From positions 1-64,000 of the forward strand of contig NZ_CP042327.1 in NCBI RefSeq assembly GCF_007904085.1: a DNA stretch of 64,000 nt. Reading direction: 5' to 3'. Origin of the DNA: Euhalothece natronophila Z-M001 (GTDB lineage Bacteria; Cyanobacteriota; Cyanobacteriia; Cyanobacteriales; Rubidibacteraceae). Positions 1-64,000 of the stretch are shown here, piece by piece. A program made the position numbers and the translations under genes. The number at the start of each line of letters is the position of its first letter. Within the stretch, counting starts at the first letter, position 1. The notes under the pieces were generated by a model that worked only from the letters and a program-made list of their open reading frames with translations, was not told the origin of the DNA and searched no databases.

Positions 1-2698
1 AGTTGCCCACTTTGCTGTGCGAAGGTTTTCACTGGGATCAATTTTCCAGTTATCGTTAAGAACTTGTCCTGTTTCTTGCTGTAATCGTTCTAAACGGTCT
101 CGTTGCAGTAATTCGGCATCAAGGGCTAATTGTTTTCGCAACTGGTCTAATAAAACTTTAGTCGCCCGATATCGTTGTTGGGGGTTGCTTGTTGGAGAAT
201 GGGATCCCCCTCCCACACTGAAGCAGTTTCACATAAGTCTTCTAACCCTCATAAACAATACTGAGTAACCCACACTGTTCTAAGTTGGGCTGCATAATGC
301 GCCAACCACGGCGTAAGTCTTCATAAAGACGATATTCAATTAAGTCTCGAAACGCCCGTTCATTACGTTTTTTTCCTGCACCATATTCGGCAGGCTGTTT
401 GGCGTAATGGTCTTGAGTGATTCCCATTTGTTTCACCACTGCTTGGGCTAACTCAGAATGAGTGAGGGTTTGCTTTTCTCGTAGCGCCTGATTTAAGCCT
501 CCCCGCAAGAAGCTAGTTTGGACAAAATCATTGAAATGTCCTGCTTGTAAGGACGCATCCTGACGATTATCAGTGAAACTGAGAACTTTGGTTGCATCTT
601 GGGGAGATAATTTGCTGTTCACTGGCTTGCTGCAGTTGGGTAACGGCGGATAAACAGAGTAAGGTGGTAGCGGTACTGCGTCCTTCACTACTGAGACGAG
701 CAAGTTTCGTATATTCACGCCGACGCTTGTCATGAACTACCCCACAGTTTAAGCAAGTGAGAAGGGTTTGGGAATAAACCAGCAGGGAATGGGTGCTGGG
801 GACTGATTTTTCGTAACTGCTCCCAATTCTACTTTTCCGTTGGGATAAATGTAGAGTTTTCGGGGAATAAATTTCTGATACTCTTTTTTCGGGACTCTCC
901 CTTTAGTTTTGGTCACTCGAAACCAGTTATCAGGAAGCCGTTCTTGGTCTTCTTCTTCCCATAACTCGGGCTCATCCAAGGTAAGATATCCCGCCTCGCT
1001 GCTTTCTTCGATTTCAGCAAAGGGGGATAAGGGTTTCACTTCTCCTTGCTCTTCATCGTAAACCACTTGATAATAGTCTTGTCCGCATTCTCGACAAAAT
1101 AACAGAGGAAATAAAAGTCGATGCGCGTGGTGCGATATTGTCCTTCTAGACTCAATTCCCGTTGATCATGAGGTTCTAAGGTGGCGTAAACACTCCCTCC
1201 CTGGGAAATAAATGATGGAGACGAAAGGCTAGGGCTTTGGTGCGACTCGCCCATAAAAACATCTGTTTCAATGTCTCTAAACAGGGTTCTACTTCTAGCC
1301 CTGTGGTTGCTGCTAAATGACTCGCTCCTGTTTGTAAGGTAATGGGAGTACAGCGCACCCATTCCCCATCTTCAGCTTGGGTTAAGCCAAAGTTTTGTTC
1401 AATCCATGGACTGAGGGGATGATTGAAAAACGCGCTCTTGGTTTGTTCAGAGATGGGGGGTAAGCCTGTTTCTACTGCTTGGCGGAGTTCGTTAACGGAG
1501 GGGAAGTTTTGTTCAATGGCTGGTTTAATGGTTTCATCAATGACATTTTTAACCGGAACTTCTACCCCAAATAACTGGCTAGCCACTTGAGCAACGGTTT
1601 CTTGGCGATTTTGGCGTGTTCTTCCGTGGACATGGTTGCAGAAGTCCCGATACAGAGGAAGTTTTGACCGCAGCGTTGTCTCAGTTTACGGATCACCATG
1701 GCGACATCCGCCCCCTGACCGACCGCGATAGGTGTGGAGTTCGTCTAAAACTAAAAATTTCAGTTTGGGAGAGGATACCAGTTTCTCTTCATGGTGGCGC
1801 GATAGCATTAACTCCAACATCACATAGTTGGTGAGGAGAATGTGAGGAGGGTTATTTTGGATTTCAGTTTTACGGCTTAAGTTTCTTGTCCAGTGTATTG
1901 TTCAACGCGAATGTGAGAATGACCTGCATTTTCTAAATATTTCTCAAACTCCTGTTTCTGGGAGTTAATTAGCGCATTCATCGGATAGACTAGAATCGCC
2001 CTTACCCCTTTTAAGTCTGGGTTGCGACAGAGGTCATCTATTATGGGAACAATGTAGGTAATGCTTTTTCCTGAACCTGTTCCTGTGGTGAGGACGTAGG
2101 GTTCATTATTTTGGGCGCGGTGAATCGCGTCTTCTTGATGTTTGTAGAAGTTAAACTTGGGGAAATACTGCTGACAGTGGGAATGGAGAACGCTGTTTTG
2201 GATTAAATCTTGGGTGGTAGCAGTTTTTCATAAGCGGGATTGAGTTGAATCAGGGGATCTTGCCAGAGATGTCCTTGGTTGAGGGCTTGCTGGACAAAGT
2301 GATAAACTTTTGAGTCACGGATGGTGAGAAAACTTTCAATGTAGCGACGGTAATCATTGACGACTTCATCTCGAAGGCGGAAGATATCAAGGGTTTTTTC
2401 CTCAGAATCTGTTGTGTGTTGTTCTTCCTCTTCAGTTTCTGGTACGCCCATTCCTCTTGTTAATGTAAGTGATTAACTGTTCCCTAAATGACTCGGTTAT
2501 AGTCTCGCTATCAAAGACATTTTCTAATTCGGTAAAATCCCAGTCTTCTGGAATCTCTGAAAATAAGGCTTCGAGTTGGTCTTCACTGAGGGAATCAACA
2601 CCTGTACAGTCGAGGGGAGGATTGATTTCGTCAATGATCAAACCAATGTAGCGAATTAAGGTTTTGTTTCCTTTTTCGAGGAGGTATTGCAGACGCAT
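1..2698 (-). pseudogene. COG1205/DUF1998-type DEAD helicase, multiply frameshifted, cut by window edge
   Basis: Fragments in changing frames read in order as one large helicase. Near 2440-2210 is an N-terminal segment with IFRLRDEV and LIQLNPAYE. Near 2075 is Walker A TGTGSGKS. Near 1750 is DELHTYRGR, followed after a one-base shift by a CIGTSATMST segment. Near 600 is LSFTDNRQDASLQAGHF. I count at least five frame changes (about 2440, 2210, 1740, 1180 and 210), so the gene is dead unless the sequence is poor. The reading continues open to base 1. The family is the large COG1205 helicases, which include DISARM DrmA-like and Druantia DruE-like proteins. Following a SNF2 helicase and an adenine methylase on the same strand, DrmA-like is the more likely reading, but I cannot prove the subfamily. 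Confidence 0.75.
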
Positions 2699-2699
2699 G

Positions 2700-2735
2700 A
2701 GTGAGCAGTTACCAGTGAGCAGTTACCAGTTACCA
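2700..2735. repeat. 36-bp direct repeat, copy 1
   Basis: Built from AGTGAGCAGTTACC units. An identical 36-base copy lies at 3982-4017, so the two bracket the PIN/UPF0175 cassette and its neighbour. Related TAACTGGT text recurs near 9830. Confidence 0.9.
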
Positions 2736-2957
2736 TTTAACTGTAACCATAGTTTCCAGAAATGGTATTATATTATCAGAAAAATCCAGCAGAAATCGAT
2801 CAGATTATTAATCAAGAAGATGAACTTTAGATTTTATACTAATGAAAATTTTCCTCAATGACCAGTTAAATAGCACGCGATCGCGCTATCTTTTATTCAT
2901 CAACTATTTTTAGTGCTTCATTCATCACTCTTTCTGATAAATACATTCCAGACTGCT

Positions 2958-3377
2958 TTAAGTTGCTAGTATTGGACGAGCAGAAGGAATCGCTCCTCGT
3001 TGTTTAGCTAAAAGAACAATTCCCAACGTTCCTCGTACTGGAATTTTTAAAGCATTGGCGCAACGTCGAGCCATTAAATCATCTAAAATCACTTCAGTGT
3101 TTGAGTGGAAATATCCCCAACTCAAAACCGCAGATTCTCCTGCTCCTAAATCCCAAGACTGAATTAAATTAGGAATGGGGGGAGTTTTTGTCACTAACAG
3201 CCAGTCCGTTTTTGCAACAGCTTGAGCGGTAATATCTGATTCTCCATAGGCTTTAATCTCAGTGGCTACAATTTCAGGGACAATTATTTTCTCACTTAGC
3301 ACCTGTAATAAAGATAAATAATTTCCTTTTGTTAAAAAAATCAAAGGAGAAGTATTAATTGCAGGGTGATCAGCCAT
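2958..3377 (-). CDS. DUF3368-type PIN-domain toxin
   Basis: A 139-residue PIN-domain protein of the DUF3368 family, expected to be a metal-dependent RNase toxin. The N-terminus reads AINTSPLIFL where DUF3368 proteins usually have a D-T/S-S/G-P motif, so the first acidic residue is replaced by N (residue 8). Downstream VPEIVATEI and EVILDDLMAR supply other acidic positions. It overlaps the preceding antitoxin gene by 8 bases, the usual arrangement of UPF0175/DUF3368 pairs. The D-to-N change may mean weakened activity. Family assignment is fairly sure; function is by family. Confidence 0.75.
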   Translation of the reverse strand: MADHPAINTSPLIFLTKGNYLSLLQVLSEKIIVPEIVATEIKAYGESDITAQAVAKTDWLLVTKTPPIPNLIQSWDLGAGESAVLSWGYFHSNTEVILDDLMARRCANALKIPVRGTLGIVLLAKQRGAIPSARPILAT

Positions 3378-3621
3378 TTTCTAATTCTCGTTTTAAGTCT
3401 TCCAAGTCAACGGTAAACACATCAACTTCTTCTCTGGCTAAAGCTGCTAAAAAATCTCGACGATTTAACCCTGCAACTTGAGCCGCTTTTTCTTGAGAAA
3501 TTTCGTTTCTCTGATACCAGTGAATCGCTGCTGCTAAACGCAAGTCACGGACAAAATCATCTGGAGGAAGACGACGAGCCGATAAGATTTCTTCGGGTAA
3601 ATTAATTTTAATTTCAGGCAT
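3370..3621 (-). CDS. UPF0175 family antitoxin
   Basis: An 83-residue UPF0175 protein, the usual antitoxin partner of DUF3368 PIN toxins. It shows the helix-turn-helix-like stretch ISQEKAAQVAGLNRRDFLAALAR that marks the family. I chose the ATG at 3621 (MPEIKINLPEE) because family members begin just before an INLPEE-like strand; the longer frame starting at 3666 adds unrelated residues. The toxin start lies inside its end, which suggests translational coupling. A second, broken member of the same family lies at 56335-56647. Confidence 0.8.
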   Translation of the reverse strand: MPEIKINLPEEILSARRLPPDDFVRDLRLAAAIHWYQRNEISQEKAAQVAGLNRRDFLAALAREEVDVFTVDLEDLKRELENG

Positions 3622-3672
3622 AATGATCATTGTAGGGTGGGCACTGCCCACCAAAAACGAATTCACTTGTTG

Positions 3673-3942
3673 TTACTGTAGCAAGACTTTTTTGTCCTGC
3701 TGTGCGTTGTTTAACAAATCTGATAACGCTTTGATTCCTTCATTGCTGGTTTGAGGCGACCAAACGACTGCTTGAGTTGAGTTGAGTTCGTTGAGAAGAT
3801 GATTTTCTACATCAAGGTTTTCTTCGGTTTCTAAGTTACACCCTTCCTCTTTGGCGACTTCTAACAGGAGAAAATGAATCAGGCGTAGTTTATCTTGGTG
3901 AGAGAGTTGGTTAACAGTTGGTAGAATCTCGCTAAGGGACAT
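3673..3942 (-). CDS. small hypothetical protein, antitoxin-like
   Basis: An 89-residue acidic protein beginning MSLSEILPTVNQLSHQDKL. This N-terminus (a helix with L-S-x-x-D/E-K-L-x-L-I) is common in cyanobacterial antitoxin-like small proteins that precede PIN toxins. It sits 51 bases upstream of the UPF0175 gene on the same strand. No catalytic motif is visible. I do not recognise a firm family; antitoxin or an orphan of a lost pair are both possible. Confidence 0.55.
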   Translation of the reverse strand: MSLSEILPTVNQLSHQDKLRLIHFLLLEVAKEEGCNLETEENLDVENHLLNELNSTQAVVWSPQTSNEGIKALSDLLNNAQQDKKVLLQ

Positions 3943-3981
3943 CTTTGTTTTTTACCCTGATCTTTACTTTTCCAGTTTACC

Positions 3982-4017
3982 AGTGAGCAGTTACCAGTGA
4001 GCAGTTACCAGTTACCA
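3982..4017. repeat. 36-bp direct repeat, copy 2
   Basis: Identical to 2700-2735 over 36 bases and in the same orientation. Together the copies flank the toxin-antitoxin cassette that separates the methylase from the helicase. Confidence 0.9.
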
Positions 4018-4046
4018 AGTTTTACATTAGGGATAAGACAGGAGTT

Positions 4047-4403
4047 GTGAATAGTTTAGTGTATGATAAAGCGTATCAATTTGCCATCCGAATTGTTAAG
4101 GCTTATCGGTATTTAGTGGAGGAGAAAAAAGAATTTGTTTTATCCAAGCAACTCCTTCGTAGCGGAACATCAACTGGTGCAAATATTGCAGAAGCGAATG
4201 GAGGAATATCGAAAGCCGATTTTAGAGCAAAAATATCCATTGCATACAAAGAATGTTTAGAGACAAAGTATTGGTTATCTTTGTTGAAAGACACGAATTA
4301 TATTTCTCCAGAAGCATTTTTTAGCATCTACACAGATGCAGAAGAAATTAGTAAGATGTTATGGAAAATATTAAAAACAGCACAAACCAGTAAGAATGAC
4401 TGA
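4047..4403 (+). CDS. four-helix bundle protein (23S rRNA intervening-sequence type)
   Basis: A 118-residue protein with the family signature LLRSGTSTGANIAEANGG (residues 37-54), followed by FRAKISIAYKECLETKYWL. This is the four-helix bundle family named after proteins encoded in 23S rRNA intervening sequences. Members are pentameric helical bundles of unclear role, often found beside repeats and diversity-generating elements. It is encoded opposite to the flanking genes and starts with GTG. A run of ACTGGTC repeats begins right after its stop codon, suggesting it travels with the repeat. Confidence 0.85.
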   Translation: MNSLVYDKAYQFAIRIVKAYRYLVEEKKEFVLSKQLLRSGTSTGANIAEANGGISKADFRAKISIAYKECLETKYWLSLLKDTNYISPEAFFSIYTDAEEISKMLWKILKTAQTSKND

Positions 4404-4405
4404 TA

Positions 4406-4492
4406 ACTGGTCACTGGTCACTGGTCACTGGTCACTGGTCACTGGTCACTGGTCACTGGTCACTGGTCACTGGTCACTGGTCACTGGTCACT
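4406..4492. repeat. ACTGGTC tandem repeat (about 12 units of 7 bp)
   Basis: Seven-base ACTGGTC units run without interruption between the four-helix bundle gene and the methylase C-terminus. It is a microsatellite-like array prone to slippage. The unit resembles parts of the AGTTACCAGT repeats at 2700 and 3982 read on the other strand. Confidence 0.95.
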
Positions 4493-4500
4493 GAAACCGA

Positions 4501-7500
4501 TTACAGTAAATCGAAGGCTGCTAAAACTAACCGTTGGGTGCGATACTCGCCATATTTATTAATTTCATTGTTCTTTAAGACTCTGAAAGTTTCGCTGGGA
4601 AAGTCTTCGCCATAAACATCTTTGGGGTCTAGAATGTAGCGCAATTCATCGCGAGTTAAGCCGTAAAGTTTGGCATAATACGCATCAAGTTCAGCACGGA
4701 GTTTAGCCCGTCTTTGTTCGTCCCAAATAAAGGGTTCTCCATTATAGCCCATATCTTCGGCAAAGGGTTTCATATCCCAAGCGGTGTAAACCAGTTCGAG
4801 GACACGGGAACTGATATAGTCGATGTCTTCTTGGGTGTAATTTTCGGGTGAAATAACAGGAAGTTGTTTTAAAACAAAAAATGTCATGTGTGTTCCGCCC
4901 ACTTTTTGCCGTGCTACAAAGTCAAAGACAATAGAATTTAAATTAGCAATTAAACAACTAATTAATAGAGAATCAATTTTTTTTGAAAAAATGATAGGTG
5001 CGTTGTGACCGACAGCAACTTTAGGAATTAAACTAAAAATTGCTGTACGTTCACTGGTGGAATTCGTAACATCTCTAAAAGCTATTAACCATTCTTTATC
5101 CCATTTTTCGGCTAAACGGTTTTCTACTTCTGCTTTATCTACCCAATAACGAGGTTGAACTGTATAATTAAAATCCTGTTTTTTATTCCCAGAAACATGA
5201 GGTAATCTTCCTGCATTTAATTCAGCTTTAGTAGCCCCATCATAAGTTGTAAAACGATGATCAAATTGATAAAACATCTTTGCTTCATACAAGGGAACAA
5301 CGGAATGATTCACTTCTTCTAACTTCTCCTCACTAATAAATAAGTTACTGTCACTTGACATATTAAATAAACCTTGTCTAAACGTTATTCCCCAAGGGTT
5401 CTTTCCCTGTTTCTCATTGTCTAAGACAGGAATATGCTGATAAATTTCTTAGTGAGGTCAGCATCAGGATGAGTCCGAAAAATGGGACAAGTTAGCGTAT
5501 TGGGATTAATTAATTGAGTATCTTCTGGTGTCAAAGTAAAATGACGTTTCGGATCATTGATGTCTGAAAAGTAGCGACAGAAAAAGATAAAATCAGTCTC
5601 TTTAACTTGAATGTCTTCTCCAGTTATGACTAAATTGCAAAATTTAAACGCATTATGAACTGCACTAAAAATAAATGCTTCATTTTCATAACCTGTTAAT
5701 TTTTCCAGAGAGCGAGTTTTAATCAAGTCTCCAAAGAACTTTTTACAAGTATCATCTGTTGCAATTCCTGTGGGAACAATGACCCCTGCCCTTCCTTGAT
5801 TTCCCACTAATTTACGGTCAGTTTCTGCAAACACCGCATAAGTATTAATTTTTCCCGTTGCGGTTAACAGATATCGTCCTGACTCTCTGACAAACTTTGT
5901 TTCTGCATCAGCAAAATGTTTGGCTTGTTCCCATTCTTCCGCTAATATTGGATTGGTTTCGGGTAACTTTTGAATTAACTTTTTCCGTTCTGAACTATTT
6001 TTCGCATTAGCAATTTCTGAATCACGAGAGGCAAAAAACTCCTTTTCAGCAAGTTGTAATTGTTCCCAAGGCGGGTTTCCTAAAATACAATCAAACCCTC
6101 CCTCTTCAAACACTTCGGGAAACTCTAATTCCCAATGGAAAAACCGCTTTTCTTCTGCTAATTTCTCCGCTGCTTCAATAACATCTGTTAAACCCTTTTC
6201 TTCCCCTGCTAACAAGCGTTGTAATACCGCCGTTGTCGGAAGCAGTTGTAAATTTTGTTCCGTTAAGGGCATAAAAAATGCTGCTGTCCACAAATTACAA
6301 GCAGTATAGTCGCGCCACCATTGGGGGTTATGGCGACTGTTGCGATAACGTTCTTCTTTCTCCCGATAAGCTGTGGTAGTTGTTTCCACAATATTCCCCA
6401 CTTCTCGAAATGCTTCCACATATTCTTCCCGACTCTCTTCGAGTTGATTAAAATTGATGGATAATTGTCCCCTCTCTAAATCTTTGCGTTGTTTCTTATT
6501 CTCCTTCGTTTTTTGCTGTGCGATAGTTTTCTCGTCTCCTGTGACTGCTTTATAGGCTTTATCGGGGATTCCTTCCTGCAGACAGTCTAAGTCTAATACT
6601 CCCACTAAGGAGTTCCCACACTTGATGCGATGGTCGAGGAAGTTGAGGGGATATCCTTCGCAAAATCCTTCTATCCATAAAGCTACTTTACACAAATCTA
6701 CTGCTAAAGGGTTTAAATCGACACCATAGATGCAGTTTTGAATCACATCCCGCACTGCTTTTCGTAGCTGTTCAGGAACAGGTTGCGCTTCTCCTGTTCG
6801 CAGTCTCGCCAACTCTTTCCCAATGCGTCTGGCGGCTGCGAGGAGGAAATGTCCTGAACCACAAGCAGGGTCGCAGATTTTTAGAGATAGTAGGGCTTGT
6901 TCTGGGCGGAATTGAGAATTTTGTAATCTATCTTCGATAACGGGTTCTAATGCAGATTTGATTAACTGGGCGACTAATTCTGGGGGAGTGTAATATGATC
7001 CTGTGGATTTGCGTTCACTGCCAGGGACTAACTTAAATTCATAAATTCCCTGATTTTCGATAATTCTAGGCTGAAAATCTAGTAAACTCTCATAAATACT
7101 CCCTAATTCTTCTACATCCAATGCGGAATAGTTAATCCGTCGCTGTTGTTGACGACTTTCATAGAGGGATAACTGACGAATGGCTTGGCGTAAGTCATGG
7201 TTATCTAATGCACAGAGTTTTAAGTGGGAAAGTGTGTTAGAACCGAATAGGTCGCCATTGAGGGGAGATAAGCCTAAGAGTTTTCCCCGCCAGTTTTCAT
7301 CAAATAAAGCAAAGGTGACTTTTAATCCTTCCCATAAATCTTGAAAGCCTTCTCTCCGATGAAGGGGTTGTTCCGCGATCGCGCGTAATCGTTCTATACT
7401 ATAGTATTCTCGATAAATTCGGGCTTTTTCTGCATCAGCATGATTCAGTAATAAATTCCGCGACTCGGCTACTAGGAGAAATAACAGCCGATAAATTAAT

Positions 7501-8363
7501 AACAGTAGTTCCCGATAATAGTCTTTTTCTGAAAGTTCTCCTGTGGCAATGGCGTTTCGTAGTTGCTGATTAGCACGATGTTGGAGAAATCCTGTTCCTA
7601 ATGATACCAGTGTTTTCTCCACCTGATCTCGCAGGCGATCGCGAATTCGTCCTCCCTGTTTACGTGCTTCTTGATGGTAGTATTCTAATAAGCACTCTTC
7701 TGTGTCTTCTGTTCCACCTGGTAAGCGCGATCGATGAAAAAGTCGGTAAAATAGGGAAAATTCAGCATAATCTTCACTATTGAGGATTTGTTCTAAATCA
7801 AACTCCACATAAGTTAAGCGTGTCATCAGAGAGGAGTCTCGCAGCAACCGCCAGCGATAACCATTAGTGACAACAGCCCATAAATGTTCAGTACGGTTAA
7901 GATATTCTTGAACTAACGCATGGGCGGACAGTCGAGGCGTTCCACTAGCAGGTTTTTGTTCTAGAGATAGCCGACAACTGATAATATGTAGGGGTGGCTT
8001 TTCTTCTTCTGAACTCTGTTCCCCACTCTCGACTCCTTCTGCGCGATGGGAAATAGCGTAGGTTTGTCCCTCCACTACCGCTGCTTTTTGCTGATAAACA
8101 GGTTGATAGCCCAATAATTCTAAAATCGGAATTACCCACTGTTCCCGCGTGAGACTAGTTGCGCTATCTTTAGAATCAAGTCTATCTAATCGTCTTTGGA
8201 AGGCTTGATAATAGGCTTTGATATCTCCCCAAGTTGTAGCGATTTCATCAGCGAGGTTATCCGTTGCTTTAAAACCAAAATCGACGGGAGTTTGTCCCTT
8301 TATTTCTTCAGCAAGGATATCGGGAGTAAAATCAGCAGTGATGAGGTTTCCTTCTACTTTCAT
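4501..8363 (-). pseudogene. Eco57I/DrmMI-like N6-adenine DNA methyltransferase, one frameshift
   Basis: Two frames (8363-5421 and 5447-4501) join into one protein of about 1290 residues. Motif I is DPACGSGHFL (about residue 495) and motif IV is GNPPWEQ (about residue 763), the marks of a gamma-class adenine methyltransferase. The C-terminal part has WLIAFRDVTNSTSERT and KVAVGHNAP, usual in DISARM/BREX-like large methylases. The frame breaks at AAGAAATTT near 5447; the other frame reads straight on as IYQHIPVLDNEKQGK into the second half, so a single-base change or sequencing error is enough. It lies downstream of the SNF2 helicase on the same strand. If the shift is real, the enzyme loses its last quarter. 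Confidence 0.85.
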
Positions 8364-8439
8364 CGGGATTTAGGGAACAGGAATTTTCTAGTATTGTAGA
8401 ATTATGAAACATCATTTGTAAAAATTTAATTTGACTGCA

Positions 8440-8700
8440 ATGAATCGTCAAGTTGTTCTCTCTACCCTCAACGAACACTTAAAAGAGATCAATCAGTTTG
8501 GGGTAAAATCTCTGGCTCTATTTGGCTCAACTGCGCGAAATTAAGCCAATCCCGACAGCGATCTCGATTTCCTTGTGGAATTTGAAGGGGCTGCGACTTT
8601 AGATGGCTATATGGGTCTAAAATTCTTCTTAGAAGACCTTTTTGATAAAGAAGTCGATCTAGTAATTAAAGCAGATTTAAAACCCCAAATCTGAGAAAAC
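8440..8700 (+). pseudogene. minimal nucleotidyltransferase (MNT), two in-frame stops
   Basis: Translation gives MNRQVVLSTLNEHLKEIN, then LALFGSTARN, a stop, and NPDSDLDFLVEF, which together form the GSxxR...SDxDxxV motif of MntA-type nucleotidyltransferases. A second stop (TGA) follows KADLKPQI. Intact members pair with HEPN toxins; no HEPN partner is visible here. This is a decayed half of a HEPN-MNT module. Confidence 0.8.
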
Positions 8701-8775
8701 GTTATTAACGAAGCCATAAATGTCACGTCACCTTTTGCGGTAAGATATGGATAGACTCGCAAGCAAGGAAAAAAC

Positions 8776-8973
8776 ATGGTTAACCTTAATCCTCTGACAA
8801 GAAGGTTTGAAAATGGCACAAAGCCTTCTCATAGCCAAAAAAAACCAAAGTATCGCATTGCTGCTGGTAGTCTAATTCTCTCTCCTGATGCTCTGGCGAA
8901 AGATGAAAGAGTAAAGAAACAGCTTGATTACTTACGGAAGAAACGGAACAGTTACTCTCACTCAGAAAACTAG
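8776..8973 (+). CDS. small basic hypothetical protein
   Basis: A 65-residue lysine/arginine-rich frame (KKPKYRIAAGSLILSP, then ERVKKQLDYLRKKRN) with a purine-rich AAGGAA stretch 6-11 bases before its ATG. No family recognised. An overlapping 78-codon minus-strand frame (8786-9022) is an alternative, but its composition is less protein-like. Weakly supported. Confidence 0.35.
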   Translation: MVNLNPLTRRFENGTKPSHSQKKPKYRIAAGSLILSPDALAKDERVKKQLDYLRKKRNSYSHSEN

Positions 8974-9089
8974 CCAAATTCTTCCTCTTTTGACCCAAAG
9001 TTATGGAAGACATAGTAGTCAAACTTATTTAAAGAAGCAATCTCACTTTCAGGTCATTTTTTCTTGATTCTTCGTTCCTTATTCTTAGG

Positions 9090-9551
9090 TTACTTGTCAC
9101 TAAAATACTCGTTAATAAAATTCTCTGGAGTGAAACAATTAAACTCAGCAATTGTCGCTATTAACTTGCGATTTCCTGAAATAAAACAGTCTGCTTGTCC
9201 ATTTTTTGCTGTTAAATAAATTTCAATATCTTCTGAGGGAATGATTTTTTGTTTAGCTAATTCTGATTTTTCCTTTGTCCAATCTAAAGTTGAAGGAAGA
9301 TAGTAAATAGGTAACCAACGCCACAGATTAGAAATAATTTCTCCTGCTTGTTCTTTTCCATATAGATATTTGCTAACTCGACGAATTTGATCAAGCAGTT
9401 CATCGGAAAAAATCACCTCTCCTGTAATTGAGGAAGGTTTTCCCCGATAGCCAAATGCTTCTAAAATAAAACTTTCTGCACTTGAGCGATCAGCATCTCC
9501 AATAATAAATATATTAGTATCTAAAAAAAACCGTTTTAAGGAAATGCTCAC
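9090..9551 (-). CDS. PIN-domain toxin
   Basis: A 153-residue PIN protein, predicted RNase toxin. The N-terminal acidic motif is FFLDTNIFI (D10), and later conserved acidic positions appear in IPSEDIEIYLTA and NGQADCFISGNRKL, the last resembling the D-x-F-x-S/T motif of PIN domains. It follows the antitoxin gene with a 4-base overlap, so the two are co-translated. The pair lies between the SNF2 helicase and the methylase, another addiction module lodged in this defence block. Confidence 0.8.
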   Translation of the reverse strand: MSISLKRFFLDTNIFIIGDADRSSAESFILEAFGYRGKPSSITGEVIFSDELLDQIRRVSKYLYGKEQAGEIISNLWRWLPIYYLPSTLDWTKEKSELAKQKIIPSEDIEIYLTAKNGQADCFISGNRKLIATIAEFNCFTPENFINEYFSDK

Positions 9552-9784
9552 TCCCCTCTCCCTTTTTCTTTTAGCATTTCTAACTTAACTTGATGAATTA
9601 AATCCCGAACTTTTTCTGGGGTATCATAGCCTTTTTCTTTCATCATCTGATGACGAGATTCATATTCATCAGGCTGTTTCGAGGAAACAACAATTACATC
9701 AACTTCACCATTTTTAATGTCTTCAGGAAGAGAAACAGATAAATCCCCATCTTTGATGATTCCTTTTGTCTGGATAATTCTCAT
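9548..9784 (-). CDS. antitoxin of PIN pair
   Basis: A 78-residue protein beginning MRIIQTKGIIKDGDLSVSLPEDIKNGEVDVIVVS, the beta-strand start typical of cyanobacterial AbrB-like or DUF104-type antitoxins, followed by a charged helical tail that would wrap the toxin. It directly precedes the PIN toxin with a 4-base overlap. The exact subfamily is uncertain. Confidence 0.65.
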   Translation of the reverse strand: MRIIQTKGIIKDGDLSVSLPEDIKNGEVDVIVVSSKQPDEYESRHQMMKEKGYDTPEKVRDLIHQVKLEMLKEKGRGE

Positions 9785-9854
9785 GGTTCTCCACTCTTGT
9801 TCACTACTATCTCTATTTTATTTGTTGTTTGGTAACTGGTAACTGATAAGCTGT

Positions 9855-12692
9855 TTATTTGGGCTGTAGAATATAAACCCCTAAAATATCTAACGGTAAC
9901 TGTGGTTCAACGTTCACTTTTCCTTCTTTGGTAATGCTGCGAACCCGTTGATGGGATTGAGAAATACTTTCAGCACGTTCATGGGCAAATTGTTCTAAAC
10001 TAGGGGTTAATTCCTCTAGGCGATCAATAATTCGATGAAGAGTTTGTTGTTTCCGTGCGCGAGGATAGTCTGCGACAGGTTTAGCTTGATTAAATAAGGT
10101 TTCTGTCTCTTCTGGCGTTAACCATTGCGCTTGAGAAGGAACTCCTGTAAAGCCTTGTAACCAGCATTCTTCAGCTAGTAAGGGGGAAGTTCTTCGTTGT
10201 TTGATTAAATATCGTCCTCGCAACAGGAGAACAAATACGGGGTTGTTAACGAGATCAGTAACCGTAAAGCCACATCGCGCTGCTACTGAATTTTCTGGGC
10301 TTTCTAAGGCTTCTTCTAAAAGGGTTTTAGCTAGGGTTTCTACTAGGGGATGATTCCGTCCAATCACTTCAATCCCTTCGGGTGCGGGGGAGGTAAAAGT
10401 AATATCCCTCGGGCGATCTCCCAATACGGGAACTAAACAAGCAGGAATATTTGGGAGTCGCCAACTATCCCGTTTTTTGATCAAACTGGCGTTTAATCTT
10501 TCTAACGCAGTATTGACAAAATTTTCAACTTGTGCGTTGCTCCCTAAAGCGCGATCGCTGTCTTCGAGTTCAGCTTGGACTTGTTCAGGTTTGATGCTAC
10601 GCTGGGCAAAGCGCGATCGGTTTTTCCGTTCTCTTTCTACGGCACGATCCCAACTTTTCTGCACTTCTAACAAGGCGGTATCTTGGTCATCTAGCAGTTC
10701 CAGTAATGACAACTGTTGGGCTTGTTCAGCGTGTTCAAATAAGGATTCAAACACGGCTTCTGAAACATCATTGCTATCTAAAGGAACAGGGACAGTAATT
10801 CCCAAGGTTTTATGGATGTTGACTGCTTTGCGAATCAAAACATCTAGCACTGCTCCATCTACTGGGTTATCCTGTCCATAAAGGAGGAAGCATTTTACTT
10901 TCTGCGCTGTTTGCCCATAACGGTCAATGCGTCCTTCCCGTTGTTCTAAGCGGTTAGGATTCCAAGGTAAATCATAGTGAATGACCGCATTAAAATAAAG
11001 TTGCAGGTTGACTCCTTCGCTTAAACAGTCAGTGGCGACTAATACCCGTTTTGGATATGTGATTAATTCGTCTAAGCGAATTTCTCGTTCGTCTTCAGAG
11101 AGTTCTCCTGTAATTCCAATGATTCGCAAGTCTGAGTCTTTCTTTTTCTTCTTTGAGAACTGTTGACGCAGTTGTTCGGTAAGGTAGTTGGCAGTGCTAA
11201 TGTAGCGACACCAAATAATTGGTTGATAGCCTTGGGGGAGAAGGTCTTCAATAATTTCATATAACCGTTCCAGTTTCAAGTCTCCTTTTCCCTGTAGTTG
11301 TTCTGCTTGACGCACAAATTCCCTTAACTGTCGGCGATCTTTTTCCTGATAACTTTGTTTACCCTGTTCCACCACAATTGTTGGCGGTGCATCAACAGCT
11401 TGTTCTTGATCTGTGGGATCATAAGTATAACTAGCTGCAACTTGTTCATCTAAAACATCAGAAGTATTCCCGACTGCCAAATCTTTACTCGCCTGACGTT
11501 TCAAAGTCGCGATCGCTGCTGCAGGGGAAGACATAACACAGCGAATAATTGCTAAAGCTGACCAATACCGTCCCCGTTGTTGCGCTTGGCTGAGTTGAGA
11601 GGAATCGGTTTTAACTAATCCTCGCGCAAAGTCATAAACAGTGCTGAATAGTTTTCGATACTCTGGAGAAAGACGATAGGGCTTTTCTAAGGATTCTCGT
11701 TCGGGGAAAGAAGTTGTGGTAATCCAGTCTTGGACATCTGCCCGTCGCCGTTGAATTAAATGTTGGGCGAGGTGGGCGCGTTGAGACTCAGTGAGATTTT
11801 CGAGATCAAAGTCTTCAAACTCTGGTTTAATTAGTCCCAATAATGATCTAAAAGCTGTTTCTATCCCACTGTGAGGGGTTGCGGTTAATAAGAGTAAATG
11901 TAAATTTTCATCATCAGCTAAATCTCGCACTAGACGATGGCGTTGCTGAGTGGTGCTATAATCGCTGCGTTGGGTACAGGTATGGGCTTCATCTACAATC
12001 ACTAATTCGGGATGATGAGTCAGAAAACTTGCCCGCCGTCGTTCTGATTTTACATAGTCAAGACTGATGATCAGATGGCGGTAGTAGCTGAAGAGATGAT
12101 GATCCCCAGAAGGGAGACTGCGTTCTAGTTTAGAGGCGGTTCCTGAACGAATGACTACTGCATCGAGATTAAATTTCTGTTTCAGTTCCTTTTGCCACTG
12201 ATCGCACAGTTGAGGGGGACACAAAACGGCAAAGCGGTTAATTTCAGCGCGATCGCGCAATTCTCGAACAATTAAGCCAGCTTCGATGGTCTTCCCAATT
12301 CCTACATCATCGGCAATCAGCAACCGCACTGGATCCAGTCTTAACGCCATTAGTAAGGGAACTAGCTGATAGGGATGAGGGCTTACAGACAACCGTCCAA
12401 AACAACGAAAAGGCCCAGCACCACTGCGTAAACTTAATTGGGCTGACTGCATGAGGAGTTTTCCCGCCTTATGATCTTGAATATAGTTAGGATCAGGAAG
12501 GGGAAAATGAGTCGAACTGAGACTTTCTAAGTTTTGCTCTAAAAGTGGGCGATAAATGCCACAAATTTGTTCCTCATTGCCACTGAGAGGACGTAAGCGG
12601 ATAATTTGGTCATTGTCACTGGGAAGCACTACCCAAGCGCGATCGCGACTAGAGACAAGGGTTCCTGGAGTTGGGGAGTCGTTGGTCATCAA
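9855..12692 (-). CDS. SNF2-family helicase, DISARM DrmD-like
   Basis: A 945-residue intact Swi2/Snf2 ATPase. It has motif I ADDVGIGKTIEAG (about residue 132), DEAH box IVDEAHTC (about 230), LLLTATPH (motif III), and the C-terminal lobe with YDLPWNPNRLEQREGRIDRYGQ (about 575-592, motif VI). The N-terminus GTLVSSRDRAWVVLPS resembles the start of SNF2 proteins of restriction-like systems. It is followed on the same strand by a PIN pair, the methylase and the COG1205 helicase, the order drmD-drmMI-drmA of class 1 DISARM. drmB and drmC would lie beyond the left edge. This is the only intact gene of the block. Confidence 0.85.
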   Translation of the reverse strand: MMTNDSPTPGTLVSSRDRAWVVLPSDNDQIIRLRPLSGNEEQICGIYRPLLEQNLESLSSTHFPLPDPNYIQDHKAGKLLMQSAQLSLRSGAGPFRCFGRLSVSPHPYQLVPLLMALRLDPVRLLIADDVGIGKTIEAGLIVRELRDRAEINRFAVLCPPQLCDQWQKELKQKFNLDAVVIRSGTASKLERSLPSGDHHLFSYYRHLIISLDYVKSERRRASFLTHHPELVIVDEAHTCTQRSDYSTTQQRHRLVRDLADDENLHLLLLTATPHSGIETAFRSLLGLIKPEFEDFDLENLTESQRAHLAQHLIQRRRADVQDWITTTSFPERESLEKPYRLSPEYRKLFSTVYDFARGLVKTDSSQLSQAQQRGRYWSALAIIRCVMSSPAAAIATLKRQASKDLAVGNTSDVLDEQVAASYTYDPTDQEQAVDAPPTIVVEQGKQSYQEKDRRQLREFVRQAEQLQGKGDLKLERLYEIIEDLLPQGYQPIIWCRYISTANYLTEQLRQQFSKKKKKDSDLRIIGITGELSEDEREIRLDELITYPKRVLVATDCLSEGVNLQLYFNAVIHYDLPWNPNRLEQREGRIDRYGQTAQKVKCFLLYGQDNPVDGAVLDVLIRKAVNIHKTLGITVPVPLDSNDVSEAVFESLFEHAEQAQQLSLLELLDDQDTALLEVQKSWDRAVERERKNRSRFAQRSIKPEQVQAELEDSDRALGSNAQVENFVNTALERLNASLIKKRDSWRLPNIPACLVPVLGDRPRDITFTSPAPEGIEVIGRNHPLVETLAKTLLEEALESPENSVAARCGFTVTDLVNNPVFVLLLRGRYLIKQRRTSPLLAEECWLQGFTGVPSQAQWLTPEETETLFNQAKPVADYPRARKQQTLHRIIDRLEELTPSLEQFAHERAESISQSHQRVRSITKEGKVNVEPQLPLDILGVYILQPK

Positions 12693-12829
12693 GTCTAAAC
12701 CCCGTCTGGTTTGTTACCCTCAAGCTCTCATTTTATCAGAGTTTTAGCAAGTTTCCAATGCAACGCGATCGTGCTTTATTAAGAAGGAGAAATTAGCCCA
12801 TAAATGTATAAGCACAAAAGAGTGAACTA

Positions 12830-13094
12830 CCTCTCTTAAATAAAAGATTGTAAGAGAGGCTTCCTACCCAATCAGGTGCTTATCACTTCCGAAGAAGAAA
12901 CAAGTCTTACCCCAAGGCGATAGGCTACTCCCGCGTCCCACAGGTAAAAAGCATGGTAGAGAATTGAAAATTCTTTTAATTCTGGCTTGGTTTTCGCCAA
13001 TTTGGTTCCCATGCGAACTTTATTCAATTATACCGCAAATGGGCTGATTCATCTACCGACTAAATTAAAATTGTAGTCGTAGGATTCTCAGCCC
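12830..13094 (-). other. folded non-coding segment, possible IS200/IS605-derived remnant
   Basis: The segment is bounded by two stem-loops. On the left, CCTCTCTTA (12830-12838) pairs perfectly with TAAGAGAGG (12851-12859). On the right is a long imperfect hairpin (13041-13094) with GGGCTGA/TCAGCCC outer and CTAC-GACTA/TAGTC-GTAG inner pairs. Between them, read on minus, lies a 46-codon frame starting MGTKLAKTKPEL. Hairpin ends without inverted termini are the style of IS200/IS605 elements and their non-autonomous relatives, but no transposase or TnpB domain is readable. A structured RNA is the alternative. Confidence 0.35.
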
Positions 13095-13893
13095 TCATAC
13101 TAAAATCAAATGTCTTGACGTTCTATAGATTATAATCTACTGATTATTTTTTTTCAATAGATGAGTGCTTTTGATGTGATCGCTTTTCCTCTTCCCTTTG
13201 ATTCACTACTTGCCCCTTTTCGCCTTATTACCTCTTTTCTCTCTTTTTTAATACCTATTAAATAGTGATAAACGTTAATACTTACAGTTTCTTTTATTAG
13301 CATCCTTTTAGTGATTAGATGCAATTTAACAAGCGACCTTATATTTATTTTTTAGTTACAAAAGGGTATAATGCCTCTATTCCTTGTAATGGCTTATTTT
13401 TAGCTATTTTCACACTGTCCCCTTAGATTATGATCACATGGTATTTTATATTTTCTTAAGGTGGGGCGCGATCGTGTTGAACTTTAAAATTATGCCCCTT
13501 TTTCTTGTCAGACATTTTACACTGCTTGCAACCACCAAGTAGAAAAAGAGAAGACATGGGGGGGAGGGGGCAAAGACATGGGGGGAAAAAAGCTAATATG
13601 TTGAATAATCATAAAAACTTATAATCTTCATTACAATAATATAGTAATACAAATAACAATAGTGATTTAAAAAGGGAAAATAGAGTGAACAAAAAAAATC
13701 CCCAATAATGGGGAAAAACGATACAATTATCCTGAAATGAGTTTTTTTGTTTTGACCTTGACCTGCTGACCTGACTTGCTCTCTCTTTTCTCGCGTCTCT
13801 TTCTTCTCGCGCTCCCTCGCGTTTTTTTCCTTCCTTTTTCCTTCCTTACTAAATTACGTGAAACGATTTTTTACTCACTATTGATCACTTATT
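13095..13893. other. AT-rich gene-free spacer
   Basis: No coding frame is supported. It holds homopolymer and pyrimidine runs (CTCTCTTTTCTCGCG text near 13780-13830), a repeated ACATGGGGGG phrase at about 13555 and 13576, and one terminator-like hairpin at 13690-13713. Otherwise I see nothing in it. Confidence 0.6.
13690..13713 (-). terminator. terminator-like hairpin downstream of IS630
   Basis: CCCCAATAATGGGG forms a 4- to 5-bp stem-loop. On the minus strand it is followed by AT and a run of eight T. It lies downstream of the transposase stop, so it could end transcripts leaving the IS. The stem is short. Confidence 0.45.
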
Positions 13894-15224
13894 TATAGCA
13901 ATCCTAAATCAGTTGTAAAAATAAGCAGTCATTAATTAAGGAGCATCTTACTGTCTTTTCTTGGGAAAGAAACCGTATTTATGTAATTTGGTAAACTCAA
14001 ACACTTCGTTTTGAAGGAAGAACTTAAATAGCCACTTGACTAGGGCAAATGAGTTGAGTTTATACCAAAACTTTCTCAGAAAATTCTTAGCTTTTAACCA
14101 AATATCTTCTACTGGGTTTTGATCAGGAGCATTTGGGGCTAAAATCTCACAGTGAATTGGTCTTTCTGAAACCTCTAAGTTTTGATTATTTTCCTTTAAA
14201 TATTCTTTCATTTCTTTGTACCTGTGATAACTGGCTCCATCCCAAATAATTAATAATCGACTTGTCGGATTTATTGCTCTTAATTTCTCTAAAAATGAAA
14301 CTGTATTTTTCGCATTTCCTTGATCATATTCTTCCACTAAAAATTCTTTGGTTTGATAATTTAAGGCTCCATAGTAGGTAGCGCGAGCGCGCTCATTTGT
14401 CATGGGAATTTCTAACCTTTCTTCAGTCTCTCCCCACCCATATCCACAAACATCTCCCCATAAAAGGTGACATTCATCAATTAAATACACCACCAGCTCT
14501 CCACTCTCTATCTCCTGACGATTCGCTTCTAACAACTCACAAAGTTCTTCCTGCCTTTTTGCCACCAGTTCTTCATTTCGCTTGGGATTTTTTTTTGAGT
14601 TTTCTTCCAACTCATTCCTGCTTCTTTTAACAAATTATAGTAACTTTGCTTGGACTTAAACTCGACACCATAGTAATCTTCTATATGAGCTTTCAACTCA
14701 CTAAAATGTACTTGAGTTTTTTGTTCTAACCAGTGGATTACCTTGGCGCGATTGAGCTCCGCTCACCGAATCGAAGATTCGATCGCGCTTTGATAGATAC
14801 CCTTTAGAGCCTTGATATTTGAGTTTCAACCCCTCTAAACCTTCCCAAGCATATCGAACTTTCCATTTACTAATAAAAGCTTCAGAAACTCCTAAGATTT
14901 CTTGGATTTTGGTTCTTTTTACCCCTTGCGCCAGCATCTGTACTGCCAAAGCTCTTTTTAGTTCTCTCGGTTCGGGATTACTGTCAATAAATTGGTCTAG
15001 CTTTTCTAAAGTATTTATTGAAAACTGCTCACTCATTTTCTTCAATCCTTTTCTCAATTGGGCTATCTCAATGAAAAATTTATGGGAGATGGCGCGGACT
15101 ACTCTGCTTGTGTACGCAATTAGCTCCGAGTCGTTGCTACCAACAGCTTTAACTCCTAGTTCTCGCTCTCAGCGCCATTTTAGAAAACTATTTAAAAATT
15201 TACAACTGATATAGGATTGCTATA
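13894..15224 (-). mobile_element. IS630-family insertion sequence
   Basis: Terminal inverted repeats are readable: TATAGCAATCCT (from 13894) at one end and AGGATTGCTATA (to 15224) at the other, continuing as imperfect pairing through ACAACTGAT/ATCAGTTGT. TA bases at both outer edges fit the TA target preference of the family. It contains a frameshifted transposase. At about 1.33 kb it is longer than a usual 1.1-1.2 kb IS630, in line with small internal insertions. Confidence 0.8.
13948..15057 (-). pseudogene. IS630 transposase, frameshifted
   Basis: The first part (15057 to about 14780) is the helix-turn-helix domain (MSEQFSINTLEKLDQF...VSEAFISKWKVRY). The last part (14610-13948) is the DDE domain with LIDECHLLWGD, IIWDGASYHR and PNAPDQNPVEDIW supplying D, D and E. 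Between them the frame is first broken by about 40 extra bases holding CGAATC-TTC-GATTCG (near 14768-14782), then again at a nine-A run near 14595, where ten would keep frame. The A-run could be a programmed slippery site as in other two-frame IS elements; the inserted segment is more likely decay. Confidence 0.8.
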
Positions 15225-15562
15225 TTTATTTATAAATAAATTGATATTTTTATATTATGCCAATATTTTCAAAATAATATTGAGTTCCCCCCACTCACTT
15301 CGCTTGTTTTATGGTGTGATTTAAATTTTATTCTAAAAATAGCTAAAATGATGAAACATTTTAGAATATATTAGTAGATATTAGAAGAAGATAATAGAGG
15401 TGGCTTAAGTGATTTTGTTGTTGCTTAGGAGAAAACTGTGTAAAATGAACTAATATATGCTAATCTATATTATATTTTTAGTAGATTTTAGTATATTATA
15501 ACGTTATTGAATCACTATAATTTCTTAATATTAAACATATAAGTGAGAGATATAAATCACTT
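15225..15562. other. very AT-rich region before 15563, repeated TTAGTAGAT motifs
   Basis: No gene. TTAGTAGATATTAG (about 15370) and TTAGTAGATTTTAG (about 15480) recur, with related CTAATATATGCTAATC text between them. Such AT-rich direct repeats are seen in plasmid origins and in centromeres of small DNA-binding partition proteins. Its place between the IS and the 15563 gene makes it an operator or origin candidate only. Confidence 0.35.
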
Positions 15563-16075
15563 ATGATTAAGAACACAGTATATTTTAGATATCAATCACC
15601 AGCAAAAGTGAATAGTAAGAAAGGAAGGTTATTTAAGTATCTTAATCAAATTGATTCGGGGGAAAGAAAAACAAGGATCTACAATGCGATCTACAACTAT
15701 TATTATCCGAAAGCTATAAAACATTTAGGTACTGTTTCAGGTCACGAGTTCAAAGAGATTACAAGAAAATGTATTGGTGACTTATGGGGTCAAATACAGA
15801 GTTTGGCAATTATAGCAGGGTTGGATGTGGAAGAAATGCTAGGGAGAAGGGTGAACTCGGTTGGAGAAGCAAAAGCCCCGTCAACCGTAGAATTGAGCCA
15901 ACAGTCAAGTGAAGACTCAAGCAAGGAAGAGAAAAAGGAGGAAGAGAAAGAAAAAACGAAATCAGAGTTAATTATGGAAGCGAGAAAGAAAGAGACAGAA
16001 AGACATTTTCCGATAGACAATGATAACAATCCAGAAGGTGAAGACGTATTAAATAGTATGATAGAATCTTTTTAG
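15563..16075 (+). CDS. hypothetical protein, plasmid core region
   Basis: A 170-residue protein, not recognised. The N-terminal 90 residues are basic and look folded (RKTRIYNAIYNYYYPKAIKHLG, then FKEITRKCIGDLWGQIQSLAIIAGLDVEEML). From about residue 110 a lysine/glutamate-rich stretch forms a likely charged helix or coiled coil, and the C-terminus is acidic. This basic-head, charged-tail plan fits small plasmid DNA-binding proteins such as ParR-like centromere binders, but no motif proves it. It stands alone on the plus strand behind the AT-rich repeat region. Confidence 0.6.
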   Translation: MIKNTVYFRYQSPAKVNSKKGRLFKYLNQIDSGERKTRIYNAIYNYYYPKAIKHLGTVSGHEFKEITRKCIGDLWGQIQSLAIIAGLDVEEMLGRRVNSVGEAKAPSTVELSQQSSEDSSKEEKKEEEKEKTKSELIMEARKKETERHFPIDNDNNPEGEDVLNSMIESF

Positions 16076-16194
16076 ATAAAACATGAAAAAATGTTGAAGA
16101 TAGAAAGAGATTAAGCAAGAAAACAGTTAAAAAAGTAAGTAAAAATTAGATCATAACATAGCTACAGAAACAGGTACTCAATTATTAGGACTGT

Positions 16195-16228
16195 AAAAAA
16201 AAATCCCCCTAAGTAATAATAAGGGGGA
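16195..16228 (-). terminator. intrinsic terminator of the 16261 regulator
   Basis: Stem TCCCCCT (16204-16210) pairs with AGGGGGA (16222-16228). On the minus strand it is followed by a run of nine T (16203-16195). It lies 32 bases past the stop codon of the minus-strand winged-helix gene. Confidence 0.85.
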
Positions 16229-16260
16229 GTCTGACTAAAGTTAAGATTGAACTAAACTAT

Positions 16261-16590
16261 CTAGGCGTTTCTGTCTGTTAGAATCAAAATGATAACCTCT
16301 TTATGCTCTAAATAATCTAGTGAAAAGACTTTGGTATAAATCTTTTCATCTGGGAAACTCGAAAACTTACTTTTGATTTTCTTTGGTGTTTCTTTTGAAT
16401 TATTTTTGAGGTAATAAGTATCAGGCTTACGGCCTTTTCCTTGTTCGCGATCTACTTGGTTTTCTTTGAATAGTTCCATCAATCCATTGTAGGTAGCGGG
16501 TTCAGAATAGTCTATTGCCTTCGCAATTTCTTTGAGTTTTCCGGTCGGGTTATGTTTTAAATAGCTTAATATCTTTTGTTTTTTAGTCAT
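16261..16590 (-). CDS. winged-helix DNA-binding protein
   Basis: A 109-residue protein with an N-terminal winged helix (KKQKILSYLKHNPTGKLKEIAKAIDYSEPATYNGLMELFKENQV) and a C-terminal wing with RKPDTYYL. The plan is that of a MarR/PadR-like or replication-control regulator. It lies directly downstream of the replication gene on the same strand, with 423 bases between, and has its own terminator. The start MTKKQ overlaps an element similar to the repeated TTTTAATGAC motif upstream, suggesting autoregulation. The role in copy control is inferred from position only. Confidence 0.65.
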   Translation of the reverse strand: MTKKQKILSYLKHNPTGKLKEIAKAIDYSEPATYNGLMELFKENQVDREQGKGRKPDTYYLKNNSKETPKKIKSKFSSFPDEKIYTKVFSLDYLEHKEVIILILTDRNA

Positions 16591-17013
16591 ATTAAAATTT
16601 CTCCTTATGAATTATTAGTTTTAATGACGTTAGTCGGTCTTTACAGAAATTGAATGCTTTTGAGATTTTAATGACTAAAAATGTCTATTGCTTGGCTCAG
16701 AAAATCTTAATTCTTCCTCAATTATTCTGAGTTGTTGTATAATATTTCCGAGCTAACTTTAACGACTTCTTTAAGACATAATCAAGTCATTAATGGTCAG
16801 CGATTTTTTTTCTAACCTTTAACTCAATATTATTTATTTATTTTAAAGACTAATTTTTTAAATTTATAAAGATAGCCCAGGTTAATTTTTAGCTTAACGC
16901 TTATTATAATGATGAATAATATTAAAAACTAAGGAGATACGATCACGCCCAGAAAAATCTATCCGTGATTCATTTTATGTTCAATTTTTTGTAATTAGCC
17001 TTATTATTTTGGG
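16591..17013. promoter_or_regulatory. gene-free region with TTTTAATGAC repeats
   Basis: Two exact TTTTAATGAC copies (16619-16628 and 16666-16675) plus weaker ones (ACTTTAACGAC near 16755, inverted GTCATTAA near 16788) lie between the replication gene end and the winged-helix gene. They could be operators for the latter or iteron-like sites. The remaining 200 bases are plain AT-rich sequence. Confidence 0.4.
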
Positions 17014-20000
17014 CTAAGTTGGCGGCGATGCTCCCAACGCGATCGCGACAATGAGACAAGCTGGCAACTCCGTTTTTTCCTCCAACGCAGCGATATCTTT
17101 CCCTCCATTTGCCAGAAAGTCCCTCAGTGATTGAATCATAGAAATTACCGTATCAGCAAAAATCTTTTGGCAATCCTCATCATCAATTTTCAGATACTCC
17201 CTGAGTATTTTTAGACTAAGTAATCCACTGGAGGTTATTCCAACTCCTATAAATCTCTTATATAGGAACTGGAATAATCTTAGTAACCGATCTTTACCGC
17301 CAGCTTGATTGATTAATTTACTGACACAGCTTTGCTTGACTCCGAGCTTTTGCCCGATCTCCGTTTGGGATAATTTTCGGAAGTCTTCTCCCAATTCCAA
17401 ACCAATCTGGATTAATCGCAGTTTGTTTTGTTGGGAGGTACTGCCAGCTTTTTCTGTCCATTCGAGTGCGTGGCTATAGTGAACTGTTACCCCCATAGCT
17501 TCAAGGAAGGTAAAGTCGATATTGGTGGCAATGAGGTAGATAGTAAAATTCTGGTCGGGGTACAAGTGGCAGCGTTGTCGCCCTAACAGTTGAATAATCT
17601 CAGCTTGTCTCAGAGAATCATAATAATCATCAAACCCTTTGAGCGTGCCATGAATGGTGTAATATTCATCTTTGACCATGCCATAGTTCTGATAAGGAGT
17701 TCCCACGGCGATTAAGTTTGGCACGCCCTTTAGGGTGTTAGTGCTACGGCTGTCATGGAACCAGTAGCCATCTATATCTAAATAATTGGTATCTTTCCAT
17801 GCGATTAATGCTGATTCAGTATCAATGTATTCTGATTTAAGATGATCCACTAAAGCTAATTGGCGGCGCTGGCAATCGGGAGAATACTGCCGTGATCGCA
17901 TTCCCTCCATGTAGATAGCTTTCACTGTTAGATTGCTTAAATCAGGCTGTTCTTGGCTAATAACGGCGATTTCTTCCCGTGGCACTCCTAGCTTGGCTGC
18001 TAACTCTTCTGGTGACATGGTGGCATCAGCAAAGATATTAGCTTTCATGTCATGGGCGATCGCGCGGTGTCTTTCATAGGCAAGTGTTAGTTTAACCTTG
18101 CCATGACCAATTCTGACAACGCCATCTTCTTTTCCAAAGAGAATGGCTAAAATTTCATATAATCCCAGTGTGGGAATATTGGCAATTACCTGATCATTAT
18201 GCTGGGAGGTTTCGCCATGAAGGTAACTATCTGCCAGCGCGATCGCGCTTTTCCACTTCTTCCGTTCTGCTGGGGTTAACCCGTTATAGCGATCTACTTT
18301 GTTGGTTTTGTAATCAGCCAATCCCTGATCAGCAACGGCGCGATGTTTTTCGATAATTTGCCAGACAATTAATAAATCTTCTTTGAAGCCATCATAAGGG
18401 ATAATTCCTAAAAGATACTGAAGGCTTTCTTCCTCAGTTGCTTCAGGAAGCGAGGTTGCACCATAATGGGGAACTTTAATCTTCCCTGCTAACATCGCAT
18501 TGATATTTTGTTTATATGGCAGTAATCGTTGGTAAACTTTAGGGGCTTCTTCTTCAATCCAGTTCCATTGCTGATCTAAATCAGTCTGGCTTAAGATACG
18601 CTCTTTTGTGGCTTGGAAGAGGGTGCTAGCTTCCTCAAAAATGGCAATATCATTTTCGTAAGATAAGCCATCTTCAGGGCAATCAGGATTGGGCATGGAA
18701 TCAATATGGGCGCGAATAGCAGGATTAGCCAGTGCATCTCGTCTTTCTCCTTTGTAGCCAAATTGAGTACAGCTTCCACGCTGGGGACAAGTGGCACAAA
18801 TGAAGTTATCCTTACCATCGTTGGTGGCAGTATTACGGGAATTAACATCATAGCCTTTAGCAGCTAACTTATTAAACCGATCCGCTTGAAAACAATTCCC
18901 CTCGATGTCAGGTTCGGGCTGTTCTTTACTCCACTTCCAGCGTCGAACATAGGGATCACCTGTGGCGGTTTCCCGTGTTGTATCCTGTACTAAGCCATTA
19001 TGACGGCTGGGGAGATCTGCTTTTTGGGCGGCGGTTTCGGTGGTGGGGTTACGATGATCCGCGTGGATATACCATGTTTTTCCCTCGCTACTTTCTAGCT
19101 GGTTTAATTCGTGGGTTTTCCCTGTTCCCGTGGCGCTTGTATCAAGGATATAGTGATAACCTTTTTTGATTAGCTCTTGAACACAGGATGAGCGTTTCCC
19201 TTTTTTGAATTTAATTTCATGGAGAATGCCATTAGAAGGATTTTTCTTAGGAATCTCATCTTTGCCAAAGATAAGTTTCTTCACCTTGTTAACTTCTCTT
19301 TCAAACCGTTGGCGGTTCAGGATTTCATCAAATCCGTTGAATTGATGGCCAGCGTGCTTCTTGATTAATTCAATGAAATCTTGCCCTTTTTGGGTTTCCC
19401 ATTCTTTTTGGGAGATTTCTTTGCCACCAGCTTCCGATTCTAGTTCGCGCTGATAGCTAGCTTGCTCTGGATTTTTGGCAAGATAATCACTAGGAGAAAT
19501 TAGCGCGATGTCGCTAATGGTTTCCTCTGATATCTCATCAATATCACCATTGGATTTTTCTATCTGATTCCACCAAGCGATAGAAATCTCCTCATATCCC
19601 CATTCTTCTAGGAGATTGAAAAGCTCAATCGAAGGCTCAATTACTCGTGGATTTAAGACCGCGCCAGCATCAGGAATAAAGATTAATTCCGTGGCTTCTA
19701 ATTCCTGTAATGCTGAATTGAGTAATTGGGGAGATTGGGGGAAGAAGGAGACACCAGCAAAGCCAATGACGGGATAACCTAATCTTTCGGCGGCGATCTT
19801 TGGCTTCCATTCTAAGCCCTCACACAAGCCCACACGATTAGGAGATTGAATCTCAGACGGATAGTAAACGGCTAGTGGATACTCCCCTGTTTCCTTGTCT
19901 TTTTGGGTGCATCCCTGCTTATTAGAAGCTAGCCAAGTGTATTTGCCGTTTCCTGTCTCTTGGGCGTTGGGATCATGGAAGCGTAAAGCCACATACTCGC

Positions 20001-20541
20001 CATTCTGGTTGGGAATTGGGACAACAATCCCATCACAAGGATTATTAAGTCCTCTTCCATAGCGGTTAACACCAGCTAAAGCAGGGCTGACAGGGGTTTC
20101 TAATTTTTGCCACTTGCTAACGCTACGATATCCCCCAGCTTGAATCTGCTGATCGCTTAATCCTCTGGCTTTTAGTTTCTCTCTATGTTCATCAGTGAGA
20201 GGTAACTGAGAGAGAATCTCTCTGATTGCGCGATCGCGCTCTTGATTAGATAGGGAAGATTTGATTTTCTGATTCTCTTGCTCTAGCCATCTTTCCTTCT
20301 CTCGTCGCTTTTGTTCAAGCCATTGCTGTTTCTTCTCTTCGGAAAAGTCGCTGATTTCCGATTCCAGCTTATACATTCTGAAGCCGTGCTTATCCTCTTT
20401 CAGGAATCGGTAAGCAGGAGAAGGATTTTCACCACGGCAGTGAGTAACATTCGTTTTTGTATTAGTTCGACAACCTTTCTTTGTTTCCCCACAAACAGGG
20501 CAGGGGTTTCGGTGGTTGTGGCGTTCCCAGACTCTAGCCAT
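17014..20541 (-). CDS. cyrepA1: CyRepA1-type plasmid replication protein (primase-helicase)
   Basis: 1175 residues. The N-terminus carries a zinc-ribbon-like C-P-V-C...T-H-C (residues 14-35). Next comes a Toprim-like region with GLCEGLEWKPK (about 238) and IFIPDAG (about 290). A P-loop SATGTGKTHE (about 470), IFADATMS, and AEIIQLLGRQR (about 988) mark a superfamily 2-like helicase. Near residue 549 and 580-592 are NCF and CATCPQRGSC, four cysteines spaced like an Fe-S cluster. A C-terminal helix-turn-helix reads SQTEIGQKLGVKQSCVSKLI (about 1070). This order matches the CyRepA family, known from Slr7037 of Synechocystis pSYSA. It should unwind and prime plasmid DNA. Its ATG overlaps the stop of a short leader frame. 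Confidence 0.88.
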   Translation of the reverse strand: MARVWERHNHRNPCPVCGETKKGCRTNTKTNVTHCRGENPSPAYRFLKEDKHGFRMYKLESEISDFSEEKKQQWLEQKRREKERWLEQENQKIKSSLSNQERDRAIREILSQLPLTDEHREKLKARGLSDQQIQAGGYRSVSKWQKLETPVSPALAGVNRYGRGLNNPCDGIVVPIPNQNGEYVALRFHDPNAQETGNGKYTWLASNKQGCTQKDKETGEYPLAVYYPSEIQSPNRVGLCEGLEWKPKIAAERLGYPVIGFAGVSFFPQSPQLLNSALQELEATELIFIPDAGAVLNPRVIEPSIELFNLLEEWGYEEISIAWWNQIEKSNGDIDEISEETISDIALISPSDYLAKNPEQASYQRELESEAGGKEISQKEWETQKGQDFIELIKKHAGHQFNGFDEILNRQRFEREVNKVKKLIFGKDEIPKKNPSNGILHEIKFKKGKRSSCVQELIKKGYHYILDTSATGTGKTHELNQLESSEGKTWYIHADHRNPTTETAAQKADLPSRHNGLVQDTTRETATGDPYVRRWKWSKEQPEPDIEGNCFQADRFNKLAAKGYDVNSRNTATNDGKDNFICATCPQRGSCTQFGYKGERRDALANPAIRAHIDSMPNPDCPEDGLSYENDIAIFEEASTLFQATKERILSQTDLDQQWNWIEEEAPKVYQRLLPYKQNINAMLAGKIKVPHYGATSLPEATEEESLQYLLGIIPYDGFKEDLLIVWQIIEKHRAVADQGLADYKTNKVDRYNGLTPAERKKWKSAIALADSYLHGETSQHNDQVIANIPTLGLYEILAILFGKEDGVVRIGHGKVKLTLAYERHRAIAHDMKANIFADATMSPEELAAKLGVPREEIAVISQEQPDLSNLTVKAIYMEGMRSRQYSPDCQRRQLALVDHLKSEYIDTESALIAWKDTNYLDIDGYWFHDSRSTNTLKGVPNLIAVGTPYQNYGMVKDEYYTIHGTLKGFDDYYDSLRQAEIIQLLGRQRCHLYPDQNFTIYLIATNIDFTFLEAMGVTVHYSHALEWTEKAGSTSQQNKLRLIQIGLELGEDFRKLSQTEIGQKLGVKQSCVSKLINQAGGKDRLLRLFQFLYKRFIGVGITSSGLLSLKILREYLKIDDEDCQKIFADTVISMIQSLRDFLANGGKDIAALEEKTELPACLIVAIALGASPPT

Positions 20542-20675
20542 TAGTCCGCCTCCCCCGTTAGTGCGACTGCGATGCGCCCTAATTGAACAATGGCGGTTGT
20601 TGGGGAAAAGGCAAATTTGGAATAGGGTTCTTGATTTAAGAGTAGGTGGGAACTATGCTTCGTTTTAGTTTTCAT
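20541..20675 (-). CDS. 44-codon leader peptide coupled to the replication gene
   Basis: The frame MKTKTKHSSHLLLN...LTGEAD ends in TAA, whose last A is the first base of the replication gene ATG (TAATG). It has a near-perfect Shine-Dalgarno AAGAGGAGG six bases before its ATG, whereas the replication start has no clear site of its own. This is the plan of a translationally coupled leader, as in several plasmids where ribosomes must finish the leader to start Rep. The peptide itself is not recognised. Confidence 0.7.
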   Translation of the reverse strand: MKTKTKHSSHLLLNQEPYSKFAFSPTTAIVQLGRIAVALTGEAD

Positions 20676-20682
20676 TGATTTC

Positions 20683-20703
20683 CTCCTCTTGGGATGGGAG
20701 GAG
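20683..20703 (-). promoter_or_regulatory. hairpin hiding the leader Shine-Dalgarno
   Basis: In the minus-strand mRNA, CUCCUC pairs with GAGGAG of the Shine-Dalgarno across a nine-base loop. Folding would shut off leader translation and, through coupling, Rep. Confidence 0.6.
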
Positions 20704-20975
20704 TAAACCAGAAATCGATCAGAACCCTATTTTTTCACTTTTTCTAAACTATGCTAGAATACTAATGTGTAGTTAGTTTCTAGTAGCGTTTGGATTAAGA
20801 GCGAACAGTGAGCGTTTCTGATTAATTCTTGGTTAGCTCCTCCCGTTTACTTGGGTATCGTTCATCGCAACAACTAATTTCCAACGCTTAGTGACTTCAG
20901 AGGCTTTGGCCTCACCTGAGCGCAAAACAGGTCGAACTCTCGACCTTGAGATGCGCGGGCAGATAAGCCCTCATC
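20704..20975. ncRNA. gene-free region with three successive stem-loops (20900-20970)
   Basis: Stem-loops follow one another: GAGGC-TTTG-GCCTC (20900-20913); a longer one (20920-20956) with outer GCGCA/TGCGC and inner AGGTCGA-ACTC-TCGACCT; then GGGC-AGATAA-GCCC (957-970). Placed between the replication leader and the 20976 gene, the set may be a copy-control antisense RNA, part of the Rep 5' leader, or a terminator. Strand and ends are not known. CyRepA plasmids such as pSYSA are reported to use RNA control near rep. Confidence 0.4.
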
Positions 20976-21815
20976 CTACTTGTTCACGACTGCATTTTCA
21001 TTAGAGGTTGCTGTATTATCAACTGAAGAATTATACTTAGTTTTTGAGTTTGAGGAATTGGTCTTTGATGTTACAAAGGCCTTGATAAACTTAACTAGCC
21101 TATCTTCCTCAATAATGGTCAGTGTACCACGTCCCTGTTTCTTAATCCACAAAAATTTTTCATCACCAACTTGGCCATATAAGTGTGGAGGGTGATGCTT
21201 ATTTATCTTCGTTTCCCCCATTAGTAACAATATCCTAACGGAGGGCTTTCTCGTATCATTAGATTTTCCACCAAAAAGACTACGCTCATTTTTTTGTAGC
21301 CACCTAAAGCATTCAGGAATATAGTCAGAGGGATCAGGTTTCCAGATGTTCTTTCCTCTGTTGTTAACGCGACGAATATAGAAAGTTTCTTTATCCTCAC
21401 GATAAGTAATTATTGAATCATTCATCTTCCGATGACAAATGGCAAAGTAAATTTTTTGAGGAAAGCGTACAAATAAATCAATTTGATTAACCGTTGCGAC
21501 ATCTTTTGGTACTTTAACTTTTGGAATGATCTCAATACCATCGTCTTCAAAATGTTCTAATAGGGTTTCCATTATATGAATCATGTGAGATAAAGTAGCA
21601 ATTTCCTTGACTTTATTCCCACCAAGAATACTGAAAACAACGGAAAACATTGTATTAAGCCAGAGAGAACTAATTGCTCCCCCATAGTTTAAAATTGCTT
21701 TTAAAACCTGTTTATTTCTTTCTTTTTTTAGCTGATTAAGAGCTTGATCATTATCAAATTCACCAATTGGAGGATATTTCCCATCTTCATTGCGGAAATC
21801 CAAGTCTGAAATCAT
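20976..21815 (-). CDS. hypothetical protein, possible nuclease-fold
   Basis: 279 residues, not recognised. The middle has ATVNQIDLFVRFPQKIYFAICHRK (about 107-130), a D...I-x-H-R-K pattern faintly like the D-(D/E)-x-K core of restriction-type nucleases, though the E/Q before K is replaced by H-R. A short hydrophobic patch (SLWLNTMFSVVFSIL, about 50-64) could be a buried helix rather than a membrane span. The C-terminal 30 residues are Ser/Asn-rich and disordered. Its start overlaps the stop of the RHH-like gene upstream, so the two form an operon, perhaps a DNA-binding regulator and its effector. Confidence 0.55.
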   Translation of the reverse strand: MISDLDFRNEDGKYPPIGEFDNDQALNQLKKERNKQVLKAILNYGGAISSLWLNTMFSVVFSILGGNKVKEIATLSHMIHIMETLLEHFEDDGIEIIPKVKVPKDVATVNQIDLFVRFPQKIYFAICHRKMNDSIITYREDKETFYIRRVNNRGKNIWKPDPSDYIPECFRWLQKNERSLFGGKSNDTRKPSVRILLLMGETKINKHHPPHLYGQVGDEKFLWIKKQGRGTLTIIEEDRLVKFIKAFVTSKTNSSNSKTKYNSSVDNTATSNENAVVNK

Positions 21816-22183
21816 TAGTTATTGAAGAGTATTAAATAGTTTTTATAACTTGAAAGGAAGTTTTTATCACGTGAAAGAAAGTTTTTATAACTTGAAAGGA
21901 AGTTTTTATAACTTGAAAGGAAGTTTTTATAACTTGAAAGGAAGTTTTTATTTGGTTGGTTCTCCATTTCTGCTAATCCAACCATTGTTGCTTCTCGTAA
22001 CAGTTTCGAGAAGCTCATTCCTCGTCTTTCTGCCAGTTGTAGCGCTTTATGGTAGGCACTGGCAGGTAATCGCAACCCGAGACTTTTTTTTAGCAATGGT
22101 TCAGTTTGCGGATCAGGGGTCGTAAAACGCCCTAGCTCATCATGAGTTTGCTTTAGTTTTCGCATTTTCGGCTCTTTTTTCAT
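21815..22183 (-). CDS. ribbon-helix-helix-like protein with NFLSSYK tail repeats
   Basis: 122 residues. The N-terminal two thirds (SLGLRLPASAYHKALQLAERRGMSFSKLLREATMVGLAEME) have the strand-helix-helix look of plasmid RHH DNA-binding proteins. The C-terminus is five copies of the heptad NFLSSYK (one NFLSRDK variant), encoded by a 21-bp tandem repeat. The 279-residue gene starts at its stop codon. The repeated aromatic/lysine tail is unusual for the family and may be a slippage product. Confidence 0.65.
   Translation of the reverse strand: MKKEPKMRKLKQTHDELGRFTTPDPQTEPLLKKSLGLRLPASAYHKALQLAERRGMSFSKLLREATMVGLAEMENQPNKNFLSSYKNFLSSYKNFLSSYKNFLSRDKNFLSSYKNYLILFNN
21839..21951. repeat. 21-bp coding tandem repeat (about 5 copies)
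   Basis: The unit GAAAGGAAGTTTTTATAACTT is repeated nearly perfectly and in frame inside the RHH-like gene. One unit is diverged (TATCACGTGAAAGAAAG). Confidence 0.9.
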
Positions 22184-22493
22184 TACTTTTCAAATTCTTT
22201 TTAATTATTAATAGGTGCGACTAATAGTTAACACATCAGCGAGTTGGCATTTCTCTTAATATACCCTTCATATAAGGCTGATAGAAAAATGTCGGTGTGT
22301 TAAGTATTTACCGCACGGATTAATAACTTTTGTTTTTCTTTTTGAGTTACTTTTTGTTTTTTTTGATTTTGCCATTTTGGGGGATACAATTTGCTAAAAT
22401 GCCTATAATATCCGTGGTGTAATGGTATAATTAAAGGAATTAGTCATGAGGGAAAAATCAAACCCTATGCTCTGTCCTTGACACGATAATATC
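22184..22493. other. gene-free spacer
   Basis: No coding frame. GCACGGATTAAT (about 22313) and ATATCCGTGG (about 22409) are inverted partial matches around it, and a TGGTATAAT -10-like hexamer lies near 22424. Nothing firmer is visible. Confidence 0.4.
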
Positions 22494-22790
22494 ATGAATG
22501 ATTTAGCTTTGGGCTTTAGCACTTTAGACACTACGCAACCTTCCCTAAGTGAAGATGAACAACGGGATCGATTATATCGAGAGCGAAAAGTAGAATGAGA
22601 TTTCTATAAAGCGGACACAAGTTTAGCTCAACTGCGCGATCGTAAGACTTATATCTCGTTGGAAGCCTATGTTCGTGACTGTTTTGGGTCTCAGCGTCGT
22701 CACTCCCATCAATTAATAGCCGTTAGGCTTAACGGGAGAAGTTAAACAACGCAAAGAACGACAAGTGCATTCCTTAACGCTAAATGATTA
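22494..22790 (+). pseudogene. decayed KorB/ParB-like plasmid DNA-binding protein (N-terminal part)
   Basis: Starts MNDLALGFSTLDTT, meets a TGA after RERKVE, then continues DFYKADTSLAQLRDRKTYISLEAYVRDCFGSQR. The same FYxxxxxLxxLRDxKxY...F..YCxxRxG pattern is intact in the 60502-61302 protein (FYEVGKALTEIRDEKLY). It is a relic of a plasmid protein of that family. Confidence 0.65.
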
Positions 22791-22891
22791 GCAAAGGGGA
22801 TAACTGCAAAAGATTAATTGCTCTCTCTTGGTGGATTGGTGATGGTTTGATGTAAAATTAGTCTTAAGTTAGTTTCAATGGAAGAAGAGGC

Positions 22892-22911
22892 TACCCATAA
22901 CGTTATGGGTA
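22892..22911. promoter_or_regulatory. parS-like palindrome, copy 1
   Basis: TACCCATAACGTTATGGGTA, a perfect 20-bp palindrome, identical to copies 2 and 3. It precedes the truncated duplicate of parA. Confidence 0.8.
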
Positions 22912-22938
22912 AACTGGAAAGCGAATAATCATTATCCT

Positions 22939-23043
22939 GTGAGCATTATTAGCCTTGTTAATCAAAAAGGGGGTTGTGGAAAAAGTACAACCGCCGTTCA
23001 TTTTTGGTAATGGCTCTCCCCAGACAAATCAGTTAGTTTCATG
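22939..23043 (+). pseudogene. truncated duplicate of parA
   Basis: Starts GTG and reads (M)SIISLVNQKGGCGKSTTAVHFW, then a TAA stop where the intact gene at 24169 has FAY. Nucleotide identity with 24169-24270 is very high, including the upstream palindrome and the CATTATCCTGT lead-in. It runs into an unrelated frame near 23041. Confidence 0.9.
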
Positions 23044-23294
23044 AGTGAAGATGAACAACTGGAAAAGCAGTGGAATCAGCAGGGGGAAAAGTTCCTAGTT
23101 CTCGACCAGTGGCTCAGACAACTCAACCCCTGAAAGAACGAGCTACTCAAAACAGTCATGAGTCTAACCCCCATTATGTTGGAGAAATTTGTCAGTTCCG
23201 AGTAAAAGATCATCCTAACTTACGGGAATTTTTAGACTTTGGTGGACTTGTTAGTCAAGTACATGATTATTATTTGGAGGCTCGGAGAGGGTGA
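23044..23294 (+). pseudogene. C-terminal fragment of a plasmid protein
   Basis: The residue text ESNPHYVGEICQFRVKDHPNLREFLDFGGLVSQVHDYYLEARRG resembles the end domain of KorB/ParB-like plasmid proteins such as 60502-61302 (KPGDCVQIHLRNR). It is probably the rear half of the relic at 22494, separated from it by the parA duplicate. Assignment is tentative. Confidence 0.45.
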
Positions 23295-23347
23295 GAAATA
23301 CCTGATCATGTATGATAAAAGTATGATGAGCAAAGGGGATAACTGCA

Positions 23348-23560
23348 ATGAGAGCCACAATTTATTTACCTGATGAGCTTGCTCAACGCATTCAAGAAAA
23401 GCTCGATCAAGAAGGACAAAGTAAAGAAAACCTTTCCCAGTTTATTCAGAAAGCCGTAGAGAAGGAACTTGCCCAGAAAGACGTTTCTCATTTTTTAGCA
23501 TTTACAGGCGTTGTCAAATCTGCCCCCAAGCACGCTGATGAGGAGGCGGAAGACTTTTGA
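23348..23560 (+). CDS. VapB-like RHH antitoxin
   Basis: A 70-residue ribbon-helix-helix protein starting MRATIYLPDELAQRIQEKLDQEG, a CopG/RHH strand-helix start, with an acidic C-terminal tail that would bind the toxin. AAAGGGG lies about 9-15 bases before the ATG. The phrase AGCAAAGGGGATAACTGCAA in front of it also occurs near 22790, part of the same local duplication. It overlaps the PIN toxin gene by 4 bases. Confidence 0.85.
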   Translation: MRATIYLPDELAQRIQEKLDQEGQSKENLSQFIQKAVEKELAQKDVSHFLAFTGVVKSAPKHADEEAEDF

Positions 23561-23970
23561 AGACGGCGTTGGTTATTGATTCGGGTCCTTTAATTGCTAC
23601 CCTATTTGAAAAAGATAGGTATCACTTACAAGCGGTTAAAGGTTTTCACCAATTAAAGCAAGAAGAACGAACGTTAATTTTACCTCTTCCCATCGTTTTT
23701 GAAGTCCATCGCTGGTTGTTGCAACAACAAGGTTCTCAGTTAGCACAAGCTGTGTTTATCGCCATTGATCGCAGTTTTCAAATCTATGCTATTACTGAAA
23801 GTGACTTCTCAGCAATTAAACAAATTGTTCTCGATCTTTCCCACTGGGAGGGAACTTTAGCTGATGCTTCTGTCGTTTATGTGGCGATGAAACTTCGGTG
23901 TCCTGTGTGGACACTTGATTATCGAGATTTATCCCGTTTTTCCAAGCTAACTTTTTGGACTCCTCAATAG
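23557..23970 (+). CDS. VapC-like PIN toxin
   Basis: A 137-residue PIN protein, predicted RNase. Acidic sites are VIDSGPLIA (D8), PIVFEVHRWL (E about 50), LADASVVYVA (D about 106) and TLDYRDLSRF (D about 124). It starts with TTG inside the antitoxin stop (TTGA overlap), giving tight coupling. It lies 0.2 kb upstream of parAB, so the plasmid keeps addiction and partition side by side. Confidence 0.85.
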   Translation: MKTALVIDSGPLIATLFEKDRYHLQAVKGFHQLKQEERTLILPLPIVFEVHRWLLQQQGSQLAQAVFIAIDRSFQIYAITESDFSAIKQIVLDLSHWEGTLADASVVYVAMKLRCPVWTLDYRDLSRFSKLTFWTPQ

Positions 23971-24060
23971 GAAAGTTGATAGAGGATGCGATCTCAAATT
24001 CCTCTCATCTCTGTAAGGCCTCCTATGACTAAACTTGCTTTTGCTTCTGATTTTTTCCTC

Positions 24061-24088
24061 GTTGATTGGCGATAATTTGAGTTATAAT
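24061..24088 (+). promoter_or_regulatory. candidate parAB promoter
   Basis: A perfect TATAAT (24083-24088) with GTTGAT 16 bases upstream (24061-24066). The predicted transcript would start near 24095, just before the micro-frame and parS copy 2. Confidence 0.45.
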
Positions 24089-24107
24089 TATTTTGAAGTT
24101 GGATTTT

Positions 24108-24158
24108 ATGAAAGAAAAGGCTACCCATAACGTTATGGGTAAAGTCAAAAGCGAATAA
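24108..24158 (+). CDS. 16-codon micro-frame overlapping parS copy 2
   Basis: Reads MKEKATHNVMGKVKSE and stops. The duplicate upstream keeps the same frame (MEEEATHNVMGKLESE), with the start, stop and THNVMGK core retained. ParB residues around 154-164 carry the same KxTHNVMGK in the same frame. It could be a leader peptide, or a trace of how parS spread from parB coding sequence. No Shine-Dalgarno is evident. Confidence 0.3.
   Translation: MKEKATHNVMGKVKSE
24122..24141. promoter_or_regulatory. parS-like palindrome, copy 2 (parAB operator)
   Basis: TACCCATAACGTTATGGGTA, 28 bases before the parA start and just downstream of a candidate promoter. This is where a ParB or ParA repressor would act. 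Confidence 0.8.
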
Positions 24159-24168
24159 TCATTATCCT

Positions 24169-24810
24169 GTGACTGTTATTAGCCTTGTTAATCAAAAAGG
24201 GGGTTGTGGAAAAAGTACAACCGCCGTCCATTTTGCCTACTGGCTCTCCCAAGACAAATCAGTTAGCTTCATTGATGCTGATTCTCAAGAATCTAGTTCG
24301 GGATGGCTGGCTCAGTTAGACTCAGTTAACTTCTCTTATCAGGCAATTTTAGATCCAGAAGCCTTATTTGATGCGATTGAAGTAGCTCAAGAACAGTCGG
24401 ACTTAGTCGTGGTTGATGGACCTGGGAGTTTAAGTGAGGTAACAAAAACCATTCTTGATTTATCTGATTTGACGCTTGTTCCTTGTCAGCCGTCAGGGTT
24501 GGATTTAAGTAGTAGTAACCAAATTTTACAAGTGATTCGTCAGCGACAAAAAGTCCGTCAGGGTCGTCCTTTAGTGGGCTTATTTCTGAGTCGTGGTGTT
24601 AAAAATACGATCTTACTGCGAGAAGCCCAACAAGCTCTAAAAGCTGATCAACGGTTTCCCTTATTAAATACGATTATTTACCAACGGCAGTGTATCTCTG
24701 ATGCACCCGTTCAAGGGGCAACGGTTTTTGAGAATTCTAGTTCGTCTGCACAAGCAGCCGCCAAAGATTATGTTTCGTTATTTCAGGAGGCTTTGAAGAT
24801 CCTTGGCTAA
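24169..24810 (+). CDS. parA: ParA partition ATPase
   Basis: A 213-residue deviant Walker-type ATPase: KGGCGKSTTAVHF (residues 10-22) carries the signature lysine, followed by SFIDADSQES (Walker A') and LVVVDGPGSL (Walker B). The short size without an N-terminal helix-turn-helix fits a ParA of type Ib or a small cyanobacterial ParA. It moves plasmid copies apart together with ParB. It starts with GTG, and the parB start lies within its end (8-base overlap). A parS-like palindrome sits 28 bases upstream, so autoregulation is likely. Confidence 0.92.
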   Translation: MTVISLVNQKGGCGKSTTAVHFAYWLSQDKSVSFIDADSQESSSGWLAQLDSVNFSYQAILDPEALFDAIEVAQEQSDLVVVDGPGSLSEVTKTILDLSDLTLVPCQPSGLDLSSSNQILQVIRQRQKVRQGRPLVGLFLSRGVKNTILLREAQQALKADQRFPLLNTIIYQRQCISDAPVQGATVFENSSSSAQAAAKDYVSLFQEALKILG

Positions 24811-25699
24811 ACGACGTAATGTTCAATCTTTTTTAGCAGAACTCCCGAAAGAAGCGGAATCGGATTTATTAGTTAGCGCGATCGTTCCTTCTCAACTACA
24901 ACCGCGCCGTTATTTTGATGACGAAAAACTGGAGCAATTAACGGGTTCTATCAAAAAGCATGGCATTCTAGAACCGTTATTAGTTCGTCCCTTACAGAAG
25001 GGAAATCATCAATATGAGTTGGTAGCTGGAGAAAGACGGTTTCGTGCAGCGCAAGCATTAAGATTAGAAACAGTTCCTGTGATTATTCGTGATTTAACTG
25101 ATGAAGAAGCCTTGGCCCTATCTTTAGTTGAAAATTTAGCGAGAGAGGACTTAAATGCAGTTGAGGAAACGGAAGGGGTAATTGCCCTATTGGGGATTGA
25201 ACTCAACTTAGATCATTCTGAAGTAGTTTCTCTCCTTTACCAATTAGATAATCACAAGAAAGGAAAGGTTACCCATAACGTTATGGGTAAAGAAACAGTT
25301 GAGCAAGTGGAAGCTATTTTTGAGGGGTTAGGGTATAGTTTCTCTTCTTTCATTGCTAATCGTCTGCCTTTACTCAATTTACCACAGGAGATTCTAGATG
25401 TTTTGAGAAGCGGGAAGCTGGCTTATACGAAGGCAACTGCTATTGCTAGAGTAAAAGATGAAGCCTCGCGACAACAATTACTCGCCGAGGCAGTTGAGGA
25501 AAATCTATCTCTCAATGAGATCAAAGAACGGGTTAAGGCAATTAAGAGTTCTAAGACTGAGAAAGTAACTCCCGTACAAAAAATTGACCGAACGGTTAAG
25601 CAATTAAAATCCTCTCAACTTTGGAAATCTGATCCTGAAAAATGGAAGCGTGTGGAGTCTCTCTTGGCGGAAATGGAAAGTTTAATTTCTCAAGAATGA
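24803..25699 (+). CDS. parB: ParB centromere-binding protein
   Basis: A 298-residue ParB. The CTPase domain shows VPSQLQPRRYFDDEKLEQL, then GERRFRAAQ (box II, about residues 76-84) and LVENLAREDLNAVEE (about 112). The central helix-turn-helix follows, then a C-terminal dimer region. Start is TTG inside parA. The gene itself contains a perfect 22-bp parS-like palindrome at 25269-25290, encoding THNVMG between the two DNA-binding segments. It should load on parS, spread, and stimulate ParA. Intact and well supported. Confidence 0.92.
   Translation: MAKRRNVQSFLAELPKEAESDLLVSAIVPSQLQPRRYFDDEKLEQLTGSIKKHGILEPLLVRPLQKGNHQYELVAGERRFRAAQALRLETVPVIIRDLTDEEALALSLVENLAREDLNAVEETEGVIALLGIELNLDHSEVVSLLYQLDNHKKGKVTHNVMGKETVEQVEAIFEGLGYSFSSFIANRLPLLNLPQEILDVLRSGKLAYTKATAIARVKDEASRQQLLAEAVEENLSLNEIKERVKAIKSSKTEKVTPVQKIDRTVKQLKSSQLWKSDPEKWKRVESLLAEMESLISQE
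25269..25290. promoter_or_regulatory. parS-like palindrome, copy 3, inside parB
   Basis: The 20-bp core of copies 1 and 2, extended to a perfect 22-bp palindrome by a flanking T and A. It lies in the parB reading frame, where it encodes THNVMG. Confidence 0.8.
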
Positions 25700-25930
25700 T
25701 TTCAACCTACCACAGGTAACTTTTCTCCTGTCATTTGTCGTTGTCTTCTAGTTATAGGGTTGGGTTGAGATGATAGAGCGCACTTGCCAACTTTTTTAGA
25801 AGTTAAGAGAAACCGAGACACTACCAAGAAACTGGTTAATCCTTGGTTAGCGTTGAGTGACTTTTACGCTGTCGTTCGCAAACTGACAGAAAAGGGATAA
25901 GACAACTATTGCCATAAATTCAACTGGGAC
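25700..25930. pseudogene. short coding relic after parB
   Basis: A frame near 25785-25900 reads LEVKRNRDTTKKLVNPWLALSDFYAVVRKLTEKG and stops. It has no start and looks like the tail of a lost gene. The rest of the segment shows nothing. Confidence 0.3.
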
Positions 25931-25958
25931 TTGTTTTTCAAAAATAGCTTGATACTAT
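25931..25958 (+). promoter_or_regulatory. candidate promoter of the 25994 regulator
   Basis: TTGTTT (25931-25936), 16-base spacer, TACTAT (25953-25958), ending 35 bases before the ATG. Confidence 0.4.
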
Positions 25959-25993
25959 ACAGAAGTAAAACTTGAGTGTAAATCAAGAAAACA

Positions 25994-26221
25994 ATGATTC
26001 GATGGCGACTAAGAGAAATTATGGCACGGAAACGAATGAGCAATAACGAACTGGCAGAAAAGCTCCAAATCAACAGAGTATCAGTGTCTCGGCTCAAAAA
26101 TAGCGAGACTATGCCTCGTATTGACGGTCAGACTTTGGAAAAAATCTGTAAAGCCTTAGATGTGACTCCTGCAGATCTATTAGAGCTAGAGAAAGAAGAA
26201 TCACATTCTGATCCTACGTAA
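25994..26221 (+). CDS. Cro/C1-type HTH regulator
   Basis: A 75-residue XRE-family protein: IMARKRMSNNELAEKLQINRVSVSRLKNSETMPRIDGQTLEKICKALDVTPADLLE is a complete five-helix HTH with the ALDVTPADLL ending of the HTH_26/YozG-like group. It is a stand-alone repressor with no partner domain. The strong promoter just downstream (26266) belongs to the next gene and could be its target. Confidence 0.9.
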   Translation: MIRWRLREIMARKRMSNNELAEKLQINRVSVSRLKNSETMPRIDGQTLEKICKALDVTPADLLELEKEESHSDPT

Positions 26222-26265
26222 CCCTTGACTAAATATAGTTATACTGATTATTCTTAGCTTTTAAC

Positions 26266-26294
26266 TTTACATATATAGCTTTAGACGCTACAAT
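26266..26294 (+). promoter_or_regulatory. promoter of the 26328 gene
   Basis: TTTACA (26266-26271), 17-base spacer, TACAAT (26289-26294). The start point is expected near 26301, followed by AAGGAAAAAG before the ATG at 26328. One of the best promoter matches in the window. Confidence 0.65.
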
Positions 26295-26327
26295 AAAAAA
26301 GAAGTCAATAAAGCAAGGAAAAAGAAA

Positions 26328-26741
26328 ATGACAAACAATGAAAAAAACCATGTTCACCTTTTAGAGCAATTAAACTTCCGCGAACTCAGAGTTCTAGAGG
26401 CAATTGCCTCCCAAGGAGAATCCGTAACTGCTGATTGGTTAGAGAAAAATCAAATTTTTCCTTATCAAGATCCTACGCAAAATAAACTTTTGCGAAAATT
26501 ATGTAATCTTTTACAGAATCCAGCGGATTTTCCCTTTTTACTCAGACAGAGAACAGGTGAAAACGGTAAGTTTATTTACTGGATCAATCCTGTAATTAGT
26601 CTAAACTCGATTAATTTGGCTATTTCCAAGAAAATGGGATTGTCCGAAGAGGATCAATTAACTCAAAAAAACAGTCAGCAGCAGTTAATTATTGAAAAAT
26701 TAGAGGAGGTGAAAACTTTAGTAAAAACTTATTTGGAGTAG
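26328..26741 (+). CDS. hypothetical protein, winged-helix-like
   Basis: 137 residues, no family recognised. The N-terminal half (LNFRELRVLEAIASQGESVTADWLEKN, then LLRKLCNLLQNPADFPFLLRQR...GKFIYWINP) reads like a winged helix with a two-strand wing. The C-terminal 30 residues form a likely coiled coil (QQQLIIEKLEEVKTLVKTYLE). It has its own strong promoter and a terminator, so it is a monocistronic, well-expressed unit following an XRE repressor. Confidence 0.65.
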   Translation: MTNNEKNHVHLLEQLNFRELRVLEAIASQGESVTADWLEKNQIFPYQDPTQNKLLRKLCNLLQNPADFPFLLRQRTGENGKFIYWINPVISLNSINLAISKKMGLSEEDQLTQKNSQQQLIIEKLEEVKTLVKTYLE

Positions 26742-26784
26742 AATCTAGATCCTACTCCAGATAAGGTAAAAATTTAACGTGGTT

Positions 26785-26814
26785 GAGGTAATTTCAAAAT
26801 TACCTCTTTTTTTT
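26785..26814 (+). terminator. intrinsic terminator
   Basis: GAGGTAATTT pairs perfectly with AAATTACCTC over a two-base loop and is followed by eight T. It closes the 26328 transcription unit. Confidence 0.92.
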
Positions 26815-27239
26815 ATGTACTGAAAGTATTATATCATACCATGTCTTAAAAACGATGCCACAGTCATGGGTGATTAGTTTTCAAACAGCAAAGGACAAAA
26901 ATTTAAGAATATCCCTAATAAGAATGAAAACTGCTAAAAATTAAGTAGCTAATATTAAAACCTATATTCCGCACCCTGAACTGTCACATTGTTCGTTGGG
27001 CAACTGTAGCAAGAGTAATTAATAACAAACAAGCCTGAGACTACAGCAGGTCTCAACTGGATTCATTGGGCATCAGGCTAAAAGCTATATCAACGTTCAA
27101 TCCTCACTTACGCGAGGCTTCGCTGATCCTTTGACTAACTTGCACTTGTTTTTTACTTTATCTAATCTTAGAGTGATGCCAAAAAAGATTGCACTAAATC
27201 ATTTAGGATGAGTAACAAAGCGTCTAAGGAACGAAAGTA
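26815..27239. other. gene-free spacer before the helicase cluster
   Basis: No coding frame. A GAGAC...GTCTC inverted pair lies near 27037-27053. Apart from that, plain AT-rich sequence and a purine-rich lead (GGAACGAAAG) before the 27240 ATG. Confidence 0.5.
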
Positions 27240-30128
27240 ATGACCTTACCAGTTATTATACATCCTGATGTAATAAGTTTTTTTAATAATTCCTCTCAAA
27301 CTGATTTCGGCAATCGTGTATGGAAGTGTATCGATAAACTAAAGAAGCGACAGTTTGATGGTGGATTAAGAGTCAAGAAATTACAAGGAACCACGAAAAG
27401 GGTATGGGAAGCAAGAGTAACTCAAGCTGTTCGTTTGATTTTTACTTATACTAAATCGATACAGGCAGATACTGGAGAGCCACAAGTTTATCTTACCATC
27501 CAGGATCTCTGCTTAGATCATGATGATGTCTCTCGACAAGTCAAAGCAAGACAAAGAACGCCTGATCATCAATGGCTAGATGCAGAAGAACTTGAAACAG
27601 TTGGAAGTTTAGAAACGGAGCGCACTTCTCTTACACCTGATGAGCAATCAGCAATTGATCAAGCAGAAGCAGAAGAGTTACAGATTTCTGAAGAGGTTGT
27701 AGATGAACTCGTCGGAAATATTCAATGGCGAGTAGTGGAATCAGAATCAGAATGGCAACAAGCAATTACAAACCAGGATGTTGATTTACCCCTTAAACTC
27801 ACCCCAGAAGAGTATGAGTTAGTTAATCATTATGGCAATTTATTGTTGTCTGGGAATGCTGGGACAGGGAAAACAACTGTTGGGTTGTATCGGTTGCTAA
27901 AAAGCCTAGAAAACTTACCAGAAGGAAAACGGCTGTATGTTGCGTATAATCCAGTTTTAGTAAAAGAGGCAAAGCAAAAGTTTAATCGGTTAGTTGGAGC
28001 TAAAATTAGCGAAGTTGAATCTTTATTTGAGTTCAAAACAATTCGGGAATTATGCTTAGACATTTTAGAAGAAGCAGGGGAAACTTATTTTGAAGCAAAT
28101 GAAGTAACTTACCAAGCCTTTGATCACCTTTACCGTCGTGCTGAACGTAATCAGTATCCATCAGCTTTAGTCTGGGATGAAATTCGTAGCATTATTAAAG
28201 GTTCATACCTTGAAACTGATCAAAATCTGCTTTCTAAAAACCAGTATAAACAATTAGGAAAGAAAAGATCATCAACAATTTCAACAGATCAACGTCCAAA
28301 AATTTATGAATTAGCAGAGTGGTATCAAAAACAACTAGATACAGATGAACGCTTCGATGAAATTGATTTAGCAAGACAAGTTCTCAAATTAATAAAACAG
28401 GGAACAGGTAATCGCTATGAAATGATTATCTGTGACGAAGTACAAGACTTGACTGAACTACAGCTACATTTACTACTGCAACTGATAACACCCAATGGTC
28501 ATCTGTTTTTTGCCGGAGATTTAAACCAAATCGTTAGTTCCAGTGGGTTTCGATGGAAAGAATTAAAGAGTAAATTATATCGAAATAAGCGTCCTGTTAA
28601 ACAAGAAACATTATATTTTAATTTCCGTAGTGTGGGGTCATTAACCCAGTTAGCAAATCAAGTATTAAAATTAAAATCGCGCTTATTAAACGAAACAGTT
28701 GAACAATCGAACCAAGCTGTTAATAGTTATGGAGAATGGGCCAGATTAATTAATGCCTCATCATCAGAGTTACAACCGACTCTTGAACAGCTTAATCCTG
28801 AAGATGCAATTTTGGTGAGAACAGAAGCAAATAAGGATGAAATATCAGATAAATTTCAATCCAGTTTTGTCTTTACAATCGAGGAAGCAAAAGGTCTAGA
28901 ATTTGATACCGTTTTCTTAGTTGAGTTTTTCCAGGTTAATTCAAATTTATGGCAAAAGGTTTTAGAAGGGAAAGGAACCTTAAAAGATAAAGAGAAACCG
29001 GCATTAAGGCGAGAATTAAACTTGCTTTATGTTGCAATCACCCGCACTCGTCGAATTTTGAATATTTGGGAGACTCAGCTGTCTTCTCTTTGGACTCAGG
29101 AAGAAGTGGATAGTTTTACTGAACAAATTGAGCCAGAATCAGTAAGAGAGGTACGAATTGAACCGACTGCTGAGATGTGGAAAGAGCGAGGTTTATATTA
29201 CTTAGAAGCTAAGTTTTATCGTCAGGCTATAGAGTGCTTTAAGTTTTCAGGCGACTTTCAACTACAGCGACAAAGTGAAGCTAAATTATTCTTACAGGAA
29301 GGAAAAGAAAGCGAAGCAATTGAGATTTTTGTGGAACTAGGAAATCATGAGAAAGTTGCACAATTATTTGAAAAGCAAAAGCAGTGGGAAAAAGCTGCTG
29401 AACAATATAATTTAGCAGGGCTGGAAGAAAAAGTTACTGAATGTAGAGAAAAAAATCAACAAAAACATAATTTAAATAATAATACAAATAAAAAGTCATA
29501 TTTTAAAAGAAAAAGAAAAAGTAAAATAATTAATAAATCTAAAATAGACACTAAGGAGCAACAAAGTGCTATATATATAGATACTATTTTCCTAAACCAA
29601 GCTCTTTTTTATACAGGTCAAGTGTATCAAAAACTACATCCAAATCTCTTCTCAAAAAATGAATGGAGCAAGAAATTAAATGTGATGAATATTTCGGAAT
29701 TAGTCCCATTTTTAATTGAATATATAAGTCCTGAGCATCCGAATTATAAATGGCCTGGATTAAGTAGTGATAAAAGGATTGATGTATTTGCTTTTAAATG
29801 TTCAGAAGTTTGGGGACAAATAACTGTAGATCCTGATCAATTTTCTGTAAATGATAAAGAATGTCGTATTCAACTGTTTGAAGTAGATTTAGTAGCACCT
29901 TCAATTCAATCACATATCGTCAAAAATATCCAACAATATAAAGGTATTTGCATAGTAGGTAATGATTTATTATATGATATTATGATCAAACAAGGTATAG
30001 AAAAAGGATTTTCCTTTAGCAGGTATAAAAGTCATCACATGGAAGATAAAATTACAGCTCAAGTGCCTTTTCAATATATAGCATATCCGATTGGGCGAAG
30101 CTGGGGATTACAAAGCTATGAACTTTGA
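27240..30128 (+). CDS. UvrD-like helicase with RelE-like N-terminus and TPR-like C-terminal half
   Basis: 962 residues. Residues 1-75 (VIIHPDVISFF...GGLRVKKLQGTTKRVWEARVTQAVRLIFTY) look like a RelE/ParE-type fold. A superfamily 1 helicase follows: LLSGNAGTGKTTVGL (about 203), IICDEVQDLTELQL (about 396), FAGDLNQIV, and LLYVAITRTRR (about 596). Residues 640-745 carry repeats of WKERGLYYLEAKFYRQAIECFK type, a TPR-like region. The last 170 residues are an unrecognised domain after a basic Asn/Lys linker. UvrD-like enzymes with toxin-like heads are found in defence islands. It leads a two-gene plus-strand unit. Confidence 0.75.
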   Translation: MTLPVIIHPDVISFFNNSSQTDFGNRVWKCIDKLKKRQFDGGLRVKKLQGTTKRVWEARVTQAVRLIFTYTKSIQADTGEPQVYLTIQDLCLDHDDVSRQVKARQRTPDHQWLDAEELETVGSLETERTSLTPDEQSAIDQAEAEELQISEEVVDELVGNIQWRVVESESEWQQAITNQDVDLPLKLTPEEYELVNHYGNLLLSGNAGTGKTTVGLYRLLKSLENLPEGKRLYVAYNPVLVKEAKQKFNRLVGAKISEVESLFEFKTIRELCLDILEEAGETYFEANEVTYQAFDHLYRRAERNQYPSALVWDEIRSIIKGSYLETDQNLLSKNQYKQLGKKRSSTISTDQRPKIYELAEWYQKQLDTDERFDEIDLARQVLKLIKQGTGNRYEMIICDEVQDLTELQLHLLLQLITPNGHLFFAGDLNQIVSSSGFRWKELKSKLYRNKRPVKQETLYFNFRSVGSLTQLANQVLKLKSRLLNETVEQSNQAVNSYGEWARLINASSSELQPTLEQLNPEDAILVRTEANKDEISDKFQSSFVFTIEEAKGLEFDTVFLVEFFQVNSNLWQKVLEGKGTLKDKEKPALRRELNLLYVAITRTRRILNIWETQLSSLWTQEEVDSFTEQIEPESVREVRIEPTAEMWKERGLYYLEAKFYRQAIECFKFSGDFQLQRQSEAKLFLQEGKESEAIEIFVELGNHEKVAQLFEKQKQWEKAAEQYNLAGLEEKVTECREKNQQKHNLNNNTNKKSYFKRKRKSKIINKSKIDTKEQQSAIYIDTIFLNQALFYTGQVYQKLHPNLFSKNEWSKKLNVMNISELVPFLIEYISPEHPNYKWPGLSSDKRIDVFAFKCSEVWGQITVDPDQFSVNDKECRIQLFEVDLVAPSIQSHIVKNIQQYKGICIVGNDLLYDIMIKQGIEKGFSFSRYKSHHMEDKITAQVPFQYIAYPIGRSWGLQSYEL

Positions 30129-30186
30129 AAATTTCCATAATCTAAAAATATACTAATATCATTATTCAATTCAAAGTAAGTTAGTT

Positions 30187-32079
30187 ATGGCTATAACTAT
30201 TCCTTCCTCTATTCCAAACAAAGCTAGTGCAGGAGAAAAGAGATTATTTAACGTTCTTGCTAACAATCTTCCTGATACATTTCGAGTTTGGTATGAACCA
30301 TTTATTAACGAACGCCGTCCTGATTTCATTATCCTTGGACCTGAATTTGGTTTGCTAGTAATTGAAGTCAAAGGATGGTACGGATCTCAAATTGTCAAAG
30401 CTAATGCAGACTCTTTTGAAATCTTACCAAGAAATCAAGACATCAATACCCCTCAACTTCATCAATCTCCTTTACGTCAGGGAAGAAACTACTTAGATTC
30501 TTTATCACAAAACCTAGAAACTTATAAAGTATTACTTCAACAAAAAGGTCGATATCAGGGACACTTAGCTTTTCCAGTTGGAGTAGGGGTAGTTATGTCC
30601 AATTTGAGTCAAAAGCAAGCATCAGAATTAGCGTTGGAAGAGATTCTACCTTTCCCTACTGTTGCTTATAGTGATGAGTTAAGGGAATGGGAAACAATAG
30701 ATAGCGAAGCTCTCATCCAACGCCTTGAGCAAATGTTAATTACTCGCTTTTCTTTTTCTCCGCTCACTGAAGATCAAATCAGTACCATTAAAGGAGTTAT
30801 TTATCCAGAGATAGTGATTGGTTCTAAATCAGCTTCTCCACAAAGTATTCCTGGTGGGGTTTCTCCTCTTCCGAATCATCTTATTCTTTCCACCCTTGAT
30901 GCAAAACAAGAAGCACTTGCGAAGTCAATTGGAGGCGGTCATCGTATCTTCTTTGGAGTTTCTGGTTCTGGCAAAACACTGTTATTACTATCTCGCGCAA
31001 AAATGCTTGTGCAACAAAATAGTCAAGCTCGTATTTTAGTGTTATGTTTTAATATCAGTTTAAGTTCAATGCTACGCTCAATTTTAGACCAAGCCTCTGA
31101 TGATAACCGAGCAATTGAAGTTCATCATTTCCACGCTTGGGCAAAAGAAGTTGTCGGAAAACCTATCACTAGCAAGTCGGGAGTAAATTATGATGAATAT
31201 GTAGGACAGCAAATATTAGAGAATTTAAGGAGTTATCCTCAACAGCAAAAGTGGGATGCCATATTAATTGATGAAGCCCACACTTTTCTTCCGATTTGGT
31301 TTCAATGTTGTGTTCAAGCTCTAAAAGATCCAGAAAATGGAGATTTGATGATCGTAGCTGATGGAAGCCAAAGCATTTACAAGCGTTCTGATTTTACTTG
31401 GAAATCAGTTGGAATTAAGGCACAAGGACGTACGATCAGCAAAAAATTCGATCTAGACCGTAACTATCGTAATACAAAAGAGATTTTGACTGCTGCTTGG
31501 AGTATTTTACAAACTGGACCCAAAGTAGCTCAAAACTCAGATTCAGATGAGATAACATTTCCAATTGTTGAGCCTAGTCAAGCGCTACGTCAAGGAAAAC
31601 TCCCTCAGATTGATTCCTTAAGTTCCAAAATTTCTTTAGAAACAACAGTGGCTCAAAAAGTTAAGACTCAATTAGATGCAGGATATAATGAGTCAGAAAT
31701 AGCAATTATTTATCGTAAAGCTAGTGAACAACAGTTGAAACAACTACAAAATGAATTACAAGAAGTTGGAATAGAGTTTTTTTGGGTGTCGAAAAATCAA
31801 AAAAACAAAGCCAATTATAGGATTGAGAAACCCGGAATTCGCTTAATTACAACTCTCTCTTGTTTAGGGCTAGAGTTTGAAGTAGTTCTAATTCCGTGGA
31901 TGGAAAACTTTTCTGATTGTAGTAAGCGTACTGAAGGAGCCACTTTAGCAAGAAGAGAACTTTATGTTGCTATGACGCGGGCTAAGCAAGAATTATACTT
32001 ATTCAGTTCTCAAAAAAATCATTTTCTCCAAGAGCTTGAAAATAGTAATTGTTTTAACGTTACTTCTAGTAATTCTTGA
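30187..32079 (+). CDS. NERD nuclease-UvrD helicase fusion (copy A)
   Basis: 630 residues. The NERD domain has EKRLFNVLANNLPDTFRVWYEP, RRPDFIILGPEFGLLVIEVKGW (about 38-60), giving the D...E-x-K core of a nuclease. The helicase part shows FGVSGSGKTLLLL (about 255), LIDEAHTFLP (about 360), VADGSQSIYKRS and LYVAMTRAKQELYLF (about 592). NERD-UvrD proteins include the anti-phage Nhi type. It follows the 27240 helicase by 58 bases on the same strand and faces the kinase operon tail to tail. It is a distant paralogue of 34928-36850. Confidence 0.85.
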   Translation: MAITIPSSIPNKASAGEKRLFNVLANNLPDTFRVWYEPFINERRPDFIILGPEFGLLVIEVKGWYGSQIVKANADSFEILPRNQDINTPQLHQSPLRQGRNYLDSLSQNLETYKVLLQQKGRYQGHLAFPVGVGVVMSNLSQKQASELALEEILPFPTVAYSDELREWETIDSEALIQRLEQMLITRFSFSPLTEDQISTIKGVIYPEIVIGSKSASPQSIPGGVSPLPNHLILSTLDAKQEALAKSIGGGHRIFFGVSGSGKTLLLLSRAKMLVQQNSQARILVLCFNISLSSMLRSILDQASDDNRAIEVHHFHAWAKEVVGKPITSKSGVNYDEYVGQQILENLRSYPQQQKWDAILIDEAHTFLPIWFQCCVQALKDPENGDLMIVADGSQSIYKRSDFTWKSVGIKAQGRTISKKFDLDRNYRNTKEILTAAWSILQTGPKVAQNSDSDEITFPIVEPSQALRQGKLPQIDSLSSKISLETTVAQKVKTQLDAGYNESEIAIIYRKASEQQLKQLQNELQEVGIEFFWVSKNQKNKANYRIEKPGIRLITTLSCLGLEFEVVLIPWMENFSDCSKRTEGATLARRELYVAMTRAKQELYLFSSQKNHFLQELENSNCFNVTSSNS

Positions 32080-32191
32080 AATTATGAGGTACAATATTAA
32101 GTAAAAATTGGTAAAATTCTCTTAGAGGTCGTTATCGTTCGTTATTGCCTCTATTACTGCTATAGTACTCTTAGTCACAGTTCGGTACAAC

Positions 32192-32788
32192 TTACAACTC
32201 ATCAAGTCCAAATTGAGACAAATAAAAAGAATGCTTTTCGCGATCTTTTGCTATTGATCCCGTCGTCGTAGGGAAAACGCGATCGTCGTTTCCTTCCCAA
32301 AACGACATCCCAAAATCAATTAACCACACTTGCCAATTTTGCTGTTGGTCTAAATTCACTAAAATATTTTTGAGATGAGGATCAGCATGAACCGCTCCCC
32401 TTGACCAAAAATCAGCAAATACTTCTTCTTTCAAGTCTAAAATATGTTTCATCACAAACTTGGGAACAATTCCCTCTAGATAAGCATTGGCGACTTCTTC
32501 TAATTGCACACTATGCTGAATTTCGTCCATCACTAAGGTCGCTTCTGGCGTGAACCCCAGCCCCCAATCTTCATGCGGTTGCGGCATTTTCCGAAAGCCA
32601 GAGTCCCAAAGTTCTCGCATTAAATGATATTCTCGTTCGACAAATTGATAGCCTTTTTTATCAGCTTTCGCCACTAATCCTGGAGTTAATAATAGTAAAT
32701 CTGCTGTTCCCCCTGTAGCAAACCGTTCTTGAATGGTTTGACGAGAAAGTAAGTGATTGTAGAGAGTTACTAATTCTTGATTAAACAT
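32192..32788 (-). CDS. compact kinase-like protein 1 of 3
   Basis: A 198-residue small kinase fold. The catalytic loop is VHADPHLKNILV (H134, D136, N141), the metal site is WLIDFG (157-160), and a candidate ATP lysine lies in LVAKADKKG (K41) with EREYHLMREL as helix C. The glycine loop is reduced to ATGGTAD. This is the RIO/Kdo/ABC1-like minimal kinase layout. It is the last of three tandem paralogues that all begin MF and carry an ERF/DRF motif. Substrate unknown; protein or small-molecule phosphorylation are both possible. Confidence 0.75.
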   Translation of the reverse strand: MFNQELVTLYNHLLSRQTIQERFATGGTADLLLLTPGLVAKADKKGYQFVEREYHLMRELWDSGFRKMPQPHEDWGLGFTPEATLVMDEIQHSVQLEEVANAYLEGIVPKFVMKHILDLKEEVFADFWSRGAVHADPHLKNILVNLDQQQNWQVWLIDFGMSFWEGNDDRVFPTTTGSIAKDREKHSFYLSQFGLDEL

Positions 32789-32838
32789 GGCGATTATCTA
32801 ATATTTATTTAGGCTGAATGGTAAAATTAAAGGTAAGT

Positions 32839-33378
32839 TTATGACAAAGCACTAACTCCATAGTGTTCAAGAAATATTTGTAATCTTGAGCGATCAATTT
32901 GATAATCGCCACCGAAAAATGTTGCCCCAAAATCAATAATCCACACTTTCCATGCGCCTTGGATATCTTTGCCAATTAAAATATTATTTGCGTGTAAATC
33001 TCCATGGACTGCTTCTTTACTCCAAAATTCACTTAACACTTTCTGTAGAAGCTCTATAATATGAGTAGTGCAAGCCTCAGAAATCTGACCTCTTTGATAA
33101 AGTGATAAAAACTCTTGAAGAGGGACACCATCTTGAATTTCTTCCATCAGAATAGAGTTCTTATCTTTGCTAATTCCTAGAGGCTTAGGCATGGAGTGAA
33201 AACCTTTTCTCCAAAGAGCAACCATTGTCTCATATTCAAACTTGAGATCAAATTCTATTTTAGTTACTTTTCTCACTTTTCCAGGAAGATAAGGATAAAT
33301 ATAGGCACAGCCTCCTAAGTTAAATCGTTCTTGTTTGGAGCTATTAAAAACTAAGTTGATATATTCTTTTTGAAACAT
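32839..33378 (-). CDS. compact kinase-like protein 2 of 3
   Basis: About 179 residues when started at the MFQKEY methionine (33378). I prefer this over the 20-residue longer frame because all three paralogues then begin with MF. The catalytic loop is VHGDLHANNILIG, the metal site WIIDFGATF, the reduced glycine loop NLGGCAY, with a lysine pair in VRKVTK. All expected catalytic residues are present. It lies 46 bases after kinase 3 and 50 bases before kinase 1, in one operon. Confidence 0.75.
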   Translation of the reverse strand: MFQKEYINLVFNSSKQERFNLGGCAYIYPYLPGKVRKVTKIEFDLKFEYETMVALWRKGFHSMPKPLGISKDKNSILMEEIQDGVPLQEFLSLYQRGQISEACTTHIIELLQKVLSEFWSKEAVHGDLHANNILIGKDIQGAWKVWIIDFGATFFGGDYQIDRSRLQIFLEHYGVSALS

Positions 33379-33424
33379 AATAGGGGATAGGATAAGTTGA
33401 TTAATAGTTGAAAAAGAAATCGTC

Positions 33425-33946
33425 TTAGAGATCGTCAAAGAAGCGTCTCATCTGTGTTTTATCTTTCTCGGGATCTCCTTGAAGAGACGTTCCAAAATCA
33501 ATGAGCCATACTCGCCAGTTCCCTACTTGGTCAACTCCAATCAGGATGTTGTTGGTGTGTAAATCATTATGAGCAAATCCAGTTGCCCAGAAACGTTCCA
33601 ACACTTCTCTCAAAATATCCAAAATGTGTTTGAAGAGAAACTTAGGGATTTCTCCTGCTTCTACTAAGGTCAGTAGCTCCTCTAAAGGAGTTCCATAGAG
33701 AATTTCTGCCATGACAATGGAATCCCCATCGTCTTTTAATTGGATTGGTTTAGGCATATCATGAAAGCCTGCTTCCCAAAGCGACAGCATCACCGCATAT
33801 TCCTGTTCCAGCCCAAAGTTAGAGTTTGTGGTTTTCTTCACGGTTCCGGGCCAACTCAGAGTTACGTCGCTCCAATACCCTTGTTCAAATCGGTCTTTGA
33901 TGGGACAGTTAAATGCTAGTTTGGTATAAAGATTTTCGTCAAACAT
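33425..33946 (-). CDS. compact kinase-like protein 3 of 3
   Basis: 173 residues. Catalytic loop AHNDLHTNNILIG, metal site WLIDFGTSL, helix C text LEQEYAVMLSLWEAGFHDMP almost matching the other two. It is first in the kinase series, 30 bases after the unknown 287-residue gene. The G-to-N change in the HxDLH loop (HND) is tolerated in RIO/ABC1-like kinases. Three adjacent copies of a sub-200-residue kinase are rare. Confidence 0.75.
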   Translation of the reverse strand: MFDENLYTKLAFNCPIKDRFEQGYWSDVTLSWPGTVKKTTNSNFGLEQEYAVMLSLWEAGFHDMPKPIQLKDDGDSIVMAEILYGTPLEELLTLVEAGEIPKFLFKHILDILREVLERFWATGFAHNDLHTNNILIGVDQVGNWRVWLIDFGTSLQGDPEKDKTQMRRFFDDL

Positions 33947-33976
33947 TTCCTTGATTTTTACTAAGATAAGTGAGGG

Positions 33977-34840
33977 TCAGTCCTCACATTCTTCTAAATT
34001 GATATCATTAATTGCTTTGACAATAATATTGGCAATTTCTGGCGTTAACTCATATTTAATTCCGTCTTCTTCGTGAATAATAAATCCTTGAACATAAATA
34101 TAATTTTGGTAGATAGTTGCAATTTTAGTTCTTGGACGAAACATAGTTCTTGCACGAAACACCCAAATTGAAAGTTCATTGCTTCCCAAAGTCGTAGCTC
34201 TGAGTGATCCTTTTCCTCCCAAGGGCAAAGCATAATGGCAAGTAAGTCTGGTTGTTCTCTTGCCTTGAGTTTTCTCTAAGAATTTTTGAATAAATCTAGA
34301 ATTATCTTGTTCAATAATTATTTCAGGGCGATTGCCTCCCAATCCAGATGATTCAATTATTTTGGTAAATCTATCAACAGGATTAAAAAACTCTCCCTCA
34401 TAATATTCAGGATAATCTTTAATTAATCGCCAAAGTTCATTGGTGTATAAATGTTCTTTATTGACGAGATTCAGCATTTTAGGGAAGCTGGTAAAATTTC
34501 CTTGACCATCAACATAAGCAATATAGGTATCGGCTCGTCCATCACAAATAAAGCCTAAATGATCAAAAAATCTGAACCAGACTGTATCTTTATACAAACA
34601 TAAAAAACAATAAGGATGTTGTTGCGCCCATTGCTTTAAGCTCCTCTTTCCGCCACGCACTAAGTAAAAAAAATCGTTTAAACTCATGGTATCTAGGGCT
34701 TTTCTTAAGTCGGGCGCAATGGTAAGCCGTAACTCATAGAATGGGTAAAGCTCATTGTTATCACTCCGTCGCATAAACTCTAATTGGCAATGGCATTGAT
34801 TCGTTTCTAATTGAACTGTTTTTTCTGTGGTGGCTTTCAT
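33977..34840 (-). CDS. unknown protein in the helicase-kinase cluster
   Basis: 287 residues, no family recognised. It is mixed alpha/beta and rich in aromatic residues: YPFYELRLTIAPDLRKAL, FYLVRGGKRSLKQWAQQHPYCFLCLYKDTVWFRFFDHLGF, then LPLGGKGSLRATTLGSNELSIWVFRART. No membrane segment or known active site. It lies between the NERD-UvrD gene (88 bases upstream) and the first kinase (30 bases downstream) on the same strand, so it is likely co-expressed and may be the sensor or substrate of the kinases. Confidence 0.6.
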   Translation of the reverse strand: MKATTEKTVQLETNQCHCQLEFMRRSDNNELYPFYELRLTIAPDLRKALDTMSLNDFFYLVRGGKRSLKQWAQQHPYCFLCLYKDTVWFRFFDHLGFICDGRADTYIAYVDGQGNFTSFPKMLNLVNKEHLYTNELWRLIKDYPEYYEGEFFNPVDRFTKIIESSGLGGNRPEIIIEQDNSRFIQKFLEKTQGKRTTRLTCHYALPLGGKGSLRATTLGSNELSIWVFRARTMFRPRTKIATIYQNYIYVQGFIIHEEDGIKYELTPEIANIIVKAINDINLEECED

Positions 34841-34927
34841 AATGAAATAAAATGTGTGTAGTAACTTGCAACTTTCACAATTAAAATAACTATTGGTTTT
34901 GGCAAAAGATGAATGATTTTAGGTTAA

Positions 34928-36850
34928 CTAAACGTTTATTTTCTCAAATTGCTCCCAAGTTTGACCAAAGTCTTCCAATTCTGGGGCGGAACAAACAACG
35001 GTTAAGTAACTCCCATTAATCTGACGTTTAAGACGGCTAATTGCCACGTAAATTGTTGCCAAATCTTGTTCTGAATCCACTCGGTTAATTTGTATCACCA
35101 TTGCAGAAGATTCCCATCCTTTAAAGCTATGAATAGTTGCTGCCTTAACTCGCGCATCACCCATGTAAAATTCTAATTTACGACCTTTTTTTTCTTCATG
35201 GTTTTTTCCAAAGACATGAGCGACCTTAACTCTATTTTGCTTTAACATTTCAACACACTTCAACCCAGAAGGATGATCTTGTGTTAACAGGACAATATCT
35301 GAATAAGACAGGGTATCGGGTTCACTCCAAACTGGCATTTTTAAGACAGCTTTGGTGGTAATTGAAGTTATATCTTTTTGATTATCAACTTGTATCCAAC
35401 GCATTTTAACAGGTGCTACATTGATTTCAGTTTGGGCTGTCTCTGGTTCAGGTAAATTAATAACTGAATTTTCAAGATAGGTTTCAGCAAATTGTTGTAA
35501 AGAAGGGATTAGTTGATTGGGAGTGCGATAACAAGTATCTAACCGAACCCAATCCCCTCTAAAACCGGCTCCATTCATGCTTTCTTCTGTCCAAGCCTGA
35601 GTGCGTTGGTAAAGGTCTTGGGTTTCATCAGCAACTAATAACATTTCTCCATCCTCTCGACAAACTTGACGTAGAGTATTCCACCAATCAAGGTTATAAT
35701 CTTGACCTTCATCGACTAGAATTGCGTCAAAGGTAGGAACAGATTCTAGATTTTGATTAATTGCTTGTTTGGTTAACTGAACTAATTCGACTTCTAGAAT
35801 TTTTGTCAAAATTTCTTGATATTCTTTTTGATCCTGAATACCTTCTAGTTGTTTCCAAAGTTCACGATACTTATTTTGCCAACCAACATCATAACAAACC
35901 TGTTTACACCATTCATGAAAATGACACCAAACAACATTGTTAATCTTCTGTCCTGGCACTTGATGACGAACGGCTAAATCTCTTAGATAATGCCATAAGG
36001 TAATGTTGTAACTCACCACAAGAACATCTTTTCCTTCTGCGGATAATTGCGCTGCGCGACCTGCTAAGACTAATGATTTTCCTGAACCCGCAGACCCTTT
36101 AATCCGACGAAAACCAGTATCCGTGCGACTATTGACTAACTCTTTTTGTTTCTTGTTCAACTCAAGGGGTTGTCGTTGGGTTTTGGCAATATTTGGTTCA
36201 ATTAACCAATGTCGTAAATCTTTCGCTAATTGGGGTTCCATTAGTTTTGATGAGTTCCATCGCGCAGAAGGAAACACTGCCTTAATATCTTTTTGTTCTA
36301 GTGCTTCTTGACCCACAATGGGATAATATTTTTCATTTAATTTAAAGTCTTCAACAAAAGGCTGAAAGAGGTTTTTAACCTTTTGAGTTGGGGCTTTGGT
36401 CATAATTACACCTGCTGTAATGACTGCTTTATATTGATAATTGGCAACTGCTTTGTTAGCAATTCGGGGACAGTATAAATTAACCAGACTCTCTTTATAC
36501 TGCATTACTTTTTCAATGGGATTATCTTTAACTGGAAAATCTTTACCGGTTTTAGACGTTGCCCACAGTTCAGGAAGCCCCGTTTTAGAAAATTTGACTC
36601 GATAAGGCATTGCATCTAAATTCCAATCTTTGACTTCAAAAACAGCAATGCCAACTCTTGGGTTTAATAAAACAAAATCGGGACGCAACCCATTCAAGTG
36701 AGGTTGAATGTAAATTTCCCAATTGGGAGAGAGTTTTTCGTGAAATAGTTCCAACACTTTTTGTTCACCCCAAGTTAAGGGGGTTCTCAGAGAAGAGAGT
36801 TCATTTAGTGCCGGAGAAATAAAGCGGGTTTGAGTTTTCATAAGAGTCAT
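34928..36850 (-). CDS. NERD nuclease-UvrD helicase fusion (copy B)
   Basis: 640 residues. The NERD core is RPDFVLLNPRVGIAVFEVKDW (about 54-74), with the D...E-x-K residues kept. The helicase shows IKGSAGSGKSLVLAG (about 248), ILVDEGQDYNLDWW (about 378), LVADETQDLYQRT and TIYVAISRLKRQI (about 608). The architecture equals that of 30187-32079, but the sequence is far diverged, so the two are not a recent duplicate. It follows a 41-codon basic peptide by 26 bases and heads the operon with the unknown protein and the kinases. Confidence 0.85.
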   Translation of the reverse strand: MTLMKTQTRFISPALNELSSLRTPLTWGEQKVLELFHEKLSPNWEIYIQPHLNGLRPDFVLLNPRVGIAVFEVKDWNLDAMPYRVKFSKTGLPELWATSKTGKDFPVKDNPIEKVMQYKESLVNLYCPRIANKAVANYQYKAVITAGVIMTKAPTQKVKNLFQPFVEDFKLNEKYYPIVGQEALEQKDIKAVFPSARWNSSKLMEPQLAKDLRHWLIEPNIAKTQRQPLELNKKQKELVNSRTDTGFRRIKGSAGSGKSLVLAGRAAQLSAEGKDVLVVSYNITLWHYLRDLAVRHQVPGQKINNVVWCHFHEWCKQVCYDVGWQNKYRELWKQLEGIQDQKEYQEILTKILEVELVQLTKQAINQNLESVPTFDAILVDEGQDYNLDWWNTLRQVCREDGEMLLVADETQDLYQRTQAWTEESMNGAGFRGDWVRLDTCYRTPNQLIPSLQQFAETYLENSVINLPEPETAQTEINVAPVKMRWIQVDNQKDITSITTKAVLKMPVWSEPDTLSYSDIVLLTQDHPSGLKCVEMLKQNRVKVAHVFGKNHEEKKGRKLEFYMGDARVKAATIHSFKGWESSAMVIQINRVDSEQDLATIYVAISRLKRQINGSYLTVVCSAPELEDFGQTWEQFEKINV

Positions 36851-36876
36851 TGATGCACCGTTGAAAAAAATCTTCT

Positions 36877-37002
36877 TTATTGCTTCTTTAGTACCGAACG
36901 CCAGTGATTGATTTGTTTTCGCTTACGACGAGCATTTTGGGGCGTTTTCCTTGCTTTTTTTTTGGCTCCGTCTCGTTTCCATTGGGGTTGTTGGTTCATC
37001 AT
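36877..37002 (-). CDS. 41-residue highly basic peptide upstream of NERD-UvrD
   Basis: Reads MMNQQPQWKRDGAKKKARKT and on to INHWRSVLKKQ, about 40% Lys/Arg. CAGGAAAGG lies just before two adjacent ATG codons. The strand, 26-base spacing and Shine-Dalgarno suggest it is the first gene of the NERD-UvrD/kinase operon. It may be a nucleic-acid-binding peptide or a small regulator. Confidence 0.55.
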   Translation of the reverse strand: MMNQQPQWKRDGAKKKARKTPQNARRKRKQINHWRSVLKKQ

Positions 37003-37093
37003 CCTTTCCTGTTTGCTATTTCTATGATTGAGGAAGATGCGGATTTTGTGTTAATGCTCCACGCGAATGGCGGAGTAAAAGTTGGCTTTGGCT

Positions 37094-37426
37094 TCAAGAT
37101 TCAGAAGCGTTATCGTCGTCGCCTTGGAATCGTTTTCGCGCTCGACTAATGGCAAGCCAATTATCGGTAATGGTAATTAATGACATGATAGGACCAATAT
37201 TTTGACCGCGCTGAAAAGCATTTTTCATATTATCTGTCGGCGCTACGGTTTCCATTAGAAAAACAACCCCAAATGCAGTTCCTCCTAACCAGAGTAGAGG
37301 TTTCCAGCGTTGCGTATATAAGTAGGGCGCGATCGGGATGAAAAATCCTAATACACTCGAAATCCAAATTCGTTTTTTGCTAAGGCGTTGTTGCTTTTGT
37401 TGTTCTAATTCTAAAGGCTGGGTCAT
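37094..37426 (-). CDS. small membrane protein
   Basis: 110 residues from the MTQPLELEQ methionine, preferred because the 48 extra residues of the longer frame are not membrane-protein-like. Two hydrophobic spans: ISSVLGFFIPIAPYLYT (about 23-39) and PLLWLGGTAFGVVFLME (about 44-60). The C-terminus is basic. Resembles small cyanobacterial inner-membrane hypotheticals; no function known. It lies between the NERD cluster and cas1. Confidence 0.55.
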   Translation of the reverse strand: MTQPLELEQQKQQRLSKKRIWISSVLGFFIPIAPYLYTQRWKPLLWLGGTAFGVVFLMETVAPTDNMKNAFQRGQNIGPIMSLITITDNWLAISRARKRFQGDDDNASES

Positions 37427-37782
37427 TGTTTTTGAGCTTTTGCGAACTTGATTATTTTCATTATTGACTTCTTTTTCCAAACTGTTACCTTCTCCTGCGC
37501 GAATAGCCAAAAAAAATTTTTCTTGATACGGAATTGGCTGTTCGCGTAGAAACGGTTTCATCATTCCCATATTCAGAATAATTTGAAGATAGAAATTCTT
37601 TTTGGGAATTGTTCATGTTTTAATCTGCTCGTATCGCTTTTGTCCGTAATATCGCAGTTGCTGGGTTTAACGGTTTGATCGCGTTGTCCTATTTCTGCAA
37701 AGTGGTCAATCTCCCGAATTCGTTCTCTCCCTTAGAGCGCGATCAAAATTCCTCTGATATTGAACCAGATTAAGGAAAACTT

Positions 37783-38766
37783 ATGCACACGCTTTATGTC
37801 GCCCAGCAAGGGTGCTATGTTTGTCGAGAGCAGCAGAAGCTATTGATTAAGAAGGGAGAGGACGTTTTAGGAGAAGTCCAAATTCCTCTTTTGGAACAAG
37901 TTTTAGTGTTTGGTCGCTCTCAAATTACTACCCAAGCGATTCAGGTTTGTCTGCAAGAAGATATTCCCATTGCTTTTTTGTCACGGATGGGCTACTGTTA
38001 TGGGCGCATTATGCCCATTGAGCGGGGATATCGCCAATTGTCCCGCTATCAACAACAGCTAACGCCACAAGAGCGACTGATTATCGCCCAACGCATTGTG
38101 GAAACGAAGTTGAAAAATAGTCGGGTTTTCCTGATGCGGCAATATCGCACTTGCCAGAAGGAGAGTATCTCACTAGCGATTAAGTCTCTTAATTATTTTG
38201 CTCAGAAAACGTTAACGGTGAGTCACCTTGACCAGTTGATGGGAATTGAAGGCTCGGGCGCAGTGCAATATTTTCAAGCTCTTGGGGAGTGTATTGCTTA
38301 TGATGAGTTCAAGTTATTGGCACGCACCCGCCGTCCGCCGACTAATCCCACCAATGCCCTGCTCAGTTTTGGTTATCAAATTTTGTGGAATCATCTGCTG
38401 ACTTTAATCGAAATGCAAGGACTCGATCCTTATTATGCTTGTTTGCATCAAGGCTCAGAACGTCATGCCGCTTTAGCTTCCGACTTGATTGAAGAGTTTC
38501 GGGTTCCTATTGTCGATTCTTTAGTGTTGTGGTTGATTAATACTCGAACCATGAATCCAGAGCAAGATTTTCGCTATCAAGAGGGGGGATGTTTTCTTAA
38601 TGCAGTCGGTCGGAAAAAGTTTCTCAACGCTTGGCTCAAGCGCATGGAACAACCGGTGGGAACTGAAAAACAACCGCGCTGGGATATGCTAACTCGCCAA
38701 ATTCGGCAATATAAGGAGTTTGTTTATCATCCTGTCCAAGGTTATACCCCCTATGAGATTCAATAG
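37783..38766 (+). CDS. cas1: Cas1 integrase
   Basis: 327 residues, the DNA integrase of spacer acquisition. The metal-binding residues are in GIEGSGAVQYF (E about 157), YYACLHQGSERHAALASDL (H about 224) and the SDLIEEFR segment (D/E about 238). RKQ-type N-terminal beta sandwich begins MHTLYVAQQGCYV. Length and sequence fit a type III-associated Cas1 without the reverse transcriptase fusion seen in some relatives. Stop codon is 3 bases before cas2, and array 1 follows, so the adaptation genes run into their own array. Confidence 0.95.
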   Translation: MHTLYVAQQGCYVCREQQKLLIKKGEDVLGEVQIPLLEQVLVFGRSQITTQAIQVCLQEDIPIAFLSRMGYCYGRIMPIERGYRQLSRYQQQLTPQERLIIAQRIVETKLKNSRVFLMRQYRTCQKESISLAIKSLNYFAQKTLTVSHLDQLMGIEGSGAVQYFQALGECIAYDEFKLLARTRRPPTNPTNALLSFGYQILWNHLLTLIEMQGLDPYYACLHQGSERHAALASDLIEEFRVPIVDSLVLWLINTRTMNPEQDFRYQEGGCFLNAVGRKKFLNAWLKRMEQPVGTEKQPRWDMLTRQIRQYKEFVYHPVQGYTPYEIQ

Positions 38767-38769
38767 TTG

Positions 38770-39048
38770 ATGCAATTATACGTCGTTACTTACGATATCC
38801 CATGCGATAAACGGCGTAAGAAAGTTGCAGAGTTATTGGAGGGTTATGGTCAACGGGTACAATTATCGGTGTTTGAATGTTGTCTGGAAAAACAGAAGTA
38901 CGAAGCCCTAAAAAAAAGATTGCAAAAACTGGTAAAACTTGATGAAGATAGTGTCCGCTTTTACCCTCTATCTGCTCATAGTTTGTCCCAAGTGGAAATT
39001 TGGGGTGGGGTTCCTCTTTCTCAACCGCCTGGGTCAACTATCATTTGA
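38770..39048 (+). CDS. cas2: Cas2
   Basis: 92 residues from the ATG at 38770 (a TTG lies one codon earlier). Starts MQLYVVTYDIPCDKRRKKVAELLEGYG with the conserved aspartate after the first strand, then VQLSVFEC, the classic Cas2 core. It bridges two Cas1 dimers during integration. It ends 197 bases before the first repeat of array 1; the leader fills that gap. Confidence 0.95.
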   Translation: MQLYVVTYDIPCDKRRKKVAELLEGYGQRVQLSVFECCLEKQKYEALKKRLQKLVKLDEDSVRFYPLSAHSLSQVEIWGGVPLSQPPGSTII

Positions 39049-39061
39049 TTATCATTCTCAG

Positions 39062-39245
39062 TTTAGGCGATCGCCTCTGGAAATTGCTGTAATACCGATC
39101 CTTTCGTTTACCCGCTCGGTCGCCCACTATTAGGAAGTTCTAGCGATTTAAACTATTTTTCTTTTATGGCAAATAAATTATTTCGCACCCCCCCCTCGGA
39201 AATGGCACTTGCAATCCAGTCAGAGTGGGGGCTAAAATTAGAGGG
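39062..39245 (+). promoter_or_regulatory. CRISPR leader 1
   Basis: About 180 bases closely matching 52047-52226 in front of array 2, including TGTAATACCGAT, CCGCTCGG, TTCTAGCGATTTAAAC and GGAAATGGCACTTGCAATCC. A C-run (about 39188) can pair with AGTGGGGG (about 39226). It should hold the array promoter and the integration signal. Confidence 0.8.
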
Positions 39246-39882
39246 GTCGCTTCCCTACGGGGAAGTGGAATTAATGGAAACCCGTAGGACAAGGGTTGAG
39301 GTATGTATAGGTTAGGATGGGGTCGCTTCCCTACGGGGAAGTGGAATTAATGGAAACCTGAATGTACATATTGGTCTCCTTTGATTATTAATGGTCAACT
39401 AGGTCGCTTCCCTACGGGGAAGTGGAATTAATGGAAACCCCCGTGCTAGAAGTCGGTTTAACTGGGACTCAGACAGGAGTCGCTTCCCTACGGGGAAGTG
39501 GAATTAATGGAAACTTGACTTTAGGTTTATCCCCTTGAAAGACGTTGATAAAGTCGCTTCCCTACGGGGAAGTGGAATTAATGGAAACAAATGTCAGACA
39601 TAGTGTCCTCCGATTGAATTCATCAGTCGCTTCCCTACGGGGAAGTGGAATTAATGGAAACTTGTGCTTGCATTTTAAGTGACCTCGAATTCGTCACTTA
39701 GTCGCTTCCCTACGGGGAAGTGGAATTAATGGAAACTGGTAAATGGAAAGATAATAACACTTCTCTAAAGAAGAAGTCGCTTCCCTACGGGGAAGTGGAA
39801 TTAATGGAAACTAGAGGGACACTACATAGGAGGAATTAAAACTTGAGAGAGTTGTCGCTTCCCTACGGGGAAGTGGAATTAA
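39246..39882 (+). CRISPR. CRISPR array 1: 9 repeats, 8 spacers
   Basis: A 36-base repeat beginning GTCGCTTCCCTACGGGGAAG and ending ATTAATGGAAAC. Repeats start at 39246, 39322, 39403, 39479, 39553, 39626, 39701, 39776 and 39854. The last is cut after AATTAA (39882). Spacers are 40, 45, 40, 38, 37, 39, 39 and 42 bases. The inner CTTCCC/GGGAAG forms a hairpin, and the 3' end AUGGAAAC would be the 8-base crRNA tag typical of type III. Orientation from leader and repeat is plus. Confidence 0.97.
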
Positions 39883-39912
39883 AAAAACCGCCCCTGTTAA
39901 TTAGAGGCGGTT
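39880..39912 (-). terminator. terminator of the cmr/CARF operon
   Basis: Stem ACCGCCCCT (39887-39895) pairs with AGAGGCGGT (39903-39911), one mismatch, followed on minus by a run of seven T. Downstream of the CARF-HEPN gene and touching the truncated last repeat of array 1. Confidence 0.75.
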
Positions 39913-39953
39913 GCTTTACTCGAAAGCGATAAGTTGAAATTTAAGGAAGCAGT

Positions 39954-41681
39954 TTAATTGTCGGAAGCATCAGTCATCAGTAGCGCGATCGCGCTTTCTT
40001 TCGTATTAGAATAAATGTAATAATGGTTATTTTCTACAAACTCCTGACGATAATTGCGATTCAAAGCAACTAAAGGATTCTTCAGAATTTCCGTCAAAAT
40101 GGGAATAATATCATCATAAGTACAGGCTTCTTGAGGTCGATCGCGATTAAAATCCTTAATACGCACCTGAGAAAGTCCTTCTGCATTATGGACTAAATCA
40201 TTCCGTTTCTCAATCCAATAATCAAGGGCTTTGAAAAGTCCTAAAATGCCGTTAAAGGTTCTCCCACTAAACTGAAATTGATGCTGGTTCCAGTTATCTA
40301 AATCAGACTGTAAATTAGAGTTAGTTTGGGCGCGATGTTTAATTAGAATATCAAGATAGTTGCATTTACTATACCGACTAAACTTAATGCTGTAAGGATT
40401 TTCTAAAGAACCTTTTCCTTCTAGCTTCCGAAACTCTTGTAATAAAGGATTGCCAATTTTATTTTGAAGCTGATTAACATTGATTTTCCATTGATCTAAA
40501 TAGTGATATCCTCCTCTTTTCTCAATCAAACGAATAATCGCATTTTCATAAAAAGACCCCACTCTTGCTAAAAAATTAGCGGTTTGGGATAATTCATAGT
40601 AAATTCGACATTGTGTATATAAATTGAGTAAGCTATCATAATTACCCTCATCTAGAAAGTCGCTAAACCTGAAATACTGATTTAGGCTTGATTGATCAGT
40701 TTTATCATCATTGATGATACTGCGACCGCCTTTAATATCAAGATTGAACAAAGAACGTGCTATAGATAAGCCAGCAATTACCAAATCTAACCGTTTTCTA
40801 CTTTGTTTGATTTCTCCCTTCCTTAAAACATCTTTATTATCTAAAAACGTTAAAATAGAATGCCAACTTTTTAAGATACTAATCGCCCCATCAAAGTCCC
40901 ACCGATCTAATAACTGTTGAACTGTTTGATATTTTTGGTTTCGCATATACTTCCAATAAGCCGTTAGCTCACATTCCGAAGGCTGACCTGCTAAGATATT
41001 TTTAACCGATAGTTTGGGTTCAACAAATAACTGCTTGGGAATGGTGGAAGATACCGCTTGTAGCCGTAACGCATTTTGCATTTGGGGCGTTCCCCCCTTG
41101 ATACTGACTAAAATTTCTTCTTGCGAATTTAATTCATGGAAAAAGCGATAGTAAAAATCTAAAAGTAGATCCAGATTGACAGCAAAATCATCAGTATCTG
41201 ACGGAATATATTTTGGGATTAATTCAAATTCCATTTCTCGCCAAAACCATTTCTTTAAGATTTTGAATAAATGAATTGAATCATCCTTATGCTTTTGCGG
41301 TTGATCAGTCACAAAAATAAAAGCCGATCGCGCTTGGAATTGATTTTTAGCTGTGGTTACAATCCCTTGCAAACGACCCGGACTGATACGAGAATGCCAT
41401 TTTCCTTCATCTTGTTCATACGCAGCCAAGAGTTTTTCTGTAAAATCTCGAAAGAAGAATTTTTCTCGTCCCTCAGGTTTAGTTTCAACACCTAACTCAG
41501 GACATAATTTATCTATAACATCGCTTTGACGATATTCTTGATCCCAAACAATTTTTTCTTCTTCCGTTAATTGTGATTCATCTAAGTTCGGTTCATTGCG
41601 ATCAAACCGAATGGGGAGATAGTACCCTTCAACGTTGACAGCTAAGTCGGATGTGCCAATATTTGCGATTAAAATTGTCAT
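39954..41681 (-). CDS. CARF-HEPN ancillary ribonuclease (Csm6/Csx1-like)
   Basis: 575 residues. The N-terminal CARF domain starts MTILIANIGTSDLAV and has ILVSIKGGTPQMQNALRLQAV (about 193-213), the ligand-binding strand-loop pair. The C-terminal HEPN domain carries RNDLVH (about 489-494), the R-x4-H catalytic motif of HEPN RNases. It would be switched on by cyclic oligoadenylate made by Cas10 and cut RNA without sequence choice. It is the last gene of the minus-strand type III-B operon. The family is close to TIGR02710-type CRISPR proteins; exact ring size of the activator cannot be told. Confidence 0.82.
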   Translation of the reverse strand: MTILIANIGTSDLAVNVEGYYLPIRFDRNEPNLDESQLTEEEKIVWDQEYRQSDVIDKLCPELGVETKPEGREKFFFRDFTEKLLAAYEQDEGKWHSRISPGRLQGIVTTAKNQFQARSAFIFVTDQPQKHKDDSIHLFKILKKWFWREMEFELIPKYIPSDTDDFAVNLDLLLDFYYRFFHELNSQEEILVSIKGGTPQMQNALRLQAVSSTIPKQLFVEPKLSVKNILAGQPSECELTAYWKYMRNQKYQTVQQLLDRWDFDGAISILKSWHSILTFLDNKDVLRKGEIKQSRKRLDLVIAGLSIARSLFNLDIKGGRSIINDDKTDQSSLNQYFRFSDFLDEGNYDSLLNLYTQCRIYYELSQTANFLARVGSFYENAIIRLIEKRGGYHYLDQWKINVNQLQNKIGNPLLQEFRKLEGKGSLENPYSIKFSRYSKCNYLDILIKHRAQTNSNLQSDLDNWNQHQFQFSGRTFNGILGLFKALDYWIEKRNDLVHNAEGLSQVRIKDFNRDRPQEACTYDDIIPILTEILKNPLVALNRNYRQEFVENNHYYIYSNTKESAIALLMTDASDN

Positions 41682-41719
41682 TTATTTGTTTGGATATAAG
41701 TTTTCCAATTGGATGTATT

Positions 41720-42136
41720 TTAGAGTTCAAACAAAGTGATTTCAGTGATGGTCTGGAAATCCTTTTGATTAAACGTTGCTATGTCACAAATACCGTTTGC
41801 TAAAGCGATGCTAATAATTTCAAAATCATGGAGTTTCAAACCTGAAGGCTGATAGGATGCAACTAATTCTAGAAACGTTGCTAAAGAATCAGGAGTTGGA
41901 TAAATAATTTCCAATTGCTGAATCAGTTTTTGCAGTAAATTTAACGCGGTTTCAGTACTTAGTCCATATCCCGATGAACGCGTCATAACTGTTAGAAACT
42001 CAGTTATATTTTTTGATGTTGTAAATAACGTTTTATCCTTTTTTTGTAATACAGAGCGAGAAGTAGCATAGAATTGGGAATCTTCATCGATCGCGTAAAC
42101 TAAAATATTAGTATCAACTAGCAACTCATTACTCAT
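41720..42136 (-). CDS. PIN-domain toxin within the III-B operon
   Basis: 138 residues from MSNELLVDTNILVYAIDED, with acidic residues D8, E about 46 (NITEFLTV), D about 99 (LHDFEI) and D about 117-125 (ICDIATFNQKDF). A VapC-like predicted RNase. Start chosen at 42136, giving an 8-base ATGAGTAA overlap with the antitoxin stop; the longer frame adds only four residues. It lies between the Cmr6-Cmr1 fusion and the CARF-HEPN gene. Confidence 0.82.
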   Translation of the reverse strand: MSNELLVDTNILVYAIDEDSQFYATSRSVLQKKDKTLFTTSKNITEFLTVMTRSSGYGLSTETALNLLQKLIQQLEIIYPTPDSLATFLELVASYQPSGLKLHDFEIISIALANGICDIATFNQKDFQTITEITLFEL

Positions 42137-42308
42137 TCGCAATCGCACGTATATCTTGATTGTCTAGTCTTCCTTGCAATTTCATTGCGGGTAAATTTAA
42201 GGCTTCAGATTGATGTTTTTTTAAGGTAACTAAATACCAGTAAACTTTCTTGAGATCAGCTTCAGAAAGATGATCAATTTCTTTTTTTAGATCGTCTTTT
42301 GTAATCAT
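42129..42308 (-). CDS. antitoxin of the operon-embedded PIN pair
   Basis: 59 residues from the ATG (MITKDDLKKEIDHLSEADLKKVYWYLVTLKK); an upstream TTG would add seven residues. The N-terminal helical pattern is common in cyanobacterial antitoxins paired with PIN toxins. It lies 90 bases past the Cmr fusion stop. Confidence 0.7.
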   Translation of the reverse strand: MITKDDLKKEIDHLSEADLKKVYWYLVTLKKHQSEALNLPAMKLQGRLDNQDIRAIANE

Positions 42309-42398
42309 AGTTTGTTGGATTTTTTTCAAAAGCTAACACCTACATTTTATCGTAATGGAATTGTAAAAGCCCCCAAATTGAGGGTAAAATTAAATTAA

Positions 42399-43997
42399 TT
42401 AAGGATAAACCTGGATTGAGTCATTGGGTAAGGCTTGAATAAATCGATCGCGCTGGGGATGTCCCGCACCAAACACACTAACTACTTGATAGGGGTCATC
42501 ATCATCTGGGAAATTAGACTGAATCCAAACATAAGAGGGAATCCCTAATTTTCCCCCAACATTTTTATTACCGCGACGAGTAAAATTGTTATAGCCTTTG
42601 TAATGATCACTACTATAAAGCAACCCTAAGCCTTGTCCAATAACCTTATGTTGGTGTCCTTCACTGTTCCAATTGTTAACCGCTTCTGGATATTTTAAGC
42701 CTGGGGAAGGGACAAGATAAATGATAGCATCATTATTGTTGAGAACATCCTGACAGCGTCGTTTTACAGTTTTCCCCTTCTCTTGAACGTCAATAATTAG
42801 CGGATGATGATCGGGGGGTTGTGCTGAATAAACAGCTTTAAAACTATCTAAAGTATCTTCAATCAACTCAGACCATTCCACTTCATCACAGGGAAGAATC
42901 TGATCGGGAAATTTCCACAGACACCCTCTTAATCTTCCATTATTCCAATGAAGCGGACGACGGGAACCGCGACCAATTCCCCCTAAATGAGAGGCTAATA
43001 ATAAGGTCTGTTCAATCGCTTTATGGTGTTTCTCTGTCTTCGCCTCAATCAAGATGTTTCCCTGACAGAAATAAGGATTATTCCTGTTTCCCATGTCTTC
43101 TTCAGTTAGTTCCACCCCTAAACGAAAACTTCCCTCTTGACTAAGTTGACCGAATAGTTCATTCTCAAATTCTTGGGCAGTTTGATTATTATAAAGTCCT
43201 AGCGCGATCGCGCGAAACCAATATCTCAAAATCCCTCTTAACGCAACTGGACGAAACGTTTTATCTTGATTCGACGCGCCAAACATTCCTTGAGAATAAA
43301 ACTGGAAATGATGAGTGGAACTATGGGGTAAATTTCCTTTTACTGTTGTTCTACCATAACCAGCGCTGACTCTTGAACCAATTCCTGCATGTAAAGCCTG
43401 TTTTAGCCACCCTTTAACAGTTTGGAGATCATCATTTTTTTGTTGTTGATATCTTCCGCGACTGGTAGAAACTAACCCAATTAAAATCTCAGGTTCTTCC
43501 ATTGATAATAGAGGATGAGGAACAGGATTATATTGAACCTGATTGTCTTTCCATGACCATTGGGGGTTCGCCATATCCACACTTAAACAAGGTTCAGTAG
43601 GAAACGCATCTAAAATTTGTACTGTTCCAATTCCTTGATCAATATCCCCTAAAATTCGTTTCACTTCTGCTAAACTAATCTCTTCGTTTTTTGCGTGTTT
43701 TTTCGCTTGGGCTAAGAGCGCCCCTTTGAGACTGCTAGAAGGGATATAGGGAACCCCATAAACGGGATGAAATACAGGCAACAGCAACTCTTGAAATCCT
43801 CTCATTCCGCCGACACGAACCCGCCAAGAAAAGGTTACTTTTAAGGTTTCATCGGCTAAATTCTCTGTTTTTTGTGTTAACTGTTGATAGACTTTTCCAC
43901 ATTTTCCTTCAGCATTTGCAACTGATTCCAAACTCTGATTTCTATCTTGATCTGTTTCAAAGTTTTTTGAGTTTAATTCTTGTAAAGGATTTACCAT
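42399..43997 (-). CDS. Cmr6-Cmr1 fusion protein
   Basis: 532 residues joining two RAMP subunits. The first half has VYGVPYIPSSSLKGALLAQAKK (about 79-100) and ASAGYG-like glycine loops (RVSAGYGRTTVKG, about 207), as in Cmr6. The second half starts FRPVALRGILRYWFRAIALGLYN (about 246) with ENELFGQLSQEGSFRLGVE, as in Cmr1. Cmr1 binds the crRNA 3' end region beside Cmr6 in the complex, so a fusion keeps neighbours together. Cmr1 and Cmr6 are absent as separate genes, supporting the assignment. Starts 14 bases after cmr5. Confidence 0.87.
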   Translation of the reverse strand: MVNPLQELNSKNFETDQDRNQSLESVANAEGKCGKVYQQLTQKTENLADETLKVTFSWRVRVGGMRGFQELLLPVFHPVYGVPYIPSSSLKGALLAQAKKHAKNEEISLAEVKRILGDIDQGIGTVQILDAFPTEPCLSVDMANPQWSWKDNQVQYNPVPHPLLSMEEPEILIGLVSTSRGRYQQQKNDDLQTVKGWLKQALHAGIGSRVSAGYGRTTVKGNLPHSSTHHFQFYSQGMFGASNQDKTFRPVALRGILRYWFRAIALGLYNNQTAQEFENELFGQLSQEGSFRLGVELTEEDMGNRNNPYFCQGNILIEAKTEKHHKAIEQTLLLASHLGGIGRGSRRPLHWNNGRLRGCLWKFPDQILPCDEVEWSELIEDTLDSFKAVYSAQPPDHHPLIIDVQEKGKTVKRRCQDVLNNNDAIIYLVPSPGLKYPEAVNNWNSEGHQHKVIGQGLGLLYSSDHYKGYNNFTRRGNKNVGGKLGIPSYVWIQSNFPDDDDPYQVVSVFGAGHPQRDRFIQALPNDSIQVYP

Positions 43998-44011
43998 TTG
44001 AACGATTCTCC

Positions 44012-44605
44012 TTATTCTTTCGCTTCACCAAGTACCGCAACCGCCCAAAACGACCATTCTTTAGCTAACTGAATGCTAAGTCGATTCAAGACAGTATATT
44101 CCCGTAAGGGAAGTTGAATTAATGTGGATTCATTATTAGGATCAAAATTGCCATTACTAAAGGTTTTAAGTCGGTTGAGAAAGACTTGATAAACAATTCC
44201 TTTGTATTTAGTATCCGATCCCGTTCCATTTAGAAATTTTTTCATATCACCGCTTAAACGATGCAATCCCCAAGTTGAAATATAAGCAGTTAATCCTTGT
44301 ACTAAACTAGAAGCCCTCTTACAATAATCTTCACTCAATTCTTTGGTTAATCTCTCTTTCACCTCAGTTAATCCTTCATAGGCTTCTAAACTAAATTGAC
44401 GAGTATCTAACTTGATTGGAGATGAGGGTTGAGTGTTAGGCTGGTTAGGTTGAGCAGTTGCTTGTGAAGTATTTTTTGGTAAAGGTTGTGTCGTTGGCTT
44501 ATTGTTTTGAAACTTTTGATTAGTCTCTCGATTTGATGGCTTTTTTGGTTTTTGGTTTTGTTTTTTAGATTTTTTTTGGTTATTACTTGTCTTTTTCTTA
44601 GCCAT
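44012..44605 (-). CDS. cmr5: Cmr5 small subunit with disordered N-terminus
   Basis: 197 residues. The C-terminal 125 residues are helical (KRASSLVQGLTAYISTWGLHRLSGDMKKFLNGTG) and fit the Cmr5 small subunit that lines the target RNA channel. The first 65 residues are Lys/Asn/Gln/Pro-rich and surely disordered (MAKKKTSNNQKKSKKQNQK), an extension not found in short archaeal Cmr5. It may bind RNA non-specifically. Between cmr4 and the fusion gene, 13 and 14 bases from each. Confidence 0.85.
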   Translation of the reverse strand: MAKKKTSNNQKKSKKQNQKPKKPSNRETNQKFQNNKPTTQPLPKNTSQATAQPNQPNTQPSSPIKLDTRQFSLEAYEGLTEVKERLTKELSEDYCKRASSLVQGLTAYISTWGLHRLSGDMKKFLNGTGSDTKYKGIVYQVFLNRLKTFSNGNFDPNNESTLIQLPLREYTVLNRLSIQLAKEWSFWAVAVLGEAKE

Positions 44606-44618
44606 TTAAATTCTCTCC

Positions 44619-45475
44619 TTAATCATTAACTGTATTTAAGTATGCCCAACCGCGTCCGAGTCCTTCTAAACCGCCAAACTGTAATTTGTCATCTAAAAGT
44701 TGCTGTGTTGCTGTCCGAATATTGTTGGTGTTTGCCTCATCTTTAGCTGGTTTCATTCCCCAAGGGAAGAATAATACTGCTTCTGGAGGAATGGCCTCTT
44801 CTGATCGAAAAGAGCCATCTTTGACCGTTTTTTCCCTTTCTTCTAAGGTAACTCTCACTTCTCGCTGTAATCCTGTTTCAATAAGGGAAATACAGTCCTC
44901 ATCGCTAACAATAACTAGATTATCTAATATTTGGCTAATCATCCCATTTTGTGAGGGTAAATGTTTGAGATTATTAGCAATTTCAGTGACAGGTTGATGA
45001 TTGAGATGATTTCTGCTGAGTTTGGCATTTTGTAATAACAATTCGTTGGTATCAAAGCTGACTAAAGCAGGAGTATTGTCAGTAATTTTACTACGACATT
45101 GGGCAATGAAATGACTTAAAGGATTCTGATCTAACCAGCGATTCCAACGTTCTAGAAATAAGGGACAAGTAATCCAGATTAAATGATGACTTAATGAGGC
45201 TATGGGAAAGAAAAGTAAGGTGGCATCGGCAAACCAAACTTCTCCTTCTGTCGGCTGTTGTCCGTCTTTAATTTTTTGTCCAAAAAAGATTCCTGCTTCT
45301 TCTTCACCATGGCTGGCTTCCAATTCGGCGCGAATTTTTCCCCGTAAAGAGGAGGCGGGAAGATAAGGAAATTCGGTGTGAACTTCTCGCGCAATTCCCA
45401 TTAGGTTGCCTTCATCTGCACTCGCGCCTGTATGTAAGGGCGTGAGAAGATACATATAAGTTAATTGTTGTGTCA

Positions 45476-45476
<1 letters not shown>
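44619..45476 (-). CDS. cmr4: Cmr4 backbone subunit
   Basis: 285 residues from MTQQLTYMYLLTPLHTGASADEGN. The RAMP signature AREVHTEFPYLPASSLRGKIR is near residues 30-50, and the C-terminal GGLEGLGRGWAYL is the usual glycine loop. Cmr4 forms the helical filament on crRNA and cuts target RNA every six bases; the loop aspartate should lie near STDE/ADEGN (D18). Start set at 45476, where ATG overlaps the cmr3 stop (TAATG), instead of five residues upstream. Confidence 0.92.
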
Positions 45477-49601
<4,125 letters not shown>

Positions 49602-49761
49602 AAAGAGTTTTATTGTTTAATTAGTATTTAATTTGTAGCACAGTATGAAACATAAATCACTTACTTTAAGTTAAATTTACCTGGCTTTCTCACCATAAAA
49701 GCTAACAGGAAAATACATCACTATTGTTCAAGATATGGGAAGTTTAATCATCTGTGTTGCC

Positions 49762-49804
49762 TTTCCACGCGAACAGCGAAAAAAAAAGGATATTCGCGTG
49801 GAAA
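49762..49804. promoter_or_regulatory. 12-bp inverted repeat between cmr2 and the WYL gene
   Basis: TTTCCACGCGAA (49762-49773) and TTCGCGTGGAAA (49793-49804) are perfect complements with a 19-base spacer. It sits between divergent genes, fit for an operator of a dimeric regulator, such as the WYL protein, or a hairpin in the WYL transcript. Confidence 0.7.
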
Positions 49805-49873
49805 AGTTAGCTTGGATCAAAAAAGCATTTTATAGTAGATTTAACGTTTCACCGAGTGATATTCAGCCTAAAA

Positions 49874-51934
49874 ATGAGTTTGTTGTGTCATATTTTGATT
49901 GGTTGCCCCAGCAGTGGCAAATCTAGCCTTGCCCGCGCGATCGCGCAAGAGTCTCCCCATTATCGGATCATTTCCACGGATCAGATTCGTGCCGAATTAT
50001 TTGGAGATCAAACCATTCAGGGAAATTGGTCGCAAGTGGAAGCCAAGGTTTATGAAGCCATTGACCAAGCCCTGAAAGCAGGCTTTCCGATCATTTATGA
50101 TGCAACCAATGCGAAACGGGCGTGGCGCATGGGATTACTGGAACATCTTCGCCAATATCGTGATGTGGATTGGATGGGCTGGTATTTGAAAACGCCTCTG
50201 GAAACTTGCTTGCAGTGGAATAAAAAGCGCGATCGTCAGGTTCCTGAAGCAGTCATTCAACGTATGAACCATTGGTTGAAGCAATTTCCCCCTGATGATG
50301 GGGAAGGATTTACAGCACTGCATACCTTAAAGCCGGATACTCTCGATTCTTGGTTACAACAAATTAATCAAGGGATTAACAAACTTCCGAAGACGAAAAT
50401 TAATCGTGAAAATTGCAATCGTCCTTTAACCTTTCACACTTATTCCCGCTTACTAGATTTCGAGCGTTTAATGTACTTAATTCGCTTACTGATTCAGTAT
50501 CCAGGGTTGGGGAATTTGCAAACCGCTTCCCCCGAAATCATTGAAAAAGTTTTAGGCGAGGAACAAACATTTGAAGATGAAATTGAAGAAATTTGTGCCT
50601 TTTTAGCCAAAACCGCCGACCCCCTCTACGCTGATCCAAAGGCTGTTGCTCAAGATTTGCAGTGGTTGGAAAGCAATGGTTTATTGGGAGGAAATAACCT
50701 ACAGCAACCCTTGGAACTGGGCATTTATCAATCTCAGGACTATCCGACTCATCACTATTCTGATATCGAACCCTTTTTGCGCTTAATCAATACCATTCGT
50801 TTAATTCTCCATGAACCCTTTATTCGTGAACCAAACTCAACAACATTAAAAAGTTTTGTGCATCGTCTCCAATTCGAGGGATTAATCAAGCATCAAGCAG
50901 AAGAAAAACAGATTTCCAATCTCCGTAAAGATATTGAAAAAGTGCTTAAACCTTATGAAATTCTACCCCACTTTTCTATGAGACGGGGCTATTTTATGGG
51001 GACTGCTATTTTATCATTTCCTGAGCTAGTGAAAGTCTTTCGGTTATTGGAAAGCCAAGCAAAAAGTCTTGAAGACCCTGAATCATTGGAAATTTATCAA
51101 TTATTTCAAGAACGAATGCAGTGGTCACAACTTGCCGATACTCAATCTTATCCTGTACGTGCTATTCATAATCGCAATATCGTTAACTTGGAAAAACTGT
51201 CTCCTTCCGCCCTCGCTCTGAATATCAAGAAACTCGAAGTAGCCATTGAACAAGGGCAGTTATTAGAACTCGGACGCATTATCGGGAGTGGGCGCTATCA
51301 GTCTGGAGAAGACAATTATTTTTTCGCTTATCCGCTGCAATTAGTGTTTCATAATATTGGTTGGTATTTAGGTTTAGAACGGTATGATGGAAACCATCAA
51401 GGATTGCTCCAATTTGAGCGCGTAGATCGCTTATTATTGGGACGCACTCCGTCTCAAAAACGTCCTCTGAGCGAACAATGGTCGGCACTAAAACGACTCC
51501 GAAAACTCTATGAATATAGTGGGGGAATCTATTTGGGCAAAGACGTTAAGCAGCAAAAAAACTATCTCAGTCGTGAACCTTCCCAACGAAAAATGGCAGA
51601 GGTAACTGTCGAGTTATGGATTAATGATGCCATGTTTCGGTTTATTAGTGAGGGAACTAAACGGTTTCCTCTCAAACAAATGAAAATGTCAAAATCCTTC
51701 AATCCTGACTTAAATCGAAAGAATAAAACTTTGTTTAGCTTGAAGACAACCAATGATCCCAATTTCCCTAATCGTTATCAAGTGAAATTGCCCTGTTGGT
51801 GTGTTGACGATTATGATTTTCATCGCTGGATTTTAGGTTTTGGTGGACAAGTTAAAGTAATGAGTCCAGACTCCCTGAAAACAATTATTCAAGAAAAAGG
51901 AACTGCGATTGCCCAACTTTATAACCAGGAATAA
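49874..51934 (+). CDS. P-loop kinase-WYL fusion, likely CRISPR locus regulator
   Basis: 686 residues from the ATG at 49874 (a GTG at 49856 is the other option). The N-terminal 150 residues are a polynucleotide-kinase-like P-loop NTPase (LIGCPSSGKSSLARAI, then IISTDQIRAELFGD and IIYDATNAKRAWR). The rest is a WYL-type protein: a helical middle and IGWYLGLERYDG (about 495) with FERVDRLLLG, the ligand-binding WYL domain. WYL proteins regulate CRISPR in Synechocystis and stimulate type VI systems. Here it is divergent from cmr2 and directly upstream of array 2. The kinase part could act on RNA ends or only sense nucleotide. Confidence 0.83.
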   Translation: MSLLCHILIGCPSSGKSSLARAIAQESPHYRIISTDQIRAELFGDQTIQGNWSQVEAKVYEAIDQALKAGFPIIYDATNAKRAWRMGLLEHLRQYRDVDWMGWYLKTPLETCLQWNKKRDRQVPEAVIQRMNHWLKQFPPDDGEGFTALHTLKPDTLDSWLQQINQGINKLPKTKINRENCNRPLTFHTYSRLLDFERLMYLIRLLIQYPGLGNLQTASPEIIEKVLGEEQTFEDEIEEICAFLAKTADPLYADPKAVAQDLQWLESNGLLGGNNLQQPLELGIYQSQDYPTHHYSDIEPFLRLINTIRLILHEPFIREPNSTTLKSFVHRLQFEGLIKHQAEEKQISNLRKDIEKVLKPYEILPHFSMRRGYFMGTAILSFPELVKVFRLLESQAKSLEDPESLEIYQLFQERMQWSQLADTQSYPVRAIHNRNIVNLEKLSPSALALNIKKLEVAIEQGQLLELGRIIGSGRYQSGEDNYFFAYPLQLVFHNIGWYLGLERYDGNHQGLLQFERVDRLLLGRTPSQKRPLSEQWSALKRLRKLYEYSGGIYLGKDVKQQKNYLSREPSQRKMAEVTVELWINDAMFRFISEGTKRFPLKQMKMSKSFNPDLNRKNKTLFSLKTTNDPNFPNRYQVKLPCWCVDDYDFHRWILGFGGQVKVMSPDSLKTIIQEKGTAIAQLYNQE

Positions 51935-52046
51935 CAAAACGTTTTCTCATTTCCTCGGTTTTCCAGAGTATGCCAAAACCCAAGTCGATCTCGCCCGTAC
52001 TTTGGTCACAGTTTATGGGAGAGATGAAGTGGATTGCTTAACCCTT

Positions 52047-52226
52047 TTTCTGATCGCCTCGCCAAATCGCTGTAATACCGATTCTCTCGTTGACCCGCTC
52101 GGTTGCCCACTATCAAGGATTTCTAGCGATTTAAACCATTTTTATCTTATAGCAAAAAAATTATTTCGCACCCCCCTCGGAAATGGCACTTGCAATCCAG
52201 TCACAGTGGGGGCTAAAATTAGAGGG
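52047..52226 (+). promoter_or_regulatory. CRISPR leader 2
   Basis: Homologous to leader 1 (39062-39245) from about GATCGCCTC to AAATTAGAGGG, with scattered substitutions. The duplication shows that both arrays can be served by the same Cas1-Cas2. Confidence 0.8.
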
Positions 52227-53161
52227 GTCGCTTCCCTACGGGGAAGTGGAATTAATGGAAACTCCTTTCTCCAGTAATTGGAAGCCTTCTGTCTGAAGTC
52301 GCTTCCCTACGGGGAAGTGGAATTAATGGAAACTTCTAGAACAGTACCAAACTCATCATCGCTCCAATGTCGCTTCCCTACGGGGAAGTGGAATTAATGG
52401 AAACACATATCTGACGTTGTAGATTGATGCAGGGACTCGGTCGCTTCCCTACGGGGAAGTGGAATTAATGGAAACAAGAGGTCTTCTGTTCCAGCCTCTT
52501 TGTGAGCTTTTAGTCGCTTCCCTACGGGGAAGTGGAATTAATGGAAACTTCTTTGGGATTTAGACTTGTGTTCTTTTTCAGTCGCGTCGCTTCCCTACGG
52601 GGAAGTGGAATTAATGGAAACCTGAATTTGGCAATGAAGTCACCAGACCGCTCTGGCTTGTCGCTTCCCTACGGGGAAGTGGAATTAATGGAAACCTTAG
52701 AAGACCCTAAGGAGAATGGCTTAGCTCCCTTTAGTCGCTTCCCTACGGGGAAGTGGAATTAATGGAAACTTCTTAGCTTCCTGATTAACTTTATTTACAT
52801 CAGCATTGTTGTAGTCGCTTCCCTACGGGGAAGTGGAATTAATGGAAACATCCTTAGTCAACCCATCAGGGGCATTAATCCGACTACCGCTGTCGCTTCC
52901 CTACGGGGAAGTGGAATTAATGGAAACAGGTTTACGCGATTAGTTAGCTTGATGAAATCTTTCAGTCGCTTCCCTACGGAGAAGTGGAATTAATGGAAAC
53001 TACATCTGTGTGTTAGGCTTGCTAGACTTAATATAATGTCGCTTCCCTACGGGGAAGTGGAATTAATGGAAACCCCCTAACGAGCACCAGACTCGATTTA
53101 CAGGGGCGAGGACTACTTCCTCATCCTTCTGTCGCTTTCCTACGGGGAAGTGGAATTAATG
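52227..53161 (+). CRISPR. CRISPR array 2: 13 repeats, 12 spacers
   Basis: Same 36-base repeat as array 1. Repeats start at 52227, 52298, 52369, 52440, 52513, 52586, 52660, 52734, 52814, 52892, 52965, 53038 and 53131. The 52965 copy has G-to-A in the loop (CTACGGAGAAG). The last (53131-53161) has a C-to-T change and ends early at TTAATG. Spacers are 35, 35, 35, 37, 37, 38, 38, 44, 42, 37, 37 and 57 bases; the oldest is exceptionally long. Degenerate end and leader set the plus orientation. Confidence 0.97.
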
Positions 53162-53396
53162 CCACTCTGGGCATCTTCTCCCTTGTTCCCGTGCAACCTT
53201 GAATGCACGTCATACCGATTGCCTATTATCCCAATCAGGGGGATATGACAGTAAAATTCACGAATCGTTGCCATTCCCCGAAATGAGATCACGAACCGAA
53301 AAAAATGCTTTCAAGAGTACCTTCACATAGCCACCCCAACGATGCTTCTTAGTCGCCAATGGCTTGAATTTAGACTGTTGCATTGAGTTGAAATAA

Positions 53397-55199
53397 TTAT
53401 AATCTGCGGTTTTCCATCAAACCCATTAACTTGCGTTTGCGACCATGAGCTTTCACTAATTCTTCTCGATATCGAAGCCATTCCGATTCTTGGTTCATTG
53501 CCAAATAAGCAGCGTGGACTCGTTTTAACCACTGCACAGCCAACTCGTATAATTTAGCGTGAGAACGTTCAATAATGGATTCAGCACGGGCTTTGGCATC
53601 ATCAATGACCCATTGGCTATGACTTTCGAGAACCTGATCCATTACTTTGAAAATGAGTTGCGTATGGTAACTGGATAAATCACTCACGATCGCGATCGCG
53701 TCCTCAATCAACCCTTCTTTTAAGAAAATATTGACCTTGGCATGTTCTGCTCTCCAACTATCGGTTTCTCGGAGGGACTGTAATAATTCTGTTTTCAGTT
53801 CCGACCAATTGTGAGCTAAGGCTTCAAGCCTTTCATAATCAGAGAAAGACGGTTCCATTTTGAACGCAATGATCCTTGCGTCTAAAGCAGCCTCAGAATC
53901 GCCGATGGTTTCTGCGAGCTTGCTTGTCCAAATGGCAAATCCAGAATCTCGGACTAAGAAATTGTTATCTTGAGGATCGAAACACAATTCCAGTCCTAGT
54001 TGGGCAATGGTTAGGGCTTGTGATTGATATTGTTTTTCCCATAAGGTTTCGGCTAAGGCTTTGGCTTCAACGAAAGAATCGATTACCGTGGGAGCAAGGG
54101 TCATCACTTGTTCAACTCGTCCCAACCGAGCCAGCATGATTAAGTAATCTTTAATTTGTCCTTCTGCTTGGGCTAAACGAAGATATTCCTCATAACGTTC
54201 TTGCCGTTCGAGAATTCTTAAGCGCACTCGGCTCAAATCTTCTGCCCATTGTGGGGGTTCACCTTGCCAAGGTCGTTGTTCTGGCGTTTCCTCTGATAAC
54301 ACTTTTAATAAGGGAGGATAATCCCAGCCTTGCCGTAAGGCTTCCAGAGCCATGGCAAAACTGCCCCATTCCTCTTGCCACATTTCTATTGTTTCTTGCC
54401 ATAGTAAAACTTCCTCTTCCGTGAAGTCTCCACTTAAAATCGCTTCCGTACAAGCGCGATCAAAATCTATATCTATATCTTCAGGTTCTAAGCCATAGTC
54501 TGAAACTACGTCCCAATTTTCAAAACATCCTTCGATAATTCCCTGTAAAATCGTTAAAGCATTGTTGCCATCTCCGCGTTCGGCAAATGTCCTCGCTTCA
54601 TCAATGAGCTGGCATAATCTCAACTCAACATCATTATCGTCCCAACCATTTTCCCAAGCGACGGCAGTATCGTACAGAATTTGTTCTACTCGTCGCTTCA
54701 AGGGAGCGGAATCAACCGTTGTTCTTTTTGGTTGGGCTTTGCTTGATTTTGACTCTGTGGGGGATGGCGTTGAAGATAATAAACGACTGACCTGAAAGTC
54801 AATCTCTTCGATCAGAGTCGGATCGTTTTCCACCAGTGCTTGAATTAAATTTTGGGTTTGGACAAGATTCAATTGATCGAGTAATTCATTTAAGCTGGGA
54901 CGTTCTTGAATCTCCTCCGGCTGATTTAAACAAAACAGAAGTGTCGCGACAATATGTTTGCACCACCCTTCAAAGTTATAGGCACAAGTGCAGGTGGTGT
55001 GGGTAATTCCGTGGTCGTCAAAGGTGATTGTAAGGTGATAAGGGTCGATTTCATTCCCTTCCACTTGGCTAAAAATCGTCTGTTTGCGCTGTGTTACGGA
55101 GAATACCGCTCCCGTGTGAAAATAATCTTGACCGCGCTCTAAAGACTGAGGTCTGGTATTTTCCTCAATGACAGCATACGTTAAGTTCGGAATCGCCAT
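53397..55199 (-). CDS. SWIM zinc-finger protein
   Basis: 600 residues. The SWIM motif is CTCAYNFEGWCKHIVATLLF (about 71-90), C-x-C-x7-C-x-H, after a beta-rich lead (RGQDYFHTGAVFSV). Residues 130-165 are Ser/Pro/Lys linker. The remainder is alpha-helical with TPR/HEAT-like repeats (EYLRLAQAEGQIKDYLIMLARLGRVEQVMTLAP). SWIM domains bind nucleic acid or protein. Stand-alone cyanobacterial members are common and unassigned. It lies just past array 2 in opposite orientation; link to CRISPR not shown. Confidence 0.8.
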   Translation of the reverse strand: MAIPNLTYAVIEENTRPQSLERGQDYFHTGAVFSVTQRKQTIFSQVEGNEIDPYHLTITFDDHGITHTTCTCAYNFEGWCKHIVATLLFCLNQPEEIQERPSLNELLDQLNLVQTQNLIQALVENDPTLIEEIDFQVSRLLSSTPSPTESKSSKAQPKRTTVDSAPLKRRVEQILYDTAVAWENGWDDNDVELRLCQLIDEARTFAERGDGNNALTILQGIIEGCFENWDVVSDYGLEPEDIDIDFDRACTEAILSGDFTEEEVLLWQETIEMWQEEWGSFAMALEALRQGWDYPPLLKVLSEETPEQRPWQGEPPQWAEDLSRVRLRILERQERYEEYLRLAQAEGQIKDYLIMLARLGRVEQVMTLAPTVIDSFVEAKALAETLWEKQYQSQALTIAQLGLELCFDPQDNNFLVRDSGFAIWTSKLAETIGDSEAALDARIIAFKMEPSFSDYERLEALAHNWSELKTELLQSLRETDSWRAEHAKVNIFLKEGLIEDAIAIVSDLSSYHTQLIFKVMDQVLESHSQWVIDDAKARAESIIERSHAKLYELAVQWLKRVHAAYLAMNQESEWLRYREELVKAHGRKRKLMGLMENRRL

Positions 55200-55489
55200 A
55201 ATTGTTTAATTTAACAACTTGCTTGAATTGTAATCGGTATTTTTGAAAAAATTGCCTGAACTAGGATCTGGTTAAAGCGGTTCGGCCGAAGGAATGGGCT
55301 GAGACAAACGTCTCTCAAAATACAAGGTCAGTAGATGGACAAGTCTAGTTTTAGCGCGATCGCGCTCCTGTTGTAGAGTATGCAAATCAACATTTGCACC
55401 TAGCTATTTCCGTTCTAAGGCACGTTCATCAGATGAGGAACATTGTCTCCTTATCCCAATTTCTGGTAAATGATTGATGTTGACATTTT
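55200..55489. other. gene-free spacer before higBA
   Basis: No coding frame. Holds one HIP1-type site (GCGCGATCGCGC, near 55353) and a TTGACA hexamer at 55480 which could be a -35 element, without a good -10 partner. Confidence 0.5.
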
Positions 55490-55508
55490 TCCTCTCAATA
55501 TGAGAGGA
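55490..55508. promoter_or_regulatory. higBA operator palindrome
   Basis: TCCTCTCA and TGAGAGGA arms around ATA, 22 bases before the higB start and five bases after a TTGACA hexamer. A fit place for HigA autorepression. Confidence 0.65.
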
Positions 55509-55530
55509 TTAGAAGATATATCAATTTAAC

Positions 55531-55830
55531 ATGAGGATTATCAGTTACAAAACTCTCCGAGTCGCTGCCAATAAGCATCCTGATTTAAAACAACCTTTAG
55601 ATGACTGGTATAAGATTGCCAAAAGTGCTAATTGGACAAGCCTTAATGATGTCCGAAAAACTTTTAAGAGTGCAGATTCGGTCGGAAATTTTACAGTATT
55701 TAACATTAAGGGAAATCATTATCGTCTCATTGTAGGAATTGATTATCAAAAACAAATAATCTTCATCAAGTATGTTCTCACTCATGCTGAGTATGATAAG
55801 GAGGCTTGGAAAAATGACCCGTACTACTAA
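55531..55830 (+). CDS. higB: HigB-type mRNA interferase toxin
   Basis: 99 residues of the HigB_toxin (RelE superfamily) family: LDDWYKIAKSANWTSLNDVRKTFKSADSVGNFTVFNIKGNHYRLIVGIDYQKQIIFIKYVLTHAEYDKEAW is the full signature. It cuts mRNA on the ribosome. Toxin-first gene order is the HigBA habit. The antitoxin start lies inside its end (17-base overlap). Confidence 0.93.
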   Translation: MRIISYKTLRVAANKHPDLKQPLDDWYKIAKSANWTSLNDVRKTFKSADSVGNFTVFNIKGNHYRLIVGIDYQKQIIFIKYVLTHAEYDKEAWKNDPYY

Positions 55831-56221
55831 TCAAAATCTGACAGATATTACTGATATATTCCCTTTCGTTATTAAAACAGAAAAGCAGTATAACAAAGCG
55901 TTGTCTATTACTGAGAGTCTTTTCTTTAAAGAAAATCGAAATCAAGAAGAAGAACAAGCACTTGATGTTTGGACTGTTTTAATTGAGATGTATGAAAATC
56001 AGCAGTTTTCTCCGGGGTCGGAAGCGACTCCTGTTTCTATTTTAAATACTCTCATGGAATCACAAGGGATTACTCAAGCTGATTTAGTCCGTGAAGGAAT
56101 TGGCTCAAGTGGAGTGGTTTCTGAAATGGTGAATAACAAGCGAACGATTAGTAATAAACAAGCTAAAAAGTTAGCTAAAATTTTTCATGTTTCTCCTGAA
56201 GTTTTCATCCATTTCGATTAG
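55814..56221 (+). CDS. higA: HigA-type antitoxin
   Basis: 135 residues from MTRTTNQNLTDI; a longer in-frame start 14 codons upstream is less likely because it lies deep in higB. The C-terminal XRE-type HTH reads LMESQGITQADLVREGIGSSGVVSEMVNNKRTISNKQAKKLAKIFHVSPEVFI. The N-terminal 75 residues would embrace the toxin. It should bind the palindrome at 55490. Confidence 0.92.
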   Translation: MTRTTNQNLTDITDIFPFVIKTEKQYNKALSITESLFFKENRNQEEEQALDVWTVLIEMYENQQFSPGSEATPVSILNTLMESQGITQADLVREGIGSSGVVSEMVNNKRTISNKQAKKLAKIFHVSPEVFIHFD

Positions 56222-56334
56222 AAGTGATTTTATGGTCTGATTTTAGCTTACTGATCACGCAGATTTTTGTAAACAATTAAAATTTCCAAAATTAAATTAG
56301 AAAAGAAGGTAGAAGCGAAAAGGAAGATCAATTA

Positions 56335-56647
56335 TGACAACTCAGTTTCAACATTTCAACCAAAGCAATGCTTTACAAGTTAAGTTTACGCTTTCGGTTC
56401 AAAATCTCCCTGAGTCAGTACAAAAAAAGCGACAGCCAAAGCCAAAGAAGCATACGTGATGGCGCTATTAGAAGCGGGAGAAATTAGTAGCGGTAAAGCG
56501 GGCAGTTTGTTAGGTCTTCCTCGCAATGAGGTGATTGAACGGATGGAAAAATGGGGGATTCCTTTATTTGACAATTCACTGGAGTTAGGGGAATTACAGC
56601 AAGAGGTGGAACAGGCAAACCGTGCTTTAGATAAAGATTCTAAATGA
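56335..56647 (+). pseudogene. UPF0175 antitoxin, frameshifted
   Basis: Begins MTTQFQHFNQSNALQVKFTL and reads SVQNLPESVQKK. The frame breaks in the seven-A run near 56420; one base more or less restores ATAKAKEAYVMALLEAGEISSGKAGSLLGLPRNEVIERMEKWG, the UPF0175 core. Same family as 3370-3621 but not a close copy. Confidence 0.8.
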
Positions 56648-56742
56648 TAGTCGTTTCTGGTACAACTCCAATTAGTGAGTGGGGGCGCGATCGTTTTGGC
56701 TGGGGAATTGGATTAGACCAGACAAACATGATATTCTATTGA
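56644..56742 (+). pseudogene. DUF3368 PIN toxin, N-terminal stub
   Basis: MIVVSGTTPISEW matches the start of DUF3368 toxins (usually VSDTTP/SPI), overlaps the antitoxin stop by ATGA, and degenerates at once. D-to-G at the first catalytic site. The integrase gene starts 27 bases later, so the toxin was probably cut off when the integrase segment arrived. Confidence 0.7.
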
Positions 56743-56769
56743 ATTATTGGTTGTACCGACCCCATCAGT

Positions 56770-57726
56770 GTGGCTTCCATTGATCTCAAGCGCCATAATC
56801 TGTCTCTAACTAAGAACTCGGTTGATGACCCGCTCGTTCAAAATTTCTTGATGAGTAAGCGGTCTAAGGATACCCGACGGGTTTACAGTAATGATTTGCA
56901 ATGGTTCTTTTATGCAGTAAGTGGAGAAGTGAGTGCGGGGGCAGTCCGAGCGTTTTTAGCCTTGCCTCGGATTCAGGCGCTACGGGTGCTCATGGGCTAT
57001 CAGGATTCCTTGGCAGCTAATGGTTATGCGGGTTCCACGATTAATCGTAAGGTGAGTGCGGTGAAGTCGCTGGTGGAGTATGCTTACCGAATTGGGGAAT
57101 GTGAGTGGCAATTGCCCCGTCTGAAAAGGGAACGGGAACAACGCTATAAGGATACGACTGGGGTGAGCGTGGAGCAAATTCGGCTCATGATGGCGGTTCC
57201 CGATCGCGCGACGGCTAAAGGGAAACGGAATTATGCGATTCTACGCCTGCTCTGGGAAAATGGCTTACGGCGGGGAGAGATTGCCAAAATTACTTGCGGT
57301 GAAATTGATTGGGAGGAACAACGGATTACGATTTATGGGAAGGGGCGCAGAGAGGAAGGGGAGGAGATTGATGTCAGCGATCGCGCTTTGGAGGCAATTC
57401 GGGATTGGTTAACGGTTCGCCCTCAGAGTGAGTACGATGTGCTATTTACGTCTTTGGATCATAATACCTTGGGGAAGCCGTTAAGTTTAACCAGCATTTA
57501 TCGCATGGTGCGGCGGCTAGGGGAGAAGGCTGGAATTAAGAAGATTGTTTCTCCTCATAAAATTCGCCATTCTGCGATTACGGCTTATTTGGATGCTAGT
57601 GATGGGGATATGCGTGGTGGGGCTTCTTTTGCCCGTCATAGCGATTTGAGTGTGACGCAAGTTTATGATGATAATCGCAAACGCCAGCAGAAAAAGGCGA
57701 CGAAGATTCTTTCTGATTTAGCTTAG
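56770..57726 (+). CDS. tyrosine recombinase/integrase
   Basis: 318 residues. N-terminal SAM-like core-binding domain (SKRSKDTRRVYSNDLQWFFYAV). Catalytic residues: R in ENGLRRGEI (about 168), K in YGKGRREEGE (about 195), HKIRH (about 272-276), H in SFARHSDLS and Y in TQVYDDNR (about 303). All are present. It starts with GTG. XerC/D-like size fits plasmid dimer resolution or cassette integration. No att site pair could be recognised nearby. It directly follows a truncated toxin gene, a possible integration scar. Confidence 0.92.
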   Translation: MASIDLKRHNLSLTKNSVDDPLVQNFLMSKRSKDTRRVYSNDLQWFFYAVSGEVSAGAVRAFLALPRIQALRVLMGYQDSLAANGYAGSTINRKVSAVKSLVEYAYRIGECEWQLPRLKREREQRYKDTTGVSVEQIRLMMAVPDRATAKGKRNYAILRLLWENGLRRGEIAKITCGEIDWEEQRITIYGKGRREEGEEIDVSDRALEAIRDWLTVRPQSEYDVLFTSLDHNTLGKPLSLTSIYRMVRRLGEKAGIKKIVSPHKIRHSAITAYLDASDGDMRGGASFARHSDLSVTQVYDDNRKRQQKKATKILSDLA

Positions 57727-58036
57727 GGGGCGATTGATTGCCTTAATTGGGAAATAACAGCGTCTTGAACTAGAAGAATGATAATCATGAAAATTGTTAC
57801 CATAGATAATAACTCTTAGCTGATTCGTTCTCAAAAAATTAAGGGAGTAGAAAGATTAGATAGTTAAGTAACTAAGTTGAAGACAAGCGTGTTAGGCACA
57901 TCGCGATCGCGTTTTTGTAGCGTCAAATTAGCCTGATGAAGCGTAGAAGGGTTAAAGGCGAGATACGTGTAAAATTGGATGATAATGGCAAACGCCAGTA
58001 GCCGAAAAAGGTATTATAGCTAAAATCGAAAGCGCG
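57727..58036. other. gene-free spacer after integrase
   Basis: No coding frame. A short AATGGCAAACGCCAG text near 57987 echoes the end of the integrase gene (AATCGCAAACGCCAGCAG), perhaps a small duplicated scar. One HIP1 site near 57903. Confidence 0.45.
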
Positions 58037-58414
58037 TCAGTCCTTAATATATTTGCATCCCGAAGTACAAGTTTCTTGAATTTCTACAGCATATAAATTA
58101 GGACAACCAGCTTTTTCTAACTGATTAAAAATCCATTTTGCAATTTCTTCACTGGTTGGATTCTCTAGACCAGTTGTTTCATTGAGGTAATAATGATCTA
58201 AATAATGATCCAGTAGAGGCTGAATATATTTTTTAATTTCACCGTAGTCCATCAGCATCCCTTGTTGAGATCCATGTTGATGGAGAGTTTTTCCCTGAAG
58301 ATAAACTCTTCCCACCCAACTGTGTCCATGTAAGCGACGACATTTGCCATTGTGGTTAGGAAGTTGATGAGCAGCTTCAAAATAAAATTCCTTGTAAATT
58401 ACCCACTGATCCAT
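58037..58414 (-). CDS. queD: QueD / 6-carboxy-tetrahydropterin synthase family
   Basis: 125 residues. Zinc ligands H16, H29 and H31 in FEAAHQLPNHNGKCRRLHGHSW, with C25 in the catalytic position. LDHYYLNETTGLENPTSEEIAKWIF and VEIQETCTSGC complete the family signature. QueD turns dihydroneopterin triphosphate into 6-carboxy-tetrahydropterin on the way to 7-deazaguanines (queuosine, preQ0, DNA deazaguanine marks). No queE, queC or folE is in the window. Divergent from the YaaA-like fragment 63 bases away. Confidence 0.9.
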   Translation of the reverse strand: MDQWVIYKEFYFEAAHQLPNHNGKCRRLHGHSWVGRVYLQGKTLHQHGSQQGMLMDYGEIKKYIQPLLDHYLDHYYLNETTGLENPTSEEIAKWIFNQLEKAGCPNLYAVEIQETCTSGCKYIKD

Positions 58415-58477
58415 TATAATTAAGCCCGCCGATGGCTCACTCCGATCTCTTCTTCCACAGTGTAGTCAAACTAATTT

Positions 58478-58744
58478 ATGAATGAGACTGACTTTCCCCG
58501 TATTTTACTTCTTACCTCTTGCACTGGCGAGAAACGATACAAGCCAACCAACCCGTTAGCTCAGTCAGATTTTAGGCTCTCAGTGTGTGATTCTTCTGGC
58601 ACAAGGAAACCTCGACGAGAGGAAGAATTAGCTGAATTTGCAACCCCTGCTAGTAACATCTACACAGGGGCTCAACATCGACAAGCGATGGAAGGAGTGA
58701 AAGCTCTACGTCAGGCGTTAGGTTCCCAAGCAAAGGCAGTTTGA
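58478..58744 (+). pseudogene. YaaA/DUF6884-like N-terminal fragment
   Basis: 88 residues beginning ILLLTSCTGEKRYKPTNPL, with ATPASNIYTGAQHRQAMEGVKALRQALG. The S-C-x-x-K and Y-T-G-x-x-H elements recall the YaaA/DUF328-DUF6884 fold. The frame stops where it runs into the antisense nuclease fragment, so its C-terminal half is missing. Beside queD this may be a leftover of a 7-deazaguanine gene set. Confidence 0.5.
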
Positions 58745-59016
58745 TACATTTCAGCTTGGGCAAGACCTTTAATCATGTCGCGATCGCCTTTGGCTTCAAC
58801 AGCAAAAATAGTTTCGCCATCACTTAGTTGTCCGACAAGATCAGGATGTAGGGTAAAACCGCCCATATCCAAATAGAAGCGCTGGAAGGGTTTAAAAGCA
58901 TTGTTTTCCAGCAAGGTACTGTGTGCATCAGTGTAGAGCCGAGAGATTTGCTGATTGGCAAGTTCTCCACTCTTGAAAAACTGATGAGTCTTCATCACTA
59001 CATCGGCTTCGGTCAT
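58711..59016 (-). pseudogene. PD-(D/E)xK nuclease-like fragment
   Basis: About 101 residues from MTEADVVMKTHQFFKSG. HPDLVGQLSDGETIFAVEAKG has the P-D...E-x-K core of restriction-type nucleases, and the next helix MIKGLAQAEMYQTA fits. It ends abruptly at 58711 inside the opposing fragment, so both genes were cut at one junction near 58730. Confidence 0.6.
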
Positions 59017-59092
59017 TTCAAAAATGATTCCAATAATTCTAATCAACTTATCTTGGGAATACTGAATAGTGAGAATGCCATAACTTGCTTTG

Positions 59093-59329
59093 TTATATAT
59101 CCACTAATCTTAAAGCAGCTTCAACGGGTAACTGCAAAGGATTTTTATCTTCCAGTCGCTTGGAGAAAAAGAGAACTTCCAAGTTTTCCACTTCTCCTGA
59201 TTGTGGGTTCAAACGAGCAACAATTTGATCTGCTATTTCTTCAGACTCTTGTTCTGGGTAAGGTGAACACACATCAATGTAAAGAATATCTCCCACCTTG
59301 TCATAGCGAAAGGTTAAGTTTTTTTCCAT
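59093..59329 (-). CDS. DUF2283 family protein
   Basis: 78 residues: LTFRYDKVGDILYIDVCSPYPEQESEEIADQIVARLNPQSGEVENLEVLFFSKRL is a standard DUF2283 protein (Y/D-x-x-x-D-x-L-Y/I). These small beta proteins are often paired with DUF4258 or other toxin-like partners. No partner is visible here. Function unknown. Confidence 0.8.
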   Translation of the reverse strand: MEKNLTFRYDKVGDILYIDVCSPYPEQESEEIADQIVARLNPQSGEVENLEVLFFSKRLEDKNPLQLPVEAALRLVDI

Positions 59330-59450
59330 ATTACAGTCCTTCGTGTAATTTTTCGTGCTGTATCAAACGATTTTCCCTCTTAACCACAATAGTAGGAGAG
59401 GTTTGGGAGAAGTCTAGAAAGCGAGTTAACTCGGCATCACTTGCTTAGTC

Positions 59451-59479
59451 TTGTCTAAACTGCCAATTATACATATAAT
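59451..59479 (+). promoter_or_regulatory. brnTA promoter, leaderless
   Basis: TTGTCT (59451-59456), 17-base spacer, TATAAT (59474-59479). The expected start point falls at or beside the A of the brnT ATG (59486). Confidence 0.65.
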
Positions 59480-59487
59480 ATATGTAT
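59469..59487. promoter_or_regulatory. brnTA operator palindrome
   Basis: ATACATATA-A-TATATGTAT, a perfect 19-bp palindrome covering the -10 hexamer and the first two bases of the brnT ATG. Suits autorepression by BrnA. Confidence 0.7.
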
Positions 59488-59752
59488 GGACGTTGAGTAC
59501 GATCCCAAAAAAGCACAAATTAATTGGCAAAAACATGGTGTTTCTTTTGCCGAAGCTGAATTTGTGTTTTATGATCCGCTCGCTGTCCATGACATTGATC
59601 CAGATGCATCAGAGGAAGAGCGTTTTATAGCACTGGGGATGAGTAGCTCAGGGTTGCTATTGGTTATTGTTTACACGATCCGCGGTGATGCATTTCGGCT
59701 AATTTCTGCTCGTCGCGCCACACGTCAGGAGGCTAAGGCTTATGAGGGATGA
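59486..59752 (+). CDS. brnT: BrnT toxin
   Basis: 88 residues, full BrnT signature: MDVEYDPKKAQINWQKHGVSFAEAEFVFYDPLAVHDIDPDASEEERFIALGMSSSGLLLVIVYTIRGDAFRLISARRATRQEAKAYE. A RelE-fold ribonuclease. No Shine-Dalgarno, in keeping with a leaderless transcript. Overlaps brnA by 11 bases. Confidence 0.95.
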   Translation: MDVEYDPKKAQINWQKHGVSFAEAEFVFYDPLAVHDIDPDASEEERFIALGMSSSGLLLVIVYTIRGDAFRLISARRATRQEAKAYEG

Positions 59753-60002
59753 ATATGATTTCTCGAAAGGGAAGCGTGGTCCTGCCATTCCATCAAAAGG
59801 AAAAACACGCATTACGATCTATTTGGATGACGAGATTTTGGAAAGTTTCCGAGAACGTGCGGAAGCTAGAGGGTTAGGTTATCAGACATTAATTAATGAG
59901 GCTTTGAAAGCTCATCTTCAAAATTCACCAGAGCAACCTCTTACCGAAAGTGACCTTCGTCGAGTTCTGCGGGAAGAGTTAGTGAATAGAACGAGCGATT
60001 AA
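59742..60002 (+). CDS. brnA: BrnA antitoxin
   Basis: 86 residues: GKTRITIYLDDEILESFRERAEARGLGYQTLINEALKAHL is the RHH DNA-binding part of BrnA, followed by an acidic tail. The N-terminal 20 residues (YDFSKGKRGPAIPSKGK) match the usual start. It represses the operon through the palindrome at 59469. Confidence 0.95.
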   Translation: MRDEYDFSKGKRGPAIPSKGKTRITIYLDDEILESFRERAEARGLGYQTLINEALKAHLQNSPEQPLTESDLRRVLREELVNRTSD

Positions 60003-60096
60003 CTTGCCGTTTGCCTCATGAAAGAGCATCTCTAATCTCTTACGTTTGCCAAACTCATGCCATTGCTAAAATCAAGGAAAAAAAATTAAGAAAAAG

Positions 60097-60131
60097 TTGG
60101 GGACAGAGTATTTTATAGAAAGTGTCCCCAA
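60097..60131. repeat. inverted pair of the TTGGGGACA motif
   Basis: TTGGGGACA (60097-60105) faces TGTCCCCAA (60123-60131). Further copies: 60267-60275, near-matches at 60705 and 60770, a fused palindrome at 60785-60802, and 61137-61145. It also forms a hairpin after the 60143 gene stop. Confidence 0.8.
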
Positions 60132-60142
60132 ACAGTAGGAAG

Positions 60143-60385
60143 TTATTTTCTATCTAGGCTTTTCTCTAGCTTTTCTCGGATGGCTTCTTCTAGCCAGTCG
60201 GTCACAGTTACTTTCTCGCCACATTCCTTGCGAGTGTTAACTTCAGCTTGAATTGCTTGTTTTAAGTTGGGGACAATATTTATGCCAATATGTTCTGTTT
60301 TTTGTCCTGCTCCTTTTTTTAAAACGTATTGATTTTTCCCGCTGGGATTACCAACAAAGCCTTTAGGTTGTCCTTTCCCTGCCAT
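60143..60385 (-). CDS. RHH-like plasmid protein
   Basis: 80 residues. The tail (GINIVPNLKQAIQAEVNTRKECGEKVTVTDWLEEAIREKLEKSLD) has the strand-helix-helix look of plasmid RHH regulators; the first 30 residues are basic and glycine-rich. It is divergent from the KorB/ParB-like gene, with a 9+9 operator palindrome between, and carries one TTGGGGACA motif inside. Likely autoregulator or centromere binder. Confidence 0.7.
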   Translation of the reverse strand: MAGKGQPKGFVGNPSGKNQYVLKKGAGQKTEHIGINIVPNLKQAIQAEVNTRKECGEKVTVTDWLEEAIREKLEKSLDRK

Positions 60386-60437
60386 AGTGAGATGGATTTA
60401 ACTTTTACATTTTTAGTATATCAATCAATTGGGAGGC

Positions 60438-60464
60438 ATCATAGCATATTAAATGTGCTATGAT
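60438..60464. promoter_or_regulatory. operator palindrome between divergent plasmid genes
   Basis: ATCATAGCA (60438-60446) and TGCTATGAT (60456-60464), perfect arms around nine bases, centred between the RHH-like and KorB/ParB-like genes. Confidence 0.7.
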
Positions 60465-60501
60465 GGAGTTAATCACGTAACAATGAGGCTGAGATGGCTC
60501 A

Positions 60502-61302
60502 ATGTTCCAACAACAAACAGTTAGCCACTATTCTAACCATTGCTGGGCAGAGAATCGAGAGGAAAGATTTTTCGAGTTAGAAAAGCTCATCGAAAAGGGA
60601 CTAAAAGCCTTTTATGAGGTAGGGAAAGCTCTCACTGAAATTCGAGATGAAAAACTTTATAAGGAAAAAGGCTACTCCAATTTCAGAAAGTATTGTGAGC
60701 GGCGTTGGGGACTTAAAAAATCCCATGCTTATCGGGTAATTAAAGCGGCGGCGGTTCTTGATAATTTAATGTCCCCGATGAAACTGTCCCCAATTGGGGA
60801 CACTTTTGAACCAGAAGTTTTACCGAGGAATGAGGCTCAAGTCCGTCCTCTCACGAAACTTGATCCTATTTTGCAACGAGAAGCTTGGTCTCAAGTCGTA
60901 GAAACGGCTCCCCAAGGTAAAATAACGACAGAGCATATTCAAAAGGTTGCCAAAAAAGTGTATAAATCACAGTTTCAAGAGTCTCAAGTTGAAAATCCCC
61001 CTGCTTTTCCAAAAAGTAAACCAGGAGATTGTGTTCAAATTCATCTTCGGAATCGTAGTGATGCTGAATTGAATGTCTATAATCGCGAATTAGCAATTGT
61101 TGAGGAAATAAAGGACTATAGTGTGGTGGTGAAAGTTTGGGGACAGTTGTTACCACCGTTATTTTTTGATGAAATTAGACCAGCCCCTGTTAAAAAAACG
61201 GTTACAGCAACTGTTAGCACTGAGCTTTTGCAACGGTTAATGGAGAAGGGATATGATTCTATTGATGCGGCGCTTGAGGATTGGTTGAGCAACAAGAACT
61301 AA
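60502..61302 (+). CDS. KorB/ParB-like plasmid DNA-binding protein
   Basis: 266 residues. LIEKGLKAFYEVGKALTEIRDEKLYKEKGYSNFRKYCERRWGLKKSHAYRVIKAA (about 28-82) is the family head with an HTH, common in cyanobacterial plasmid proteins. A middle helical segment follows, then a beta domain (KPGDCVQIHLRN...YSVVVKVWGQLLPPLFFDEIRPAP, about 168-228) and an RHH-like tail (TATVSTELLQRLMEKGYDSIDAALEDWL). A relic of the same family lies at 22494-23294. TTGGGGACA motifs crowd in and around it, so it may bind them. Confidence 0.65.
   Translation: MFQQQTVSHYSNHCWAENREERFFELEKLIEKGLKAFYEVGKALTEIRDEKLYKEKGYSNFRKYCERRWGLKKSHAYRVIKAAAVLDNLMSPMKLSPIGDTFEPEVLPRNEAQVRPLTKLDPILQREAWSQVVETAPQGKITTEHIQKVAKKVYKSQFQESQVENPPAFPKSKPGDCVQIHLRNRSDAELNVYNRELAIVEEIKDYSVVVKVWGQLLPPLFFDEIRPAPVKKTVTATVSTELLQRLMEKGYDSIDAALEDWLSNKN
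60785..60802. repeat. 18-bp palindrome TGTCCCCAATTGGGGACA inside 60502 gene
   Basis: A perfect palindrome formed by two abutting TTGGGGACA motifs, with a third near-match (TGTCCCCGA) 15 bases before it. Placed inside the coding sequence like parS copy 3 in parB. Confidence 0.85.
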
Positions 61303-61551
61303 TTTAAGTGTTCGATGGTCGTTATTAAGAAAAAATAGATGAGTGGGTTCATCAAAGCAACTTAGGCATTGAGCTTGATTTTAATTTTTTGAGAAGACTT
61401 GTATAAAGTTTCTCATGCGCTTCAAAGATGGAAAAAGAGTTTTCCATCATAATTGTATATTTACATTGGAGCTTTTTCTACTAATTTGCCATACTTACTC
61501 TAGAAGAGCCAACTTTTTTTACTAATAAGAGAGGAGATAAGAATATTTGTA

Positions 61552-61791
61552 TCAAGAACGATTCGATGCACGAGTTTCTCTGATCCCCTCATCAATGACA
61601 TTCATAATTTCATCTTGAGAATACTCTGAATTACGTTCTTGTACCGTATTAACAGTTTCTTCAAAAATGTAACGCTTCACCGCTTCTTCAACAAGATTTG
61701 ATAACCCGCCCTTCTTTGCACCAATAGCGCCGAGATAACCTCTCACTGTACGGTCTGTATCATCGGAAACAACTAATGACCAACGAGCCAT
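61552..61791 (-). CDS. RHH antitoxin-like protein
   Basis: 79 residues: MARWSLVVSDDTDRTVRGYLGAIGAKKGGLSNLVEEAVKRYIFEETV is a ribbon-helix-helix protein of the kind annotated as CopG or plasmid antitoxins, with an acidic tail (YSQDEIMNVIDEGIRE). The 249 bases after it hold no toxin frame; a PIN partner may have been lost. Confidence 0.75.
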   Translation of the reverse strand: MARWSLVVSDDTDRTVRGYLGAIGAKKGGLSNLVEEAVKRYIFEETVNTVQERNSEYSQDEIMNVIDEGIRETRASNRS

Positions 61792-62169
61792 GATAAATAC
61801 CTATGAGGATAAACACACTAACATCTATTGTAGAGGGTCTCGGATGCAAAATCAAAGTGTTTTTTTTCTTAAAGGCTTCCCACGCAATGCGGTAATCTTT
61901 TTCTCTATCGGATTGGGGAAGGTGAGTGGCAATAGCTTATCAGAGATGGTATTACGATTAGAAATTCTTGAAGGAGACTCAGCAGTTGCTAATATTACTC
62001 TTCAATGTTAAATCTGACTTTTGCCAACTGTGGCTTAATTTCCTCATCCAACTGCTGACCTTCTCGCACTTGCCCACTCCCCAGTAGAGGAGAGCCATTG
62101 TACAAGGGGAAGAGAGAGATGTAATAGCACATATTAGCAATCAAAATTCAGTTGTGAGAAGCTAATTCA
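61792..62169. other. gene-free spacer
   Basis: A plus-strand frame (to 62011) contains FFLKGFPRNAVIFFSIGLGKVSGNSLSEMV but has no Shine-Dalgarno and overlaps the start of the RHH gene. I take it as relic or chance. Nothing else seen. Confidence 0.4.
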
Positions 62170-62784
62170 TTACTTAGGATTCTTTACACGCCATAAACTT
62201 TGATTTCCTTCCTGTTGCGCTCGAATCAATCGAAACCCACAATAGTTCACTTCCGACTTTCTTGCCAAAGTCGAGGGAGCGCGATCAATAATTTGTGCCA
62301 ATCGTTTCGTCGGAATTAACCACCCCTGATCCGCAATTCGTTGCAAGGTCTCTAAATCTTCCAGTGTATCTTGATTACTGGCGCGAATCGCCTTTACTGT
62401 ACTGCTAACCGTTGTTTCAATAATCTTCTCCAAGACTTCTGGAGACTCAATGACTGCCTCTTTATTTGCAAGTTGCTTGCCGTTATGACTCAAAGTTCCT
62501 GTTGAGTTGTTGCCATTGCGTTCAACATTTCCTTCAGAAGGCAACGCCTCACTTTCTTCATTGAATTGGTATTCTTGAATAAAGCCTGTAATGTAGCCCC
62601 CTGCTTGAATATAGTCATGCAACTGATCCAGCAACGCCAGTTCTTCGCCCGTCACGTAAGACTGTCGCCCAAATTTAGTGGGAACAATGCCTAACCCTTT
62701 GAAACGGTTATACAAGACACTGCGCGTAATGCGGTATCGCTCCATTAATGATTTCACTGGATAGCGATCTATTTCAGATTCCAT
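62170..62784 (-). CDS. MerR-like HTH DNA-binding protein
   Basis: 204 residues. N-terminal helix-turn-helix (YPVKSLMERYRITRSVLYNRFKGLGIVPTKFGRQSYVTGEELALLDQLHDYI) is of excisionase/MerR-like type. Residues 75-110 are linker. A second domain (LIPTKRLAQIIDRAPSTLARKSEVNYCGFRLIR, about 150-185) looks like another HTH. Possibly a phage- or plasmid-type regulator. Lies 92 bases downstream of the J-domain gene on the same strand. Confidence 0.7.
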   Translation of the reverse strand: MESEIDRYPVKSLMERYRITRSVLYNRFKGLGIVPTKFGRQSYVTGEELALLDQLHDYIQAGGYITGFIQEYQFNEESEALPSEGNVERNGNNSTGTLSHNGKQLANKEAVIESPEVLEKIIETTVSSTVKAIRASNQDTLEDLETLQRIADQGWLIPTKRLAQIIDRAPSTLARKSEVNYCGFRLIRAQQEGNQSLWRVKNPK

Positions 62785-62876
62785 TGCAACTTCCTACAAC
62801 CTTGCTACATTTTATCTTGCAATTCATTTATTTTCCCTTATGGCTCGCAAATTGGCAAGTGTCTTGTGGTTGCTAG

Positions 62877-63554
62877 CTACTCCAGCCAATACCAGAAACT
62901 TTCGGGAGAATAGGGGACTCGCGCTTTTAAGCGATGTTGTAATGTCTCTTGGGAAATTGTTGCTGTGGGGTTCAGTTGTTCCCAACATCGACGAGTCAGT
63001 TGATACAGTTTGCGAACATAGGTAAATCGGGCTTGGGCTTCTTCAGTAGAAAAAGGACTAATATCAGGATGATGATGTTTGACTAGTTGCTTATAGTTGT
63101 ATTCCAGTTCCGTTAGGGTTTTCGGACTCCCTAAAATTCGCATCGCTGGAGCGTCTTGTGTGCCATTTAAGGGTTGACCAGATGGCAAAATTCGTCCAGT
63201 GAGGAGTAAGAGAGTAAATTTTTCTAAACGGGCATAACGGTCACTTTCTGATTCTGCTGTTTCTGGTGTTTCTGGTTGATACTGTGTTTCTGGAGGTAAG
63301 TCAGCCAGGGGTTCTAATCCTTGCGGTAACGATCGCGCAAAGTCTAACTCTTCTCTGGCGGCTAAATGGGCAAGTTGCAACCGATCTTGCTTTCTTCTTA
63401 AATCTAAATCATGAGCTTGTTTCAGTTGCGCGATCGCGCTAGCCGTCCAGGTACTACGAATAAACTGATAAAAGCTTAGGAGAGTCTCAATGGCTTGTTT
63501 GTGAGCAGGGTTAAGGCTAGTGATGGTTTCAAGTTGTTCTAAAGTATAAGTCAT
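62877..63554 (-). CDS. J-domain protein
   Basis: 225 residues. The J-domain is C-terminal: LGSPKTLTELEYNYKQLVKHHHPDISPFSTEEAQARFTYVRKLYQLT with the HPD triad (about residue 173). The N-terminal half is helical (YQFIRSTWTASAIAQLKQAHDLDLRRKQDRLQLAHLAAREEL). J-proteins recruit Hsp70 (DnaK); plasmid-borne ones often help replication or toxin control. 5 bases separate it from the gene upstream. Confidence 0.8.
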   Translation of the reverse strand: MTYTLEQLETITSLNPAHKQAIETLLSFYQFIRSTWTASAIAQLKQAHDLDLRRKQDRLQLAHLAAREELDFARSLPQGLEPLADLPPETQYQPETPETAESESDRYARLEKFTLLLLTGRILPSGQPLNGTQDAPAMRILGSPKTLTELEYNYKQLVKHHHPDISPFSTEEAQARFTYVRKLYQLTRRCWEQLNPTATISQETLQHRLKARVPYSPESFWYWLE

Positions 63555-63559
63555 GGCAA

Positions 63560-63985
63560 TTACACTGCCTCTTTGAGGGCGTTTTTAACCTCAGTTTCGT
63601 TAATGTCTAGAGTTTGGGCAATTTCGAGGGGAGTGAGGCCCATGGAGTAAGCGGCAAAAATTTCTTGAGATTGGGAATCTTCACCGCCGACTAAACGTAG
63701 GTGAGAGGTGTTTTCTCGTCCTTCAATGAGTTTTTCTTCTAGACTCTCAAATTCAGGGAGTGAGGCTTCAAATTCAGAAAGGGGTTCAGTGTTTTGTTCA
63801 TAAGCAAGACAGCGGGAAGTTTGGGCTTGAGTTAACTGGGAGAGAATTTGTTTGGCTTCTTCAACAATGTCATGCCAAGTTTCTTCGCAGGCTTCTCTTG
63901 CCGCTTGTTCCATTTTGGACTGGAGTTTACTGCTGAACTGCTGACGGGCTTCCTGCTTGATATTATCTCCGTAGCGAGATGCCAT
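63560..63985 (-). CDS. hypothetical helical protein with HTH tail, possibly partial
   Basis: 141 residues from the ATG at 63985. The frame remains open to base 64000 (SLTDQ before it), so the true start may lie outside. Helical N-terminus (EARQQFSSKLQSKMEQAAREACEETW), acidic middle, and a C-terminal HTH (EIFAAYSMGLTPLEIAQTLDINETEVKNALK). Precedes the J-domain gene by 5 bases, so likely one operon. Not recognised. Confidence 0.6.
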   Translation of the reverse strand: MASRYGDNIKQEARQQFSSKLQSKMEQAAREACEETWHDIVEEAKQILSQLTQAQTSRCLAYEQNTEPLSEFEASLPEFESLEEKLIEGRENTSHLRLVGGEDSQSQEIFAAYSMGLTPLEIAQTLDINETEVKNALKEAV

Positions 63986-64000
63986 CTGGTCGGTGAGGGA

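Follow-up and report, generated by a model that had tools for sequence, protein, structure and literature searches.

The question raised by this locus in Euhalothece natronophila Z-M001, whose genome comprises five contigs, is how a cyanobacterial replication gene is held under control. The window, that is, the whole stretch of DNA analysed, is the first 64 kb of a contig of 82,066 bp. ParA- and ParB-like genes start 3.6 kb from the rep locus, and from these genes the contig is most likely a plasmid. The original prediction had placed here a replication gene of the CyRepA family behind a coupled leader peptide, the Shine-Dalgarno sequence (SD) of which was hidden by a hairpin. The following features form the junction.

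17014-20541, minus strand: rep gene, encoding a CyRepX (Slr6031-like) replication protein of 1175 aa
20541-20675, minus strand: leader reading frame of 44 codons, the stop overlapping the rep start as TAATG
20682-20689, minus strand: leader SD AGAGGAGG, which contains AGGAGG and ends 6 nt 5' of the leader ATG
20549-20556, minus strand: the rep gene's own SD GGGGGAGG, 7 nt 5' of the rep ATG and inside the last leader codons; predicted to be mostly paired, at a level unexceptional against shuffles

Direct reading of the minus strand placed the leader ATG at 20675, its TAA at 20543-20541 and the rep ATG at 20541-20539, the junction sequence being GACTAATGGCT, in which the final A of the leader TAA is the first base of the rep ATG. 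The TAATG overlap of leader stop and rep start was thereby borne out, and the leader SD and the complementary CTCCTC upstream of it were likewise found (20689-20682 and 20703-20698, respectively). When the 400 nt upstream of rep were shuffled with dinucleotides kept, a leader of at least 44 codons arose in 522 of 20 000 shuffles, and 6 of 20 000 combined that length with an SD matching at six or more bases. The window leader is above chance expectation, since so few shuffles yield an equal leader with an SD. The locus thus carries two features by which leader-coupled control is recognised, a leader that overlaps the rep start and a ribosome-binding site on that leader. The leader peptide gave no family match in a Pfam scan or against PHROG.

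The family name given to the Rep did not survive. The CyRepA1 model NCBIfam NF042913, which scores Slr7037 of pSYSA at 595.8 bits (cut-off 200), gave no match to the window Rep up to E 0.1, and blastp against Slr7037 returned 22 bits (E 0.18). Slr6031 (CyRepX1) of pSYSX, on the other hand, aligned with it at 373 bits and 29% identity over 1113 alignment columns (query residues 12-1082), which is most of the protein. Judged by this similarity, the window Rep is a CyRepX and not a CyRepA1 protein. It had no family match to IncFII-type RepA, and a Pfam scan gave only a sub-threshold match to sigma-70 region 4. Its N-terminal domain consists of a CPxC motif followed by a primase-like stretch (weak PHROG match). 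The same type of N-terminal domain was also found joined to C-terminal parts of CyRepA1 type in L035 and L036, two loci of a single genome from the host's genus; L025, L026 and L072 have the corresponding CyRepX-CyRepA1 composition, and these five hybrids are best read as domain shuffling among cyanobacterial Reps.

Several other features lie near the rep gene. A perfect 16-bp palindrome, CCCATAACGTTATGGG, is present in three copies, each next to or within the parA/parB genes (22894-22909, 24124-24139 and 25272-25287; 0.02 expected) and is a candidate parS centromere site. The parA start is duplicated together with its upstream palindrome (22880-23010 and 24110-24240), the first copy resembling, by eye, a broken remnant. 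Between 23348 and 23970, a 70-aa ribbon-helix-helix-like ORF (RHH_5, below the curated cut-off) overlaps a 137-aa ORF with no Pfam match, by layout a probable toxin-antitoxin pair. Upstream of rep and on its strand, two genes of 122 and 279 aa with no assigned family (20976-22183) are joined by TAATG, so that rep may not be the only case of coupling here. At its 3' end, the 122-aa gene holds 5.4 copies of a 21-bp repeat, AGTTTTTATAACTTGAAAGGA (21838-21951), which is putatively iteron-like; stretches 72-79% identical to it occur, unannotated, in Flavobacterium and related plasmids.

A profile of the Rep N-terminal domain hit 127 of 388 genomes from the order and 111 of 388 from the class, the two draws overlapping. 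Loci from both profile searches were pooled with those from other searches, 18 plasmid records and 80 extra stretches. The resulting 193 loci were reduced to 174 with domain hits, 169 with a start, 167 with at least 250 nt upstream and 110 after dereplication at 75%. Rep starts were set blind to leaders, as the nearest ATG before the cysteine motif (L149 and L167 had no such motif), and a leader was defined as a reading frame of 20 codons or more that opens with ATG, lies in a frame different from that of rep and ends at -5 to +8 of the rep start. By this rule an overlapping leader preceded 64 of the 110 dereplicated Reps as against 11.1 ± 3.1 (maximum 20) in 40 shuffles, leaving 46 without one, and leaders of at least 40 codons preceded 49 of the 110 as against 4.2. 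Admitting any candidate start and stops out to +11 gave 69 of 110, a count without shuffle control. The stop lay at +1 (ATGA/GTGA) in 40 of the 64 leaders, at +5 in 12, at -2 (TAATG/TGATG) in six and at +8 in four, with one each at -4 and -5. Among Rep pairs of 60-98% identity, duplicate loci included, both members had a leader in 95, neither in 25, and 48 disagreed. Sorted by C-terminal type with a query, L003, that may itself be mixed, leaders preceded 21 of 41 CyRepX-like, all five CyRepA1-like and 38 of 64 unclassified Reps. Three such leaders are annotated as genes, beside L046, L049 and the CyRepA1-type L260, where the overlap of 14 nt falls outside the leader rule. Overlapping leaders are widespread among related Reps, in over half of the sample, and this recurrence far above chance supports the coupling logic of the original prediction.

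An SD of at least 4 stood at the leader start in 39 of 64 leaders (20% of shuffle leaders) and one of at least 6 in 10 of 64 (1%). Substitutions in 14 close pairs of leaders were spread over codon positions 1, 2 and 3 as 61, 44 and 51 (p 0.25), 13 of the pairs being independent, as L069/L086 and L014/L047 are comparisons between near-identical copies of the same plasmids and contribute one substitution each. The third position was not favoured, from which the peptide would appear mostly not to be under selection. Leaders were 20-195 codons long and most of their peptides mutually unrelated. A conserved peptide was therefore rejected as the general basis of the leader, the window leader being without family match and most others without third-position excess. 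Six leaders (L061, L081, L082, L083, L141 and L144) encode a conserved protein of ~100 aa, 35-70% identical, and there are two smaller leader groups besides. For the majority, the frame seems to count and its product mostly not, as a coupling device predicts, so translation itself seems to matter.

The emphasis of the original prediction had been on RNA structure around the leader start, where the following elements lie.

20683-20703, minus strand: hairpin CTCCTC/GAGGAG over the leader SD, 6 bp with a 9-nt loop; not above chance alone
20621-20631, minus strand: 3' arm of an outer stem, in leader codons 15-19; 11 nt, 100% complementary to 20721-20731
20721-20731, minus strand: 5' arm of the outer stem, a perfect stem of 11 bp
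20696-20844, both arms: imperfect inverted duplication of the leader 5' region, centred at ~20770; one arm ends in CTCCTCCC (anti-SD) and the other gives GGGAGGAG on the minus strand

CTCCTC at 20703-20698 is complementary to GAGGAG at 20688-20683, with a pair probability of 0.96-0.98 in a modelled short transcript. However, the paired fraction of the leader SD in the window (0.84) did not exceed the mean of dinucleotide-keeping shuffles (0.85), and the hairpin was rejected as a family feature, SD pairing being 0.674 as against 0.668 in shuffles among the 40 leaders that have an SD of 4 or more (the remaining 24 of 64 gave no usable test and were excluded). The prediction had thus stressed the wrong element, the hairpin instead of the overlap. 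It had also overlooked the outer stem, which encloses both the leader SD and the leader start. A 136-nt fold was unusually stable because of this perfect 11-bp stem (z = -2.96; 1 of 200 shuffles equally stable), while a 261-nt fold was unexceptional (z -1.17). A ribosome translating the leader would be expected to open the outer stem. Pairing over the rep start was 0.74 in the window and 0.71 in shuffles (p 0.4), and in the window alone none of leader SD, rep SD and rep start was paired beyond shuffles. Relatives with a leader showed a small excess over the rep start (0.663 as against 0.630, n = 64, p 0.001); in those without one the values were 0.610 and 0.582 (n = 46, p 0.06).

The inverted duplication scored 33, above the shuffle maximum of 30 (0 of 2 000 shuffles as high). 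A palindrome was rejected as a family trait, as 16 of 108 upstream regions beat all 60 of their own shuffles, mostly with repeats of ~20-60 nt, as against the ~150 nt spanned in the window. In a transcript modelled from 20749, the leader SD pairs with CTCCTC (probability ~0.97). Starting the model at 20860 diverts the anti-SD CTCCTCCC to GGGAGGAG at 20844-20837 (1.00), and the leader SD region is then paired at 0.45, down from 0.75; both 5' ends are guesses, the folding method used cannot predict pseudoknots, and the alternative fold is a prediction without comparative support. The alternative pairing can be viewed as a possible RNA switch, in this plasmid only. Transcripts could enter from upstream genes, since a simple scan of 20400-21000 gave no terminator-like site. 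Three Rfam matches (E 0.13-0.77), all to eukaryotic families and far below gathering score, were taken as chance, and no tRNA was found. The sole DNA match to the control region in nine genomes of the host family was one of 33 nt, and matches in plasmids fell only inside the 21-bp repeat region of another gene. Peptide-pattern scans of genomic and viral contigs gave no relatives of the leader.

Promoter motifs were scanned from -250 to +150 of the rep start in the 110 Reps and compared with shuffles. Antisense promoters of at least 10/12 were found at 17 Reps as against 3.7 ± 2.0 in shuffles, and of at least 9/12 at 42 as against 24.2 ± 4.9. Sense-strand promoters were not enriched at either threshold (1 as against 3.5, and 18 as against 23.1, respectively). 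Two candidates on the strand opposite to rep lie in the window.

20631-20659, plus strand: weak antisense promoter candidate TTGATT-17-TATGCT, 8/12, below the threshold of the separate scan; predicted start ~20666, reading over the leader start and SD
20732-20760, plus strand: promoter candidate TTTTCA-17-TAGAAT with TG before the second hexamer, 9/12; predicted start ~20767, reading away from rep; 0.5 such sites expected by chance in the region

The 5' regions of other cyRepA genes were compared as well. Among the best 30 CyRepA1 loci, 26 were scored (L194 and L221 were short of upstream DNA, and L206 and L220 had no ATG near the frame start); an ATG leader stood at the first ATG in 0 of 26 and at any of the first three in 1 of 26, a rule that misses L195, a pSYSA-like plasmid gene with a TTG frame scored as negative. 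Many of these controls are probably chromosomal, since 11 of the 26 come from contigs larger than 1 Mb, the others from smaller or draft contigs. In 40 further slr7037-like loci (11 without motif; L231 and L255 are one plasmid), a start could be read in 29, six of which have a leader, starting from ATG in L235, L236, L245 and L257 and from TTG in pSYSA and its relative L224 (the gene of L195). Leaders therefore occur in this family at some slr7037-like loci and were absent at the first ATG of the best CyRepA1 controls.

Taken together, we consider leader-coupled translation of rep the best explanation and a reasonably probable one, Rep being made after a throw-away leader has been translated. 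It builds on the overlap, the two SDs, the enrichment of leaders in relatives, a frame kept without peptide conservation and the excess of antisense motifs. Further support comes from the frames kept on the two other plasmid-like contigs of the host and those in pSYSX, pSYSA and a pSYSA relative (below), from the slight excess of pairing over the rep start in relatives with a leader, and from SGI1 and R1, where others demonstrated coupling for such an arrangement. In this model the leader would be a translated frame of nearly irrelevant sequence on whose translation that of rep depends in cis. Ribosomes would load on the leader SD, unfold the stretch before rep, stop at TAATG and restart via the rep gene's own SD. 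Leader loading would be the control point, governed by how the RNA folds around the leader start and probably by an antisense RNA as well, which this plasmid would make from the leader region. Rep output, and hence plasmid copy number, would follow leader translation. Against coupling stand the 46 of 110 Reps without leader, the 48 discordant pairs, the replication of p6031 (below), the good SD that rep itself has, the pairing of leader SD, rep SD and rep start in the window at no more than shuffle level, and the weakness of the antisense promoter there.

Overlaps of the ATGA type are common in bacterial operons, and the upstream frame could simply be a small gene with its own product at a compact junction without regulatory role. 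TAATG also joins the two genes upstream (21815), and some leaders are, as mentioned above, conserved proteins of ~100 aa. Such an ordinary operon overlap nevertheless appears unlikely, as most leaders are mutually dissimilar and without third-position excess, the window leader has no family match, and unrelated leaders precede near-identical Reps with the overlap kept. A different reading follows Ohdate et al., who, in the part of their pSYSX report available (PMC10899382), propose direct blocking of the rep SD by antisense RNA; rep would then be translated independently from its own SD and the leader would be incidental. The asRNAs reported for slr6031 and slr6090 begin ~25 nt into the gene and span its SD and start, the slr6031 asRNA start matches TTGACT-19-TAGAAT (predicted start +24), and antisense promoter motifs are enriched among the 110 Reps. 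Furthermore, the vector p6031, as far as its published description was available, starts at 27,879 and replicates in S. 7942, unstably and at a copy number below that of pYS; this start is 78 nt before that of slr6031 (NC_005232 annotation), so that the leader start is missing. Since p6031 replicates nonetheless, either coupling at slr6031 does no more than modulate, or translation entered the truncated frame from the vector. Direct blocking leaves the excess of overlapping frames, and of SDs before them, unexplained and is compatible with coupling, because such an RNA covers both; as a full account we regard it as quite improbable.

For pSYSA, Kaltenbrunner et al. favour a ColE1-like scheme in which a sense RNA primes replication and an antisense RNA controls priming, and the leader would be dispensable for Rep synthesis. 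According to the accessible part of that report (PMC9978351), extra ssr7036 RNA in trans raised the copy number of pSYSA by a factor of 2.75, or of 3.2 when codon 2 was a stop, and the stretch between ssr7036 and slr7037 was read as a spacer and likely replication priming site. The construct acted in trans and made no asRNA1, so the effect can also be read as titration of asRNA1, and the experiment with the codon-2 stop is no test of coupling in cis. Moreover, the presumed primer spacer forms an open frame from TTGA to TAATG: the TGA stop of ssr7036 overlaps the TTG opening a 55-codon frame, which ends as TAATG on slr7037, and a pSYSA relative has a corresponding relay of 56 codons despite gaps of 4, 6 and 7 nt between the sequences. 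We therefore hold a ColE1-like explanation to be very unlikely here.

Two other plasmid-like contigs of the host, of 45.6 and 44.3 kb, each have a rep of CyRepA1 type; the first 500 residues of the two are 98.6% identical, and their upstream DNA is, by eye, unrelated beyond ~50 nt. Both have a frame open to the same stop at +5, of 57 codons from ATG in one contig and of 74 from ATG or 93 from GTG in the other. The upstream module was replaced before similar Reps in 18 pairs (upstream score at most 0.25); in the 16 inspected, two with L085 (a copy of L125) being left out, a leader was present in 15 of 20 loci, any candidate start counted. That incompatibility drives cassette swapping was not demonstrated: upstream regions had a similarity of 0.32 for 16 pairs within a genome, some of them on a single contig, as against 0.49 for the 25 other pairs (p 0.14), and replacement was found in both groups. 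A tentative and rather doubtful extension would be that Reps of different C-terminal types share an exchangeable 5' cassette, consisting of a leader frame kept open but free in sequence and of antisense transcription, and that swaps before near-identical Reps let sister plasmids coexist. The inverted duplication would here act as a switch, short transcripts hiding the leader SD and long ones freeing it by pairing GGGAGGAG with the anti-SD.

The logic of leader-coupled rep genes is known, in the parts of the sources available, from R1, SGI1 and I-complex plasmids. In R1 (IncFII), the small frame tap lies directly before repA, as the leader does in the window, translation is coupled, the antisense RNA CopA acts on the leader, and long and short transcripts are made (PMC5717011, in part). 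In contrast to R1, the window Rep is unrelated (no IncFII Rep family match), coupling and antisense RNA are predicted from sequence, and the leader SD itself lies in a hairpin. In SGI1, S004 overlaps repA inside an inverted repeat, an arrangement shared with the window, and a leader stop abolishes RepA (PMC7826253, in part); there, however, the Rep is IncN2-related, the promoter is activator-driven and the overlap is four codons rather than one base. Closer to the window, pSYSX combines a Rep of the same family, known antisense transcription and a 65-codon frame that ends as ATGA on slr6031, with a peptide unrelated to the window leader and a frame not described in the part of the pSYSX report available. 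A peptide related to that leader is encoded upstream of the PCC 6714 gene, in a frame ending at +11. pSYSA resembles the window in its small upstream frame, antisense RNA, copy-number effect and a second frame ending as TAATG on rep, and differs in its CyRepA1 Rep, in being read as ColE1-like and in its relay of two frames, the second from TTG.

The original prediction had known of no such report for the CyRepA family. This stands for leader coupling, which the available parts of the pSYSA and pSYSX reports do not describe, but not for its components, as pSYSA was already known for an upstream ORF and an antisense RNA that influence copy number (PMC9978351), and pSYSX for antisense RNAs across the rep start (PMC10899382). 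A search covering few subscription journals found no report of leader coupling for the CyRepX or CyRepA families, so that, within the literature searched, its occurrence across CyRepX and some plasmid CyRepA genes appears new. Copy-number control of cyanobacterial plasmids is poorly understood, which limits vector design. If coupling is general, one testable rule would apply to pSYSA, pSYSX and many others, two published models would read differently, and unrelated Rep families would have arrived at the logic of R1 and SGI1. Leader coupling could also account for the coexistence of plasmids with near-identical Reps in one cell.
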